Shown here: positions 1 to 54,617 of the stretch, in pieces
Layout of the letters: each line of letters opens with the position of its first letter
How positions within the stretch are numbered: the first letter of the stretch is position 1
Assembly (NCBI GenBank): GCA_026552955.1
Contig: JAPMTS010000039.1
Location: 1 to 54,617, forward strand
Source: Candidatus Methanoperedens sp.
Lineage (GTDB): Archaea; Halobacteriota; Methanosarcinia; Methanosarcinales; Methanoperedenaceae
Direction: 5' to 3'
Length of the DNA stretch: 54,617 bases
Program-made: the position numbers and the translations under genes
Notes under the pieces: generated by a model
Databases searched by the model: none
The model's input: the letters and a program-made list of their open reading frames with translations, nothing else
Told to the model about the DNA's origin: nothing

Positions 1-372
1 CTGTTGTGGAACCGGACCCGAATCCAAAAATATGAAACATGGGGATGCGGGCAGCCAGTTTCCACGGGAAGAAATGAATATACGGCAACAGCATTTTCAA
101 AACCGATCCGCATGTGGTTTGGAGGTATCTTCAGACCTCACAGGGAGATACAGACAACGTATTCCGATTCATCATTTATTAAGGAAAAAGTGATCTTTGG
201 GTCTGAGATCGAACCAATATTCGAGAAGTATTTTTATGATCCGGTGACAAAGGTAGTAATTACACTATCCGGATTTATGAGGATAATACAGACAGGATAT
301 ATCCAGACCTACCTGCTCTATATATTTATCACGCTTGTAATTTCGTTAATATATGTTGGAAGTGGAGGCTGA
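1..372 (+). CDS. C-terminal end of a NuoL/HyfB-like proton-translocating membrane subunit (partial)
   Basis: The reading frame is open from base 1, so the gene starts outside the window and only about 123 C-terminal residues are visible. The segment KYETWGCGQPVSTGRNEYTA followed by AFSKPIR is typical of the C-terminal tail of the hydrogenase-4 component B / NuoL family (TWxCG and xxYTAxxFxxPIR). A last hydrophobic helix (about residues 100-118) precedes the stop. In the family these proteins are antiporter-like proton or sodium channels of complex I, Fpo/Fqo or membrane-bound hydrogenases. Which complex this one belongs to cannot be told because its neighbours are missing. There is no obvious partner gene downstream, where the strand changes. 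Confidence 0.75.
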   Translation: MLWNRTRIQKYETWGCGQPVSTGRNEYTATAFSKPIRMWFGGIFRPHREIQTTYSDSSFIKEKVIFGSEIEPIFEKYFYDPVTKVVITLSGFMRIIQTGYIQTYLLYIFITLVISLIYVGSGG

Positions 373-596
373 TATTTTTTGGGACTCTACATGGGATGAG
401 ACTTTTCATAAAATTGATATACTTGAACAACAGTAGTAAAAATGGATAGGAAAAACGTTATGATCAAAAATGAATTTATTGATCTTGGATTTGAGATTTG
501 GATGCGTTTACTCAAGACGGCAGATCAATCTTATGACCCTCAAAGCGAAAATATTGAAAATCAGCATCCATCTGAAAGATCCATTATCCTGAAACA

Positions 597-1337
597 TTAG
601 AATTCAAATTCCATGCCATCGTACCCAAGAGGCCACTCTTTTATTGATTCATTATGAGGAGGAAAATTATGGCTTAAATGTGTAAGTATTATATTCTTTG
701 CATTCAATTTTCTTCCAAGTTCCATTGCTTCTTTTGAGTTCATATGTTTGGGAATATTCCCGCGCGGAGGGATTATGGCATCTGCTATCAGAAGATCAGG
801 TTTGAACATGAATTGCAGACTTTTTTCCGGAATATTCCTGGATGTATCACCTGTGATAACGACTTTTGACAAACCATCTGTGATAAATACGGCTGCGGAT
901 TCTTCCAGAGGAGGATGAGTAACCTCAAGTAATGTTATCTCAAGACCGATAAGTGAAAAAGGCTTATAAAAAATTACATCGTGCCTCACAGGTTTCATGA
1001 ATGAAAGATAGTTCAAAATATAATCAAGTGTATTCTTTAAACCATACACGTTGACATCATTCTGTATGCGGTGAAAATCCCCAAAACCTGCATAATGGTC
1101 ATAATGGGCATGTGTCCAGATCACGGCGTCGATATGGCTGATCCTTTTTTTCAAGAGCTGCCACCGCAGGTCAGGACTTGTGTCAATTAGTACTTTGCCG
1201 CCTTGCGATTCTATGAGAACTGAAAAACGAAGCCTCCTGCTTTTACCGCCTGCTATTGCATCAAGGCAGGCCTTGCAGGAACATCCAATTTTTGGAGTTC
1301 CCACAGCATCACCGGTTCCTAGCAGTGTAATTCTCAT
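597..1337 (-). CDS. MBL-fold metallohydrolase, PhnP-like phosphodiesterase family
   Basis: A 246-residue protein beginning MRITLLGTGDAVGTP, the usual N-terminus of PhnP/RNase Z-like beta-lactamase-fold hydrolases. The zinc motif THAHYDHYAGFGD (HxHxDH) lies near residue 80, and later metal-ligand regions are VITGDTS and ILTHLSHN. Cys residues in the GCSCKAC segment near residue 20 resemble the additional zinc site of PhnP-type enzymes. PhnP hydrolyses cyclic phosphoribosyl phosphates; the substrate here is unknown. I chose the ATG at 1337, which has GTGAG about 8 nt upstream; a GTG at 1346 would add three residues. It is downstream of the AAA+ gene on the same strand (75 nt gap), possibly co-transcribed. 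Confidence 0.8.
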   Translation of the reverse strand: MRITLLGTGDAVGTPKIGCSCKACLDAIAGGKSRRLRFSVLIESQGGKVLIDTSPDLRWQLLKKRISHIDAVIWTHAHYDHYAGFGDFHRIQNDVNVYGLKNTLDYILNYLSFMKPVRHDVIFYKPFSLIGLEITLLEVTHPPLEESAAVFITDGLSKVVITGDTSRNIPEKSLQFMFKPDLLIADAIIPPRGNIPKHMNSKEAMELGRKLNAKNIILTHLSHNFPPHNESIKEWPLGYDGMEFEF

Positions 1338-1412
1338 AAAGCTCACTTCAAGTTTTCATAATACTTCGTGGGTGTATTCCTTTCTTCAACTTGCAACCAT
1401 GATGTTATTAAT

Positions 1413-2684
1413 TCAACCACTTTCATCAAGTTTCTTTAGCTGGTTGCGCTTGTTGAACTCAGAGACTCCGCGAAGTAAATCTTGCTGTGTCAGGACGGTT
1501 CTTTCAGTAATAAGAGCATTAAGTACAGCTTCCCTTGCTATCAGGCGAAGGTCCGAACCGGAATATCCGTCTGAAATTTTTGCTATTTCCTCCGTATCAA
1601 ATGTCCCTTCAATGTTCTTCAAAATAATATCGAGTATCTTTTTCCTCATTACCTTATCAGGCAGCGTGAACTCAACGATCTCGTCAAACCGTCTCCATGC
1701 TGCATGGTCAAGTATGGTGGGGTGGTTTGTAGCTCCGATAACAAGGACACCATGCTCTACAAGACTGATCTCATCGATGGCTTTAAGAAGTGTATTTACC
1801 GCCCTTTTCAATGCGGCGTGCTCATCCGTAGCCCTTGCTTTTGCCACGAAATCAAATTCATCGATAAAGAGGATGCAAGGACTGAGGCGCCTTGCGAGTT
1901 CGAATACCCTGTCGATGTTCTTTGCGGTTTCTCCAAGATACTGGTCAGCTATCTGGGAGAGTTTTACTTCCACGATAGGGATTTTAAGCTGTCCTGATAT
2001 AGCCCGGGCAACAGAGGTCTTCCCTGTTCCGGGGGGGCCAACGAACAATAATTTCCCGATCTCCCGAAGCCCTATTCGTTTAAGGTAATCGCGATATTTT
2101 ATCGCTTTTGTCATTTTTTCGATTTCCTCTTCCTGGGCTTTTGTAAGGACAAGGTCAGAAATATTCTGTTTTATATCTTCCGGCGCTACTATATGGGCTA
2201 GTTTTAGCATGTCCTCTGAACCTTTTTCAGATTCAATGTTTTTGATAAGGGACATTATCCATTCCCTGCCGCTTTCTTTGGGTAAATTTGAAGCAATTGC
2301 TTTCTTATAGCTTACAGATAGTGAATCGTAGTTCTCAAAATACGATGCAAGAACAGGGTTCATATTTATGTTATCAACCGCTTCCGGATGCTTGGCTATC
2401 CACTTTACTGCAAGATCAAAGACTGTGAGCTTTATTTGAGAGCCGAAATCTTCATATTCAAGGAAAGGAAGTGTTTTTGTGCATTTTTTTACGTTTTCAA
2501 TCCCATAAATGGTTTTGATATCGCCTCCAGTTACATATATTGGACGCTTTACGGTATTTTCTTTTTCATCCCAGTAATGCTTCCTGATTTTCTGGGGAAG
2601 GTCATCTACGGTAAGCTTATCTGACTCATTATACAGATGCGCTGTCAATACCAGTTCTGTTATCAATAATTTCTCATCTGTCAT
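1413..2684 (-). CDS. AAA+ ATPase
   Basis: A 423-residue protein with one AAA+ module in its C-terminal half: Walker A GPPGTGKT at about 216-223, Walker B ILFIDEFD at 271-278, sensor-1 ATNHP near 318 and an arginine-finger region WRRFDE near 330, then a helical lid with the YSGSDLRLIAREA signature. About 200 N-terminal residues carry no domain I recognise and probably provide substrate or partner specificity. The module resembles the proteasome-ATPase/Cdc48/FtsH type of classic AAA proteins. No protease domain is fused, so it may be an unfoldase or remodelling factor. The start MTDEK follows a weakly AT-rich leader and has no clear Shine-Dalgarno sequence. Confidence 0.85.
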   Translation of the reverse strand: MTDEKLLITELVLTAHLYNESDKLTVDDLPQKIRKHYWDEKENTVKRPIYVTGGDIKTIYGIENVKKCTKTLPFLEYEDFGSQIKLTVFDLAVKWIAKHPEAVDNINMNPVLASYFENYDSLSVSYKKAIASNLPKESGREWIMSLIKNIESEKGSEDMLKLAHIVAPEDIKQNISDLVLTKAQEEEIEKMTKAIKYRDYLKRIGLREIGKLLFVGPPGTGKTSVARAISGQLKIPIVEVKLSQIADQYLGETAKNIDRVFELARRLSPCILFIDEFDFVAKARATDEHAALKRAVNTLLKAIDEISLVEHGVLVIGATNHPTILDHAAWRRFDEIVEFTLPDKVMRKKILDIILKNIEGTFDTEEIAKISDGYSGSDLRLIAREAVLNALITERTVLTQQDLLRGVSEFNKRNQLKKLDESG

Positions 2685-2795
2685 ATTTAAACTTCATTGT
2701 TACGTCTTGAAATAAGATATAGTTAACTCAAATATAATGGAACTTCCATAAGGAGATAGATCGTCGAGAGCAGATCATGGCCGAACAGCGTTTGT

Positions 2796-2825
2796 ACCCT
2801 CTCCCGGCTTTAGCCGTGGAGAGGT
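2796..2825. repeat. Strong imperfect hairpin with a GGCTTTAGCC core
   Basis: The segment pairs arm ACC-C-TCTCC-CGGCT with AGCCG-T-GGAGA-GGT, about 13 base pairs with two single-base bulges and a very short loop. It lies in the 180-nt gap between the UPF0182 gene and the AAA+ gene, downstream of the former. No T-run follows on the minus strand, so it is not a typical archaeal terminator. The GGCTTTAGCC core looks like terminal hairpins of IS200/IS605-type elements, but no transposase remnant is beside it. It could equally be a processed RNA structure. Confidence 0.4.
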
Positions 2826-2864
2826 CTCACCCCAAAACAGAGTGTTGATACATGTGGCTAATCC

Positions 2865-5513
2865 TCACTGTTTAAGCTTTTCAAGAATACTTCCCATATT
2901 CTTGATTTCTCTCCCAAAACCTTCCAGATCCCCTTCTTTGAGGAATTGCTGTGCTTTCTCATAGTGTTCGACAGCCTGCTGGATGAGAACATCGGTTGTT
3001 CCAGTATCTTCAACCGGGATAACAGGCCGTTCGGGAGACTTGCCTCCGAATATGACAGCTATCGCTTCATCCAGGGTCTCCTGCATGGTGATCATATCAC
3101 CATAAACCACAATGACGCGCTTGAGTTCGGGAATAGCATCTCTTTGTTCTGCTCTCAGATAGATAGGTTCGACATAAAGAAGGGAGTCTTCGACAGGTAT
3201 GACCAGAAGATTTCCCCTGATGACCCCGGACCCTGACTGGCTCCAGAGAGTGAAACTCTGGGATATCTCAGGGTTCTGGTCTATTCTGGCTTCAATCTGC
3301 ATCGGGCCGTATACAAGCTTTTTCTTTGGGAACATATAAACAATTCTTTCACCGTAATGTGGCATGTCATTGCGTGCAGCCATCCATGCGATCATATTTT
3401 TCTTCTCCCTGGGTGTGAAGGGCAAAAGCAGGATAAACTCTTCTTTCTGAAAACCCGGAAGCTTCGTGATCAGGTAATACGGTTGCATCTCTATTTTGGA
3501 ACCTTCATAGAGTTCTTCAGGTATCTCCCATACATCCTCCCTGTTGTAAAAAACCCCGGGATCTTTCATATGATAGAGTGCGTATTTCATCGCCTGAACA
3601 CGGAACATGTCCTCAGGATATCGTAACTGGCTCTTTAAACCAGGTGGCATAAGGGAGATAGGTTTGAAAAGACCCGGCAACATTGCCGAATAGGTCTCAA
3701 TAACGGGGTCGTTGGATTCATTGCGCAAGTAGAATTCCACAGAACCGTTATATGCATCAATCACTGCCTTGACCGGATTCCTGATATAATTTATGCCTCC
3801 TGCAGGCTCCGAGTAAGGGAACCTGTCAGTGACAGTGTAGCCATCGATTATCCAGTAAAGTTTTCCTTCGGACAATGCAATGTATGGATCCTTATCATAT
3901 TTCAGGAAAGGAGCGATCGCCCTGATCCTTTCATTGATATTCCGGCGGAACAGGATCCTGCTTTCGGGGAGTAACGAGTCACTGATCAGGAGATTTATGT
4001 CGCCAAAACGAACCGCCATGGCCAGCTTCACAAGACCTGATCGGAGGGATATACCTCCTGTTCCTTTATAGGTTGTATATACATTCAGTTCCCCACTGGG
4101 ATAATCAAACTCCGGGTTGGTTGTATCAACAATGACATAATCGTCATCAAGTTCCCCGAAATATATCTCTGGCATTGTAATATTAAAAAAATCTGACCTG
4201 GGAGGTACATCCTTAATATAGAACTGAGGTAGTCCTTCTTTTGAAACACCGCGCACCGGGCTCATTGCAACACCGTAGCCGTGGGTAAAGACCAGGCGTT
4301 CGTTCACCCATGTACGGGCTTGTTCCTGAAACTTCTTCGAGTCGATCTCCCTTGCAGACATAGCTATTTGCCTGTATTCCCCATCAATGGTGAGTCTGTT
4401 TATATCCACGTCTTTGAATTCATAGTATGTCCGTATCAGTTGAAGCTGCCTATAGGTTGTAAGCATTGGCCTCCAGTCCCAGAGACGGATGTTCTCTATT
4501 GTTTTTGTGTTTTTCTCAATGTCGTTAAAGGTAAGATTAGAAGATACCGGGAATTCTATCTGTTCGATATTTTCAAGATCAAAAGCCAGCCTTGTGTACC
4601 TGATACTGTTCTCTATATAAGGCTTCTCAAAATTGTACTCATCGGGTAGGACCCTGAACTGTTGAACCATAGATGTAAGAAAGCTCCCGCCTATGAACAG
4701 TGTTATTATTAAGATAATCCCGACCAGAGGCCATTTGATGTTCATATTCCTCACGCCCAGGAAGAAAAATACTGATACCAATAGGGTAACAGCTATCATA
4801 ACTGTAATAATTCCAAGCTGGATATTGATATCCGCATAGCCTGGCCCAAAGAAAGCCTTTTTTGATATATAAAGTATATCGAAGCGCATAAGGTAGAACT
4901 TTATTGTTAAGAGCAAAGTGAATAAACCGGCCATAACAGCCAAATGCATTTTTGTGCCTTCTGGTATACTGAGAACATTGATCACTTTTTTATAGCGTGG
5001 ATCTGCCTGGCTTTCAAGCTGATTGAGAATACCCCCATTGATGAAATAGATAAGTCCGATTCCTATGCCAGATAGAATTATCACTGCGAATAAACTGTTC
5101 AAGAGGAAATTGTAAAAGGGGAGTGAAAAAACATAGAATGAGATATCATGTCCGAAAATTGGATCCTGGAGGTTAAAAGGGACCTGGTTCAGGTAGCGCA
5201 GTACGATATCCCATTTCAAACTTGAAAAGAGACCAAAGAGCAAGCTGATTATCAGGATCGCTCCGGAAGAAATGCTTTGGAATTTAAGACTGTGTGTATT
5301 CTTGAGCGCTATCCTGATGTTGATGTACATAAAAATGTATAAAATGACAAAAGCCAATGCTCCCAATATGATTTTGGCTTTTAGAACAGTAAAGAAAATG
5401 CCAAGATAACCCACCTCATCAAACCAGAAGTAGTCAGTGAATAAATCAACAAGCTTTGATGATATAATAAACAGGATGAATAATAAATATATCAAAATGT
5501 CTCTTAGATTCAT
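2865..5513 (-). CDS. UPF0182 family membrane protein (COG1615)
   Basis: An 882-residue protein in the size range of the UPF0182 family. The N-terminal third (about residues 1-290) has around seven transmembrane helices, including the characteristic DYFWFDEVGY segment after the first. The remaining extracytoplasmic part contains conserved-looking stretches (WDWRPMLTTYRQLQ, YGVAMSPVRGV, LLPFTPREKKNM). The last about 60 residues are a charged helical tail (AVEHYEKAQQFLKEGDLEG). The family is widespread in archaea, actinobacteria and cyanobacteria and has no established function. It is monocistronic here, with 89 nt to dapF upstream. ATG start MNLRDILIY. Confidence 0.9.
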   Translation of the reverse strand: MNLRDILIYLLFILFIISSKLVDLFTDYFWFDEVGYLGIFFTVLKAKIILGALAFVILYIFMYINIRIALKNTHSLKFQSISSGAILIISLLFGLFSSLKWDIVLRYLNQVPFNLQDPIFGHDISFYVFSLPFYNFLLNSLFAVIILSGIGIGLIYFINGGILNQLESQADPRYKKVINVLSIPEGTKMHLAVMAGLFTLLLTIKFYLMRFDILYISKKAFFGPGYADINIQLGIITVMIAVTLLVSVFFFLGVRNMNIKWPLVGIILIITLFIGGSFLTSMVQQFRVLPDEYNFEKPYIENSIRYTRLAFDLENIEQIEFPVSSNLTFNDIEKNTKTIENIRLWDWRPMLTTYRQLQLIRTYYEFKDVDINRLTIDGEYRQIAMSAREIDSKKFQEQARTWVNERLVFTHGYGVAMSPVRGVSKEGLPQFYIKDVPPRSDFFNITMPEIYFGELDDDYVIVDTTNPEFDYPSGELNVYTTYKGTGGISLRSGLVKLAMAVRFGDINLLISDSLLPESRILFRRNINERIRAIAPFLKYDKDPYIALSEGKLYWIIDGYTVTDRFPYSEPAGGINYIRNPVKAVIDAYNGSVEFYLRNESNDPVIETYSAMLPGLFKPISLMPPGLKSQLRYPEDMFRVQAMKYALYHMKDPGVFYNREDVWEIPEELYEGSKIEMQPYYLITKLPGFQKEEFILLLPFTPREKKNMIAWMAARNDMPHYGERIVYMFPKKKLVYGPMQIEARIDQNPEISQSFTLWSQSGSGVIRGNLLVIPVEDSLLYVEPIYLRAEQRDAIPELKRVIVVYGDMITMQETLDEAIAVIFGGKSPERPVIPVEDTGTTDVLIQQAVEHYEKAQQFLKEGDLEGFGREIKNMGSILEKLKQ

Positions 5514-5602
5514 CTAATGTTGACAGATTCCGATATTATTTAAGTCTTTTGATACTATTGCCATGTGGCACAAAAGTACTATTTCCTGAAATCAAACGAA
5601 TA

Positions 5603-6412
5603 TTATATGTTCCCTTCAAATACCCTTTGCGCCTGTCCTTCCATATACGCGGCATCATCGGTAAGTGTAATTCTTAATTCGCCGCCTTTTGTATTCACTT
5701 TAACCCTATTTCCGGTCTTCCCGAGCCGGTGAGCTATTGCAGCACAGGCTACCGAGCCGGTACCGCAGCTAAATGTTTCACCTTCCACACCCCGTTCATA
5801 TGTGCGGATCGTTATCTCATTCCCGGCAATCACTTTTACGAAATTCACATTCGTTCCCTTTGGAAAAATCCCGTCATAGCGGATATTTGGCGCTTCCTTC
5901 ATTAATTCCGGGTCATCAAGTGAATCTATAAAGATCACTGCATGAGGAACGCCTGTGTTTATTGCCGATACATCATATCCATGCATGGCTACATTGAGAA
6001 ATTCCCCTGTTCCTTCTGCGGGGATTTTTGTCCTCTGGAATTGCGGTTTTCCCATAGTTACACATATCCATGTTTTTTGACCCTGCTTCGAACGTATGGG
6101 GAGAACGCCTGCAAGCGTTTCCACACTTCCCTTCTCCCTGATGTATCCTTTATCGAGTGCATACTTCACCAGGCACCGCACACCATTTCCGCACATTTCG
6201 GCCTGTGTACCATCAGAATTATATATTTCCATCCTGATATGGGCTATTTTCGATCTTCCAAGGAAGAGTACACCGTCAGCCCCTATTCCAAAGCGTCGGT
6301 CACAATATTTTACTGCAAAATCGGATTTTTCTTCATCATCAATGATTTTTTCGTGATATTCATCGATGAGAATGAAATCATTTCCATTACCATGAAGTTT
6401 TGTAAAATGCAC
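5603..6412 (-). CDS. dapF: Diaminopimelate epimerase
   Basis: A 269-residue protein converting LL- to meso-diaminopimelate in lysine biosynthesis. Both catalytic cysteines are present: MCGNGVRC (Cys74) and FSCGTGSVACA (Cys216). N-terminal MHFTKLHGNGNDF and GIGADGVLF are family hallmarks, and the length is standard. It begins 4 nt after the stop of the diadenylate cyclase gene, so the two are very probably one transcript. That pairing has no known mechanistic meaning in archaea. Start ATG is set by the tight spacing. Confidence 0.95.
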   Translation of the reverse strand: MHFTKLHGNGNDFILIDEYHEKIIDDEEKSDFAVKYCDRRFGIGADGVLFLGRSKIAHIRMEIYNSDGTQAEMCGNGVRCLVKYALDKGYIREKGSVETLAGVLPIRSKQGQKTWICVTMGKPQFQRTKIPAEGTGEFLNVAMHGYDVSAINTGVPHAVIFIDSLDDPELMKEAPNIRYDGIFPKGTNVNFVKVIAGNEITIRTYERGVEGETFSCGTGSVACAAIAHRLGKTGNRVKVNTKGGELRITLTDDAAYMEGQAQRVFEGNI

Positions 6413-6416
6413 AATT

Positions 6417-7046
6417 TCACTTCTTATCTTTCTTTAATGCGGCGGATATCATCTGGCCTGCGGTCCTTACCATCATATACGTTCCTCCAACAATCAATAC
6501 TATGGGAGCACCAAATGCAGCTGCAGCAATACCGGCGCTTGCGAGAAGCGCAGTATCCTGGTTCGTAAGGAAGCGTGAAACTTTATCAAGTGTGGATGGT
6601 TCGATATCAACGGAATCTGTTTCAAGAACGATCTCTCCTTTCTGGAATACTTTTATCCATCCGCTTTCCTCAGAAACAAGAACAGCAGTAATGGTATCGT
6701 CATATAAAGTTATCCCCCTTGCAGCTGCGTGTTTTGTCCCAAAACCAAGGAGTGTTTCAGATTTCAATATCCTTGAACCGTATGCAACCATTTCACCATC
6801 AGGAGTAAAGATAATGGCACCATCAAGTGTGGCAAGTTTCTCCACCACAGCATTCATTCCCTTACTGAGTAAATTTCCTGCAAATTGTATCTGAGGATAA
6901 TGAAGGCGGTAATTTCCTTCAATCTGTTTCTTATCCGCAATAATAAAAAGTGCTCCCTGATTTTCTTTGGCAAGCTTCTTTGAGATATTAAGGATATTAC
7001 GCATTACTTCAGATTTTTTATCAGTGCTATTCTCTGCAATGATCAT
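6417..7046 (-). CDS. DisA_N-domain diadenylate cyclase with C-terminal membrane anchor
   Basis: A 209-residue protein with a DAC (DisA_N) domain, which condenses two ATP into cyclic di-AMP. The DGA motif lies at about residues 75-77 (LDGAIIFTPDGE). The second active-site motif is at 103-111 and reads GTKHAAARG, where bacterial enzymes usually have GTRHRAA. A hydrophobic segment at about 166-193 (alanine-, glycine- and isoleucine-rich) is a likely membrane anchor or hairpin, followed by a basic tail (KKDKK). c-di-AMP is known in euryarchaea through DacZ enzymes. Whether the altered RHR motif keeps activity cannot be told from sequence. It is the first gene of a dac-dapF pair. Confidence 0.75.
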   Translation of the reverse strand: MIIAENSTDKKSEVMRNILNISKKLAKENQGALFIIADKKQIEGNYRLHYPQIQFAGNLLSKGMNAVVEKLATLDGAIIFTPDGEMVAYGSRILKSETLLGFGTKHAAARGITLYDDTITAVLVSEESGWIKVFQKGEIVLETDSVDIEPSTLDKVSRFLTNQDTALLASAGIAAAAFGAPIVLIVGGTYMMVRTAGQMISAALKKDKK

Positions 7047-7143
7047 AGAACCTACTTATTATCGGGATAAGTTATAAGTTTTGGTAATCCCCAACATGGA
7101 GCTTCCTGTACAATAAAATGCTTTCTTCATGAAACTTCGACAA

Positions 7144-7154
7144 CCTATATATCA
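7144..7154 (+). promoter_or_regulatory. TATA-box candidate for ubiE
   Basis: CCTATATATCA lies about 40 nt before the ubiE start codon, in the divergent gap with the diadenylate cyclase gene. The expected start of transcription would be near 7175, and GAAGGA at about 7176-7181 could serve as ribosome binding site. Confidence 0.4.
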
Positions 7155-7190
7155 TTTTGATGCTATCCACTTCCTGAAGGAACAATAACA

Positions 7191-7892
7191 ATGTCCCAAT
7201 TGCAGAAAAAAGAATATGTCCGGAATATGTTCGCAGGTATTTCAAAAAGATATGATTTTTTGAACCACCTGTTAAGCCTTGAAAAGGATAAAAAATGGCG
7301 TCGTTATGCAGTATCTAAGCTGCCATCCGGATTTATTATTGACGTCTGCTCCGGTACGGGGGATGTCGCGATAGAAGCCTCAAAAAAGAATCGTGTCATA
7401 GCTTCTGATTTTTGTTTTGAGATGCTTAAATTATGCAAACCTAAGTTAGAAAAAAAGAATCTGGAAAATGTAAGCTGCATCCAGAACGATGCTGAGAATC
7501 TATCTTTTAAAGATGGTACTTTTGATGGGGCCATAGTAGCTTTCGGAATACGAAATGTCGCAGATATTAAAAAAGCCTTATCAGAGATGAACCGGGTGGT
7601 CAGGATAGGAGGCAGGGTGGTTATTCTTGAATTTTCCCTGCCTGAAAATAAGGTTTTCAGGTCGATGTATTATTTTTATTTCAAAAAGATCCTGCCTTTA
7701 GTGGGAGCGATCATATCCGAAAAAAACGGACCTTATGATTATCTTCCTGCATCAGTGATGGCCTTTCCAAAAAGAAATGAGTTTGTGGAAATTATGAAAG
7801 ACGCCGGTATCTCGTGCGTTGAATATTTTGACCTGTCTTTCGGAATAGTCACCGTTTATATTGGAGATCGTCATAATGGGATCAAAGCTTAA
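7191..7892 (+). CDS. ubiE: UbiE/MenG-type C-methyltransferase (demethylmenaquinone methyltransferase family)
   Basis: A 233-residue class I SAM methyltransferase. The UbiE signature YDFLNHLLSLEKDKKWRR is near the N-terminus. The SAM-binding glycine motif IIDVCSGTGDVA lies at about 49-60, and FGIRNVADIKKALSEMNRVV near 120 is a second family signature. In the family it methylates the quinone ring as the last step of menaquinone biosynthesis. That fits Methanoperedens-like archaea, which use menaquinone. It reads into the hemL-hemD genes with a 43-nt gap. Other men/mqn genes are not in the window, so the exact quinone substrate is inferred. Confidence 0.85.
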   Translation: MSQLQKKEYVRNMFAGISKRYDFLNHLLSLEKDKKWRRYAVSKLPSGFIIDVCSGTGDVAIEASKKNRVIASDFCFEMLKLCKPKLEKKNLENVSCIQNDAENLSFKDGTFDGAIVAFGIRNVADIKKALSEMNRVVRIGGRVVILEFSLPENKVFRSMYYFYFKKILPLVGAIISEKNGPYDYLPASVMAFPKRNEFVEIMKDAGISCVEYFDLSFGIVTVYIGDRHNGIKA

Positions 7893-7901
7893 AAGCCACA
7901 A

Positions 7902-7907
7902 ATTATA
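7902..7907 (+). promoter_or_regulatory. TATA-box candidate for hemL
   Basis: TTATAT in the 43-nt gap before hemL lies about 30 nt before the ATG, the usual distance from TATA box to transcription start. No Shine-Dalgarno sequence precedes the ATG, so a leaderless hemL transcript is plausible. Confidence 0.35.
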
Positions 7908-7935
7908 TTGCTTTATCCCCTAATTTCAGTAATCC

Positions 7936-9201
7936 ATGGGAACAGAGAAATCAAGAAAATTATTTGAAGAGGCAAAGAAAATCCTTCCGGGAGGAGTGAG
8001 CAGTCCGGTCCGAGCTATTAAACCGTATCCGTTTTATACGAAAAAAGCTGACGGCTCAAAGATAACCGATATAGACGGAAATGAATATATCGATTACGTT
8101 ATGGGTTATGGGCCTTTACTTCTTGGGCATAATCATCCTGCTATAAAGGAAGCTGTGACCAGGCAACTTGATGACGGTTGGCTTTATGGGACCCCGACCG
8201 AACTTGAAGTGGCTCTTGCAAAAGAAATAATTGAACTTTATGCCAGCATCGACATGGTGAGATTTGTATCCACAGGAACAGAAGCAACAATGGGAGCACT
8301 TCGCGCAGCACGTGGCTTCACCGGTAAGAACAAGTTCATCAAGATCGAAGGAGGCTTTCATGGCGCTCATGAAGCCGTGCTTGTAAAAGCGGGTTCCGGC
8401 GCAACGACCCTGGGAACACCTGATTCCGCGGGAGTCCCCGGGGATTTTACAAAAAACACTCTCCAGGTACCGTATAATGATATTGGGGCTATGACAGAGG
8501 CCATCAAAGCTTATAAGGATGATGTTGCAGCCGTAATTATAGAGCCCGTACTTGGTAATATCGGGCCTGTATTGCCAAAAGAAGGTTATCTGGAAGAAGT
8601 ACGCGCTGTAACACAAGAAAATGATGTTGTCCTGATATTCGATGAGGTCATAACAGGTTTTCGGCTGGCAATGGGCGGAGCGCAGGAGTATTATGGTGTA
8701 ACACCGGATATGACCACCCTTGGAAAGATACTTGGCGGCGGTTTCCATATCGGAGTGATCGGAGGAAATCATGAGATAATGGAGAAAATTTCACCGTCAG
8801 GACCTGTTTACCAGGCAGGAACATTCAATGGCAGTCCGGTTTCCATGACATCCGGACTTGCTGTAATAAACACATTAAGAAAAGAGAAAGTCCACGACAG
8901 GGTAAATAAATCAGGTGATTTAATGCGGTCAGGATTATCTGATATCATAGCGGATCTTGGACTGGATTATAACGTGAGCGGAGTCGGGAGCATGTTCAAA
9001 GTGTTCTTCGGGGATATGCCCAATAATTATCAGGAAGCACTGAAATGCGATACTAATAAATTCAATGCATTCTTCAAAAAAATGCTAAATGACGGCATCT
9101 TTTTGCCCCCCTCGCAGTTTGAGACTAACTTCCTGTCCTTTGCCCATTCAAAAATCGACATAGAAAAAACCATCGAAGCTTACAAGAGGAATTTGAAATA
9201 A
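7936..9201 (+). CDS. hemL: Glutamate-1-semialdehyde 2,1-aminomutase
   Basis: A 421-residue PLP enzyme of fold type I that makes 5-aminolevulinate from glutamate-1-semialdehyde in the C5 pathway. Hallmarks are [12 protein letters not shown] at the N-terminus, [27 protein letters not shown] and the PLP-lysine motif [10 protein letters not shown] at about residue 265. Length is standard. It heads a tightly packed tetrapyrrole set (2 nt to hemC). The hemA and hemB genes needed on either side of this step are not in the window. Confidence 0.97.
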
Positions 9202-9203
9202 TT

Positions 9204-10133
9204 ATGAATAAATTGCGTATCGGATCAAGGGGGAGCAAACTTGCTCTTGCCCAGGCAAACCTGGTGAAAGACCTCCTGGCAAAAAAAGGAGTAGATACAG
9301 AAATCAATATAATCAAAACATCCGGGGATACCTTCACCGACAGGCCGCTGCATGAAGTGCAGGGATTTGGGGTTTTTGTGCGGGAGATAGATGATTCGAT
9401 GCTTGCCGGCCAGATAGATATCGCGGTACACAGCATGAAAGATGTTCCTACCGAGCGTCCGCCTGAACTTACCATAGCTGCAGTAATGAAGCGTGACTCA
9501 CCGTATGATTTCCTGCTTACGCGTGAAGATACCAAATTGAAAGACCTTCCGGAAGGCTCGACCATTGGAACTACAAGCCTGAGAAGGCGAGCCCAGCTTT
9601 CCAGATTCAGGACAGGTTTCAAAATAAAGGAGTTGAGGGGAAATATCGACACTCGTCTTCGCAAACTGAAAGAAGGGCAATATGACGGCATTTTTCTTGC
9701 CGAGGCAGGACTTGAGAGACTGAAATGGAAGATACCGGGAGAACGTCTTGATCCGGATGATTTTGTGCCGTCTGCGAACCAGGGAACAGTGGTTATTGTG
9801 ACAAAAAAGGATTCAACAGCGCATATCGCAGTACAGGAATTGAATGATATCCAAACGCGCCTTGAAACAAGGATCGAACGGATAATAATCAGGATTCTTG
9901 GCGGAGGATGTCTTGTTCCCATCGGCGCTTTTGCACAGACTGAAGGCAATGAGATACATGTGCGCACGGAAGTTCTTTCAGTTGACGGAAAACGATGCGT
10001 AAAAATAGATGAATTTATAAACCCCGCCGAATATGAAAAGGAAGCCGAGCGAATCGGTAATGAATTGAACAAAAAAGGCGGCGGCAAACTTGTGGATGAA
10101 GCAGTAAAAATGTTTGCAGCCAAAAGAGGATAG
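9204..10133 (+). CDS. hemC: Porphobilinogen deaminase (hydroxymethylbilane synthase)
   Basis: A 309-residue enzyme that polymerises four porphobilinogens to hydroxymethylbilane. It shows the N-terminal RIGSRGSKLALAQA, the catalytic Asp in HSMKDVPT (about residue 80), the arginine-rich TTSLRRRAQL and RGNIDTRLRKL stretches that bind the acidic chain, and the dipyrromethane-cofactor cysteine in LGGGCLVPIGAF (Cys236). It sits 2 nt after hemL and 2 nt before cobA. Confidence 0.97.
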   Translation: MNKLRIGSRGSKLALAQANLVKDLLAKKGVDTEINIIKTSGDTFTDRPLHEVQGFGVFVREIDDSMLAGQIDIAVHSMKDVPTERPPELTIAAVMKRDSPYDFLLTREDTKLKDLPEGSTIGTTSLRRRAQLSRFRTGFKIKELRGNIDTRLRKLKEGQYDGIFLAEAGLERLKWKIPGERLDPDDFVPSANQGTVVIVTKKDSTAHIAVQELNDIQTRLETRIERIIIRILGGGCLVPIGAFAQTEGNEIHVRTEVLSVDGKRCVKIDEFINPAEYEKEAERIGNELNKKGGGKLVDEAVKMFAAKRG

Positions 10134-10135
10134 AA

Positions 10136-10873
10136 ATGAAAGGGAAAGTTTATCTTGTAGGCTCAGGTCCCGGCGACCCGGAGCTTTTGACCATAAAAGC
10201 AAAAAGACTTATTGAGAGCGCCCAGGTCATACTTTATGACCAGCTTCCGGGTAAAGCGATACTTGATATGATGCCGGAATCAGCCGAAAAAATTGATGTT
10301 GGTAAATACGCAGGGAATCACAAGCTTTCCCAGTGGCAAATAAATGAGCTTCTTGTCAAAAGGGCAAAAGAAGGAAAGATCGTTGTACGGTTAAAAGGGG
10401 GAGATCCATACCTTTTCGGCCGCGGAGGCGAGGAAGCACAGACGCTTGCAGCAGAAGGCATCAGTGTGGAGATCGTTCCGGGGATCACATCGGCAATCGC
10501 AGTTCCGGCGTATGCGGGAATTCCAATCACGCATCGCGATTATGCATCCATGGTAACTTTCATCACCGGGCATGAAGATCCCGAAAAGGACGAAACTGCG
10601 CTTGACTGGGAACTCCTGGCGAAATTTGAAGGAACACTTGTTATCCTGATGGGTGTCAGCATGCTTGAGAGAAATGTGAAAGAATTAATGAAACACGGTA
10701 AATCCGTGGATACTCCTGTTGCTGTGATAGAAAGAGGCACGCGGCCTGACCAGCGGGTCACCATTGGAACACTTGCTGATATTGTGAGTCTTTGCAAACA
10801 ACGAAAGGTGAAAGCCCCTGCAATAACCGTAATTGGTGATGTCGTAAAATTGCATCACGAACTTGCTCTTTAA
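10136..10873 (+). CDS. cobA: Uroporphyrinogen-III C-methyltransferase (SUMT)
   Basis: A 245-residue SAM-dependent enzyme that methylates uroporphyrinogen III at C2 and C7 to precorrin-2. Family motifs are GSGPGDPELLTIKA at the N-terminus, VRLKGGDPYLFGRGGEE around residue 85-100, and VVPGITSAIAVPAYAGIPITH-like sequence near 120. Precorrin-2 feeds siroheme, and through it the archaeal Ahb heme route, as well as cobamides and F430. Its place between hemC and hemD shows the operon is aimed at these corphinoid and heme products rather than at protoporphyrin. Confidence 0.95.
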   Translation: MKGKVYLVGSGPGDPELLTIKAKRLIESAQVILYDQLPGKAILDMMPESAEKIDVGKYAGNHKLSQWQINELLVKRAKEGKIVVRLKGGDPYLFGRGGEEAQTLAAEGISVEIVPGITSAIAVPAYAGIPITHRDYASMVTFITGHEDPEKDETALDWELLAKFEGTLVILMGVSMLERNVKELMKHGKSVDTPVAVIERGTRPDQRVTIGTLADIVSLCKQRKVKAPAITVIGDVVKLHHELAL

Positions 10874-10876
10874 AAG

Positions 10877-11653
10877 ATGGAAATGAAAGTAATAGCCATT
10901 ATGAGGCCTTCCGGTTATATAGCAGAGTCTGTCAAACTTGCAACTTCGATGGGTTTTTCCACAATAGCAGCGCCTATGATCGATGTAATGGATAAGAACG
11001 ATCATGATTTCAAAGGATTTTTTGATCGTATAATGGGGGGAGACTCCGATTATGTGATTTTCACCAGTGCTAATGGGGTTGAATTCACATTATTGAAGCT
11101 GAAAGACCCGGATGAATTTATTGAACGGCTCAATGAAACCAAAGTTGTGGCTATCGGCCCCAGAACAAAAGATGCACTTTTGAAAAACGGGATTCATGTC
11201 AGTATGATGCCAGAGTCTTACAGTTCCGCAGGTCTTGTTGAAGCGATGTGCAAAATCGAAGGGGCAACTATCGAGATCGCAAGGAGTAGCCACGGAGCGC
11301 CTGAACTTGTAAGAGGGCTTCTTGAAAAGGGGGCCGTTGTATATGAGACGCAGGTTTATCAGATAATCAGTCCCAGGGATGAGAGACATGAGGCGCTCAT
11401 GAAGCGGGCGCTTTCCGGGGATGTGGATATTTTCGCATTCACAAGCACCATGATGGTCAGGAATTTCATGGCGCTTGCGAACGATATGGGAGTAAAGGAT
11501 GATATTATCCGCATCCTTAATGAAAAGATGGTGGCTGCTATCGGTAAACCTACCCGGGATACATTGATCGGGTATGGGGTGGATGTGGATATCATGCCTG
11601 AAAAATATACTTTTAAAGATATGCTGCAAGAGTGCAAGAAGAAGGATTGTTGA
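10877..11653 (+). CDS. hemD: Uroporphyrinogen-III synthase
   Basis: A 258-residue protein that cyclises hydroxymethylbilane with inversion of ring D. HemD is poorly conserved, but the expected blocks are visible: an N-terminal RPSGYIAESVKLA, the IFTSANGVEF segment near residue 60, VVAIGPRTKDAL near 90, and FAFTSTMMVRNF plus MVAAIGKPTRDTL in the second half. It is the last gene of the operon, 3 nt after cobA. Position and motifs agree. Confidence 0.92.
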   Translation: MEMKVIAIMRPSGYIAESVKLATSMGFSTIAAPMIDVMDKNDHDFKGFFDRIMGGDSDYVIFTSANGVEFTLLKLKDPDEFIERLNETKVVAIGPRTKDALLKNGIHVSMMPESYSSAGLVEAMCKIEGATIEIARSSHGAPELVRGLLEKGAVVYETQVYQIISPRDERHEALMKRALSGDVDIFAFTSTMMVRNFMALANDMGVKDDIIRILNEKMVAAIGKPTRDTLIGYGVDVDIMPEKYTFKDMLQECKKKDC

Positions 11654-11673
11654 TCCGGCAACACAAAAAAAAT

Positions 11674-11691
11674 TCCATGTTTTTGCATGGA
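11674..11691. terminator. Weak hairpin after hemD
   Basis: TCCATG and CATGGA pair over a TTTTTG loop 20 nt after the hemD stop. A run of A precedes it, and a T-run would appear only on the other strand. It may mark the operon end, but the stem is only 6 bp. Confidence 0.25.
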
Positions 11692-11721
11692 GAATGTTAA
11701 ATTCTTCATTAATCATGCAGC

Positions 11722-11729
11722 AAATATAA
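11722..11729 (+). promoter_or_regulatory. TATA-box candidate for the YgiQ-family gene
   Basis: AAATATAA lies about 30 nt before the start codon at 11759. No Shine-Dalgarno sequence is present, so the transcript may be leaderless. Confidence 0.35.
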
Positions 11730-11758
11730 GGGATAATAATCACTTTTATATTTAAATT

Positions 11759-13558
11759 ATGACAGATCAACCTCTTGTTCTCCCGATGTCACTCCCTGAA
11801 GCCAAAAAACTCGGGATAAAGGAATTTGACATAATCCTGGTAACAGGTGACGCTTATGTTGACCATCCCTCCTTCGGGACAGCATTAATAGGTCGTGTTC
11901 TCTGGGATGCAGGCTTTACGGTAGGCGTTATATCTCAACCAGATTGGAAAGACGGGGATGATCTCAGGAAACTTGGAAAACCGCGTTTATTCTTCGGGGT
12001 GACTTCCGGGAATGTGGATTCCATGGTAAATAATTATACTGCCAACCTGAAAGTACGAAATGATGATGTCTATTCACCAGGGGGGAAAGGAGGACTGCGG
12101 CCAAACCGCGCAGCAATAGTATATTCTGACAAGCTCCATTCCATTTTTCCGGGCACACCAATTGTACTTGGCGGGATCGAAGCAAGTCTAAGACGGTTTG
12201 CCCATTATGATTACTGGTCTGATTCAGTGCGCCAGTCCATCCTTGCCGATTCTCCCGCAGATATGCTGGTATTCGGGATGGGGGAAACACAAATCCTAGA
12301 GATCGCCTCAAGACTTTCAAAAGGCCAGAACATCAAAGATATCCGGGATATCGCAGGGACATCCGTGAAAATGGAGATAGGCACATGGCGTTCTATCAGT
12401 CATGAAGATTTTCTTGAGATACCGGGATTTATAGAAGTATCGAAAGATAAACAACTCTATGCAACAGCATTCAAACTTCATTACTATGAGCAGGATCCCA
12501 TACGAGGAAGAACAGTAGCACAGGCGCACCCGAAAACCATTATTATCCAGAATAAACCTGCCATGCCTCTTACCACCCGGGAAATTGACCATATTTACGG
12601 GCTTCCTTTCTCAAGGAAAGCGCATCCATCTTATAATAAACCGATACCTGCTCTTGCTCCCGTGAAATTCTCGGTTATCAGCCACAGGGGATGCTTCGGA
12701 TCATGCTCCTTTTGCGCCCTTACACATCACCAGGGAAAGATTATCCAGAGCAGGAGTATGGAATCCATTATCAGAGAAGTTATAATTTTGACGAAGATGC
12801 CTGATTTTAAGGGTATTGTGCAGGATGTTGGCGGACCTTCTGCAAATATGTATTCGATGAAATGCAGGAAATGGGAAAAAGAGGGTGTATGTACTGATAA
12901 AATGTGCATGGACTGCAAAGGTCTTGATGCAAGCCATAAAGACCAGGTCGAACTTCTCAGCCGTCTCCTCGGGATTAAAGGTGTAAAGAACGTGTTCATT
13001 GGTTCGGGGATACGTTTTGACCTTGCTCTTCGGGAATCCTCCGGTTACATTTCCGAATTATGCCAGCATCATGTGAGCGGTCACCTCAAAGTTGCACCCG
13101 AACACGTGAAAAGACAAGTAACGGATATCATGCACAAACCGGGAAAGGAAATGTTCGAGGAATTCAGGAAACGATTTGACGACGAAAATAAAAGGTCCGG
13201 GAAAAGACAATTTATTCTTCCTTATTTTATGTCCGGACATCCCGGATGCACGGTCGAAGACATGATAGAGCTTGCAGAATATATTCGTGATAATAACCTT
13301 TATACGGAGCAGGTGCAGGATTTTACGCCCACGCCCATGACAGCTTCTACATGCATGTATCATACTGGAATTGATCCTTTCACGATGAAAGAAGTGCATG
13401 TAGCAAAAGGACGGGAAAAAAGGATCCAGCGAGCGCTTTTGCAGTACAGGGAAGTGATGAATTATGGGTTTGTGGTTGAGGGGCTAAAGATGGCCGGGCG
13501 GGAGGATCTGATCGGGAGTGAAAGGAAGTGCCTGATAAAAAGGAGAACAAAAAATTAG
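11759..13558 (+). CDS. YgiQ family radical SAM protein
   Basis: A 599-residue protein. The N-terminal part has ILVTGDAYVDHPSFGTALIG, the hallmark of the YgiQ family. The radical-SAM cysteine motif CFGSCSFC follows SHRG near residue 308 and is followed by ALTHHQGK. A conserved C-terminal half includes FILPYFMSGHPGC and FTPTPMTASTCMYHTG. A second cysteine group (KCRKWEKEGVCTDKMCMDC) after residue 360 could bind another metal centre. Function is not established for the family; a SAM-radical modification is expected. The gene stands alone and is closed by a hairpin terminator. Confidence 0.92.
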   Translation: MTDQPLVLPMSLPEAKKLGIKEFDIILVTGDAYVDHPSFGTALIGRVLWDAGFTVGVISQPDWKDGDDLRKLGKPRLFFGVTSGNVDSMVNNYTANLKVRNDDVYSPGGKGGLRPNRAAIVYSDKLHSIFPGTPIVLGGIEASLRRFAHYDYWSDSVRQSILADSPADMLVFGMGETQILEIASRLSKGQNIKDIRDIAGTSVKMEIGTWRSISHEDFLEIPGFIEVSKDKQLYATAFKLHYYEQDPIRGRTVAQAHPKTIIIQNKPAMPLTTREIDHIYGLPFSRKAHPSYNKPIPALAPVKFSVISHRGCFGSCSFCALTHHQGKIIQSRSMESIIREVIILTKMPDFKGIVQDVGGPSANMYSMKCRKWEKEGVCTDKMCMDCKGLDASHKDQVELLSRLLGIKGVKNVFIGSGIRFDLALRESSGYISELCQHHVSGHLKVAPEHVKRQVTDIMHKPGKEMFEEFRKRFDDENKRSGKRQFILPYFMSGHPGCTVEDMIELAEYIRDNNLYTEQVQDFTPTPMTASTCMYHTGIDPFTMKEVHVAKGREKRIQRALLQYREVMNYGFVVEGLKMAGREDLIGSERKCLIKRRTKN

Positions 13559-13583
13559 AATCATTTTGATTCTACCGTCTTTT
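13556..13583. terminator. Hairpin terminator between convergent genes
   Basis: TAGAATCA and TGATTCTA form a perfect 8-bp stem with a TTT loop at 13556-13574, followed by TTTTT at 13579-13583. It overlaps the stop codon of the YgiQ gene and lies 19 nt before the end of pdxS, so it can serve both strands. Confidence 0.65.
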
Positions 13584-13592
13584 TGGAAAACT

Positions 13593-14489
13593 TCACCATC
13601 CTCTTGCCTGCAGAATTTCCGTATCAGGTAAACTCCTTATATCTATACCTTTCATCGCACCGCCAAGACCCTTTGATATCCGGACGAGCTCCGAAGGATT
13701 ATCATAATTATTCACAGCTTCAACAATTGCAGAGGCCATCTTTTCGGGATTTTCTGCCTTAAATATTCCTGATCCCACAAAAACACCATCTGCCCCAAGA
13801 CGCATCATGAGAGCTGCATCTGCTGGTGTGGCAATTCCACCTGCTGCAAAGTTAACAACAGGAAGCCTCTGAAGTTGTGCTGTTTCTTTTACAAGTTCAA
13901 TGGGAGCTTCGATTTTTCTTGCCACCGCTATCAATTCTTCTGCCCCTTTGCCTTTTAGCTCCCGCACCGTGCCCATTATAGAACGCATATGCCGCACTGC
14001 CTCTTTCACATCACCAGTGCCCGCTTCGCCTTTTGTCCTTATCATGGCTGCGCCTTCGTTGATCCTTCGAAGTGCCTCTCCGAGGTCGCGCGCTCCACAA
14101 ACGAAAGGTATTGTGAATTTTGTTTTATCGATATGATACATCTCATCTGCCGGCGTGAGGACTTCAGACTCATCTACCATGTCAACGCCGAGCGCTTCGA
14201 TTATCTCGGCCTCAACGAAATGCCCTATCCTTGCCTTGGCCATCACAGGTATGGTCACAGATTCGATAATTGCCGCGATGACCTCTGGATCAGCCATCCT
14301 GGCAACTCCGCCTGCTTTTCTTATATCCGCAGGAACCTGGTGCAGCGCCATAACAGCCACAGCCCCTGCTTTTTCTGCAATATTTGCTTCTTCGGGTGTT
14401 GTGACATCCATAATTACACCGCCTTTTTGCATCTTTGCAAAACCGCGTTTTAAAAGTTCAGTGCCATGTCTGAGATTTTCAAGTTGCAT
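13593..14489 (-). CDS. pdxS: Pyridoxal 5'-phosphate synthase, PdxS subunit
   Basis: A 298-residue TIM-barrel lyase of the DXP-independent PLP route that joins ribose 5-phosphate, glyceraldehyde 3-phosphate and ammonia. Diagnostic stretches are [40 protein letters not shown] with the first catalytic lysine, and [10 protein letters not shown] with the second. The PdxT glutaminase is not adjacent. The PLP product is needed by HemL in the same window, but no co-regulation is visible. On the minus strand a TATA-like AAGTATATC lies about 30 nt upstream of the ATG, consistent with a leaderless transcript. Confidence 0.97.
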
Positions 14490-14533
14490 AACGTCTTAAC
14501 TGCTTAATTATATGAGATATACTTTGCGCCATT

Positions 14534-14568
14534 GGTGAACTATCACCCTACAAGGTGGATGGCTTCCC
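14534..14568 (-). mobile_element. IS200/IS605-like terminal hairpin relic (no transposase)
   Basis: Read on the minus strand the segment is GGGAAGCC, then ATC(c)ACC-TTGTAG-GGTGAT folding as a hairpin with one bulged C, then AGTTCACC. The order GAAGCC - hairpin - TAGTTCAC is the typical right end of IS200/IS605-type elements that carry tnpB. No tnpA or tnpB coding sequence is present around it. The gap of 290 nt between pdxS and rbcL otherwise holds an inverted repeat (14685-14710) and an ATG-less open stretch of about 45 codons that I do not recognise. Confidence 0.35.
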
Positions 14569-14684
14569 ACCACATTGAACCTCTCTCGAGTATTCCTTAT
14601 TGATTGCTATGAATGTGTCATCCGTGTTCGATTCAAACCAACCATGAAAAATAAAAACGATAACAACTAACTCAAAACGAACTT

Positions 14685-14710
14685 AAACGAACTCTTCTGT
14701 GTGTTCGTTT
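14685..14710 (-). terminator. Inverted repeat downstream of rbcL
   Basis: AAACGAAC and GTTCGTTT form a perfect 8-bp stem over a 10-nt loop, about 70 nt downstream of the rbcL stop. A third copy of ACGAAC lies at 14677-14682, followed on the minus strand by T-rich sequence. A terminator for the purC-rbcL transcript is the simplest reading. Confidence 0.4.
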
Positions 14711-14779
14711 CAATTTTTGTTGTTGAATAAAAGTGAAGTTGACTAATAGTATCTAACAAATTGAGACCTTTGAAAGTCT

Positions 14780-16087
14780 CTATGATTTGGTACACTGACA
14801 GGCAGCAGGCTGTCCCCATTTCTCAAAAGCGATCCTCAATTCTTTATGCTTTTTAGCACTCTCATAAAGCTCTTCTCCATCCATTGAAGCATCAATTGCC
14901 TGCCTGACCGCATATGCGCCTGCCGTAGTTCCCATAGGATGGGCATGTATCCCTCCTCCGAACTGCATCACAATATCCTGTCCCATTATACGCATAACAT
15001 CAGGCACATGGGCAGGATGCAAGCCTCCTGATGCTACCGCAAGAACTGGTTTTAATCCACCCCATTCCTGGGCAAGCACATGGTTCTTTCTATCCTCTGC
15101 GACAGGACTGCTCTTGCAGGTAGCAAGCAGCGTCTTTACTTCATCCTCCCCGCCGTGCATCTTGCCGATGGTGGTGCCTATATGAAGCTGATCAAGACCG
15201 ACCATACGTGCAAGCTTGGCAATCACCTGCATCGAAATCCCGTGTACAGGATTTCTTGTGATAGCAGCGTGCATGCACCTGTGCCCGTGCAACACAAGTC
15301 CCATTGATTCACTCTCCTCGCGAAGTGTCTGGAGGGCGGTCCATCCAACTGGAATTATATCGATCATAACATACTCTCCGCTTTGCTCTTTCACGAACTC
15401 AGCCCGCTCTATCATCTCACTGCAGCTCGAAGCGGTGATGTTCGCCATGTACATCTTCCTCTCGCCGCTCTCGTTTTCTGCTTTATCTCTCATGTTCAAT
15501 GTCTCGATTACCCTCATCTTGAACGGATTGAACTTCTGGTTTGTAAGGTTCTCGTCATCCTTGACCAGATCCATTCCTCCGGTCCATGCTTGATAAGCTA
15601 CCATTGCATGGTCTTTTGGATTAAGCCCCACTTTAGGCTTCACTATGGTGCCACAAAGGGGTCTTTTTTTAACGCCAAGCAGCTTTCTGATCCCTTTGAT
15701 CCCGAATTTAGGTCCATTGTACCTGTTGATCACATCTCTGGGAAAACTGACATCCATGAGTTTCAGGTTATTCAGGAGCTTCATGCTGAAGATGTTGCCC
15801 GCTATGCTGCTCAGGATCTGCGGGATGCTTTCGACCTCAAAAAGAGCAGTGGGATAAGCTATCCTGGTGATGCCGCTTATCTCATCGATCTCGAAAACAT
15901 GGGGTTTGAGTGTGGATGCAAGCTTATGACCAAGCGTCAGGATATCTGACCATGTATCTATTGATGACTCACCGGCAATATTGGTGCAAGCATCCTGAAA
16001 ATCAACCCCTGATGCAGGCTCTATCATGTACTCGCACACAATATCGTTATCATTTGGTATATAATCTATATCGATATATTCAAGCAT
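14780..16087 (-). CDS. rbcL: Ribulose-1,5-bisphosphate carboxylase/oxygenase, form III (archaeal)
   Basis: A 435-residue RuBisCO large subunit. Catalytic features are in place: TIVKPKVGL (Lys150, Lys152), GGMDLVKDDE with the carbamylated Lys176 and metal ligands Asp178 and Glu179, HGHRCMHAA near 267-275, loop-6 lysine in TIGKMHGG (Lys309), SGGLHP near 353 and FGGGIHAHPMG near 376. Length and motifs fit archaeal form III, which in archaea usually works in nucleotide-phosphate salvage (AMP to ribose bisphosphate to 3-phosphoglycerate) rather than a full Calvin cycle. It lies 18 nt after purC on the same strand. The e2b2-type AMP phosphorylase and ribose-1,5-bisphosphate isomerase are not in the window. 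Confidence 0.96.
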   Translation of the reverse strand: MLEYIDIDYIPNDNDIVCEYMIEPASGVDFQDACTNIAGESSIDTWSDILTLGHKLASTLKPHVFEIDEISGITRIAYPTALFEVESIPQILSSIAGNIFSMKLLNNLKLMDVSFPRDVINRYNGPKFGIKGIRKLLGVKKRPLCGTIVKPKVGLNPKDHAMVAYQAWTGGMDLVKDDENLTNQKFNPFKMRVIETLNMRDKAENESGERKMYMANITASSCSEMIERAEFVKEQSGEYVMIDIIPVGWTALQTLREESESMGLVLHGHRCMHAAITRNPVHGISMQVIAKLARMVGLDQLHIGTTIGKMHGGEDEVKTLLATCKSSPVAEDRKNHVLAQEWGGLKPVLAVASGGLHPAHVPDVMRIMGQDIVMQFGGGIHAHPMGTTAGAYAVRQAIDASMDGEELYESAKKHKELRIAFEKWGQPAACQCTKS

Positions 16088-16105
16088 AGCTATTAAGTTC
16101 CAATA

Positions 16106-16891
16106 TCATTCTTTCAATATCCTGTTATGAATTGCAATGTATGCGGCTGACAGATCTCCTTTGTTTTTCCTGAACACGTCCTTATCCAGGCTCAGAAGTT
16201 CACCTCTGATAAACGCGTTCCTATCCCAGAACCTGCATCCATCAGGTGTACCAACTTCATCTGCGAGAAGTATCTTACCATCAGGTGCTCTCCCGAACTC
16301 TATCTTGAAGTCTGCAAGAAGGATATCTTTCCGAAGGAGATGGTTAAACATGATATCATTGATCTTATCAGTAATCTGTGATATGTGATCAAGTTCATTC
16401 TCCGTCATCCAGCCTGAATCGAGTATTTCCTTGGTGCTTATCGGTCTATCCACGGCCTCGAACTTGGTCGTGAATTCAATCATGCCGCCAGGTATTAATG
16501 CTCCTTCTCTTGCTTCAGTGCATTCCGGAAGCTTGATCTCACCTGTCTCAAACCGGCGCCATAACGAGCCTGCCACATAATTGCGCCATATGACCTCGAC
16601 AGGAAGGATCTTGAGATTGGCGACCCTCATCCTGTTAGTACTGATCTTCTCTTTAAAATGAGTGGGTATGCCTTTTTCTTCAAGTACCCTGAACCAGTAA
16701 GCTGTAAGGCTGCAACATACCTTTCCTTTATGAGGGTATTGCGCTTTCTTTGCGCCGTCAAAGGCTGTTACCCTGTCCGTGAACTCGAATATGATGTCCC
16801 CGTTATCTGCGAGGTAGATATCTTTTGCTTTGCCTTTTCCAGTTAATCTCATGGAGTCCAATTTGTTGTTTAAGTTTAAATAATTTATCAT
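16106..16891 (-). CDS. purC: Phosphoribosylaminoimidazole-succinocarboxamide (SAICAR) synthase
   Basis: A 261-residue purine-biosynthesis enzyme that joins CAIR and aspartate using ATP. Family blocks are GKGKAKDIY at the N-terminus, FTDRVTAFDGAKK, VEVIWRNYVAGSLWRRF, LADFKIEFGR and LLADEVGTPDGCRFWD. The first ATG adds 13 residues (MINYLNLNNKLDS) before the usual N-terminus; an ATG at 16852 (MRLTGKGKAKD) would give the standard length, and neither has a good ribosome binding site. It precedes rbcL by 18 nt, so the two are probably one transcript linking purine synthesis and form III RuBisCO. Confidence 0.93.
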   Translation of the reverse strand: MINYLNLNNKLDSMRLTGKGKAKDIYLADNGDIIFEFTDRVTAFDGAKKAQYPHKGKVCCSLTAYWFRVLEEKGIPTHFKEKISTNRMRVANLKILPVEVIWRNYVAGSLWRRFETGEIKLPECTEAREGALIPGGMIEFTTKFEAVDRPISTKEILDSGWMTENELDHISQITDKINDIMFNHLLRKDILLADFKIEFGRAPDGKILLADEVGTPDGCRFWDRNAFIRGELLSLDKDVFRKNKGDLSAAYIAIHNRILKE

Positions 16892-16991
16892 ATTTTGTAA
16901 TAATAGCTATTTTTGGAATTTAATCTATCAAATACTTATCAAATTTTATGAGTTATTATTATTACTTATTAAAATTTATGAAAAACAAAAA

Positions 16992-17060
16992 GTATATATA
17001 TCGTTATCATATATTGTAATAAAAGTTCATATTCAATCATTAACATACAAAAAAAGGAGG
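16992..17060 (+). promoter_or_regulatory. TATA box and strong Shine-Dalgarno of the FpoF/FrhB-like gene
   Basis: GTATATATA at 16992-17000 is preceded by an A-rich stretch and lies about 70 nt upstream of the ATG. AAGGAGG at 17054-17060 is a near-perfect Shine-Dalgarno 5 nt before the ATG at 17066. The whole 16892-17065 gap is strongly AT-rich and must also hold the purC promoter on the other strand. Confidence 0.55.
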
Positions 17061-17065
17061 TATAT

Positions 17066-18106
17066 ATGCAGGAACACTACCCATCGACTGGGTTTGGAAC
17101 ATTACAATCTGAGATACTTGATAGGGGACTCTGCACAGGCTGCAGTATATGCACGATCATGTGCCGCCTTGAAAATATCGCTTTTGATGGGCGTCCATTC
17201 ATGAAACAGGATTGTGTAAACTGTCAGCTATGTACTATTGTTTGCCCCAAAGCAAATGGTGTGTCCCCGGTACTGCAAAAAGAATGGGAATCACACAACA
17301 GATATGCTCTAATACGTTCAGCCAGGAGTACGGATGAAGGAATATTGAAAGTGTGCCAGGACGGGGGAGTGACAACAGCCCTTCTCTGGTATGCCCTTAA
17401 TAAAGGATATATCAATGGAGCGGCTGTATCAGGTGTGAAAGACCTGAACCCTGTCCCTCTGATCGCCACAACTTATGAGGAACTGCTTTCTTCTGCAGGA
17501 GTCAGGTATTCCCCATCCCCTACTCACCAGGCCCTGCTCCCTCTTGCCAGAAACAACGCCAATTACCGCAAAATCAGGCTTGGGCTTGTTGGAACCCCCT
17601 GTCAGGTGCTTGCTTTGAGGAATATGCAAATGCCTGACATGGAAGGAGTAGTTCTGGAACCATCTGACCATATTGAATTCATTATTGGGCTTTTCTGCAT
17701 GGAGCAGTTCGACGGTGAATTGATAAGCTATCTTGGAAAAAAGATGGATATTCAGAAAGCAAAGAAATTCAAAATAACAAAAGAAGGTCTTAACATCACA
17801 TTTCCAGACGGCAGTAAGACTATAGTGGGGCATGATGAGATTAATAAGTTTGTGAGATACAACTGCCGTTTCTGCACGGATTTTACAGCGATGTATGCTG
17901 ACATCTCTGTGGGAAGCGCTGGTTCAGGTAATGGATGGACAACGGTGATAATTAAAAGCGACATTGGGAAAAAGCTCTATTATGGTGCTCTGAAAGAAGG
18001 ATTCATAGTGGAGAATGAAAAAAACCCTAACACAGGGATGATCGAAAGGCTGACGAAAAGAAAAATGAAGCAGGTGGAGAATTTAAAAAAAGCTCATGAT
18101 AATTAA
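17066..18106 (+). CDS. Coenzyme F420 dehydrogenase/hydrogenase beta-subunit family (FpoF/FrhB-like) with two 4Fe-4S clusters
   Basis: A 346-residue iron-sulfur flavoprotein. Two ferredoxin motifs open it, CTGCSICTIMC at 23-33 and CVNCQLCTIVCPK at 50-62. The FrhB/FdhB domains follow, with DGGVTTALLWYAL, GTPCQVLALRNM and, near the end, the conserved CRFCTDFTAMYADISVGSAG. Length and architecture match FpoF/FqoF, the F420H2-oxidising input subunit of the Fpo/Fqo complex. Soluble homologues also serve other F420-linked redox enzymes, such as F420-dependent ferredoxin or sulfite reductases. No fpo or hdr genes lie beside it, so its electron acceptor is open. Confidence 0.85.
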   Translation: MQEHYPSTGFGTLQSEILDRGLCTGCSICTIMCRLENIAFDGRPFMKQDCVNCQLCTIVCPKANGVSPVLQKEWESHNRYALIRSARSTDEGILKVCQDGGVTTALLWYALNKGYINGAAVSGVKDLNPVPLIATTYEELLSSAGVRYSPSPTHQALLPLARNNANYRKIRLGLVGTPCQVLALRNMQMPDMEGVVLEPSDHIEFIIGLFCMEQFDGELISYLGKKMDIQKAKKFKITKEGLNITFPDGSKTIVGHDEINKFVRYNCRFCTDFTAMYADISVGSAGSGNGWTTVIIKSDIGKKLYYGALKEGFIVENEKNPNTGMIERLTKRKMKQVENLKKAHDN

Positions 18107-18127
18107 ATTCATGTGAGTGTATAAAAG

Positions 18128-18925
18128 TTAGCTATTCTTTAAGGATGACTTTATTTTTTCATCTAGTCTTTGTCTAAAATCATTTAGCGGCTTTAAGGAA
18201 ATCTCGTCGGTTCCCCTCTCCTTTACATAGAATTCGAATGGATTGTCCAGATCTTTAATAAGCACGATCATATATGTCTGCAAAAATGCGATTGCGCTTA
18301 TAAAAAACATAGCCTCGTAAATGGGGTCTATTTTAACAAATATCAACCCTATTATTAGAAAAACGGTAATTGCTTCTGCAATTGCATATCCTGCCGAAAC
18401 AAAAGAGGTTTCGCGGATGGTATGGATGCGGGTCAATATGCGTCTGATCACACTTTGCTCCTGCTTTAATCGGGCAATAAAATTCGCCTGTGTCAGCGAC
18501 TCAAAATCGAGGAAAAAATCATTGAGACCTGAGAGGTTATCCATTAATGACCTGGTGCTCTCTTTTTTGTAGAACCAGCCATTGATGGAATCTATCATGC
18601 CCAGAATATATACAAGGGATTCCTCTGCGGGTTTTGCTTTTGTTTTTTTGTAGATTATCATGCATTCGTCTGCTATAGTTTCAATACTTATGGCCAATTC
18701 TCCTGGCAGTTTCTCACTCTCTTTGTAATCGGTCAATACGCCAGCAAGGAGAAAACCCAGCAGGAAAATATTCGCAGTGACAACGCCAGAAAATAGTGGG
18801 TTTAAAGAAATGAATTCCCCGTTGAACTGATGAGCAATAAATTTGAGAATAATAATTAATCCTACGAACGGCAGGATCTTTAATGCTAAATACCATTTCT
18901 TGTATAATTTAGAAATCATAGTCAT
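18128..18925 (-). CDS. Membrane protein, bestrophin-like / DUF4239-type
   Basis: A 265-residue protein with two N-terminal helices (about 14-32 and 43-63), a long central helical region (about 70-170) rich in charged residues, and two further helices (about 178-225) ending in KDLDNPFEFY. This arrangement and the DLDNPF segment resemble bestrophin-like DUF4239 membrane proteins, which are possible anion channels; the assignment is by pattern only. Its start overlaps the end of the truncated permease gene by 17 nt, so it has been placed by rearrangement or by loss of the permease's 3' part. Confidence 0.5.
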   Translation of the reverse strand: MTMISKLYKKWYLALKILPFVGLIIILKFIAHQFNGEFISLNPLFSGVVTANIFLLGFLLAGVLTDYKESEKLPGELAISIETIADECMIIYKKTKAKPAEESLVYILGMIDSINGWFYKKESTRSLMDNLSGLNDFFLDFESLTQANFIARLKQEQSVIRRILTRIHTIRETSFVSAGYAIAEAITVFLIIGLIFVKIDPIYEAMFFISAIAFLQTYMIVLIKDLDNPFEFYVKERGTDEISLKPLNDFRQRLDEKIKSSLKNS

Positions 18926-19199
18926 TTTTTAGAGCAACAAAGGATAATACCCAACCAAAAGCGTTCAATGCATATACGTACTCTGCTTCTGCCTTTGGGA
19001 ACATGGAGGAAAGCTCTGCATAGCTCAATCCCGTAAATACGGCTATAAACGCAGCAAACGAGAGCCAGACAGAGGTCCCTGCAAGCCCGGCGGCTTTTCT
19101 TATCAGGGCGTATATACCAGCCCCAACAATTATACCCACACCTGAAAGGGTAACTTCAAGTAATCCCAGTTCCCGTTTCAACTCAACTTTCTGGCTCAT
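18909..19199 (-). pseudogene. Truncated amino acid permease (APC superfamily), N-terminal fragment
   Basis: The first about 85 residues are a clear APC-family N-terminus: ELGLLEVTLSGVGIIVGAGIY (helix 1 with the substrate-binding GxGxGxIY-like turn), LSYAELSSMFPKA (helix 2-3 loop) and EYVYALNAFGW. The frame then stops after 96 codons, whereas permeases have 400-500. The rest of the gene is absent and the bestrophin-like gene begins inside its last codons. The fragment keeps two to three helices and is unlikely to work as a transporter. Confidence 0.75.
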
Positions 19200-19237
19200 G
19201 CAGACTGTTTATCAGAAAACAGACTTTTGCTAAGATT

Positions 19238-19435
19238 TTAATCGAACAACTCTGTTATCCTATCGAAAAATCCTCTTTTCTTACCAGGCTCCTCGTCCCT
19301 ATCTCTCCTCTCGCTCTTATAATCATCTTCGTCATCTTCATAATGATTTTTTTTATCCCTTTCCCTGTTGCCCTTTCTCCTTGTTTTCTCTTCATCGTCG
19401 CCATCGAAAAGATCTTCTAAAATATCTAAAACCAT
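19238..19435 (-). CDS. Small highly charged protein, unknown
   Basis: A 65-residue ORF starting MVLDILEDLFDGDDEE and ending FFDRITELFD. The middle is a run of Asp, Glu, Arg and Lys (low complexity, probably disordered), while both ends can form short amphipathic helices with a similar LFD motif. An ATG with a preceding GGAGCAT (minus strand) supports translation. I recognise no family. It sits divergently from htpX. Confidence 0.5.
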   Translation of the reverse strand: MVLDILEDLFDGDDEEKTRRKGNRERDKKNHYEDDEDDYKSERRDRDEEPGKKRGFFDRITELFD

Positions 19436-19550
19436 ATTTTATGCTCCTTTTATGTAAAACAATCCTCATTCTGTTTCTTACGTTATTATTAGTAATTATG
19501 ATAAAATATTTAAACTTAACGGTTAATTCTTGAGAGAAAAGGTGAAAAAA

Positions 19551-20498
19551 ATGTGGCTTCAGATTAGATTGTATTTATTGCTTGGATTGATGTTCGCTAT
19601 TGTCTATGCAGTGATAGCAGCAGTAGCAGGTTCCATGGGAATTTCAAGTTTTGCTTTCTATGGAGTACTTGCATCAGGAATGATCCTGGTGCAATATATG
19701 ATTGGTCCAAAGATGGTTGAATGGAGCATGGGAATCAGGTATGTTTCAGAGTCCGAATATCCTTCACTGCACAGGATGGTAGCAGAGATGGCACAGAAAG
19801 CCAAAATACCAAAACCACGCATAGGGATCGCAAATGTTCCTATCCCAAACGCCTTTGCCTTTGGCAGATGGAAGAGCGACGGAAGGGTGTGTGTTACAGA
19901 GCAGATACTGCGCCTCCTTTCACCCGATGAGCTAAAAGCGGTGATCGGACATGAAATAGCACATCTTAAGCACAGGGATGTTGCTGTGATTACTATGCTT
20001 AGCGTAATACCGATGATCATGTGGTATATTGCATGGAGCACCATGTTTTCAGGAGGTCGTGACCGTGGAAATGCTGTTCTTATAGGAATTTTTGCCTTCC
20101 TTATGTACATGGTAACAAACCTGCTGGTTCTCTATGCATCCAGAATAAGGGAATATTATGCAGACGAAAGGAGCGTCCAGCTAGGTAATTCTCCCCATGC
20201 GCTTGCTTCGGCATTGTATAAACTGGTCTCCGGAAGTGCACGAGTCCCAAAAGAAGAACTCAAACATACCGAAGGGCTAAAAGCTTTTTTTGTGAATGAT
20301 CCTTCACGCGCGATGAACGAATTAAGGGAACTTTCCCAGATCGATAAGGACAAAAGCGGAACAATTGACCAGCATGAACTGATGATGTTATCAACCAAAA
20401 AAGTCAAAGTCAGTACATCAGATAAGATAATGGAACTTATGAGCACACACCCGAACATGGTAAAACGAATTCATAGACTCTCAAAAATTGCAGGTTAG
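19551..20498 (+). CDS. htpX: HtpX-family membrane zinc metalloprotease with an EF-hand-like loop
   Basis: A 315-residue M48 protease that in bacteria degrades damaged membrane proteins. Two N-terminal helices are followed by the zinc motif HEIAHLKHRD (residues 134-138 from this start), two more helices and the third-ligand region REYYADE. Near the C-terminus DKDKSGTIDQHE (residues 265-276, bases 20343-20378) matches the 12-residue EF-hand calcium loop at every ligand position (D1, D3, S5, G6, I8, D9, E12). I chose the ATG at 19551 because AAGGTGA (19539-19545) is a Shine-Dalgarno 5 nt upstream; an upstream TTG at 19530 is in frame but would place that site inside the gene. Confidence 0.9.
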   Translation: MWLQIRLYLLLGLMFAIVYAVIAAVAGSMGISSFAFYGVLASGMILVQYMIGPKMVEWSMGIRYVSESEYPSLHRMVAEMAQKAKIPKPRIGIANVPIPNAFAFGRWKSDGRVCVTEQILRLLSPDELKAVIGHEIAHLKHRDVAVITMLSVIPMIMWYIAWSTMFSGGRDRGNAVLIGIFAFLMYMVTNLLVLYASRIREYYADERSVQLGNSPHALASALYKLVSGSARVPKEELKHTEGLKAFFVNDPSRAMNELRELSQIDKDKSGTIDQHELMMLSTKKVKVSTSDKIMELMSTHPNMVKRIHRLSKIAG

Positions 20499-20509
20499 TT
20501 CAAGGGAGA

Positions 20510-20518
20510 TTTTTTTTT
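20510..20518 (+). terminator. Poly-T terminator after htpX
   Basis: A run of nine T begins 12 nt after the htpX stop, the typical archaeal intrinsic termination signal. Confidence 0.6.
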
Positions 20519-20556
20519 CTAATGATTTTCCCCATAAACTTCATAGCTCATTATGA

Positions 20557-20927
20557 TTGGCAGGTAATATCTTGATAGCACTCTGGATAGCCCTCGGGCT
20601 TCTCGTTATAGCATCGTTCCTTCCGAAATCCTTCAATTCAAGGTACATCTTTAGTGGTACTGGTAGCATGGAACAAGCTTGCAGTAAATGACCTGGATGT
20701 TGAAATAATACTAGCCTGCACTGCAATCGAGAGCATTGCCCTGTTGTGCGGTATAATCTCCTCTGCTACAGGTGCAAGAGCATGTTATCACCAAGGCGTT
20801 GATGACTTTGATATTGATTTCCTATATCGTTCTAAAAATGCTGCCTGAGGTTGCTGATATCATAGATGATATCGTTAAAATGATGAGAAAAGAATTTCAC
20901 AGATTGACACTGAGGTTCTCATTTTAG
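20557..20927 (+). pseudogene. Decayed small membrane protein with two frameshifts
   Basis: Three frames together give one continuous protein-like sequence. From 20557: LAGNILIALWIALGLLVIA and FLPKSFNSRYIFS. From about 20654 in a second frame: VVLVAWNKLAVNDLDVEIIL and a hydrophobic helix to ISSATGARA. From about 20787 in the third frame: ITKALMTLILISYIVLKMLP and EVADIIDDIVKMMRKE, ending at a TAG at 20927. The intact ancestor would have been about 120 residues with three helices. I do not recognise the family. It fills the 420-nt gap between htpX and the MFS gene and overlaps the MFS stop by 9 nt. Confidence 0.55.
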
Positions 20928-22115
20928 ATCTGTATGAGCCTGTTGTTCTCCATACGGTTTTTTAATTTTCAATAAGAAAGGTATGAATATTATAGCTATC
21001 ACCAATACAGCAGCTCCAGCTCCAGCAAAGCTAACATGAAAACCGTACTTATCAGCGATCAGCCCACCTATGAATGGGCCTATTGCAAAACCCAGTGAAC
21101 CGAACATATTGAAACCACCCATTGCAGTTCCTCTTCTGGAAGGATGTGCAAAGTCACCAGCTAACGCTGCTGATGGACTGTACATGAGTGCCCCTACTAT
21201 ACCCCCTATTACCATAACAAAAGCGAGCATTTGAGGTTCGACATATCCTACACTTGATACAGCAATGCCATACAATATCGAACCTATTATCAGTGGTTTT
21301 GTTCTCCCGATCTTATCAGATATTGCTCCAAGAGGATATTGAAGGAAAGCAAAAGGAATTAAGAACGCTGCCATATACATCCCGATTTGTGCGGGACCCA
21401 TATTGTATTTCATGGCAAGCATTAATGGGAATACACTAACAAAAAATCCTACGGTGAACCTCTCAACAAAGGAAAAGGCATATGGTATGAATATCCGTTT
21501 CTCTTCCTTAAGCAGGAGCAAAGCATCCTTCAAGGATGCCGGTTTTGATTCAAGTCTTTGCTCTTTAAGAGTTATAGATGCGATTACTGCTCCCACGAGG
21601 AGCATGAATGTTCCAAAGTACAGAGGATATACCGAGTCTAGTGCGCCGATTTTCCCACCGACAGGAGCACCCAGCGCATTCCCAAGTGCCATTCCTGCGC
21701 CAAGTATCCCCATACTTCTCCCATAATGGGTATGTTTAACGATATCGAGTACCGAGGTCATGAGGAGGGAGAATGCCATTATAGTAAAGCTTCCTTCGAT
21801 AAAACGCATCAATAAAAGTATATCCATAGTTGGCGCAAGTGTGAGGCCAAACATAAGGATGGCATTTCCAAGAAAGCCAAGGACAATGAAGACTTTTCTC
21901 TTCCCGATCTTGTCGGATATACTACCCCAGATCAGAGAGAATATCACATAAGCAGCGAGGTTTACTGAAACAAATAGACTCGTCTTTGCTACTGATTCGA
22001 TCATGAATCTTTCCATGACAAATTTTTCCATTGCAGGATAGATAAGAGTAACACTGAACATCAGGATGAATGTCAATATTCCAAGAACATAGATCTCACG
22101 ATTATTTTTTTGCAT
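20919..22115 (-). CDS. Major facilitator superfamily transporter
   Basis: A 398-residue protein with about 12 transmembrane helices. MFS motif A appears after helix 2 as WGSISDKIGKRKVF and again in the second half as LGAISDKIGRTKPL. GAGMALGNALGAPVGGKIG resembles the antiporter motif C, so a drug/H+ antiporter is possible, substrate unknown. I chose ATG 22115 (MQKNNREIYV), which has AAAGGA 6 nt upstream; the longer frame would start at a TTG at 22133. It is divergent from the PepSY-like remnant. Confidence 0.88.
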   Translation of the reverse strand: MQKNNREIYVLGILTFILMFSVTLIYPAMEKFVMERFMIESVAKTSLFVSVNLAAYVIFSLIWGSISDKIGKRKVFIVLGFLGNAILMFGLTLAPTMDILLLMRFIEGSFTIMAFSLLMTSVLDIVKHTHYGRSMGILGAGMALGNALGAPVGGKIGALDSVYPLYFGTFMLLVGAVIASITLKEQRLESKPASLKDALLLLKEEKRIFIPYAFSFVERFTVGFFVSVFPLMLAMKYNMGPAQIGMYMAAFLIPFAFLQYPLGAISDKIGRTKPLIIGSILYGIAVSSVGYVEPQMLAFVMVIGGIVGALMYSPSAALAGDFAHPSRRGTAMGGFNMFGSLGFAIGPFIGGLIADKYGFHVSFAGAGAAVLVIAIIFIPFLLKIKKPYGEQQAHTDLK

Positions 22116-22195
22116 ATAGATTCCTTTGCTCAACTTATTTTTAAGAGTTTCTAATGCCCATATGATAATATATGATAAAGTATTTAAGTTGTTGG

Positions 22196-22212
22196 AGCGC
22201 TTTTGAAGCGCT
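22196..22212 (+). promoter_or_regulatory. 17-nt perfect inverted repeat upstream of 22243
   Basis: AGCGCTT-TTG-AAGCGCT is a perfect 7-bp stem with a 3-nt spacer, 30 nt before the ATG of the PepSY-like remnant and downstream of TATGATAATATATGATAAAG-type A/T-rich promoter sequence (22161-22180), which itself holds a direct repeat of TATGATA. It could be an operator or a leader hairpin. Confidence 0.35.
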
Positions 22213-22242
22213 TATTCGTTTATTATTCAAAAAAAAGAGATT

Positions 22243-22546
22243 ATGGAAAATTTACCTATTCAAATTAGCATCTTTATTTTATCCCTCGCAGGATTGATGA
22301 TTTTTTTAGCTGTACTATTATTGATAGTATCTTACATGACCAATCAAATGAAAGAACTGGATCTTAGAAAGTGGCACCGCAATGTAGGGATTGTGTTAGC
22401 GCCCCTGCTTGTCCTGCAGGCGAATTAGCGGCGTTTTCCTCAGTGTGGACTGGCTGCTGGGATATCACCAGCGTGTCGGTGAAGCAATCCAAGAAATTCC
22501 GAAAGAAAAGGTTGAAGGGAGGGAAAGACTCTTCTTAAATGAGTGA
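22243..22546 (+). pseudogene. PepSY-associated TM-helix-like protein, single-base frameshift
   Basis: The first frame gives 59 residues with one helix and then LRKWHRNVGIVLAPLLVLQA, typical of PepSY-associated membrane proteins, before a stop at 22426-22428. Removing one A in GCGAATTAGC (22423-22424) restores LLVLQAISGVFLSVDWLLGY and continues to HQRVGEAIQEIPK and a TGA at 22544-22546, about 100 residues in all. The restored reading is convincing because helix and charge pattern continue smoothly. It is either a true frameshift or an assembly error. The NSS transporter gene follows 27 nt later. Confidence 0.65.
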
Positions 22547-22573
22547 AACAATCATTCTGAACGTGAGGAATAA

Positions 22574-23863
22574 ATGAGAGAGAAATGGTCATCAAGCATG
22601 GGCTTCATTCTTGCAAGCATAGGCTCAGCTGTAGGCATAGGCAACATCTGGCGGTTTCCCTATCTGGTCGGTGAAAACGGAGGTGGCGCTTTTCTTATTC
22701 CGTATCTTATTGCTGTATTCCTGTTCGGTCTTCCCCTGATGATCCTTGAGTTCGCTCTTGGGAGGCATTTTAAGACCTCGGTCGTCCCCGCTTTTGGCAT
22801 ATTAGGAAAGAAATTCAGAATTGCAGGTTTGTTCCTTGTCTTTGTCATGGGCATGATACTTAGCTATTATCTGGTGATAACTGGCTGGGTGCTTGCTTAT
22901 TCTCTTTTTTTCATAATTGGAAATCCAATTCCTTTTTCTCAGTTCACCGAATCTTATTATCCATTGCTATTCTTTTTAATATCAGGTGGCATATCTTTCT
23001 TTGTGGTGAGGGCTGGGGTAAGGCAGGGAATTGAAAAGCTTTCCAGGTTCCTGATCCCTCTTCTGTTTGCGATGTTGCTCATGCTGGTGATTTTTGCTCT
23101 ATCGCTGCCTCGTGCTATGCAAGGGATAGAGTTTTATCTCACTCCCGACTTCTCAAAACTATCCGACCCCCTTGTCTGGACAGCAGCATTCGGGCAGGCG
23201 TTTTTCTCTCTGAGTGTGGGCACTGGCATCATGCTCACCTACGGCAGCTATATGCGGGACGAGAACATTGTAAAAAGTGCAGGCATAATCACGGTCTCTG
23301 ATATCCTTGTTGCAATCCTTGGAGGATTCGTGGTATTCCCCATTGTTTTCTCTTTCGGGCTTGACCCGGCAGCAGGTGTACAGCTTGCCTTTGTTACGTT
23401 ACCTCCGATTTTTCAGGAGATGAGTTTTGGATTCTTGCTGGGTGCTGTGTTCTTTATACTCCTTTTCTTTGCCGCCCTGACTTCTGCTGTTTCCATGCTT
23501 GAAGTTCCAGTGGCCACTCTCATTGATTCCTATGGCTTCGAAAGGAAAAAGGCAACTTCGATCGTTTCATTAATAATAATTCTGATAGGGCTGCCCTCAG
23601 CCTTAAGCTACACTGCCCTTAAATGGGAATTATTCGGAACACCTCTTCTTGACCTCAAGGACTTTGCTTTTGGTACCATCGGTATCATCGCAGCCGGACT
23701 GGTTCTAAGCATAATCGCAGGATGGTTTATTGATGAGGAAATCATATTCAAACAGATCGGAGGCCGCAGATGGATGCAGAGGGTATTCATGCTCATACTA
23801 AAAGTTTTCATACCGCTCATACTCTTCATTAACCTCATAACAAGGGTGATAAAGCCTGGTTAA
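22574..23863 (+). CDS. Neurotransmitter:sodium symporter (NSS/SNF) family transporter
   Basis: A 429-residue protein with about 11 helices, the size of prokaryotic NSS members such as LeuT, MhsT and Tyt1. Helix 1 GSAVGIGNIWRFPYLVGENG is the sodium- and substrate-binding signature of the family; GGGAFLIPYLIAVFLFGLP follows. GVRQGIEKLSR and the helix-6 AFGQAFFSLSVGTGIMLTYGS are also typical. It should import an amino acid or related compound with Na+; the substrate cannot be read from sequence. ATG start is preceded by GTGAGGAATAA. Confidence 0.93.
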   Translation: MREKWSSSMGFILASIGSAVGIGNIWRFPYLVGENGGGAFLIPYLIAVFLFGLPLMILEFALGRHFKTSVVPAFGILGKKFRIAGLFLVFVMGMILSYYLVITGWVLAYSLFFIIGNPIPFSQFTESYYPLLFFLISGGISFFVVRAGVRQGIEKLSRFLIPLLFAMLLMLVIFALSLPRAMQGIEFYLTPDFSKLSDPLVWTAAFGQAFFSLSVGTGIMLTYGSYMRDENIVKSAGIITVSDILVAILGGFVVFPIVFSFGLDPAAGVQLAFVTLPPIFQEMSFGFLLGAVFFILLFFAALTSAVSMLEVPVATLIDSYGFERKKATSIVSLIIILIGLPSALSYTALKWELFGTPLLDLKDFAFGTIGIIAAGLVLSIIAGWFIDEEIIFKQIGGRRWMQRVFMLILKVFIPLILFINLITRVIKPG

Positions 23864-23927
23864 TTCTGGCAAGCATAAGAAAGGGCAGATAACATCGATA
23901 AAACCCACAAAATCCCAGCTATATGCA

Positions 23928-25126
23928 ATGGAAAAATTAAAAAGACTGGACTTGAACCTCCATGTTATTTGGGGTAAAAGAGGAATCCTCTCATTTGTGC
24001 GGTATTTTATCAGTCGAAATGGAAGAAGACCCTGAAAAAGCTGCACAGAAATTCCTTTTAGAACATTTAAAATTATTTAAAATCAAAGAGAGTATGGAGG
24101 ATTTAATGTTTCTCAGAAAAACAGAAAGTCTTGGGGGATTCCATGTTGTATTCCAGCAGTTAATTGCCGGTCTACAATGCTTTTACTTCGGTCCATATGG
24201 ATAAATGTAATCGGATCAACAAAATCGATATCTGTTACCATCCAGATTTGCCTTTAGAATTGCCTCTGGAAAAAGGCATTTCACAGGAGGAAGCGATCAG
24301 GATTGCCATTGATACTCTTAATGTGCAAAAAAGAGTTGCTGGGACTGTTTCTGGAGAACAGGTTATCTATCCAAAAGATGATACGTTCTATGTGGCTTGG
24401 AAGGTGGCAGTGCCTCTCATTAATCCTGTCGAGGAGTGGCATGTATTTCTTGAGTTTATAGGAGGCAATATACTAGATATTCTGGATGCACTCCTTAAGG
24501 CCACAGGAAGAGGAAGAGTTTTCATACCAAATCCAGTAGTGGCTCTGGGAGACAGGTTACTTACTGCAGAATCCGAAATTCCAGATAGAGCTTATACCGA
24601 TGTTGTTCTCAATGATCTTGACAAATCGGGTTATCTGAAAGGTCCTTATGTTGATACATGCACAACTCCGAATAGAGCAAAAGAACCGGATTTGATTTTC
24701 AACTATTCAAGGTCTGATCCAGGATTCAAGGAAGTAATGGCTTATTATCATATTGACACCGCACAACGATATATACAGAGCCTTGGATTCACAAACTTAT
24801 GCAGTAAGACAATTAAAGTGAATGTTCAAGGGGATTTCGTGAATAACTCATATTACAATCCTGATGCCAGGGAATTAATTTTTGGTACCTGGTATATTGA
24901 CGATGCACAAGATGCTGATATAATCCTGCATGAATATAGCCATGTCATGCTGGATGAACAGGTACCGGGTTTTGGGCATAACTGGAATACTTGTCCAATC
25001 GCAGAAGGATTTGGTGATTTCTTCGCTGCGTGTTTTTTTGCTGAAATAAATGGTGGTTTTAACCGGGAGTTAATGCTGCGAATTCGTGATGAAGCGCGTG
25101 GATTAATCACCCAGTTCTTTCTTTAG
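23928..25126 (+). pseudogene. Decayed fungalysin/thermolysin-like metalloprotease (FTP + PepSY + HExxH domain)
   Basis: Three frames join into one protease. From 23928: MEKLKRLDLNLHVIWGKRG and LSFVR. From about 23990, next frame: GILSVEMEEDPEKAAQKFL with ESLGGFHVVFQQLIAG, the FTP propeptide. From 24164, third frame: PVYNAFTSVHMDKC, a PepSY-like stretch and a peptidase domain with HEYSHVMLDE and AEGFGDFFAA (the zinc ligands of M4/M36-type enzymes). It ends early after GLITQFFL. The second break lies at TTGCCGGT and fits loss of 8 bp between two copies of that sequence. No signal peptide is visible. Confidence 0.75.
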
Positions 25127-25263
25127 TTCATAACAATGTTATTTTCAAGGAGCGGATATCGCAGCTTATCAAGAAAATTTTTAGGTCAGTGTCTAAATTC
25201 ATAGTGTATGTTCTCTAATTAGTACAGTTCTACTTACTAACACATATAATTTAATGTTAATTT

Positions 25264-25382
25264 ACACCAACTTGACGATTTTTCGTAAGGTTTATGTAAT
25301 ATGACGTCTAATTGAAGATTGAGGTCTGTCATCAAACAGATCTGACCGAAAAACGGGTGAACATCATAATGGAGGATAAAAT
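25264..25382 (+). promoter_or_regulatory. Shared leader copy 1 with 22-bp inverted repeat (25270-25291)
   Basis: This 119-nt region before the ATG at 25383 aligns without gaps to 43122-43240; I count about 68 matches in the first 100 positions. Its core is an imperfect palindrome with half-sites ACTTGACGA and TCGTAAGGT around a TTTT centre. Sequence just before the ATG, GGAGGATAAAAT, is the Shine-Dalgarno. The palindrome could bind a dimeric regulator. The preceding 25127-25263 holds only the out-of-frame tail of the decayed protease and AT-rich DNA. Confidence 0.6.
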
Positions 25383-26489
25383 ATGGATAACTATAGAGCG
25401 AAAGCTATCGATCTCATCAGAATTCCGCTTGTTCTGATCTTCCTGTTTTCATTTACAGGCACAGCAAGCGCCGCTCTTGAGATCACTGATTTTTTTTCAG
25501 ATTACACAAGCAGCGAAATCACAATAAAAGCCAGCAAGGATCATCATGGAAAAGCGGTATTTCAACTTCTTGATGGAACGAGGGTGGTAGAATCACAGGA
25601 AGTTCCATTTAAAGTCAGCGCTGGTGAAGAGGTTTCCAAAGTAATACTCTGGCAGAATAAGCCTCAGAACGATTATTATACTGCAAAAGCAAGTATATTT
25701 AATGATACTGAACTTCATGACAATAAAACGTATACAGTTTCCTACGGCACTATTGCCATGCCAAGTTTCCATGTCGTTGATCTTTCACCTTCAAACAAAG
25801 GCGTTCAATTGCTTCTGCGACCTTTTAACCCAAGCGCAGTTGACATAACAATTGACCTGTTAGACAGCAATGACATTGTATATACAAAAACAAAAGAAGA
25901 CGTATCGCTGACATCAAATACAGAGCTAAAAATAGACTGGCCTTTTCTTTTGAGCAATAATGAGAAATATACTGTTCGCACAAAAATACTCACGCACAGG
26001 CTTTATGCAGAGCCTCTGATCAACACTTACCTTGCATCTTTCACAGCACATGACGATGTCGAGATCCTGCCTGATGATGTTGAGGTGGATGAATATGGCG
26101 CAAGTGTAACACTTCGCGGTAATTCTCAGGTCCCGTTCGATGGATTCCTCGATATATTGGCAACCAACAGGGCAACAAATGAGAAAAAAACATACAGGCA
26201 GCAAGTCGAAGAGATACTTGTCACCGGAAAAGAAGATACAGCAGGAGTTGTATGGAAAGAACTTGGATCAGGAACGTATGATGTCAGTATCCGGGTTGTA
26301 AATAAAAACAATATCGTGCTTGATAAATACGAAACTGTTCTTCGAATACCTGAAGAACAAATCGAATCTGAAAAACCTGCGGCATCGAACACTCCGGCAT
26401 TGGCGGGATTAACAGGATCGACAGGAATCGCAGCTATTGTTATTGTGATAGTCATCCTTGCGGCAGTAAGGAGAAAGAGAGGTGGATAG
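25383..26489 (+). CDS. Secreted, membrane-anchored beta-sandwich protein associated with a MacB-type ABC transporter
   Basis: A 368-residue protein. Residues about 10-30 form a signal peptide (RIPLVLIFLFSFTGTASAA, AxA cleavage site). The middle consists of beta-rich Ig/CARDB-like repeats without a family I can name. A C-terminal helix (about 340-361, AAIVIVIVILAAVRRKRGG) with a basic stop-transfer tail anchors it. It overlaps the gene for the ABC permease's Shine-Dalgarno and comes first in the operon, so it is probably an extracytoplasmic partner of that transporter. Start is the ATG after GGAGGATAAAAT. Confidence 0.7.
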   Translation: MDNYRAKAIDLIRIPLVLIFLFSFTGTASAALEITDFFSDYTSSEITIKASKDHHGKAVFQLLDGTRVVESQEVPFKVSAGEEVSKVILWQNKPQNDYYTAKASIFNDTELHDNKTYTVSYGTIAMPSFHVVDLSPSNKGVQLLLRPFNPSAVDITIDLLDSNDIVYTKTKEDVSLTSNTELKIDWPFLLSNNEKYTVRTKILTHRLYAEPLINTYLASFTAHDDVEILPDDVEVDEYGASVTLRGNSQVPFDGFLDILATNRATNEKKTYRQQVEEILVTGKEDTAGVVWKELGSGTYDVSIRVVNKNNIVLDKYETVLRIPEEQIESEKPAASNTPALAGLTGSTGIAAIVIVIVILAAVRRKRGG

Positions 26490-26490
26490 T

Positions 26491-27633
26491 ATGTTTGATC
26501 TGATCTTCCGGAGCATGACACAGAGAAAGATGAGAACGGGTCTTACCATATTCGGGATAGCGCTTGGTATCTTTGCGGTTGTTGTAATGGGCGGTATGTC
26601 TGAGCATTTTAACCTCATGGTTGATAATACATTTGAATTGATAGGAAATGGAATCCAGATAGAACCCGATACGATTGGGGGGTTAGGCAGCCTTGATGAA
26701 TCAAAGATAAGACAGGTTGAAAGAGTGCCAGGAGTTTCAGATGCCTATGGAATATTAATAACTTCACTTGATCCTGAAGGGGTAAGCACCGGAATGGATG
26801 AAATCATTGTTGGAGTTCTTCCTGAAAAACAGTTAGAAGCAAAGCTGACTTCAGGTCGATATCTCGTTCCTGGGGATGGCTATAAGGCAGTTGTGGGGAG
26901 CGATATTGCCAGGAAATATAATCTTAAGGTAGGAGATGAACTTGAGATTAAAAGAAAGAACCTTCAGCGCTCATCATCCATAACCCATAAAAAAAATGTC
27001 AGTGTCGTAGGAATAATGGAATATACAGGTTCTTTTTTTGATAATCGTATCCAGATCCCTCTTGACAAGGTACAGAAATTCTATAAAATGGAAAACATAG
27101 TTTCATTTATTTACGCCGAATACAGTCCTGATGCAGATCCTACAGAACTTGCAAAAAGAATAGACTTGAGTGTGGATAAAGTAAAAAGCACAACCCCTGA
27201 ACAACAAAGAAAAGATATCGAAGGACAACTTATGATCTTTAGTTTGATAACAATAAGCGCAGCTGTACTTGCAGCGATCATCGGTGGTTTGAGTGTCATG
27301 AATACGATGCTAATGTCAGTTTCAGAAAGAACAAAAGAATTCGGACTTCTAAAAGCGCTTGGAGCTGAGCGTAAGAATATTCTTTTCATGACTATGGGTG
27401 AAGCTGCGCTCATGGGAGTAATTGGAGGGATTTCAGGCATAGTTGCTGGTGGAATAATTACGAACTTATTGAACAAGTCATTTGAGGCACAGGGTACAGC
27501 CCTTTTTTCAATTACTCCAAGACTGGTTGTGATAGGGTTGTTGTTCGCCATATCACTTGGAATTATATGCGGCACTTACCCTGCGTATCGAGCCACTAAA
27601 ATGAGTCCAATGGAGGCGCTGCGTTATGAGTAA
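26491..27633 (+). CDS. ABC transporter permease, MacB/FtsX family
   Basis: A 380-residue protein with the MacB/LolC layout: one N-terminal helix (TGLTIFGIALGIFAVVVMGG), a large extracytoplasmic domain (about 45-240), then three C-terminal helices with the FtsX signature (VMNTMLMSVSERTKEFGLLK, ALGAERKNILFM) and the terminal YPAYRATKMSPMEALRYE. Such permeases usually act in efflux, lipoprotein handling or mechanotransmission, not import. I chose ATG 26491, with AGGTGG 5 nt upstream, over the GTG at 26482. Its end overlaps the ATPase gene by 8 nt. Confidence 0.93.
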   Translation: MFDLIFRSMTQRKMRTGLTIFGIALGIFAVVVMGGMSEHFNLMVDNTFELIGNGIQIEPDTIGGLGSLDESKIRQVERVPGVSDAYGILITSLDPEGVSTGMDEIIVGVLPEKQLEAKLTSGRYLVPGDGYKAVVGSDIARKYNLKVGDELEIKRKNLQRSSSITHKKNVSVVGIMEYTGSFFDNRIQIPLDKVQKFYKMENIVSFIYAEYSPDADPTELAKRIDLSVDKVKSTTPEQQRKDIEGQLMIFSLITISAAVLAAIIGGLSVMNTMLMSVSERTKEFGLLKALGAERKNILFMTMGEAALMGVIGGISGIVAGGIITNLLNKSFEAQGTALFSITPRLVVIGLLFAISLGIICGTYPAYRATKMSPMEALRYE

Positions 27634-28390
27634 TAAGGGGAATAATGGCAGAAATGGAAGCAATGGGAACCATGCAGTGGATAGTGAACCCGTTCTTCGC
27701 ATCAGAGATCTCAGGAAGACCTATATGCAGGGCAAGATTCCTGTCCATGCTCTTGATGGTGTCAGTTTCGATGTAAAAAAAGGCGAACTGTTGAGCATCG
27801 TTGGACCTTCTGGGAGCGGGAAATCCACGCTCCTCTCAATGATAGGATTGCTTGACAGACCAACTGATGGCAGCGTCTTTATTGATGATGTTGAGATCAC
27901 AAAAGCAAAGGAAAGCGAAGCTCCCCGCATCCGCCGGGAAAAGATCGGCTTTGTGTTCCAGCATTTCAATTTGCTGGCAACGCTTACTGCAATGGAGAAC
28001 GTGGATATTGCGATGCGATTTACTGGAACTTCAAAGAACAGGCGCAAAGAACGTGCTTTTGAACTTCTCACGATGGTTGGGCTTGGCGACAGGGTGAAAC
28101 ATAAACCATCTGAACTATCAGGAGGTCAGCAGCAGCGCGTCGCTATTGCCCGAGCGCTTGCAAATGAACCTGCGATATTGCTGGCTGATGAACCCACAGG
28201 GGCGGTTGATACAAAGACGCGCGAAGTGATCGTTGATCTTTTGAAAGGGCTCAGTGAAAAAGGCCAGACCATCATTGTGGTGACACATGATATGGATGTG
28301 GCGCGACAGACTGACCGGATAATAACCATGCGGGATGGCATGATCGCAAGTGATACAGGAGTGAAAGGAAATGAGGGGCAAGGATTATAA
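27626..28390 (+). CDS. ABC transporter ATP-binding protein (LolD/MacB type)
   Basis: A 254-residue ATPase with Walker A GPSGSGKSTLLS, Q-loop VFQHFNLL, signature LSGGQQQRVAIARALA, Walker B ILLADEPTGAVD and the switch VTHDMDVA. The order and the LLSMIGLLDRPTDG segment are typical of the LolD/MacB subgroup. About 20 Asn/Gly-rich residues (NKGNNGRNGSNGNH) precede the domain and look disordered. It partners the permease whose 3' end it overlaps. Confidence 0.95.
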   Translation: MSNKGNNGRNGSNGNHAVDSEPVLRIRDLRKTYMQGKIPVHALDGVSFDVKKGELLSIVGPSGSGKSTLLSMIGLLDRPTDGSVFIDDVEITKAKESEAPRIRREKIGFVFQHFNLLATLTAMENVDIAMRFTGTSKNRRKERAFELLTMVGLGDRVKHKPSELSGGQQQRVAIARALANEPAILLADEPTGAVDTKTREVIVDLLKGLSEKGQTIIVVTHDMDVARQTDRIITMRDGMIASDTGVKGNEGQGL

Positions 28391-28511
28391 TCCAATTTAC
28401 CTTGGCTTTGCTATAATTACGCTGCTGTTGAGGATACGAATCAAAACAAAAGAGGAGTGCAATAAAAGCAGGATTGGCTTCAATGCAGTTCCTTCAGGAG
28501 AGGTCATAATA

Positions 28512-28685
28512 ATGAACTCAACGGCGACCATCTCTGAAGATGATGTGGGTTCGGTCATCAGAATGATCGACAACTCAAGGAAGTCCAATGCCAGGGCTGT
28601 TATCGATATCAGTTTTTCAAATGTCCAAAGGAATGGAAATATAGCGAAACTGCTGGAATATTTGACTGCTGTGAAGATGAAATAA
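28512..28685 (+). CDS. Small hypothetical protein
   Basis: An ORF of 57 residues starting MNSTATISEDDVGSVIRMID. The ATG is preceded by AGGAGAGGT about 8 nt upstream, a good Shine-Dalgarno. The frame is open further upstream to 28371 inside the ABC ATPase gene, but that start has no ribosome site. The protein would be a mix of short helix and strand (ARAVIDISFSNVQRNG). I recognise no family; it may also be the end of a lost larger protein. Confidence 0.35.
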   Translation: MNSTATISEDDVGSVIRMIDNSRKSNARAVIDISFSNVQRNGNIAKLLEYLTAVKMK

Positions 28686-28704
28686 TAATAGAAAGGATAA
28701 AATC

Positions 28705-29976
28705 ATGATTGATAGTGAGTTAGCTGGTATATGGATGGGATCTCTGGAGGTCTCAGGCACGGAACTTCGAATTGTATTCAATATTTCTTCAAAAACTGAT
28801 AAATCCCTCACCGTTTCGATGGATAGCCCTGACCAGGGAGTGAAAGGCATACCTGTAGACAAAGTTACTCTTGAGACGGACAAAATAAGCATGCAAGTGG
28901 AATCAATCAAAGGTCTTTATGAAGGGATAATAAAAGATAATCTGACTATTTATGGACAATGGACGCAGGGGGGTGAATCAGTTCAAATGGCGCTGTGCCG
29001 TGTGGATAAAGTGCCTGAACTACTCCGCCCGCAGGAACCAGAGAAACCATATCCTTATAATGAAGATGAAGTGGTTTATGATAACTGCAACGCTGGGATT
29101 AAACTTGCAGGAACTTTGACGCGGCCTCGTTCAGGAGGTCAATTTCCTGCTGTAATTTTGATCACGGGTTCAGGTCAACATGACCGTGATGAATCAGTAT
29201 CAGGTCATCGTCCATTCCTGGTTCTTGCTGATAACCTGACCCGCCGCGGGATTGCAGTCCTGAGGGTAGATGATCGCGGTATAGGAGGATCAACAGGGAA
29301 CTTCTCCTTAGCTACAAGTGAGGATTTTGCAGATGATGTACTTGCAGGTGTGGAGTACCTCAAGAGCCGAAAAGATATTGATCATAATCAAATAGGTCTC
29401 ATCGGCCACAGCGAAGGGGGTTTGATCGCGCCAATGGCTGCAACCAGATCACAGGATGTGGCTTTTATTGTAATGATGGCAGGGCCGGGATTAATAGGAG
29501 AGGAACTTCTTCTTTTGCAGCATGACCGGATTCTTAAGGCAGAGGGTGTAAGTAATGATACAATTTCTAAGAACCGTGTTCTTATGGAACGTATTTTTTC
29601 GATAGTAAAAATGGAAAAAGACGATTTTTCTGCGCAAGACGATCTGAACCTGAAACAATACTTATCACCCTGGTACCGCTTCTTCCTGACTTATGATCCA
29701 GTGCCGACCCTTACGAAGGTGAGAGTTCCTGTGCTTGCAATAATTGGTGAAAAAGACCTGCAGGTCCCACCGAAAGAAAACCTCAAAGGTATCGAAGAAG
29801 CACTCATTGCAGGAGGGAATGAACATTACACGGTCAAAGAGCTGCCAGGGTTGAATCATCTTTTCCAGACTGCACGGACCGGGTCTCCTGCAGAATATGG
29901 CACTATCGAAGAAACAATATCATCGGTTGCTCTGGATGTTATCGGAGAGTGGATCATGCAGCAGACTGGAAAATAA
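28705..29976 (+). CDS. Alpha/beta hydrolase with N-terminal beta domain
   Basis: A 423-residue protein. An N-terminal region (about 1-105) is beta-rich (IWMGSLEVSGTELRIVFNIS) and resembles a lipocalin-like or DUF-type domain found before serine hydrolases. The catalytic domain follows (about 120-423) with an oxyanion GSGQHDRDE loop, nucleophile elbow GHSEGG (Ser236), acid in IIGEKDLQVP and histidine in GLNHLFQ. No signal peptide is present, so it is probably cytoplasmic. Likely an esterase or acyl-peptide-type hydrolase; the substrate is unknown. Confidence 0.85.
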   Translation: MIDSELAGIWMGSLEVSGTELRIVFNISSKTDKSLTVSMDSPDQGVKGIPVDKVTLETDKISMQVESIKGLYEGIIKDNLTIYGQWTQGGESVQMALCRVDKVPELLRPQEPEKPYPYNEDEVVYDNCNAGIKLAGTLTRPRSGGQFPAVILITGSGQHDRDESVSGHRPFLVLADNLTRRGIAVLRVDDRGIGGSTGNFSLATSEDFADDVLAGVEYLKSRKDIDHNQIGLIGHSEGGLIAPMAATRSQDVAFIVMMAGPGLIGEELLLLQHDRILKAEGVSNDTISKNRVLMERIFSIVKMEKDDFSAQDDLNLKQYLSPWYRFFLTYDPVPTLTKVRVPVLAIIGEKDLQVPPKENLKGIEEALIAGGNEHYTVKELPGLNHLFQTARTGSPAEYGTIEETISSVALDVIGEWIMQQTGK

Positions 29977-30003
29977 TGGTGTGATTGGTGAAAGGGGAAT
30001 ATC

Positions 30004-30294
30004 ATGAAATCAAAAGAGAATGCAATTGGAACAACAGGTAAAAGAATTGTTTACGAAGAGAAAGCGCCCTTTAGCAAGACGATGAGGCGTCTCATGGTAT
30101 TGCTATTATCAATACTGGCTTTATCGATCGTTATTGCTTTCTTTGGGGATTACTTTGGTCTTGAAAAAGAGCCTTTTGAAGGGCAATTGATCCTGATCCC
30201 TGTAGTTATGATCATAAGCTTTGCTATATGGGGATTCTTTAATAATCATATCAGGCACGAGTTTAGCAACGCATTTATAAATGTTGGGAGTTGA
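30004..30294 (+). pseudogene. Truncated paralogue of the membrane protein at 45694
   Basis: The first about 80 residues match the 183-residue protein at 45694-46245 closely, including AIGTTGKRIVYEEKAPF and AFFGDYFGLEKEPFEGQLIL. Immediately after WGFFN the sequence diverges (NHIRHEFSNAFINVGS) and stops at 96 residues, so the C-terminal cytoplasmic half is missing, most simply by an internal deletion of about 260 bp. Two helices remain. Even the nucleotide sequences of the two starts are nearly the same, which suggests recent duplication. It could still be expressed as a small membrane protein. Confidence 0.65.
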
Positions 30295-30300
30295 GGCAAG

Positions 30301-31092
30301 ATGGATAATAGATCACAAATAAACAAGACGATAGTGATTCCAGTTTCAGTATATCTTTTATGGGTCGTCACAACATACCTGCTGGAAGGGCGTATCCTTA
30401 CACTCCTTCGACCAGAAGCTGTGGAAGACAGGATTGCATATACCGTTACCGCAAATATCATAGTAGGAATAATAATTGCAGCCTGGGTACTGCACTCATA
30501 TCTCATCTCAGGTTTTGTCTCAACTGAACAGATGGGCTTACGATCGATCCGCCATACAATCACTGTGACAGTAACAGCTGGTGTTATTGGATTCATTCTC
30601 TTTATGATCCAGAATCCTCCGTCTTTAAACCCGATAGTGATACTGAATGTCTTTGCTCAGGTTTTGACAGTTTCAGTTGCAGAAGTTCTGATATGCTGGG
30701 CTGTTATCGGTGCAGGTTTTGAATCAATCACTCGAAGCAAAGAGAAGGTAATCTCGCTGCTTGCAGGGATTCTTGCGGCCAGTATTTCATTTGGGATATA
30801 CCATTTTGCCCACAGCCCTCCCTTTAATCAAGTAAACACTGTCATACTTCTGACGATTATCAGTTTTACCACCAGTATTGTGTATTTCATTGGACGGAAT
30901 ATCTATGCTGCTATTGTATTCCACAATACGCTGGCATTATTTGGCGTCATGCAGGCGCTTGAGAGATCGGGTAATCTGCTGTCATACGGTCAGCCTGTTT
31001 ATCCCCTTATTGCAATGGCTCTGGTTTCGGTGATAATCTTTGTGATATTCGATATTCTGTATATTCGGCGTATAAAGGAGGTTAGAATATGA
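30301..31092 (+). CDS. CPBP (CAAX protease/bacteriocin-processing)-like membrane protein, motif 1 degenerate
   Basis: A 263-residue protein with about seven helices. CPBP motif 2 is recognisable as FGIYHFAHSPPFN (about 162-174) and motif 3 as AAIVFHNTLALF (about 205-216). The first glutamate motif EExxxR is reduced to SVAEVLICW, so the usual catalytic pair is incomplete. Family members are glutamate intramembrane proteases that often process prenylated or bacteriocin-like peptides; this copy may be inactive or altered. It follows the truncated gene by 6 nt and overlaps the next hydrolase by 4 nt. Confidence 0.65.
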   Translation: MDNRSQINKTIVIPVSVYLLWVVTTYLLEGRILTLLRPEAVEDRIAYTVTANIIVGIIIAAWVLHSYLISGFVSTEQMGLRSIRHTITVTVTAGVIGFILFMIQNPPSLNPIVILNVFAQVLTVSVAEVLICWAVIGAGFESITRSKEKVISLLAGILAASISFGIYHFAHSPPFNQVNTVILLTIISFTTSIVYFIGRNIYAAIVFHNTLALFGVMQALERSGNLLSYGQPVYPLIAMALVSVIIFVIFDILYIRRIKEVRI

Positions 31093-32012
31093 TAAAACAG
31101 ATTTTGATAGCAATTACAGCAATATTGCTATTAACTGCGGTAATTATCTTGTTTAGCTATCAAAGCGATATTAGTAAAGCACAAGGCCGGATAAAGTCAA
31201 GCCAGATCATAGAAACATCATGCGGTTCTATCGAATATGCTACCAGGGGAGAAGGTTCTCCTGTGCTTGTGATACATGGAGCTGGCGGTGGTTATGATCA
31301 GGGTCTTTATTTATCTGAAGTATTTTTAAGTAGTGATTTTAGCGTGATATCCCCTTCACGATATGGTTTTCTGCAAACTCCTGCACCTATCAATGCCACT
31401 GCGGCAGCACAGGCAGATACTTACGTCTGCCTGCTTGATGCACTTAATATAAGTAAGGTGGGAGTCGTTGGTATTTCAGCCGGAGGGCCTTCCTCCCTTG
31501 AGTTTGCATTACGTCATCCCGATCGGGTTTCAGCATTAGTATTGGTATCAGCGGTCGTTCATAAAGAAAAGCCAATGGATTTTAAAGATAAAATTATCCA
31601 TTATGTGATATTAAAGTCGGATTTTCTTTTCTGGATGTTCAAATACTTTGAGTCCAGTTCATTTTCCTTCTTTGGCGTACCTCCGGAGGTACAGGCTAAT
31701 TTGACTCAGGAAGAGAGGAATTGGCTTAATGTATTTATCCCCTCGATGAATCCAATCAGCCAGCGACAGGCAGGTATGGTTAACGATAGAATTAACTCTA
31801 TTTTCCAGGATTATCAGTTAGAAAAAATTGTTTTGCCGACAATGATAGTCTATGCCAGGGATGATACCCTGGTCAATCCCACTCACAGCGAGTATGCCTC
31901 TTCGAAAATCCCGGATGCAAAAGTAATCAAACTGGAAAGCGGAGGTCATTTACTCATGGGACAGCAAGAAATGATTAGAACAGAGATAGTTAAGTTCCTG
32001 AAGCAGGGGTAA
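31089..32012 (+). CDS. Membrane-anchored alpha/beta hydrolase (copy A)
   Basis: A 307-residue protein with an N-terminal helix (about 5-23) anchoring it to the membrane and then an alpha/beta hydrolase fold: oxyanion loop VIHGAGGGYDQG, nucleophile elbow GISAGG (Ser130), acid in VYARDDTLV (near 258) and histidine in ESGGHLL (His287). It is a close paralogue of the gene at 32930. The ATG overlaps the previous gene's stop (ATGA), implying coupled translation. An ester or lactone substrate is likely but unknown. Confidence 0.85.
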   Translation: MIKQILIAITAILLLTAVIILFSYQSDISKAQGRIKSSQIIETSCGSIEYATRGEGSPVLVIHGAGGGYDQGLYLSEVFLSSDFSVISPSRYGFLQTPAPINATAAAQADTYVCLLDALNISKVGVVGISAGGPSSLEFALRHPDRVSALVLVSAVVHKEKPMDFKDKIIHYVILKSDFLFWMFKYFESSSFSFFGVPPEVQANLTQEERNWLNVFIPSMNPISQRQAGMVNDRINSIFQDYQLEKIVLPTMIVYARDDTLVNPTHSEYASSKIPDAKVIKLESGGHLLMGQQEMIRTEIVKFLKQG

Positions 32013-32017
32013 CTTGA

Positions 32018-32884
32018 ATGAGCAGTATATTTACAATAGCCATAGTTATAGTCGGCATCGTCGCAGTTTTACTGACCATCGTTTGGCTTGGATTCCAGAT
32101 AGAACCAGAGAGCTTTCCACCACATCCTGAAGAGACAAAAGATGCAGGCGCTGTAAATGTGTCGCCGGATATCCCGGAACCAGTAAAGCGGTATTTTGAA
32201 GCTACTGCCGGCAGTCATGTTCCCGTGATACGATCAGCAGTTGTATGGGGTAAGGCAAAATTGAGAATAAATGGCATCTGGATGCCTGTTCGCTATAAAA
32301 CATATGATCTATCGGCCCTGGCTTTTTACCGCTACATGGAAGTAACATGGTTTGGCTGGACAATTCTCAAAGTCAGTGATGTTTATAGGAATGGAAATGG
32401 ATTTACAAAAATAGAAGGTCTGCTAAATATGACTGAAACTGGCGAGAAAATAGACCAGGGTTCAAATCTTGCTCTCTGGGCTGAGATCGTTTTTATTCCG
32501 TCAGTATCTCTTACCGATACCCGTGCGCGCTGGGAAGCTGTTGATAATGATTCGGCGCGTCTTGTTGTTCCGTATGGTGAAAAGAATGATAGTCTGGATT
32601 TCAAATTTGACCCCAAAACAGGTCTGATCACGCAGATCCTGGCTATGCGTTATAAAGGTCAAAATGAAGAAAAGACACCGTGGCTGATCAATATCACCGA
32701 GTGGATGACATCCCATTATGTTAAGATTCCTTCACGATTCTCGGTAACCTGGGAAGATGAGGGAAGTCCCTGGTCATACTGGACAGTTGATGATGTGGAA
32801 TATAATGTTGATGTTGGAGAACTGATAAATGAGGCTCAAGAATCGGGAAGGGTGATATCGAATGAGATTAGAAGGTATGAATAA
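32018..32884 (+). CDS. DUF6544-type membrane-anchored protein
   Basis: A 288-residue protein with one N-terminal helix (about 5-27) followed by an extracytoplasmic beta-rich domain. The segments VKRYFEATAG, GKAKLRINGIWMPV, FTKIEGLLNMTETG and LRARW-like TDTRARWEAVDNDSARLVVPYG match what I know of the DUF6544 family, whose function is not established. It lies 5 nt after one alpha/beta hydrolase and 45 nt before its paralogue, so the three probably work in one transcript. Confidence 0.65.
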   Translation: MSSIFTIAIVIVGIVAVLLTIVWLGFQIEPESFPPHPEETKDAGAVNVSPDIPEPVKRYFEATAGSHVPVIRSAVVWGKAKLRINGIWMPVRYKTYDLSALAFYRYMEVTWFGWTILKVSDVYRNGNGFTKIEGLLNMTETGEKIDQGSNLALWAEIVFIPSVSLTDTRARWEAVDNDSARLVVPYGEKNDSLDFKFDPKTGLITQILAMRYKGQNEEKTPWLINITEWMTSHYVKIPSRFSVTWEDEGSPWSYWTVDDVEYNVDVGELINEAQESGRVISNEIRRYE

Positions 32885-32929
32885 GAAAACCAATTCAATG
32901 GATTGGAGAAATAAGATGCAGGTGGAAAT

Positions 32930-33907
32930 ATGAGCTACTTGAAGATATTTGGGATATGCTTATTGATCGTTTCTGGCGTAATTGCTGTTTATGTGTATTT
33001 GAGTTACCAGCATGATATCCGTGCAGCCCGTGAACGCATATCATCGGGCAGCAAAATGATTGAAACTGCCTGCGGGCCAATAGAATATGCTGACGTGGGA
33101 GAAATATCGCCTGTATTGGTTATTCATGGAGCAGGCGGAGGGTTTGATCAGGGTCTAATGGGCGCAAGTGACTGGATCGGTGATGATTTTAGATTCATCG
33201 TGCCATCACGCTTCGGCTATCTTCGCACGCCTCTTCCGAAAGATGCAACGCCGGTTGCACAGGCTGACGCGCATGCATGTCTCCTAGATGCCCTGGGCAT
33301 AAAAAGAACTGCTGTTGTGGCTGCCTCTGCCGGAGCGCTTTCGGCAGTACCGCTTGCAATCCGCCATCCAGACAAGGTTTCCGCGTTGGTGCTGCTGATC
33401 CCTGCGGCATGGGTGCCGCCGTCACCAGAAGCAGCTGCTGAAGAGATCATGAAAAAAGGATTCATAACCGACGTAGTCCTGAAGTCTGATTTTATCATGT
33501 GGTTTTTCACGAAATACGCACGAAAGCAGATGATAACATTTCTTGGAGTGCCAAAAGAGGTACAGGACCGGATCACCCCCGAGCAAAACAGGGATATTTC
33601 GCGACTGATAAAAAATATTCTGCCTGTTAGCCCACGAGTTGACGGCATGGTCAACGACGGGATAAATCACGCTGCACGGCAACGCTATGCTCTGGAGAAC
33701 ATTACTGCTCCGACACTGATAATAGACTCAGCAGACGTCGGAACATATGAAGGGGCAAGGTACACCGCCGAACACATACCTGGTGCGAAATTTATAGGAT
33801 TTGAAAGCGGAGGTCATCTGCTGGTAGGCCAGTATGAGGAGGTACGAAAAGAGGTATCGCAATTCCTGAAGGAAAATGAAATGACTGAGGTACAAAAAGG
33901 AGGATAA
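32930..33907 (+). CDS. Membrane-anchored alpha/beta hydrolase (copy B)
   Basis: A 325-residue paralogue of the 31089 gene, with the same N-terminal helix, VIHGAGGGFDQG oxyanion loop and ESGGHLL histidine motif. The nucleophile elbow reads AASAGA (Ser133), where an alanine replaces the usual first glycine. The acid is probably in IIDSADVG. The two copies agree along their length except in the cap region, where this one is longer (PAAWVPPSPEAAAEE). The tandem arrangement with a DUF6544 gene between suggests divergence after duplication. Confidence 0.85.
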   Translation: MSYLKIFGICLLIVSGVIAVYVYLSYQHDIRAARERISSGSKMIETACGPIEYADVGEISPVLVIHGAGGGFDQGLMGASDWIGDDFRFIVPSRFGYLRTPLPKDATPVAQADAHACLLDALGIKRTAVVAASAGALSAVPLAIRHPDKVSALVLLIPAAWVPPSPEAAAEEIMKKGFITDVVLKSDFIMWFFTKYARKQMITFLGVPKEVQDRITPEQNRDISRLIKNILPVSPRVDGMVNDGINHAARQRYALENITAPTLIIDSADVGTYEGARYTAEHIPGAKFIGFESGGHLLVGQYEEVRKEVSQFLKENEMTEVQKGG

Positions 33908-33966
33908 ATGGAAGTGAAAGATAAGTCTCAACAGATCAAAAAGCTAAAAAGTTAAAGGAAGCAATT

Positions 33967-34671
33967 ATGAAATTAAATAAGGAATGGTTCTATGATGAAA
34001 CCGTTCAAGTCGGTACAAACTACCAGGATATTTCAAATGTCCGGGCATATGATCTGCAGATGGCAAAATTCAGGGATGTTAAAAAAGAAGCTACTGACAT
34101 AATTGAAACCATAAGCCTGGGGAGAGAACATTCATTACTTGAAATTGGTACTGGAACAGGTAATTTTGCAATTGAAGCAGCCAAGCATTGTAATGAGGTT
34201 TATGCTATCGATGTTTCATCTGCGATGTTAGCTTATGCAAAACAAAAAGCGCAAAAAAATGGGATTAGCAATATTTCATTTTTCCAGGCGGGCTTTTTAA
34301 ACTATGAGCATAACGGATCTCCCCTGGATATGATCGTTTCCAATCTTGCATTGCATCATTTGCCTGACTTTTGGAAAATGATAGCCCTGGAAAGAATTAA
34401 TAAAATGCTAAAGCCTGGCGGGACTTTTTATTTAGGAGATGTCGTTTTTTCATTCCCGGTCGAGGAATATGACAATAAGATCAACACCTGGATCGATACC
34501 ATGAGAGAAAAAGTCGGGATAAAATTTGCACAGGAAGCGCAAATACATCTTAAGGAAGAATATTCAACCTTCGATTGGGTCATAGAGGAAATGCTCCACA
34601 GATCAGGATTTACATTTGATATTCATCATAAGGACGATTTTATCGCAGTATATTATTGCAGGAAGGATTAA
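33967..34671 (+). CDS. Class I SAM-dependent methyltransferase
   Basis: A 234-residue protein with the SAM-binding motif LLEIGTGTGNFAIEAA near residue 57, acidic motif II VYAIDVSSAMLAYA and the motif IV/post region SNLALHHLPDFWKM, then LKPGGTFYLGDVV. It belongs to the broad methyltransferase-11 group; its substrate (small molecule, lipid or quinone) is not evident. Its N-terminal extension (WFYDETVQVGTNYQDISN) is not typical of UbiE. It is followed by a poly-T terminator and closes the hydrolase operon. Confidence 0.85.
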   Translation: MKLNKEWFYDETVQVGTNYQDISNVRAYDLQMAKFRDVKKEATDIIETISLGREHSLLEIGTGTGNFAIEAAKHCNEVYAIDVSSAMLAYAKQKAQKNGISNISFFQAGFLNYEHNGSPLDMIVSNLALHHLPDFWKMIALERINKMLKPGGTFYLGDVVFSFPVEEYDNKINTWIDTMREKVGIKFAQEAQIHLKEEYSTFDWVIEEMLHRSGFTFDIHHKDDFIAVYYCRKD

Positions 34672-34677
34672 AAAGTA

Positions 34678-34684
34678 TTTTTTT
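34678..34684 (+). terminator. Poly-T terminator
   Basis: Seven T begin 6 nt after the methyltransferase stop codon and separate it from the next gene, which has its own leader of about 100 nt. Confidence 0.5.
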
Positions 34685-34782
34685 TCAAGTCAAGTTATTT
34701 ATGATCAAAGCGTACTATTTAATAAAGTGAGGTTAGAGAGCCAAATGTTATTGGCACATTCGAAATTCCGGGGAGGCAAACA

Positions 34783-35766
34783 ATGAACTATACAGTTGTT
34801 CCTGTAATATTATTACTTATTCTTTTCATATTATTGTTATTTTTGATAATACGTTTTAATAAAGGAAAACGAAAGGCTCAGATACAATGGCAGCAATCAA
34901 GTGTCAAGAAAATATCAGGTTTTGGGGCAACAAAGTCTCTTGAAATTTTACCAATTATTGATTGGCATACGAATCGAAGCGACTTAAAAGTTGAAACGGG
35001 TGTTTCCTATCTCATAAAGACCGATAATAACTCAATCCTATTTGACACAGGCCTCAACTTTGAACAGAGTGATCCTTCACCTTTGGTACATAACATGGGA
35101 AAAATGGGCATATCTCTGGCTGATATTGATTCTATTGTAATATCCCATAATCATCTTGACCATGTGGGAGGTTTGAAGTGGCAAAAACAAAAAACCTTTT
35201 CTCTTACGTCCCATCAGATTAATTTAGGAAATAAAGCAGTTTATACACCCACACCGATGATCTACCCCGGACTTTCCCCCATATATGCCCAAAATCCAAC
35301 TGTTATCGCACATGGAGTTGCCACTACTGGTATAATACCCAACCAGGATTTCATTTCAGGCAGGATACAGGAACAATCAATTGCAGTAAATGTTGAAGGA
35401 AAAGGTATCGTACTTATTATAGGATGCGGTCACCAGACTTTACCTAAAATATTAGCTCGTGCGCAAGCCCTGTTCGAAGAACCTATTTATGGTATCATTG
35501 GGGGTCTTCATTATCCAGTAAGCGATTCACCGGCTAAAATATTTGGAATTAAAATTCAGAAATATGTTGGAACCTGCAAATTTCCATGGAAACCGATTAC
35601 AATGGATGAAGTTAATAAAAATGTTGATATTTTAAAGAAGGTAAATCCAAAGATTGTCGGACTATCGCCCCATGATAGTTGTGATGCAAGCATAGCAACA
35701 TTTCGCAAAGCATTTCAAAATGAATATAAAGATATTATTGTAGGAGAAAAAATAGAGATCCATTAA
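34783..35766 (+). CDS. Membrane-anchored MBL-fold metallohydrolase
   Basis: A 327-residue protein with a strongly hydrophobic N-terminal helix (about 4-25) and a metallo-beta-lactamase fold. The zinc motif ISHNHLDHVGG (His122, His124, Asp126, His127) is intact, preceded by LFDTGLN. A later GCGHQTLPKIL supplies a further ligand, and GGLHYP and SPHDSC resemble the PaaA/7,8-dihydropterin-synthase-like MBL group. The substrate is unknown. GGGGAGGC precedes the ATG. Confidence 0.85.
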   Translation: MNYTVVPVILLLILFILLLFLIIRFNKGKRKAQIQWQQSSVKKISGFGATKSLEILPIIDWHTNRSDLKVETGVSYLIKTDNNSILFDTGLNFEQSDPSPLVHNMGKMGISLADIDSIVISHNHLDHVGGLKWQKQKTFSLTSHQINLGNKAVYTPTPMIYPGLSPIYAQNPTVIAHGVATTGIIPNQDFISGRIQEQSIAVNVEGKGIVLIIGCGHQTLPKILARAQALFEEPIYGIIGGLHYPVSDSPAKIFGIKIQKYVGTCKFPWKPITMDEVNKNVDILKKVNPKIVGLSPHDSCDASIATFRKAFQNEYKDIIVGEKIEIH

Positions 35767-35792
35767 TCGTAACAATGGGAGTGCAGACAAAG

Positions 35793-36497
35793 ATGATAAA
35801 TGAAACCAGAAATGGAAAAAACATTGGATATTTCACAAGTGTTTTTCTGGGATTATTTACAGTTTTTCTGATGATAGCCTTGATTTTAATTCTGGGAGGC
35901 AGGATAAATTACTGGCAGGGGTGGGTATTCGGGGGAATTACTCTACTTCTTCTCGTGGTTAAAATGACATTTTTTCCCAGTAGAAGTGATCTCATAGAAG
36001 AACGAATGAAACCCGGGCCGGGTACAAAATGGTGGGATAAGGTCTTTTATGCTTTTTACATACCCGCATTTTTTGCCATCATCATAATTGGGAGTCTTGA
36101 TGGAGGACGTTTCGGTTGGACAGCATCGCTTCCGGTTTTTGTGTATATTTCAGGATATATCTTGTATATTTTTTCAATGTCAATTTTCTTATGGGCTCAA
36201 CAGATAAACAGGTTTTTCTCTAGCGTAGTGCGAATACAACATGATAGGGGGCATGAAGTTATCCAGACAGGCCCTTATGAATATATCAGGCATCCAGGGT
36301 ATATTGGCGGAATTCTAATGGCGATGAGTATCGCTCTGGTTCTTGGCTCCCTGTGGGCTCTTATCCCGGCAGGTGCCGTTGCAATTCTGCTGATAATCCG
36401 CACTTATCTGGAAGATACCTCGCTACAAAAAGAATTGCCTGGGTATGCTGATTATGCGAGGAAAGTCAGGTACAGGCTTTTGCCGGGAGTATGGTGA
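35793..36497 (+). CDS. Isoprenylcysteine carboxyl methyltransferase (ICMT)/PEMT-like membrane protein
   Basis: A 234-residue protein with about five helices. Its C-terminal third carries the ICMT/phospholipid methyltransferase signature QTGPYEYIRHPGYIGGIL, followed by LEDTSLQKELPGYADYARKV and a final VRYRLLPGVW. Such enzymes methylate carboxyls or lipids in the membrane with SAM. I chose the ATG at 35793 because GGGAGTG (35777-35783) lies about 9 nt before it; an in-frame ATG at 35775 would add six residues. It is followed 10 nt later by a CPBP protease gene, a pairing that recalls prenyl-protein processing in eukaryotes. Confidence 0.85.
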   Translation: MINETRNGKNIGYFTSVFLGLFTVFLMIALILILGGRINYWQGWVFGGITLLLLVVKMTFFPSRSDLIEERMKPGPGTKWWDKVFYAFYIPAFFAIIIIGSLDGGRFGWTASLPVFVYISGYILYIFSMSIFLWAQQINRFFSSVVRIQHDRGHEVIQTGPYEYIRHPGYIGGILMAMSIALVLGSLWALIPAGAVAILLIIRTYLEDTSLQKELPGYADYARKVRYRLLPGVW

Positions 36498-36507
36498 GAT
36501 ATAATCC

Positions 36508-37362
36508 ATGGATAACTCAAGTTTCATCAAACGACATCTGGTATCGATCTACTTCGCCCTAACGTTCGCTATCTCATGGGGCGGATTACTCCTGGTCATC
36601 AGCGGACCAGGCGGAATCCCGGGCACCAGGGAGCAGTCCGAGACGCTGCGACCGTTCGTGTTCCTGGCGATGCTCGCCGGACCAAGTTTTGCAAGCATTT
36701 TGCTGACCGGTATCGTTGACGGAAAGGACGGTCTTCGTGATCTCTTCTTGCGACTGTGCCGATGGCGTGTTAATATTCGCTGGTATGGCGCCGCCCTTTT
36801 AATTACCCCGATCCTGCTCACAACGATACTCGTTGCGCTCACATTGATCTCCCCTTTATTCATGCCCGGTATCTTCAATGCGGGCGATAAAGTCAAACTT
36901 CTGGGATTAAGTATTGCTGCCGGTCTTACAGCGGGCTTTTTCGAGGAACTCGGCTGGACTGGATTTGCCGCGCCGAAGATGCAGCTGAAACTGAGCGCAT
37001 TCGCCACAAGCATCACATTGGGTGTAATCTGGGCAATTTGGCATTTCCTGGCAGACTTCTGGGGAGGTTATGTCGTTTACGGGGAGCTTTATCTTCCTCA
37101 TTACCTTCTATGGGTGGTTGCATTGCCAGCCTATAGAGTCTTGATGGTATGGGTCTACAACAATGCAAGGAGTCTTTTGCTGGCTCAATTCATGCATGCC
37201 AGCTTCACTGGCAGCCAGTTCCTTCTCACGCCCACGGCGCTGTCCGTAGCGGATGATGTGCTATGGTATTTAATCTTCACGGCAACACTGTGTGTTGCTG
37301 CCGTCGTTGTGGTCAGAGTATATGGAAGAAAGCGATTGATAAGAAATTCAGGAATGGGATGA
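36508..37362 (+). CDS. CPBP family intramembrane metalloprotease (CAAX protease-like)
   Basis: A 284-residue protein with about eight helices and all three CPBP motifs: FFEELGWTGFAAPKM (motif 1, EExGW), VIWAIWHFLADFW (motif 2) and LLAQFMHASFTGSQ (motif 3). Family members cleave within membranes; roles include CAAX-type and bacteriocin-type processing. In contrast to the CPBP-like protein at 30301, its catalytic residues are complete. Base composition is more GC-rich than its neighbours (for example 36600-36760), suggesting a separate origin. It follows the ICMT-like gene by 10 nt. Confidence 0.88.
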   Translation: MDNSSFIKRHLVSIYFALTFAISWGGLLLVISGPGGIPGTREQSETLRPFVFLAMLAGPSFASILLTGIVDGKDGLRDLFLRLCRWRVNIRWYGAALLITPILLTTILVALTLISPLFMPGIFNAGDKVKLLGLSIAAGLTAGFFEELGWTGFAAPKMQLKLSAFATSITLGVIWAIWHFLADFWGGYVVYGELYLPHYLLWVVALPAYRVLMVWVYNNARSLLLAQFMHASFTGSQFLLTPTALSVADDVLWYLIFTATLCVAAVVVVRVYGRKRLIRNSGMG

Positions 37363-37366
37363 TTTG

Positions 37367-37573
37367 ATGACTAAGCCAATCACAAAAGATAAAGCTCTGG
37401 AAATCTGTAAACAGGTCCGCTCCGATAATGCTAAAAAACTGCTGAGTCTTAACAGATGGCAATGTTGGGGATGTGTAACTTTTTCCAGGGGAGATCCTGC
37501 CAAAATGTGCTTCTCAGGTGGGGATGGAAACAGAGGATGCAGTCTTATCAACAACATTTTTGATAAAGGATAA
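37367..37573 (+). CDS. Small cysteine-rich protein, unknown
   Basis: A 68-residue protein beginning MTKPITKDKALEICKQV. Five cysteines are present, with CWGC in the middle and CFSGGDGNRGCSL near the end; four of them could form a metal site. The ATG at 37367 has GGGATGA upstream, whereas a TTG at 37364 adds one residue. It begins 4 nt after the CPBP gene and ends 4 nt before the acyltransferase gene, so it is part of that transcript. I recognise no family. Confidence 0.55.
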   Translation: MTKPITKDKALEICKQVRSDNAKKLLSLNRWQCWGCVTFSRGDPAKMCFSGGDGNRGCSLINNIFDKG

Positions 37574-37577
37574 GAAA

Positions 37578-38696
37578 ATGTCGAAAGATCGTTTATTGTT
37601 TATTGATAACCTCCGAATCCTGCTTATAGTCCTTGTTATTTTGGTTCACCTGGCAATAACATATGGAGCTCCTGTGGGTGATTGGTATTATCAGGAAGTC
37701 AGGGCAGGGATGATCGAAAGTATCATCTATGTTTTTTTTATAGCTGTAAGTCAGTCCTTTTTCATGGGCTTCTTTTTCCTGATTTCAGGCTATTTTACCC
37801 CGGGTTCTTTTGATAGAAAGGGAGCAAGACATTTTTTCAAGGACAGGTTGCTGAGGCTGGGCATACCCCTGCTATTCTATATAATTTTCATAGATCCGCT
37901 TATAGTATACGTTCTGGCATTGTCTGAAGGTTTTACTGGATCATTTCTGGAATTCCTTGGTTCATATATGGGGAATTATAGAGGTCTTGCCACCGGACCT
38001 TTATGGTTTGTTGAAGCGCTGTTGATATTTGCGGTTATTTATGCCATCTGTCGTCTTCTGGTAAAAAACACTGATAGAGAGGGCAAAATCCCGGGAAACA
38101 CTGCCATAGCAATTTTTGCTTTTATTCTGGGAATAGTTACATTCATTGTCAGGATATGGTTTCCAATAGGCTGGTATTTTGAGCTTCTCCATTTACAGAT
38201 TTCTTTTTTTCCTCAATATATCGCATTGTTTATTATCGGCCCAATTGCCTGCAGGGGAAACTGGTTTGTGCAGATATCTGAAAAGACAGGTAAACTGTGG
38301 TCATGGATTGCAGTAGCTCTCCTGATACTCTTTCCAGTTCTACTTTTGTTGTATATATCTGGAGATCCAGCCCTGCTTGCTGGCGGACTTTCCTGGCAAT
38401 CTTTTACCTATGCATTGTGGGAACAATTCATTGGTGTAGCTATCATTGTAGCGTTGACAGTCACTTTCCGTGAGAAATACAACAATCAGGGAAGATTACT
38501 AAAAGCGATGTCAAAAAGTGCATATACGGTTTATATTTTTCATGCTCCAGTTATTGTCTTCCTTGCACTCATCCTTCGTGGTGTGATCATGGATCCTCTA
38601 CTCAAGTTTGTATTCGTTGCCCCTCTGGCTGTAAATCTTTGTTTCCTGATAGGTAACCATATAAGGAAACTTCCAATCGCAAGAAATATTTTGTAA
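37578..38696 (+). CDS. Acyltransferase family 3 membrane protein
   Basis: A 372-residue protein with about ten helices. The start MSKDRLLFIDNLRILLIVLV is the acyltransferase-3 signature (R/DNLR...), and FFLISGYFTP with KDRLLRLGIPLLFY is typical of the OpgC/MdoC-like branch. GPLWFVEALLIF and the C-terminal AYTVYIFHAPV complete the pattern. It would transfer an acyl group to a lipid or surface glycan. I chose the ATG at 37578, with AAAGGATAAG upstream, not the longer frame from 37518, which overlaps the cysteine-rich gene. Confidence 0.85.
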   Translation: MSKDRLLFIDNLRILLIVLVILVHLAITYGAPVGDWYYQEVRAGMIESIIYVFFIAVSQSFFMGFFFLISGYFTPGSFDRKGARHFFKDRLLRLGIPLLFYIIFIDPLIVYVLALSEGFTGSFLEFLGSYMGNYRGLATGPLWFVEALLIFAVIYAICRLLVKNTDREGKIPGNTAIAIFAFILGIVTFIVRIWFPIGWYFELLHLQISFFPQYIALFIIGPIACRGNWFVQISEKTGKLWSWIAVALLILFPVLLLLYISGDPALLAGGLSWQSFTYALWEQFIGVAIIVALTVTFREKYNNQGRLLKAMSKSAYTVYIFHAPVIVFLALILRGVIMDPLLKFVFVAPLAVNLCFLIGNHIRKLPIARNIL

Positions 38697-38793
38697 AGGA
38701 GGAATTTCTTCCAACTAAATATCCATCCGCCCCTTTGCCACAATACTATTAATATCATATGAGACTAAACTCTATACATGGAGTGATAGTATT

Positions 38794-39216
38794 ATGTTAG
38801 AGCAGGAAGCTTTCTGGAATGCCGGATCTTTTGCTGTGATCACAGATGGCACAAAACCGGCTATGAACTGGACAATAGATGAGTTGAACAAAAGGGGGAA
38901 AAAAGTATATGTTGTTGATATGTCCGGCACCCCTTATAAAGGGATGTTGCAGAACATATCAGAACTTCCCACGGCTGTGAACTGTGCTGTGATAGGAGTG
39001 ACAAAAACAAATCCTGCAGATTCAATACAAAGTCTCGAAAAGAAGGGCATTAAAAAATTCTGGATACAATGGAGGACAGAAACGCCAGAAGTTACTATGA
39101 ATAGCGATCCTCACATAGAATGCATCACAGGAAAATGTCCCATGATGTATCTTGCCCACGGCCTCAATATTCATACAATACACAGGAGCATAGCGAGAAT
39201 AATTGGACAATATTGA
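38794..39216 (+). CDS. CoA-binding domain protein (Rossmann fold)
   Basis: A 140-residue single-domain protein resembling CoA_binding_2 (YccU-type): FAVITDGTKPAMNWTIDELN at the N-terminus, KKVYVVDMSG, CAVIGVTKTNPADSI, and a C-terminal CITGKCPMMYLAHG that is common in archaeal members. The role of the family is not established; it may bind CoA or a nucleotide. GGAGTGA lies 7 nt before the ATG. An 8-bp inverted repeat (38742-38749 with 38786-38793) brackets the leader. Confidence 0.75.
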   Translation: MLEQEAFWNAGSFAVITDGTKPAMNWTIDELNKRGKKVYVVDMSGTPYKGMLQNISELPTAVNCAVIGVTKTNPADSIQSLEKKGIKKFWIQWRTETPEVTMNSDPHIECITGKCPMMYLAHGLNIHTIHRSIARIIGQY

Positions 39217-39268
39217 TATCGATGAGCTTGAAATATTGATTTGGAGCGTTAATTATTTTTCGAGCCAT

Positions 39269-40300
39269 TCACACCGTCTTTATCTCAAATCTTTCGAACA
39301 TCTTTCTCATGACAAGGTCCTGTATCGACCCAAAACCTGACGTAGCTATGGTCTTGCCATTCAGGTCATCAATAGTCTTGATATCAGAATCAGCTCTCAC
39401 GATCAGAGCACTTCCTCCTGAATTCACTCCGCTGATGATATAGATCCTGCCATTATCATTTATCCAGTACCTCAAAAGAGGGGTCATACCAAAGGTGGCA
39501 ATATCAACTTCCCTGTGAGCGAAAGCATTCGTCATTGCCTGTCCGTTCCTGAATTTCATGAACTGAAGGTTCTTGCCAGGGATGAGGCCTACTTTTTCAT
39601 AATACCCCTCTTCGTTTGCCACATAAATTGCAAGGTGATGGAGGTTGCGTTCCAGGAAGCCGAACCGGATGCTCCCGTTAACAGGTGAGGGCATCCAATC
39701 AGGATTAGTATCCAGTCTTTTCTTGATATCTTTATAATATGTATCCAGAATGATATTTGAAAAAAATCCGTCAATGTCATTCGGACGATCTTTAAAAGCT
39801 CCGGCTTTATCCATTATATCAAATGCGATCTTCATCTCCTCCTTTTCCGGGAATTCATTATAGATCATGCTATCGAGGGCTAGTGAAGCAGACTGACCGT
39901 CAACTTCTGTGAAATTAGATGCGTAATATATGGCCTTTTCCCGATTTGTCGGATCATTGATGAACATACTGCCTTTCAATTGCGCCCAAACAAGAGCTCT
40001 TATCATATCTTCATCTACAATGAATTCAGATTTTACAAGAACACAGCTTGGATGATCAGGCCAAACGTCTTTCGAATTTACAAGATACCTGCCATAACCA
40101 TCAATTACAGATTTGGCAGGATGGGGTTCCCACGAAACGAAACCTGCTATCGTTCCATTCCTGAGGGCTGAACTCATTTCATCAGTGGTCATTGAAACGA
40201 CATTGATGGTCTTCTGAGTATGGGGTTCTTCATACAGGCACCCTGCATAAATTATTGACAATAAACAAATCCCGATTATTATATAGCCATTTTTTTTCAT
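39269..40300 (-). CDS. NMT1/SsuA-like substrate-binding lipoprotein with lobes in swapped order (circular permutation)
   Basis: A 343-residue protein. A lipoprotein signal ends in the lipobox IIYAGC (Cys21). Residues about 31-190 match the second lobe of nitrate/sulfonate/taurine-type binding proteins (SSALRNGTIAGFVSWEPH, SKDVWPDHPSCVLVKSEF). Residues about 208-343 match the first lobe (IRFGFLERNLHHLAIYVANE, REVDIATFGMTPLL, GGSALIVRADS, DDLNGKTIATSGFGSIQD). In ordinary family members lobe 1 comes first, and the C-terminal end here (FERFEIKTV) would run straight into the N-terminal start (INVVSMTTDE). Its start overlaps the histidine kinase stop by 4 nt. No ABC permease or ATPase is nearby, so a sensory role is likely. 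Confidence 0.8.
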   Translation of the reverse strand: MKKNGYIIIGICLLSIIYAGCLYEEPHTQKTINVVSMTTDEMSSALRNGTIAGFVSWEPHPAKSVIDGYGRYLVNSKDVWPDHPSCVLVKSEFIVDEDMIRALVWAQLKGSMFINDPTNREKAIYYASNFTEVDGQSASLALDSMIYNEFPEKEEMKIAFDIMDKAGAFKDRPNDIDGFFSNIILDTYYKDIKKRLDTNPDWMPSPVNGSIRFGFLERNLHHLAIYVANEEGYYEKVGLIPGKNLQFMKFRNGQAMTNAFAHREVDIATFGMTPLLRYWINDNGRIYIISGVNSGGSALIVRADSDIKTIDDLNGKTIATSGFGSIQDLVMRKMFERFEIKTV

Positions 40301-42105
40301 ATTGTCTCAAACTTTTTCAACCTGAAATAGAATAAACTTCCTTTTCGTGGTTCACTCTCTACATAAATTTCACTGCCATGCGCCCTGATAATTGCACTTG
40401 AAATTGATAACCCGAGCCCGCTACCGCCAATTTTTCTTCGTGATGTGCTATCTGCCTGATAAAATTTGTCAAATATCTTTGCTACTTTATCCTTTTCAAT
40501 ACCGATTCCTGTATCTTTAATCCCGATCTCGATATAATTTTTTTCTTCTTTAGCCGATAGAACCACTTCACCACCATTATATGTGAATTTTAATGCGTTA
40601 CTGAGGAGATTATTCAATACTATAATAAGCTTATCCTTGTCCGCAAGGAGCGGGGAAAGATATTCAGGAATTTCCCTATTTATAGCAATATTATTCTTCA
40701 ATGCAAGATACCTGATATTTTCAATTGCCGCTTTTGCAATTTCCTGAACATTCACCTTTTCATAATGAAATTCCATCTTCCCGGCTTCGATCTTTGAAAG
40801 GTCAAGGATATCATTGATCAACCTGGTCAGGCGGTCAACGTTCATAATAACATTATTCAGCATTTCTTTCTCAACATCAGGATCCATGGTATCTTCGGAT
40901 TCGAGAAATTCTGCTGATGTTCTTATCGCAGAAAGAGGTGTTTTTAGCTCATGCGAGACCAGAGAGATAAAATCTGATTTCAGGTTATCCAGTTTTTTTA
41001 ACTCTTCATTCGCTCGAATAAGCTCTTTGTTTTTTTCTTCCAGATCTTTATTGGCAAGTTTGATCTTTGTCTCAAGTTTTTTCCTTATATCCAGAAGTTC
41101 TTCTGCTGTTTGATTGAATATTTCAGTCAGTTCTCCTATCTCATTTTTTGAAGATACGGATATTGGTTTGAAATGCCCATTTACAAGACCCGCAGCGCCA
41201 TTTTTAAGTGATTCAATAGGTTCAGTTATTCTTTTTGAAATTACAATAGCAACAAGGACTACACAGAAAACTGCAAAAATAGATATTACTGCAGTCTCCT
41301 TCTCCAATGTAATTATATCAGCATATGCTTCATCCCTTTTCTGTTCTACTACAAGCCCCCATCGATAAAGCGGCAGCCAGTAATATGATCCCAGCACATT
41401 CTCGCCTTTATAATTTATATAATCGCCAACTCCTCTTTTTTCGTATATCACTTCTTTTACGGCAAAATTATTATTGATTTTTTCATGAAGTATCCTGAAT
41501 CGATCCTTATGAAAAATAAGTTCACCTTTATTATTGACCAGGAATATCTCTCCGGACCTACCAATATCGATCCCTTCGATAATCATATACAGGTTCTCGA
41601 TACTTACTCTTGCTCCCATTATTCCTGTAATCGTATCATTCTTTCTCATCGGGTTTGTAATTATTATTTCAGGCAGGTTCGTGGTACTTGATAGTGATAC
41701 ATCTGAAATGAACAATCTCCCTTCAAGAGCATCCTTAAGAAAAGGTTCTTTAAGTGCATTTGAAGGATTATTAAGGGTCGAGAAAATGATATTTCCGCCA
41801 GCATCAATGATAAAGAACTCCAGATACACCCCTTCGTGTTCATTCTGAAATGAATTCAGGTATTTCTGGAGTTTTTCGTTTTCAGAATTTTCAGCGATAT
41901 AAGAAATTATACGTAGATCGTCCTTTCTTGCATCCATCCAGTTGTCAATTGCCTTGCCAGTATTTTCAGTTGCCACAAGCAGGTTAGTATTTACTGAATT
42001 GTGAATAGCCGCCTGACTGTGCTCATAGGATACATATACCACTGCAGATAGCGGTATTATAGATATGATCAGGAAAAAAATGATCTGTTCAGACCGTATT
42101 CTCAG
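40297..42105 (-). CDS. Sensor histidine kinase: TM-Cache-TM-HAMP-HisKA-HATPase
   Basis: With the start proposed here the protein has 602 residues. Helix 1 (about 8-26) is followed by a dCache-like extracytoplasmic sensor (about 30-265, including GDYINYKGENVLGSYYWLP), helix 2 (about 272-290), HAMP and a coiled coil (to about 370), phosphoacceptor SHELKTPLSAIR (His386) and ATPase boxes DTGIGIEKDKVAKIF and GGSGLGLSIS. The first ATG/GTG (GTG at 42042) would cut helix 1 off. The in-frame CTG at 42103-42105 sits 6-7 nt after GGAGG (42113-42117) and restores it; no ATG, GTG or TTG is available upstream before a stop. Confidence 0.88.
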   Translation of the reverse strand: MRIRSEQIIFFLIISIIPLSAVVYVSYEHSQAAIHNSVNTNLLVATENTGKAIDNWMDARKDDLRIISYIAENSENEKLQKYLNSFQNEHEGVYLEFFIIDAGGNIIFSTLNNPSNALKEPFLKDALEGRLFISDVSLSSTTNLPEIIITNPMRKNDTITGIMGARVSIENLYMIIEGIDIGRSGEIFLVNNKGELIFHKDRFRILHEKINNNFAVKEVIYEKRGVGDYINYKGENVLGSYYWLPLYRWGLVVEQKRDEAYADIITLEKETAVISIFAVFCVVLVAIVISKRITEPIESLKNGAAGLVNGHFKPISVSSKNEIGELTEIFNQTAEELLDIRKKLETKIKLANKDLEEKNKELIRANEELKKLDNLKSDFISLVSHELKTPLSAIRTSAEFLESEDTMDPDVEKEMLNNVIMNVDRLTRLINDILDLSKIEAGKMEFHYEKVNVQEIAKAAIENIRYLALKNNIAINREIPEYLSPLLADKDKLIIVLNNLLSNALKFTYNGGEVVLSAKEEKNYIEIGIKDTGIGIEKDKVAKIFDKFYQADSTSRRKIGGSGLGLSISSAIIRAHGSEIYVESEPRKGSLFYFRLKKFETI

Positions 42106-42129
42106 ATAATAGCCTCCGATCCTGGATTA

Positions 42130-42639
42130 TTATTCTTTTGATCTTTTGAGCACATTCTTTATACGGGCTTTCAATTCATTCAGATTAAATGGTTTTGTTA
42201 CATAGTCGTCTGCACCCATCTCCAGACCTTCCACTTTATCTCTCACTTCATCTTTAGCGGTCAACATTATCACAGGGATCTTTCCTGTAATTTCATCTTT
42301 TTTCAACTGGGCGCATACTTCAAAACCATCGATTCCAGGAAGCATAAGATCAAGGACTATCAATTCTGGCAACTCTGTCTTTGCTTTTTCGATCGCCTGG
42401 TAACCGTCATAGGCTTCGATAACTATGTAACCCTGGGCTTCAAGGGATCTTTTTAATGGAAGAAGCGTAGACATCTCATCATCTACTATCATGATCTTTT
42501 CTCTTGAATCTGAAAAACCTCTGATACGCGTTTCAACTTCTTTTTCAGGGATACCGGTTATCCTGGAAATCTCTTTGTTAGAGATATTTTCATTCTTTTT
42601 GATCAACTCAACGATCTTGTCATCAATATTTTTATTCAT
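42130..42639 (-). CDS. HTH-receiver response regulator (N-terminal HTH, C-terminal REC)
   Basis: A 169-residue protein. Residues about 6-40 form an AsnC/winged-helix-like HTH (DKIVELIKKNENISNKEISR, then ITGIPEKEVETRI). A receiver domain follows (about 48-166) with IMIVDDE, phosphoacceptor LIVLDLMLPG (Asp97), MLTAKD and the lysine in YVTKPF (Lys149). The HTH before the receiver is the reverse of the usual order. It overlaps the winged-helix gene by 8 nt and lies upstream of the kinase, so it is its likely partner. Output could be through its own HTH or through the adjacent regulator. Confidence 0.88.
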   Translation of the reverse strand: MNKNIDDKIVELIKKNENISNKEISRITGIPEKEVETRIRGFSDSREKIMIVDDEMSTLLPLKRSLEAQGYIVIEAYDGYQAIEKAKTELPELIVLDLMLPGIDGFEVCAQLKKDEITGKIPVIMLTAKDEVRDKVEGLEMGADDYVTKPFNLNELKARIKNVLKRSKE

Positions 42640-42961
42640 GCTCTACCACCGGCTTTTCCAGATCAGGTGAAGGTGATTGTTCATCCAATACTAACGTTAA
42701 TTCGTCATAGAATTTTATGAGAAGCTTCGCAGCTTCATGTTCCTCATTGAGATAGAACGAACGTATCTGTTTCCCGATCTTTTTCTCAATAATTATATTA
42801 TTCTGCAAAAGAGGTTCAATTACTCGTGCCACGCTGGAATGATACAATCCCGTGGCCTGCGCTATCCCTGAAAGATAATTGATCTCTCCTTTATTATTCA
42901 TGAGATATTCCAGTACAGTTAATTGTGCTGTTTTCCCAAACAACTTTTCAAGCGGGCTCAT
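42632..42961 (-). CDS. Winged-helix DNA-binding regulator
   Basis: A 109-residue protein with a winged-helix domain (about 5-75): FGKTAQLTVLEYLMNN, then recognition-helix region SGIAQATGLYHSSVARVIEP and wing IIIEKKIGKQIRSFYLNEE. A short helical C-terminus could mediate dimerisation. It resembles archaeal ArsR/TrmB-like one-domain regulators but has no cysteine sensor. It heads the signalling operon and is divergent from the leader at 43122, whose palindrome is a candidate binding site. Confidence 0.75.
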   Translation of the reverse strand: MSPLEKLFGKTAQLTVLEYLMNNKGEINYLSGIAQATGLYHSSVARVIEPLLQNNIIIEKKIGKQIRSFYLNEEHEAAKLLIKFYDELTLVLDEQSPSPDLEKPVVEHE

Positions 42962-43121
42962 ATTTTATCCTCATTTTTCCTATCTTGTGACAATTTTAAG
43001 TTATCTCCTTTTTCAAACATATGTGCGTATGCATTCATATAGTTATGCTTTTATAATCATTATATTGTGTGTAAATATAAAGTAAGTATATTGTTAATTT
43101 TTACTAATATAGTTATAATAA

Positions 43122-43240
43122 ACACTAACTTGACTATTAATAGTAAAGTTTATGTATTAAGATGTTCTACTTATCATTGAGTTTTGTCTTGTCAGGGGAC
43201 TTACCTAAAAACGAGTGGAATATCATACAGGATGATTAAA
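43122..43240 (+). promoter_or_regulatory. Shared leader copy 2 with 22-bp near-perfect palindrome (43128-43149)
   Basis: The palindrome has half-sites ACTTGACTATT and AATAGTAAAGT; only one pair of positions breaks the symmetry. The region aligns without gaps to 25264-25382 upstream of the MacB-type operon and ends with a similar translation start region (GATTAAAATG). The gap from 42962 is AT-rich and must also contain the promoter of the divergent signalling operon. Confidence 0.6.
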
Positions 43241-43960
43241 ATGATTAGAAAAGAAATGAATTCAGACAGAAAGGCAGCGATTGTTGTGGGCGTATTATTC
43301 ATAACTGCGACGGTTGCAGGCATTTTAAGTGAGGTTTTTGGACCTAATCTAGATGCTCCAGATTATCTGGCCAATCTTTCAGCGAATGGAAACCAGGTGT
43401 TGATAGGAGCGCTGCTTGTATTTACTATGGCTGTCCTAATTGCCGGTATACCAATTTTTATGTATCCAATCTTAAAAAAGTATAATGAAGCCTTAGCTCT
43501 TGGGTACGTTGTTTTCAGGACTATTGAGGTCGTATTCTTAATTGTTAGTGCAATCAGTCTACTAACACTATTGACATTAAGTCAGGAATTTGTAATAGCA
43601 GGAACTCCGGATGCTTCAAATTTTCAAACATTAGCCACTTTATTATTGGCAGTACGTGAATGGGGGGGAGGTGTGTTTTCAACTATCGTTTTTGGCTTAA
43701 GTGCTCTGATTTTAAACTATGTACTATATCGATCAAAACTCATTCCTCGATGGTTATCAGGCTGGGGTCTTATTGGTGCCATATTGTATTTAGTATCAGG
43801 TTTTTTACCTCTGTTCGGCCATGATCCACGCTCGGCGATCTATCTCCTTATGGAAGCTCCATTAGGGCTGAATGAAATGGTTTTTGCGATATGGCTGATT
43901 GTTAAAGGATTCAATCCTTCAGCAATCGTTTCCGGGTTTGCCAAAGAAGATATAATCTAA
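43241..43960 (+). CDS. DUF4386 family membrane protein (copy A)
   Basis: A 239-residue protein with about six helices. Family features are NSDRKAAIVVGVLFITATVA at the N-terminus, the FMYPILKKYNEALALGYVVFR segment near the middle, LIPRWLSGWGLIGA, and the final MVFAIWLIVKGFNPSA. DUF4386 proteins are common in bacteria and have no known function. The alignment of the shared leader with 25383 places the start at this ATG; earlier ATG (43232) and TTG (43184) codons are in frame. A paralogue lies at 46706. Confidence 0.85.
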   Translation: MIRKEMNSDRKAAIVVGVLFITATVAGILSEVFGPNLDAPDYLANLSANGNQVLIGALLVFTMAVLIAGIPIFMYPILKKYNEALALGYVVFRTIEVVFLIVSAISLLTLLTLSQEFVIAGTPDASNFQTLATLLLAVREWGGGVFSTIVFGLSALILNYVLYRSKLIPRWLSGWGLIGAILYLVSGFLPLFGHDPRSAIYLLMEAPLGLNEMVFAIWLIVKGFNPSAIVSGFAKEDII

Positions 43961-43971
43961 GGAGAGAAAAC

Positions 43972-44634
43972 ATGAATAAAGCAAAACAATTTGGGGAAAC
44001 CGTGGAAGGTTATAACATTCCTGTTTTAAACGAGCGAGAAATTAGAGCATCAGCAGGAATACTATTTGTATTTCTTTTCATATCCTGGATGTTAATAATA
44101 TTTAAAGAGAATTTTATCCTCATAAAATATTTTAATTTGATATTCCTGACAGATTTCATAATACGCGTATTTATTAATCCTAAATTTTCTCCTTCATTAA
44201 TAGTAGGACGTTTGATTGTTAGCAGGCAAAATCCTGAATATGTAGGTGCTGTTCAAAAAAAGTTTGCATGGACGATCGGCTTAGTTTTGGCAACAATCAT
44301 GTTCTTTCTTATGGTTGTAGTGAATTCATATAGCTTCATTACCGGTATTATCTGTCTAATCTGTCTAACATTCTTATTCTTTGAATCTGTGTTTGGTATT
44401 TGTTTAGGATGTATATTTTATCACTGGTTTAATAAAGAGAAAACGCAACATTGTCCTGGTGAAATTTGTGATTTAAAAGCAAGACAGGAGATCCAGAAGA
44501 CATCCTTCTTACAAATCGGTATTGTTATTGGATTTCTCGTGTATGTTTTAGCTACAGCCTACTTATTTAACAATGGATTTAGTGAAAAACCGACTGACTT
44601 ATGGATTATGGTGAAATCTGTTCTTTCAATATAA
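43972..44634 (+). CDS. DUF4395 family membrane protein
   Basis: A 220-residue protein with about five helices. VLNEREIRASAGILFVF near the start, NPEYVGAVQKKFAWTIGLVLA in the middle and the FESVFGICLGCIFYHW helix with CxxC-like GICLGC are DUF4395 hallmarks; CPGEICD follows. The paired cysteines suggest redox or metal involvement, but the family function is not established. In bacteria DUF4395 often lies near thioredoxin-like or sulfur-transfer genes; none is here. It starts 11 nt after the DUF4386 gene. Confidence 0.8.
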   Translation: MNKAKQFGETVEGYNIPVLNEREIRASAGILFVFLFISWMLIIFKENFILIKYFNLIFLTDFIIRVFINPKFSPSLIVGRLIVSRQNPEYVGAVQKKFAWTIGLVLATIMFFLMVVVNSYSFITGIICLICLTFLFFESVFGICLGCIFYHWFNKEKTQHCPGEICDLKARQEIQKTSFLQIGIVIGFLVYVLATAYLFNNGFSEKPTDLWIMVKSVLSI

Positions 44635-44664
44635 ATATTGTATTCTATAAAAGGAAAAATATCT

Positions 44665-45675
44665 ATGAAAGCGAGTGTATACACAAAATACGGACCTCCC
44701 GATGTTCTTGAATTAAAAGAGGTAGAAAAACCAGTTCCAAAAGATAATGAAGTACTGATAAAAGTACATGCGACATCTGTAAATTTCGGGGATCTTTTGG
44801 CTCGAAATTTTAAAGATATCTCCCCTGGAAAATTCAGTATGCCTTTGCTCTTCTGGTTTTTCGCGAAAATGTATTTTGGTTTTACAAAACCAAAGATAAC
44901 AATACTGGGCAGTGAGTTTGCGGGGCAAATTGAATCAACTGGCAAAGATGTAAACTTGTTTAAGAAAGGCGACCAGGTTTTTGGATATCTCGGTCAAAAC
45001 ATGGGTGCTTACGCCGAGTATCTATGTATGCCTGAAAACGGGTGTGTGGCTATAATACCCGCCAATATGACCTATGAGGAAGCCGCTATCGTTCCTTATG
45101 GGGCAATAATGGCATTGAATTTGCTCAGAAAAGTAAATATCCAGCCAGGGCAAAAAGTCTTGGTCAATGGAGCCAGCGGCGGGATAGGTTCAGCCGCGGT
45201 CCAGATAGCAAAATATTTTGGGGCAGAAGTGACCGGGGTGTGCAGTACTACGAGATTAGAATATGTGAAATCTCTGGGAGCCGATAAGGTAATTGATTAC
45301 ACTAAAGAAGATTTTACCCAAAGCGGTGAGACCTATGATCTTATTTTTGACATATTAGGCAAGAGTTCGTTTTCAGGCTGTAAAAGCTCACTAAAACAAA
45401 ACGGACGCTATCTTTTAGCCAGCTTTAAGATGAAACAGCTTTTTCAAATGCTCTGGACGAAAATGGCAGGCAACAAGAGAGTAATATGTGCGTTGGCGAG
45501 CGATAACCAAGAAGATCTGATCTTCATCAAAGAGCTTATTGAGGAGGGAAAGATAAAATCAGTCATTGATAGGCGCTATTCTTTGGAACAGACTGCTGAA
45601 GCTCATAGATATATCGAAAAAGGGCACAAAAAGGCAAGTGTCGTCATAACCGTGGAGCACAACAATAGAATATAA
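44665..45675 (+). CDS. Quinone-oxidoreductase-like MDR protein (copy 1)
   Basis: A 336-residue zinc-independent medium-chain dehydrogenase/reductase. The N-terminal [18 protein letters not shown] and the [15 protein letters not shown] segment form the catalytic domain. The NAD(P)-binding motif [19 protein letters not shown] (about residue 150-168) is intact, and the C-terminal [15 protein letters not shown] is typical. Such enzymes reduce quinones or enals with NAD(P)H. I chose ATG 44665, with AAGGA 9 nt upstream, over an in-frame TTG at 44638. Three paralogues follow within 8 kb. Confidence 0.92.
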
Positions 45676-45693
45676 TAATTTAGGGGGAACACA

Positions 45694-46245
45694 ATGAAAT
45701 CTAATGAAGAAGCAATTGGAACAACAGGTAAAAGAATTATTTACGAAGAGAAAGCGCCTTTTAACAGAACGATTAAGTTTCTAATGGTATTGATATTATC
45801 AATAGTTGCTGTACCGGTCATTAGTGCTTTCTTTGGGGATTATTTTGGCATTGAAAAAGAGCTTTTTGAAGGGCAATTGATTCTGATCCCTGCAGTTATG
45901 ATTCTGTGCTTAGCTGTATGGGGATTCTTCAACATGAAATTCAGGATCACAGAGGAAAGCGTGGAGGCTGTGATGCCGCCTTTTTCTTATCACGTACTAT
46001 TATCTGAAATCAAGGAAATAAATACAACAGATATACCGTGGTATACTAACTGGGGACTCCGCATAAGGGGCAGGAAGCTTTCTTTTGTCAGCATGCACAA
46101 AAAAGCTGTAAAGATCGAAAAAGAAAATGGTTTTTTCAGGGCGCTTGTACTTACTGCCAGAGATCCTGATGAATTTGTCAGTAAGGTAAAGAAAACTCTG
46201 TTAAATAAAACGATTGCGCAGGGCGGTAAAGGAGATATGAAATGA
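45694..46245 (+). CDS. Two-helix membrane protein with PH-like cytoplasmic part, unknown
   Basis: A 183-residue protein. A short N-terminus (EEAIGTTGKRIIYEEKAPF) leads to two helices (about 27-47 and 60-80), after which FRITEESVEAVMPPFSYHVL and WGLRIRGRKLSFVSM with a final ARDPDEFVSKVKKTL look like a PH-like or bPH2 beta domain. Function unknown. A nearly identical but truncated copy lies at 30004-30294. GGGGGAAC precedes the ATG and the stop overlaps the next gene's ATG. Confidence 0.65.
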   Translation: MKSNEEAIGTTGKRIIYEEKAPFNRTIKFLMVLILSIVAVPVISAFFGDYFGIEKELFEGQLILIPAVMILCLAVWGFFNMKFRITEESVEAVMPPFSYHVLLSEIKEINTTDIPWYTNWGLRIRGRKLSFVSMHKKAVKIEKENGFFRALVLTARDPDEFVSKVKKTLLNKTIAQGGKGDMK

Positions 46246-46688
46246 ATTCAAACAAAATAACCACCGAATTGGAAGACATGAAAATAAGTGTAAAGATGAA
46301 GCTATCAGCGCTATGGGCAGCCGTAATGTTCTGTTTTATATATGGGGATATTTTTTCATTTCATAGTCCGGGAGTAATTGCGGAGATTATGGCGGGAAAA
46401 ATGGGACCATTTCCAGTGTCACAAGGATTGTTGTTGGGATTCTCATTATTCATGGCAGTTCCGGGTGTTATGGTTTTTCTGTCCCTGGCATTGAAGCCTA
46501 AAGTGAATCGCTGGACAAATATTATCCTGGGTGTATTCTATATAATTACCAATTCCGTATCAGCTTTTACGGACTCTAGGGCTTACTTCATAGTTTTGGG
46601 TGTTATAGAAGAAGCGCTTCTCGCACTGATTGTCTGGTATGCATGGAAATGGCCTAAACAAGAAAGTTTCGTCAACAATATAATTTAA
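46242..46688 (+). CDS. DUF6326-type membrane protein
   Basis: A 148-residue protein with four helices. MKISVKMKLSALWAAVMFCF and IYGDIFSFHSPGVIAEIMAG near the N-terminus and LGVIEEALLALIVWYAWKWP at the end match the small DUF6326 membrane family as I know it, function unknown. The ATG overlaps the previous stop by 4 nt, so expression is coupled to the PH-like protein. Confidence 0.65.
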   Translation: MNSNKITTELEDMKISVKMKLSALWAAVMFCFIYGDIFSFHSPGVIAEIMAGKMGPFPVSQGLLLGFSLFMAVPGVMVFLSLALKPKVNRWTNIILGVFYIITNSVSAFTDSRAYFIVLGVIEEALLALIVWYAWKWPKQESFVNNII

Positions 46689-46705
46689 TAAATTAGAGGA
46701 ATAAA

Positions 46706-47422
46706 ATGACAAACGAAATGAGTTCAGAAAGAAAAACAGCGATAATTGTGGGAGTACTTTATATTATTGGAACGGTGTCCGGCATAATATGGAAGGTTTT
46801 GGCAGGATTAATTCCAAACGATCTGAATTTACTTACTAAAATTACTGCTAATGAAAGTCAAATTACTATAGGGGCCTTCTCATTGTTGATTATGGGTCTG
46901 GCACTTGCTATGGTTCCGGTTATGATGTTTCCAATCTTAAGAAAATATAATGAAGTCTTAGCAGTTGGGTATGTTGTGTTCCGGGGGGCGCTCGAAACGG
47001 TTACCACTATTGCTGCAGTGGTTGGGTGGATATTCCTAACAATATTAGGACACCACTATATTGCAGGTGCTCCGGATGCTTCCTATATTCAAACTTTGGG
47101 CGCTTTGACGCTGGAAGGGAATACTTCGCTTGGAATTATTTCGCAATTCGTTTTCCCTCTGGGTGCTTTGATGTTCTACTGGGTATTGTATCAAGCCAAA
47201 CTCATTCCTCGATGGATATCCGGCTGGGGACTCATTTCAGCAATATTGGTGTTAGTCTTTGCCTTCTTAAATTTGTTCGGTATTGTTGCAGTCAAGGACG
47301 TTTTTGACAGTTCGATATTCCTCCAAGAAATGGTTATGGCCGTATGGCTGATCGTGAAAGGATTTAATCCTGATACAATCGCCTCGGTGTCGTTAAAAAC
47401 CGATACAAACGAGGTAAAATGA
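46706..47422 (+). CDS. DUF4386 family membrane protein (copy B)
   Basis: A 238-residue paralogue of the protein at 43241: same start (SSERKTAIIVGVLYIIGTVS), MFPILRKYNEVLAVGYVVFRG, LIPRWISGWGLISA and a closing MVMAVWLIVKGFNPDT. About six helices. It is preceded by TAGAGGAATAAA. The pair indicates duplication inside this region. Function is unknown. Confidence 0.85.
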   Translation: MTNEMSSERKTAIIVGVLYIIGTVSGIIWKVLAGLIPNDLNLLTKITANESQITIGAFSLLIMGLALAMVPVMMFPILRKYNEVLAVGYVVFRGALETVTTIAAVVGWIFLTILGHHYIAGAPDASYIQTLGALTLEGNTSLGIISQFVFPLGALMFYWVLYQAKLIPRWISGWGLISAILVLVFAFLNLFGIVAVKDVFDSSIFLQEMVMAVWLIVKGFNPDTIASVSLKTDTNEVK

Positions 47423-47452
47423 TAAAATCAAAATGAAATTGGAGGAATAATC

Positions 47453-48439
47453 ATGAAAGCAATTGTACACACAAAATACGGACCACCGGATGAACTTCAG
47501 CTTAAAGAGGTGGAAAAACCTATCCCTAAAGACAATGAAGTACTGATAAAAATATATGCAACAACAGTAACAACTACGGACTGCAACGTCCGTAACTTCA
47601 CATTTGTACCTGGATCGTTTAGATTTCCGGCAAGGATGATATTTGGTTTCAGAAAACCAAGAATAAATATCCTCGGTGTTGATTTTGCAGGGGAAATTGA
47701 AGCAATCGGTAAAGATGTGAAGCAATTTAAAGAAGGTGACCAGGTTTTTGGATCATCCGGAAGCAAATTAGGTGGCCATGCCGAGTACAAATGTATGCCC
47801 GAAGACGGTGTTTTGGCAATAAAACCGGCTAATATGACCTATGAGGAAGCTGCAGCCATTCCTTTAGCAGGGAATACTGCACTTTTTTTTATAAGAGACC
47901 TGGGGAAAGTCCAGGCCGGACAAAAAATACTGATCCATGGCGCTTCCGGAGCTATCGGTACTTATGCAGTTCAACTTGCCAGGTACTATGGAGCAGAAGT
48001 TACCGGGGTCTGCAGCGCCACGAATGCAGAAATGGTGAAATCACAAGGCGCGGATAATGTAATTGATTATACTAAAGAGGATTTCACCAAAAGTGGTGAG
48101 ACTTATGATGTTATTTTTGATGTAGTAGGCAAGATTACGTTCTCACAATGTAAAAGTTCGTTAAAACAAAATGGAATTTATCTTGAAAATCTGCTCCAGC
48201 TGCAGGATATTCCAAAAATAATTTGGACATCAATTATCGGCGGTAAGAAAATTAAGGGAGGGGTATCAACCGAAAATGTTGAAAATCTAAATTTCTTCTT
48301 AGAACTTATTAAATCGGGAAAGTTAAAACCGGTTATAGATAGAAGCTATCCGCTGGAACAGACGGCGGAAGCATTCAGGTATGTCGAAAAAGGACACAAG
48401 AAGGGAACTGTAGTAATAACTGTGGGGCATAATGAATAA
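47453..48439 (+). CDS. Quinone-oxidoreductase-like MDR protein (copy 2)
   Basis: A 328-residue paralogue of copy 1, with [20 protein letters not shown] at the start, [19 protein letters not shown], nucleotide-binding [19 protein letters not shown] and GVCSATNAEMVKSQGADN. The catalytic zinc ligands of alcohol dehydrogenases are absent. TTGGAGGAATAATC is a strong ribosome site before the ATG. Its last 8 nt overlap the start of the next methyltransferase gene, implying joint translation. Confidence 0.92.
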   Translation: MKAIVHTKYGPPDELQLKEVEKPIPKDNEVLIKIYATTVTTTDCNVRNFTFVPGSFRFPARMIFGFRKPRINILGVDFAGEIEAIGKDVKQFKEGDQVFGSSGSKLGGHAEYKCMPEDGVLAIKPANMTYEEAAAIPLAGNTALFFIRDLGKVQAGQKILIHGASGAIGTYAVQLARYYGAEVTGVCSATNAEMVKSQGADNVIDYTKEDFTKSGETYDVIFDVVGKITFSQCKSSLKQNGIYLENLLQLQDIPKIIWTSIIGGKKIKGGVSTENVENLNFFLELIKSGKLKPVIDRSYPLEQTAEAFRYVEKGHKKGTVVITVGHNE

Positions 48440-49049
48440 ATCAGAAAAGTTCTGGGACAGGATGGCGAAGTATTTAGATCGAGTGGAAAAACAAGATGAA
48501 CCTACTAATTTTAGGATTATTGAAAAAACCAAACAACATCTAAAAATTAGCTATACTGTTTTAGATTATGGATGTGGAACCGGAACAGCAGCCATTGAAA
48601 TTGCGAGCAGTGTAAAATCAGTCCATGGTATTGATATCTCATCCAAAATGATTGAAGCTGCGAAAAGAAAAACCGTAGAACGTAAAGTTAATACCATAGA
48701 TTTCGCACAAGCAACAATATTTGATGAAAAATTAAAACCAGGATCATTTGATGTGATCTTATGTTTCCACCTGCTTCATTTAGTGGAAGATATACCAAAG
48801 GTCATGCAAAGGATAAACGAATTATTGAAACCGGGTGGATTGATAATTTCTGCAACACCGTGTATTAAAGGGACATTTCTAGGAGTTCTGTTATTGCTTG
48901 TGAGCAAAATCGGACTAATTCCTCAGATCACCTCATTTAAGGTATCTGAATTAGAAGATTTAATGATTGATGGAAATTTTGAGATTATTGAAACTGAATG
49001 TTTGAATAAAAGTGGACAACAATATTTCATTGTAGCAAAGAAAAAATAG
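48432..49049 (+). CDS. Class I SAM-dependent methyltransferase
   Basis: A 205-residue methyltransferase. SAM motif [16 protein letters not shown] at about residue 38, [37 protein letters not shown] and [14 protein letters not shown] are clear. The first residues ([13 protein letters not shown]) are typical of bacterial small-molecule methyltransferases. It starts inside the 3' end of MDR copy 2 and is followed by copy 3, so an enzyme pair acting on one small molecule is plausible. The substrate is unknown. Confidence 0.87.
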
Positions 49050-49090
49050 AGAACATAATAACAAAACCATATAAAATTGGGGGAATACTT

Positions 49091-50037
49091 ATGAAAGCAA
49101 TTATATGTACAAAATACGGACCGCCGGAAGTTCTTCAACTCAAAGAGGTTGAAAAACCTGCTCCCAGGGACAATGAAGTGCTGATAAAAGTGTATACAAC
49201 AACAGTAACCAGGGGAGACTCCAGAATGCGAAGCTTCACAGTTCCAATATTAATGTGGCTCCCGGCCAGAATATATCTGGGTATCAGAAAACCCAAAAGA
49301 GCTATCCTCGGAATGTCGCTGGCCGGGGAAATAGAATCCGCAGGAAAAAACGTAACAAAATTCAAGAAAGGGGATGTTGTTTTTGCATCTACCTTCGGGG
49401 AAAATTTCGGCGGATATGCTGAATATAAATGCATGCCAGAAAATGGAATGGTATTTATAAAACCCTCTAATGTGTCCTTTGAAGAAGCCGCTTCAATCCC
49501 AGGAGGTAGTAATATGGCATTGAGATTTCTTAGAAAAGGGAATGCCAAAAAAGGACAGAAAGTGCTTATTTATGGTGCTTCTGGAGCGGTCGGTACTTAT
49601 GCAGTACAGCTTGCCAGGTATTTTGGGGCAGAAGTCACCGGAGTATGCAGTACCACGAATTTAGAATTGGTGAAATCTCTGGGAGCAGATAAGGTAATTG
49701 ATTACACAAAAGAGGATTTTACCAAAATGGTGAGACCTATGATGTTATTTTTGATGCAGTAAGTAAAACAACCTCCCGGCAAGTAAAAAAATCACTTAAA
49801 AATAATGGAATCTATCTTAATGTTCATGATTCATCTGACCATGATGGTGAAAAAACTGAAGAGTATCTATTCATCAACGAGCTTATTGAGGCAGGGAAGA
49901 TAAAACCGGTTATCGATAGAATTTATCCGCTGGAGCAAATGGTCGAAGCTCACCGGTATGTGGACAAAGGACACAAAAAAGGAAATGTGGTAATAACTGT
50001 GGAACACAACAATAAAAAAGAGAAATTTAATGAATAA
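49091..50037 (+). pseudogene. Quinone-oxidoreductase-like MDR gene (copy 3), frameshifted
   Basis: The first frame (49091-49762) gives a normal MDR N-terminal half, [20 protein letters not shown] and [19 protein letters not shown], then breaks after [10 protein letters not shown]. Paralogues read ACCAAAAGTGGTGAG there, while this copy has ACCAAAATGGTGAG, one base fewer. Beyond it the next frame continues as [15 protein letters not shown] and ends [19 protein letters not shown] at a TAA at 50035-50037. With that base restored the protein would be about 315 residues. It may be a true loss or an assembly error. Confidence 0.8.
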
Positions 50038-50082
50038 AAAGTTAATGCAAAGATGCGGAAGGAGTAAAATTGTGATCGCAAA

Positions 50083-51189
50083 ATGGCAGGTACTGGAATG
50101 AAGAGCATAGTGGAACATGATGGCAAGTTCACCAAGAGTGTCTTCATAATGTCTATCCTCTTTGGAATACTTTTTGTTGGGCTTCTGATTTTTTCACCCG
50201 TTTCATTGCTTTACATCATGGTGTCTATAAAGGGTTCAGATAATCACATTGGGGTTCAATCCTCACGAGCTGATAATTATGTTCCTGAAAGATCACTTCC
50301 CTATCCTTTCCCGGGTGCAAATACAAATCAAAAGAACTACACAAATTCCATTGGCATGGACTTCCTGCTGATCCCGGCAGGCGAATTCGATATGGGCTCG
50401 CCATCTGATGAATGGGATAGGTTCGGTCGTGAAGGTCCTATCCATAAAGTGAATATCTCCTATGGATTCTACCTGGGCAAATATGAAGTTACACAGAAGC
50501 AGTGGCATGAGGTCATGGGAGACGATCCTTCTTTATTCAAGAGTGACGACCGACCTGTTGAGAGTGTTTCATGGAATCAAGTTCAGGAATTTATCAACAA
50601 GCTAAATGCAAAAGAAGGTACGGACAGGTATCGCCTGCCTTCAGAAGCAGAATGGGAATATGCGGCGCGTGCTGGAACCACGACTCCCTATTCATTTGGT
50701 GAATGGAAATTAATAATGGGGGAGAAAGGTCTGGTACTCTCATGCATTTCCTGCTCACCCCAATCATTTGGTGAAAGGGGGTTAATAGCTGAGGAAGGTG
50801 AGTTTGTTAATATAGAAACCACATTGGAGAAAATAAGAAGAGCTAATGAATTAATGCTTGATGGGTATGCGTGGCATAAAGGCAACTCAGGTGATGAAAC
50901 ACAACCTTTCGGTCAAAAGAAGCCAAATCCGTGGGGCCTGTACGACATGCACGGAAATGTCTGGGAATGGGTACAGGATTCATATCATAGTGATTACAAA
51001 ATTACTCCAACTGATGGAAGTAGCTGGGAAGGTGGAGATGGCTGGTTATGGGACGTTTTTGGCTCGAAACGGGTCTTTCGGGGTGGTAGCTGGTATGGCG
51101 CTAATTGCTGTAGATCAGCGCTTCGCAATTACCGCTCACCTGATGAACGCAACCAAGCTCTGGGTTTTCGTCTTCTGAGGGCTCAATAG
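50083..51189 (+). CDS. Membrane-anchored FGE-sulfatase (SUMF1-like) domain protein with an insertion
   Basis: A 368-residue protein. One helix (about 20-47) anchors it, and a formylglycine-generating-enzyme-like domain follows from about residue 87: FLLIPAGEFDMGSPSDEW, KYEVTQKQWHEVMG, YRLPSEAEWEYAARAG, DMHGNVWEWVQD and FRGGSWYGANCCRSALRNY with GFRLLRAQ at the end. An extra stretch of about 54 residues (207-260) with SCISC interrupts the domain where most members run directly from YSFG to the DGYAW loop. The true FGE catalytic Cys pair cannot be assigned, and no sulfatase is in the window. An alternative ATG lies at 50098. Confidence 0.85.
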   Translation: MAGTGMKSIVEHDGKFTKSVFIMSILFGILFVGLLIFSPVSLLYIMVSIKGSDNHIGVQSSRADNYVPERSLPYPFPGANTNQKNYTNSIGMDFLLIPAGEFDMGSPSDEWDRFGREGPIHKVNISYGFYLGKYEVTQKQWHEVMGDDPSLFKSDDRPVESVSWNQVQEFINKLNAKEGTDRYRLPSEAEWEYAARAGTTTPYSFGEWKLIMGEKGLVLSCISCSPQSFGERGLIAEEGEFVNIETTLEKIRRANELMLDGYAWHKGNSGDETQPFGQKKPNPWGLYDMHGNVWEWVQDSYHSDYKITPTDGSSWEGGDGWLWDVFGSKRVFRGGSWYGANCCRSALRNYRSPDERNQALGFRLLRAQ

Positions 51190-51254
51190 CTTGATTTGTC
51201 AACTTAGGGGAGTTACTGAAAAAAGGATGGAAAGTCTTACAGGAGGATACAAAA

Positions 51255-52205
51255 ATGAAAGCGATTGTATGCACAAAATACGGGCCACCGAAAGTTCTTC
51301 AGCTCAAAGAGGTGGAAAAACCCACACCGAAGGACAATGAAGTGCTGGTAAAAATTCATGCTGCAGCAGTAACAGTCTCGGATTGTCTCGTTCGAAGCGG
51401 TAAAGTAAATCTCTTGCTATGGCTCCCCATGCGAATATTCGTTGGTTTCAGAAGACCAAGAAAACCTATACTGGGGCTTGAGTTAGCCGGAGAAATTGAA
51501 GCAATAGGCAAAGATGTAAAACGATTTAAGAAAGGCGACCAGGTTTATGCATTTACTGGTAAGCGTTTTGGCGCATATGCTGAGTATACCTGTCTGCCTG
51601 AAGACGGATCGTGTATGCCTGCTGACTGTATTATAGAATTGAAACCGTCCAAGGTGACCTATGAGGAAGCCGCAGCTGTTCCTTCCAGGGGAACTTTAGC
51701 ATTGTATTTTCTTAGAAAAGGAAATATCCGCAAAGGTCAAAAAGTTCTTATCTATGGAGCTTCCGGAGGGATAGGTACTTTTGCGTTACAGCTTGCCAGG
51801 TACTTTGGGGCAAAAGTTACCGGGGTATGCAGTACCACAAATTTAGAATTAGTGAAATCTCTGGGAGCAGATAAGGTAATTGATTACACAAAAGAGGATT
51901 TTACAAATTGTGGGGAATCTTATGATCTTATTTTTGATGCCGTTGGAAAAAGATATTGCTCAAAACTTCAGTGCAAAAAAGCGCTAACTTCGAACGGAAA
52001 ATACATATCAGTCGATGATGAAACACCAAAGTTATATCTTGAAGATTTAATTTTGCTTAAAGAGCTTATTGAAGCGGGAAAGATAAAATCGGTCATAGAC
52101 AGATGCTATCCGCTGGAGCAAATTGTCGAAGCTCACCGGTATGTGGACAAAGGCCACAAAAAAGGAAATGTAGTGATAATCGTGGGACACAACAATAAAA
52201 TTTAA
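51255..52205 (+). CDS. Quinone-oxidoreductase-like MDR protein (copy 4)
   Basis: A 316-residue paralogue with [39 protein letters not shown], cofactor loop [19 protein letters not shown] and [19 protein letters not shown]. It has a short insertion ([17 protein letters not shown]) near residue 115 not seen in the other copies. An 80-nt stretch (51825-51904) differs from copy 3 (49643-49722) at only two positions. ACAGGAGGATAC precedes the ATG. Confidence 0.92.
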
Positions 52206-52240
52206 TAAATTAAAGAGTCAGTAGTAGAATATAATTATAG

Positions 52241-52423
52241 TTAAGAACCTAATCTATGATACTCATTGTATGTCCACTTTGCCCTTTCTTCTTCAGTCGC
52301 ACCCCAGTGCATATGATAGGGACGGACGAAAAAGGCATATACGATGATGACAAGCACGATCAAGGCAATTGATACGAAAGTTACGTATTTCAAACCTGAA
52401 GAAACAAAAAACCCATTATTCAT
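52241..52423 (-). pseudogene. N-terminal fragment of an SRPBCC-type membrane-anchored protein
   Basis: A 60-residue ORF with one helix (about 12-32) followed by RPYHMHWGATEEERAKW. The sequence WHxxWGATxEE directly after an N-terminal helix is the usual start of a family of membrane-anchored SRPBCC proteins of about 170 residues. Here the frame stops after HRLGS and no SRPBCC domain follows on the minus strand, which instead runs into the convergent MDR copy 4. It looks like a truncated remnant, although a small membrane protein cannot be excluded. Confidence 0.5.
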
Positions 52424-52557
52424 AGATCTATTTTTGGGAGATGCGTTACTTCTGTATATTTGTTTCGCAGGTTCTTCAATTGTATAAGTTTCCTTATTTT
52501 ATCGTTCTGATGTTGAAAAACAACGCATGCGAAAAGTATATTTAGTATAGTTCACTA

Positions 52558-52577
52558 AGTTCAGTATATACTGAACT
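52558..52577. promoter_or_regulatory. Perfect 20-bp palindrome upstream of the GbsR/MarR-type gene
   Basis: AGTTCAGTAT and ATACTGAACT form an uninterrupted dyad 22 nt before the start codon at 52600. A further half-site AGTTCA lies at 52549-52554 and GAACTAACT continues to its right. It overlaps the region where the transcription start is expected, so it fits a self-repressing operator for the dimeric regulator encoded next to it. Confidence 0.65.
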
Positions 52578-52599
52578 AACTAAACTTTAGGTAATTCAA

Positions 52600-53079
52600 A
52601 TGGTCAGCTGCAAAGCAGAAGACGAATTCATAGAAAATTTCGGATTATTCATGGAAAGTCACAGCATTTTTCCCCGAATAGCAGGACGAATATATGGTTA
52701 TCTTCTCATATGCTCCCCACCCCATCAATCGGCAAAAGATCTGGTGAATAGATTACGGATTACGAAAAGTTCCGTAAGCAGTATGATGCGGTTACTTCTT
52801 CAATCTAAGCTTGTTGAAGAAATCAACCTGCCTGGTGAGCGTCCCCGATATTATCGCATTAAAGAGAGGGGCTGGGAGAATATATTCCTGGAAAATTTAC
52901 AGGCGTTTTCAGCAATCAGGGCATTGCTTGGAGAAGGACGTTCTTTATTGGATAACAGGGAAGCAGAGATGCTAGATCGTATAGAAGAGCTTGATGAATT
53001 ATATGCATTCTTTGAGAAGGAAATGCCACCGCTTATTGAGCGCTGGAAAAAATTCAGAAAGAAGGAGATAAAAAGGTGA
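52600..53079 (+). CDS. GbsR/MarR-type transcriptional regulator
   Basis: A 159-residue winged-helix protein. FIENFGLFMESHSIFPRIAG and RIYGYLLICSPPHQSAKDLV followed by recognition helix ITKSSVSSMMRLLLQSKLV and wing INLPGERPRYYRIKE are the GbsR-family pattern; a helical dimerisation region follows. The usual substrate-sensing tail is short. The stop overlaps the start GTG of the next hydrolase gene by 4 nt (GTGA), so it probably regulates that gene and itself through the palindrome at 52558. Confidence 0.85.
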   Translation: MVSCKAEDEFIENFGLFMESHSIFPRIAGRIYGYLLICSPPHQSAKDLVNRLRITKSSVSSMMRLLLQSKLVEEINLPGERPRYYRIKERGWENIFLENLQAFSAIRALLGEGRSLLDNREAEMLDRIEELDELYAFFEKEMPPLIERWKKFRKKEIKR

Positions 53080-53927
53080 TCAATGAAGGAACGATCAAGT
53101 TACGTGATGGGCGATCACTTGGATACGCCCAGTATGGCGACCTGGCAGGCAAACCAGTTTTCCATTTCCACGGTTCTGGAGGTTCACGTCTGGAACATCC
53201 GCTGGACGAATCCATACTCATAGATTTGAAGATCAGGTTGATTTCTGCCGACCGCCCCGGGCATGGCCTATCCGATTTCCAACCTGACAGAAAACTTCTG
53301 GACTGGCCTGATGATGTACTACAACTGGCCGATCACCTAGAAATTGATACGCTCTATGTTCTGGGTTGGTCAGCCGGAGGACCATATGCTTTAGCCTGCG
53401 CATATAAACTGAAGGAACGGGTGCTGGCCGGGGCGATCGTAAGTGGTTTTGCCCCACCAGATCGACCAGACCCTGCGGAAGGATTTTCCCTTTTCCCAAG
53501 GTTATTCATGTTTTCTGCACGGCATTTCCATCTATTAATAAAATTGTTCCGAAAAATGGCATACTCACAGGTTTCAGGTGGAAAAGAGATAAAGATAGAC
53601 GGCCTCATTAATCAAGATAGGAATATATTGGACAATCCAGAGAATTATCGGTTATTTATGGCAGATATTCGCGAAGGTTACAGGCAAGGATGGCAAGGAA
53701 TTGCTCTGGATGATATAATTATAAACAATCCATGGGGTTTTTCATTAGTAGATATTCAAATTAGGATTGATATCTGGCAAGGGGAAAGGGATCAGAATGT
53801 GCCCTTGAACCATGGTAAATATCAGCACGAAAAGATCCCCAACAATCGCTTTACTGTTGTTCAGAACCAGGCGCATTTATATTTGCTATCCCACTGGCGG
53901 GATGTTCTGATAGCGCTGACGGGATAA
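53076..53927 (+). CDS. Alpha/beta hydrolase
   Basis: A 283-residue soluble hydrolase starting at GTG (MINEGTIKL), placed by a 4-nt overlap with the regulator. FHFHGSGGSRLEH is the oxyanion loop, then DRPGHGLSDF, nucleophile elbow GWSAGGPYA (Ser99), acid in WQGERDQNVP and histidine in QNQAHLYLL. It is more distant from the membrane-anchored hydrolases at 31089 and 32930. The substrate could be the effector controlling the upstream regulator. Confidence 0.88.
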   Translation: MINEGTIKLRDGRSLGYAQYGDLAGKPVFHFHGSGGSRLEHPLDESILIDLKIRLISADRPGHGLSDFQPDRKLLDWPDDVLQLADHLEIDTLYVLGWSAGGPYALACAYKLKERVLAGAIVSGFAPPDRPDPAEGFSLFPRLFMFSARHFHLLIKLFRKMAYSQVSGGKEIKIDGLINQDRNILDNPENYRLFMADIREGYRQGWQGIALDDIIINNPWGFSLVDIQIRIDIWQGERDQNVPLNHGKYQHEKIPNNRFTVVQNQAHLYLLSHWRDVLIALTG

Positions 53928-53955
53928 CATTCAAATTAATATTTCAGGTTTTATT

Positions 53956-54530
53956 ATGGTTTCAAATAAATCGGGAAATTACCATTTATATCAATTTTCT
54001 AATTCAGCATTAGCCTTTGCATTGATGCTGTTCTGGATGGTTTTTCTTTGGGATTTTGGAGGTTCTATAGAACAATTTGGATTTGCTCTGGGACTTATGA
54101 TGTTAGCTCAATCAATAACTTCATACTTTGTTGGTAACTATTCTGATAAGTTCGGTAGAAAGATCTTCTTGATTATTAGCGGTTTTATTTTGACAGGTGT
54201 CATATTTGCATATACATTGATTTCGTCGCTAATTGAATTATACATTCTGCAAATTATTAATGGAATAACGAGTTCTGTGCAGGCTACAATGGAACCTGCA
54301 TTTTAAGGGGACGTGACAAGAATAAAAAAAGGGGTACAGATATCAGGAGATAAACTGCTGTTGTGGGAGTCATGGCCGCTATTTCTATGATGGGGGGAGG
54401 ATTTATTGTTGGTCAATTTGGATTCAGATCAATATTTTATATTGCCGCAGGAATAATTCTCATTTCAACGTTAATTATATTTTACATCAATGAAAAATCA
54501 AACAAACAGCCAAAAACAAGCTTGTTTTAA
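53956..54530 (+). pseudogene. Decayed six-helix MFS-type transporter
   Basis: The first frame (53956-54306) encodes three to four helices with the MFS motif FVGNYSDKFGRKIFL and ends at a premature TAA after MEPAF. In-frame sequence then reads GDVTRIKK, a missing base in the A-run near 54321-54327 would give RGTDI, and another stop (TAA at 54351-54353) precedes VVGVMAAISMMGGGFIVGQF and helices to IIFYINEK, ending at 54530. Restored it would be about 190 residues, half an MFS protein. It is 28 nt after the hydrolase gene and probably belonged to its operon. The final 87 nt hold nothing I recognise. Confidence 0.7.
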
Positions 54531-54617
54531 CCCAACTTTGAGTAAATTTTATCCAAAAATTTCCAATAATCAACATGTATAGAGCCAATAATGTTAAAAA
54601 ACAGTTACAAATCTGTT

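Follow-up and report, generated by a model that had tools for sequence, protein, structure and literature searches.

The locus described here raises the question of whether a calcium-binding EF-hand loop can be a genuine part of an HtpX-type membrane protease and, if it is, what it might do there. The loop was predicted from the letters of the window, by which we mean the whole stretch of 54,617 nucleotides from the genome of a methane-oxidizing archaeon, Candidatus Methanoperedens, that was analysed, and its assignment to an HtpX protease is borne out: the open reading frame at 19530-20498 is an intact HtpX/M48 gene by its motifs and by its match to Peptidase_M48 (Pfam, 141.1 bits against a cut-off of 20.3), a family also matched at E up to 1 by 43 of 43 relatives. 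The frame is listed from a TTG, and residues are numbered here from that codon; the likelier start is probably the ATG at 19551, 5' of which an SD-like GGTG can be made out by eye at 19541-19544. The features that the argument needs are as follows.

19530..20498, plus strand: open reading frame of the HtpX-like M48 membrane zinc protease, 322 residues
19950..19964, plus strand: HEXXH zinc motif HEIAH, residues 141-145; H141, E142 and H145 invariant in a 43-row alignment
20151..20153, plus strand: third zinc ligand, E208 of EYYAD, an invariant column of the 43-row alignment, with its role taken from E201 of BepA (PMC7950410)
20301..20333, plus strand: entering helix of the EF-hand, residues 258-268, in the AlphaFold2 model
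20343..20378, plus strand: predicted EF-hand calcium loop DKDKSGTIDQHE, residues 272-283, from translation, Pfam, profile match and conservation
20370..20390, plus strand: exiting helix of the EF-hand, residues 281-287, in the AlphaFold2 model
20415..20438, plus strand: helix connecting EF-hand and plug, residues 296-303, with invariant E302, from the AlphaFold2 model and the alignment
20448..20468, plus strand: HPx4R active-site plug HPNMVKR, residues 307-313; H307, P308, K312 and R313 invariant in the 43-row alignment

Judged by its translation, the catalytic and plug motifs of this EF-hand-bearing HtpX/M48 protease are intact, and its kinship with HtpX and M48 predicts zinc-dependent proteolysis of membrane proteins as its function. 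The window protein reaches no NCBIfam HtpX equivalog cut-off (best model 226.7 bits against 341), and by these scores it is inside M48 and outside every named HtpX equivalog that it matched. It also scores 34.9 bits against Peptidase_M56 (cut-off 31), and no beta-lactam sensor domain was seen in it with Pfam.

Translation gives DKDKSGTIDQHE at exactly 20343-20378 and, as the original prediction held, every ligand position of the EF-hand is filled (D at 1, D at 3, S at 5, the backbone at 7, D at 9 and E at 12), with G6, I8 and L13 also present around the loop. The window protein scores 21.9 bits (E 1.2e-4) against the Pfam model EF-hand_5, below the gathering cut-off of 25.9, a value that the relative L102 equals; 40 of 43 relatives match the model at E up to 1. 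When the whole genome (2.48 Mb) was searched with EF-hand_5, the top match was the window site (E 1.9e-4), followed by the equivalent position in a paralogue with 67% identity (E 1.1e-3); the third-ranked site came only at E 0.19. A profile of the last 74 residues of 39 relatives, searched against PDB sequences, matched 250 distinct entries at E up to 0.01, and the 60 of these that were listed are EF-hand proteins only, namely CDPK, centrin/caltractin and calmodulin, the last in one case as part of a fused sensor. CDPK was best among the matches listed (E 1.1e-9), followed by calmodulin (5.6e-9), values inflated by the repeated hands of these proteins, whose best single stretches in the two alignments listed have independent E-values of 0.05 and 0.15. 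The whole-protein profile found HtpX, Ste24p and then caltractin (3.6e-4), whose loop DTDGSGTIDAKEL aligned beside it. The genome-wide ranks and the PDB matches of the segment profile thus argue that the loop is not a product of chance. Dockerin type I was considered and rejected, as the window protein gave no match to it at E up to 10 in Pfam and the relatives L124 and L102 scored 13.4 and 13.7 bits against a cut-off of 22.9. No second EF-hand was found: no Pfam model matched more than one EF-hand stretch in the window protein or in its relatives, and we therefore regard this as a single motif and not as a paired-hand EF-hand domain. Lone EF-hands are often weak binders.

Conservation of the loop was followed through 250 loci, taken from GTDB genomes (56 loci) and from searches of further genomes, among which 174 distinct proteins reached 245 bits or more with a profile of the EF-hand-bearing type (EF-type). 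The loop is ungapped in 172 of these 174, and 171 of the 172 keep the ligand set D1, [DNS]3, [DNSTE]5, [ILVMC]8, [DENSTGQ]9, [ED]12, a rule picked after the failures of a stricter pattern had been seen; D1, D3 and E12 are thus not lost in near relatives, the outcome on which the original prediction was staked. That stricter pattern, PROSITE PS00018, is matched by 127 of 141 relatives, and its 14 failures comprise 12 with a hydrophobic residue at non-ligand position 4 only, L115 with S at position 6, and L180. The last is also the lone exception to the ligand rule, its loop DPGHSGVITMEA having lost positions 3 and 12 in an otherwise normal protein. The loop count omits the two proteins in which the loop is absent, one cut by a contig end (L083) and one with a 50-residue in-frame deletion (L033), and open reading frames below 200 amino acids, such as L086, were not entered. 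In the deleted form, which is the same record as L079 (L079:3001-3810), an EF-type HtpX has lost the segment up to mid-loop, by natural decay or by assembly error. Since L180 has a broken loop and L033 lacks the region, the hand is not strictly needed for the gene to persist. The searches for relatives used the window protein or profiles that include the loop, and one of six peptide patterns sits in the end of the loop; the resulting bias is probably small, though above zero, since L180 still scored 463 without the full ligand set.

Among 49 representatives below 70% identity, entropy is 0-1.37 bits at positions 1, 3, 5, 6, 8, 9 and 12 and 2.21-2.98 bits at positions 2, 4, 7, 10 and 11, so that the seven ligand or structural positions separate completely from the five others, one of 792 possible arrangements. 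Free variation at position 7 is expected, since that position binds through its backbone. The substitutions seen in relatives (D/N at 3, S/D/N at 5, I/L/V at 8) are familiar ones in EF-hands, and the ligand rule has no other occurrence in 15,800 sequence windows of the 49 representatives. Two deeply divergent HtpX proteins from the phylum of L076 (L249 and L250, 264 and 256 bits) carry full EF loops, DLNGDGVLDERE and DLDGDGVIDQRE.

The AlphaFold2 model of the window protein, built on 39 rows (pLDDT 78.9, pTM 0.79), places a helix at 258-268, the loop, a helix at 281-287 and then a helix at 296-303 leading towards H307, which agrees with the helix-loop-helix that had been foreseen from the residues flanking the loop. 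Mean pLDDT is 74 for residues 261-270, 76 for 271-280 and 81 for 281-290, and only 59 for 251-260, where the entering helix begins. Modelled alone, the segment keeps the same helix order at a pLDDT of 55, and a fold search with this poor model returned nothing significant, two of its three matches at E 7.8-8.8 being EF-hand proteins (2opo, 6dah). For the protease as a whole the best Foldseek matches were Ste24p (E 1.2e-4), the HtpX domain 3cqb (1.4e-3) and ZMPSTE24 (3.1e-3), of which only the first falls below 0.001.

The hand occupies a well-defined place. In 31 of the 37 EF-type representatives measured (of 38), the third zinc ligand and the plug histidine lie 99 residues apart (range 97-104), against 55-64 residues in 22 of the 24 HtpX proteins of other types measured (of 41; outliers L204 with 89 and L121 with 110); in the remaining 1 and 17 proteins the search patterns found no match. 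Set against 55-64, this near-constant spacing implies that the hand is inserted as a cassette of some 36 residues, nearly fixed in length, between AFF and STHP. The cassette is absent from nearly all of the ordinary HtpX proteins measured, among them a third copy in this genome. The outlier L121 (L121:1-3001, genome G077) is also an HtpX, but the insert that it has at this position is of another kind and contains no EF loop; the protein shares SDP and FSDKLAELFSSHP with the EF-type proteins, and its insert may be a sister state of the EF cassette.

What makes this placement suggestive is the element that follows. The EF insert runs directly into the HPx4R plug, whose H307 comes 24 residues after the last ligand, E283, across one short helix with the invariant E302. 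The HPx4R motif is conserved across the M48 family PF01435 and present in HtpX, and in E. coli BepA its histidine is the fourth zinc ligand of a plug that blocks the substrate site and must move for activity (PMC7950410). The VIA alignments end at model 322 on BepA chain 261 and at model 320 on ZMPSTE24 472, end-point positions that by themselves are consistent with H307 lying over BepA H246. HtpX protease domains face the cytoplasm (PMC9263693).

These findings lead us to favor, at a probability of roughly one half, the reading that the gene product is a membrane zinc protease of HtpX type into which one genuine EF-hand has been inserted, between the AFF segment and the HPx4R plug, and in which Ca2+ in the loop would set the plug, the hand acting as a calcium-dependent arm that controls it. 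Ca2+ would be held by D272, D274, S276, the T278 backbone, D280 and E283, and once bound would fix the angle of the two short EF helices and hence of the connecting helix 296-303 that carries H307. By stiffening the hand it would govern the ease with which the plug comes off the zinc and admits substrate, making the enzyme calcium-responsive or calcium-primed on its cytoplasmic side. We infer that the metal would be calcium, that its binding would move the plug and that calcium swings would be large enough to matter. A loop beside the part thought to open and shut the active site suggests, at the level of sequence and model, an enzyme that is either steadied or switched by calcium.

The alternative that calcium only steadies the protein, in a loop that is always filled in the cell and merely braces the inserted helices and the plug arm without any sensing, is a real if somewhat doubtful possibility. 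A lone hand that hardly varies in position or length, with a near-invariant loop, is what such a structural site would look like, and many bacterial EF-hand sites are structural. However, free calcium in the cytoplasm is usually low, so permanent filling of a loop on a cytoplasmic protease domain would need high affinity, and most of the other-type HtpX measured manage without the insert. A different metal in vivo appears improbable to us: EF-hand loops can bind Mg2+, Mn2+ or lanthanides, but the nearest loops among the PDB matches listed are those of calmodulin, centrin and CDPK. The loops of lanmodulin carry proline at position 2. Among the 49 representatives this proline is confined to one, the degenerate loop of L180, and a lanthanide loop was rejected on that ground.

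Still less probable is that the hand serves docking or dimerization, with two protomers pairing their single hands and the metal secondary. EF-hands usually work in pairs, and only one matched stretch is seen per chain, but it is the metal ligands that are fixed while the other loop positions are free. The idea of a chance resemblance, or of a relic loop without metal, we find barely credible. It can draw on the sub-threshold Pfam score of the window protein and on the lost positions 3 and 12 of L180, but chance is ruled out by the conservation together with the genome-wide EF-hand_5 rank, and the contrast between ligand and non-ligand positions, with 171 of 172 loops intact, likewise tells against a relic.

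Returning to the calcium-dependent arm that we favor, the type of protein that carries it extends well beyond this genome, and the range of the original prediction is widened accordingly, to an EF-hand loop common to a subfamily of archaeal and bacterial HtpX. The titles of GTDB-derived relatives include Methanoperedens, Methanolliviera, Methanofastidiosum, Altiarchaeales, Thermoplasmatota, Omnitrophota, Dehalococcoidia and Syntrophaceae; since most relatives are metagenome-assembled, single taxon placements may be misbinned. Within the window's family, an EF-type match (E below 1e-100) occurs in 29 of 34 genomes (G000 to G033), the deleted form L033 in G028 included, and is absent from five (G007, G011, G013, G018 and G029); it occurs in none of 26 other genomes of the order. 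Among the matches listed for 294 genomes of the phylum, 50 in 48 genomes score at least 390 bits and all reach model position 311-314, and three more are partial EF-type matches (G073, G291 and G098). The remaining matches listed start at 228 bits and end at model position 248-249, with the exception of that in G077, which reaches position 310 at 204 bits with its other kind of insert. In other phyla, at a cut-off of E up to 1e-75, EF-type matches were found in 73 of 193 genomes for the phylum of L066 (Omnitrophica), 32 of 194 for that of L076 (Thermoplasmatota), 5 of 198 for that of L081 (Syntrophaceae), two of these being contig-end pieces, and 3 of 201 for that of L070 (Dehalococcoidia); there were none in 200 genomes for the phylum of L088 (Burkholderiales), a sample that held no genome known to match.

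A tree was built from columns outside the insert, after L004, L087, L089, L200, L203, L204 and rows below 80 bits had been dropped. When the long rows L121 and L205 are left out, a branch with 100/99 support separates the EF-type proteins from the others, and the genome's own ordinary HtpX (L003) falls outside the EF-type side. With these rows included, the EF-type is not recovered as one clade: the free tree needs two changes, the EF-type is one side of a branch in only 4% of 200 bootstrap trees, and the one-clade tree is unrejected (p-AU 0.328). A separate FastTree run did recover the split between EF-type and other proteins, at a low support of 0.328. Since L121 has an insert without an EF loop, the insert may have come first and the hand later, or the hand may have been lost.

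The paralogue in the same genome offers a possible functional context. On contig C31 (L002:1486-3504), genes for a short M48/M56-like peptidase and a BlaI-like repressor precede it on the same strand; the peptidase is over the cut-off for Peptidase_M48 (35.1 bits against 20.3) and under that for M56 (21.1 against 31), and the repressor matches Penicillinase_R (41.0 bits against 22.6). Of the 93 EF-type loci above 3 kb in length, 25 have relatives of both genes next to the EF-type gene, and all 25 come from Methanoperedens or, by title or kinship, the window's family; the window copy (L001) has neither partner closer than about 1.5 kb. We may speculate that cytosolic calcium, acting on the zinc-plugging histidine by way of a single EF-hand coupled to it, would open or lock HtpX in archaea and candidate bacterial phyla, and that the second Methanoperedens copy, with its repressor and peptidase neighbors, would belong to a calcium-dependent proteolytic signaling relay, a full scheme that we hold unlikely as it stands and put forward tentatively.

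Other genes of the window drew our attention in passing. A 96-residue frame at 18909-19199 (minus strand) matches only positions 1-80 of the 427 of AA_permease_2 (30.7 bits) and looks like a truncated permease gene; after it, at 18128-18925 on the same strand, comes an unrelated 265-residue membrane protein, whose Bestrophin-like match is weak (9.2 bits) and under the cut-off. Two plus-strand frames at 23962-24204 and 24164-25126, overlapping in different frames and containing a HEYSH motif, look by eye like one secreted metallopeptidase gene broken by a frameshift; neither piece has a Pfam family over its cut-off.

Compared with known systems, the window protein shares with HtpX (M48B) the HEXXH motif, the third-ligand E, the HPx4R plug, the N-terminal hydrophobic helices and the M48 fold (against the HtpX domain 3cqb, VIA Z 13.0 with 2.8 A over 96 residues; against ZMPSTE24 4aw6, Z 13.9 with 4.1 A over 225), and differs from it by the EF-hand insert. 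With calmodulin, centrin/caltractin and CDPK it has in common the 12-residue loop, the ligand pattern and the flanking helices, but its hand is single, lies within a membrane protease and has no paired lobe. BepA (6sar, VIA Z 11.7, 4.4 A over 159) has the same plug, with its histidine as a zinc ligand, but is periplasmic and carries a TPR domain, and the accessible text on it mentions no EF-hand (PMC7950410). BlaR1/MecR1 of M56 has a related metalloprotease fold (VIA Z 11.3 to 8exs/8ext, 6.2 A) and recalls the BlaI-like penicillinase-repressor gene close to the paralogue, but the sensor domain of that system is not visible here. The view that an EF-hand is not a described feature of HtpX is upheld for HtpX and M48 as far as a keyword search of the open literature, in part accessible, gave no description. 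HtpX and the EF-hand are each known; to judge by that search, an unnamed HtpX subfamily with one embedded EF-hand is new. Automatic annotation can miss it, since the window protein lies outside the NCBIfam HtpX equivalogs and scores just short of the cut-off that Pfam sets for the EF-hand.

To our knowledge, directly calcium-controlled archaeal enzymes are few and archaeal calcium signaling is poorly understood. With an EF-hand joined to its regulatory plug, this quality-control protease is a concrete candidate for a calcium effector in archaea, and it raises the question of whether the M48 plug mechanism can come under second-messenger control.

Follow-up and report, generated by a model that had tools for sequence, protein, structure and literature searches.

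A naturally permuted NMT1/SsuA-type substrate-binding protein encoded beside a dCache histidine kinase in Candidatus Methanoperedens

A substrate-binding protein (SBP) can serve a sensor kinase, as LuxP does for LuxQ, and we know of no permuted member among the AioX- and LuxP-type SBPs. The AioX–AioS pair is a further precedent for an SBP-dependent kinase (PMC5908839). Natural circular permutation is also established among SBPs: the glycine betaine-binding proteins OpuAC and ProX are natural circular permutants of one another within type II (PMC2395249), and TpMglB-2 (Tp0684) of Treponema is a natural permutation classed as 'Type Ic / Cluster Bc' (PMC4990184). Our literature search returned no report of permutation in the SsuA/NMT1 group, none on permuted SBPs in methanogens, and no paper on a Methanoperedens kinase with an SBP or on such extracellular sensors in that genus; the case in the SsuA/NMT1 group described here is apparently new. 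It lies in a 54,617-nucleotide stretch of DNA from Candidatus Methanoperedens sp. (contig JAPMTS010000039.1), hereafter the window.

Halves, linker and cut point

The preliminary description of the window proposed an open reading frame with the two halves of an SBP in swapped order, and Pfam and NCBIfam matches bear this out at exactly 39269–40300 on the minus strand. The gene and its parts are as follows.

39269..40300, minus strand: circularly permuted NMT1/SsuA-type SBP, subfamily A, 343 aa (Pfam, hhalign)
40238..40300, minus strand: N-terminal hydrophobic segment, residues 1–21, a probable signal anchor (AlphaFold helix 3–21)
39707..40213, minus strand: residues 30–198, the canonical C-terminal half (rest of lobe 2 and C-terminal helices; Pfam, hhalign)
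39671..39706, minus strand: linker, residues 199–210, bridging the former C- and N-termini (TNPDWMPSPVNG; homologue comparison, hhalign)
39272..39670, minus strand: residues 211–343, the canonical N-terminal half (lobe 1 and first helix of lobe 2; Pfam, hhalign)

In Pfam, residues 29–124 fall on the end of the NMT1_2 profile (positions 151–248 of 252, E 6e-23) and residues 220–340 on the start of NMT1 (positions 2–117 of 216, E 8e-14), both far above cut-off, so that the C-terminal half comes first. The NCBIfam profile SsuA_fam (TIGR01728) likewise matches in two stretches, with residues 217–333 on the profile start, and this non-colinear match stays below the curated cut-off (92.7 versus 163.5 bits). 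Every significant match at sequence level is to a type II family, and the motifs named at the outset are all present (FVSWEP, WPDHPSCVLV, GGSALIVR, DLNGKTIA and GSIQD). We aligned a profile of permuted homologues by hhalign with one built from canonical Methanomethylicales SBPs. In native order the match splits into two crossed blocks of 124 and 157 columns, in which residues 211–340 align with canonical positions 44–173 (score 190, E 9.4e-27) and residues 36–198 with canonical positions 184–342 (score 156, E 8.5e-22), values that exclude chance. A permutation-aware alignment, proposed earlier as a check, joins them: with the halves swapped back, hhalign returns a single block of 288 columns (score 337, E 4.5e-49).

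The gap between the two native-order blocks, canonical positions 173–184, places the cut inside lobe 2 and not between the lobes, and the new ends sit where the GSIQD helix (GSIQDLVMRKMF), the first of that lobe, gives way to the next strand. The original wording 'lobe 2 then lobe 1' is therefore right in that the C-terminal half precedes the N-terminal half, and only approximate in where the chain was opened. The signal segment has kept its N-terminal place despite the permutation. Judged from these alignments, the window SBP is shown to be a type II SBP of the NitT/TauT kind (SsuA/TauA/NMT1-like) that has undergone natural circular permutation: the linker connects the canonical N- and C-termini, and the new ends lie within lobe 2.

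Structure prediction agrees with this arrangement. An AlphaFold model built from 51 permuted sequences reaches a pLDDT of 92.1 and a pTM of 0.85, and this confidence suggests, as a prediction only, that the permuted chain forms a single folding unit. In a Foldseek search, which is bound to sequence order, the permuted model matched only 33 PDB chains at E <= 0.001 and had no full-length superposition, with TM by query length at most 0.36. The control model, a canonical relative from Methanosuratincola built from only 10 sequences (pLDDT 84.8), matched 1436 chains, with superpositions on 3un6, TauA and SsuA of TM 0.71–0.75 at 2.6–4.2 Å. Such a contrast between two predicted models is what permutation predicts. 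Ligands of the nearest solved canonical families are sulfonates, taurine, pyrimidines, nitrate and bicarbonate.

Homologues, origin and transporter operons

A single-sequence scan of genome contigs with the window SBP gave no matches; an alignment-based scan did find homologues. In the contig scan, which used narrow patterns and was not exhaustive, for bacteria as well, the permuted carriers were Candidatus Methanoperedens or Methanoperedenaceae, some titled 'uncultured archaeon' or 'Euryarchaeota archaeon', together with two 'Methanosarcinales archaeon' records (METP1, SMBSF02) and one ANME-2 (HR1); the Methanomethylicales and Rhodococcus matches have the canonical order. Same-genus genomes contain close, equally ordered homologues at 52–76% identity and a second permuted subfamily, B, at about 30%. 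Class- and phylum-level searches brought in a further 25 permuted proteins of full length from other families (G060; 24 of 393 genomes). Order and cut point are common to all 33 subfamily A, 12 subfamily B and 25 wider homologues. This order in 33 close and 37 more distant homologues shows that the protein is not a truncation.

Subfamilies A and B each form one clade in trees of re-ordered sequences. An earlier tree places the permuted proteins on one side of a branch (98/85), and with the wider set they group in a single clade that excludes every canonical sequence (100/100) and in which A is sister to the remaining permuted proteins on a long branch (88/89). The closest canonical sequences in one tree are Methanomethylicales SBPs and one long-branched Rhodococcus sequence; in the other, with the wider set, all canonical SBPs stand apart from the permuted ones. 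On this phylogenetic evidence the permutation is shown to have a single origin, in an ancestor that several archaeal families of the phylum share. The canonical same-genus paralogues L088 and L089, which have the same XRE gene flanking them, were considered as direct parents of B, and the trees do not support this.

Lipoproteins encoded in ordinary ABC operons make up most of the permuted relatives. A permease lies behind the SBP in all 12 B loci, together with an ATPase where the contig allows, and the window's own genome carries B with permease and ATPase (C3); among the wider permuted loci, the permease directly follows the SBP in 24 of 25. Permutation is therefore not tied to the kinase, and the earlier suggestion that the termini moved 'perhaps to suit a kinase partner' is unsupported; we reject a permutation made for the kinase, since most permuted relatives are ABC-linked. 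The permutation most likely arose in an ordinary ABC operon, where it persists, and the most economical history has a single permutation event there, after which one branch moved to a signalling operon. Because A is basal on its long branch, this transporter-first order rests on the canonical outgroups and not on a nested position of A.

A divergent XRE-type regulator stands in front of most of the wider permuted loci and is common to the phylum's canonical operons L088–L090, L216 and L217. The conserved XRE-type HTH protein of about 172 aa (L077:7849-8367, L089:5457-5975, L090:5315-5842 and many of L192–L217) flanks permuted as well as canonical operons of the SBP-permease-ATPase type throughout the phylum, and is probably their regulator.

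The subfamilies also differ in two motifs. A lipobox occurs in 12 of 12 B proteins and in none of the 33 close A homologues, as scored by a regular expression that missed one B copy (VPGC), then read by eye. The window copy alone has a weak one, IIYAGC, with AGC present and Tyr at -3; the initial label 'lipoprotein' rests on this AGC and is rejected as a trait of subfamily A. The vicinal-cysteine HPCC motif of lobe 2, at residues 83–86 of the window SBP in the alignment of all groups, is retained by all 37 of the transporter-linked permuted SBPs examined and by 2 of 34 A proteins. HACC or HQCC is common at this site in canonical relatives, and HPCC may bind a metal or a thiol-reactive ligand. 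The loss of ABC genes, lipobox and HPCC in A fits a release from the transporter with a change of ligand or partner.

Kinase operon of subfamily A and the role of the SBP

In the window, the SBP is the last gene of an operon with the order wHTH, HTH-REC response regulator, dCache histidine kinase and SBP, and the kinase stop overlaps the SBP start (ATGA).

40297..42105, minus strand: sensor histidine kinase, 602 aa, TM-dCache-TM-HAMP-HisKA-HATPase (CTG start behind GGAGG)
42130..42639, minus strand: response regulator, N-terminal HTH and receiver domain (Pfam, NCBIfam)
42632..42961, minus strand: small winged-helix DNA-binding protein, first gene of the operon (below-cut-off family matches; conserved position)

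The apparent CTG start of the window kinase lies at 42103–42105; homologues use a standard start codon, and the N-terminus of the kinase family (MRIRSEQ..., about 602 aa) agrees with a CTG start at 42105. ORF callers would begin the kinase at GTG 42042, 21 codons late, and lose the first transmembrane helix.

Subfamily A is carried by Methanoperedens and a few other ANME-2. The search for same-order homologues beside histidine kinases, also suggested beforehand, found them: a dCache kinase directly precedes the SBP in 30 of 33 A loci, with a gap of -46 to +9 nt and mostly a 4-nt overlap, and none of the 33 loci has ABC genes beside the SBP. Ahead of the kinase come genes for a response regulator carrying an N-terminal HTH and for a small wHTH protein, so that the gene order of the window's operon is conserved in the subfamily. 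The window's genome has two complete A-type systems, the second of which (C34) is paralogous and keeps the kinase–SBP pair. The A-type SBPs of L046, L049 and L054 are without a neighbouring kinase, and L046 keeps the wHTH and response regulator genes. A divergent uvrC-like neighbour, recognised by eye, lies upstream in the A loci L035, L050, L053, L057 and L066; L050 also has a uvrA-like gene (938 aa) on its downstream side, with similar lengths in L048 and L055.

We consider it likely that an ancient permuted ABC SBP has been re-used in ANME-2d as a membrane-anchored co-sensor of the histidine kinase, the sensing step being the conjectural part; in its operon the SBP is probably the signal-catching part of the sensor kinase. 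An uncleaved N-terminal helix would hold the SBP at the outer membrane face, where it would close on a small ligand and contact the dCache ectodomain of the kinase in one state. This contact would set phosphotransfer to the response regulator, in the way of AioX with AioS and of LuxP with LuxQ.

Two other readings deserve weighing, neither of them probable. In the first, the permuted A SBP would still serve uptake in trans, for example with a permease of subfamily B, and the kinase operon would provide only its regulation. B and the wider homologues do sit in intact ABC operons, one B system being in the same genome; against this, A has drifted to about 30% identity with B, carries no lipobox and rarely the HPCC, both of which transporter-linked permuted SBPs keep, has no neighbouring ABC genes in 33 loci, and is found in f2 genomes without a full-length B match, all of which makes such a role unlikely. 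Equally doubtful is that the dCache domain makes the kinase a sensor in its own right, with the SBP co-transcribed and outside signal reception. Domains of the dCache type can bind ligands directly, and three A loci have no kinase. In addition, a functional link between adjacent SBP and kinase genes is not always present (PMC11113362). The tight, often 4-nt-overlapping coupling is nevertheless held in 30 of 33 loci, across the genus and into another family, and the C34 system of the same genome keeps its pair.

That the gene is a simple truncation, either the remnant of a longer lobe 1-lobe 2-lobe 1 (tandem) protein or a decaying pseudogene, is highly improbable, for although both ends fall on one canonical point, as in a trimmed duplicate, and decayed family copies exist in this genome (C12, L037) and others (L072), about 70 homologues share its length, order and ends, many at 52–76% identity, the AlphaFold model is confident, and the ends carry no residual overlap. 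No lobe 1-lobe 2-lobe 1 homologue and no two-copy ORF occurs among 177 matches, which refutes the tandem duplicate trimmed at both ends, offered in the preliminary description as an alternative, in the sense of a one-off truncation. Residual end overlap as a duplication trace is likewise rejected: the C-terminal seven residues are no closer to the N-terminal strand than to elsewhere (median rank 0.51). Circular permutation is strongly supported by the profile test, the AlphaFold model, the same order in about 70 homologues and the single origin. The decayed subfamily-A copies, L037 (G000:C12:38748-39132) and L072 (G017:C43), contain stop codons; within the genus, subfamily-A SBP copies come and go.

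Comparison with known systems

Canonical SBPs in ABC operons, permuted SBPs in ABC operons and permuted SBPs with a kinase make up a natural series, which lets one ask how moved termini affect docking to a permease or kinase partner. For Methanoperedens, the A loci point to an extracellular sensor family in methane oxidisers. Automatic annotation obtains only half a match, so that permuted members are missed or misnamed.

With the SsuA/TauA/ThiY-type (NMT1, NMT1_2) SBPs of NitT/TauT systems, the window SBP shares homologous halves, motifs and predicted fold, and its permuted relatives share the SBP-permease-ATPase operon; it differs in the permuted order of its halves, and subfamily A in having no adjoining ABC genes. 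Like AioX–AioS and LuxP–LuxQ, it is encoded beside a sensor kinase and response regulator with no transporter, and a conserved SBP stands next to a kinase with an extracellular (dCache) domain in 30 of 33 A loci; unlike AioX and LuxP, it is probably anchored by its N-terminal helix. OpuAC and ProX offer natural circular permutation within type II SBPs in another ligand family, and the window SBP model has no in-order superposition on OpuAC (Foldseek TM 0.34–0.36), so that cut or topology differ. TpMglB-2, as presented in the accessible part of its report (PMC4990184), is similar in having new ends within one lobe, in belonging to a membrane-tethered SBP family and in its ABC linkage; it differs in its type I (MglB) fold, its bacterial host and its independent origin, and that part describes no kinase-linked branch. 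'Type Ic' membership, with its type I fold and MglB homology, does not extend to the window SBP, whose significant sequence matches are all type II. On balance we lean towards counting the family as the third natural SBP permutation and the first known in NitT/TauT, with a single origin, a spread across several archaeal families in ABC systems, a membrane-anchored dCache co-receptor branch free of a transporter in ANME-2d, and its anchor on lobe 2 instead of lobe 1.
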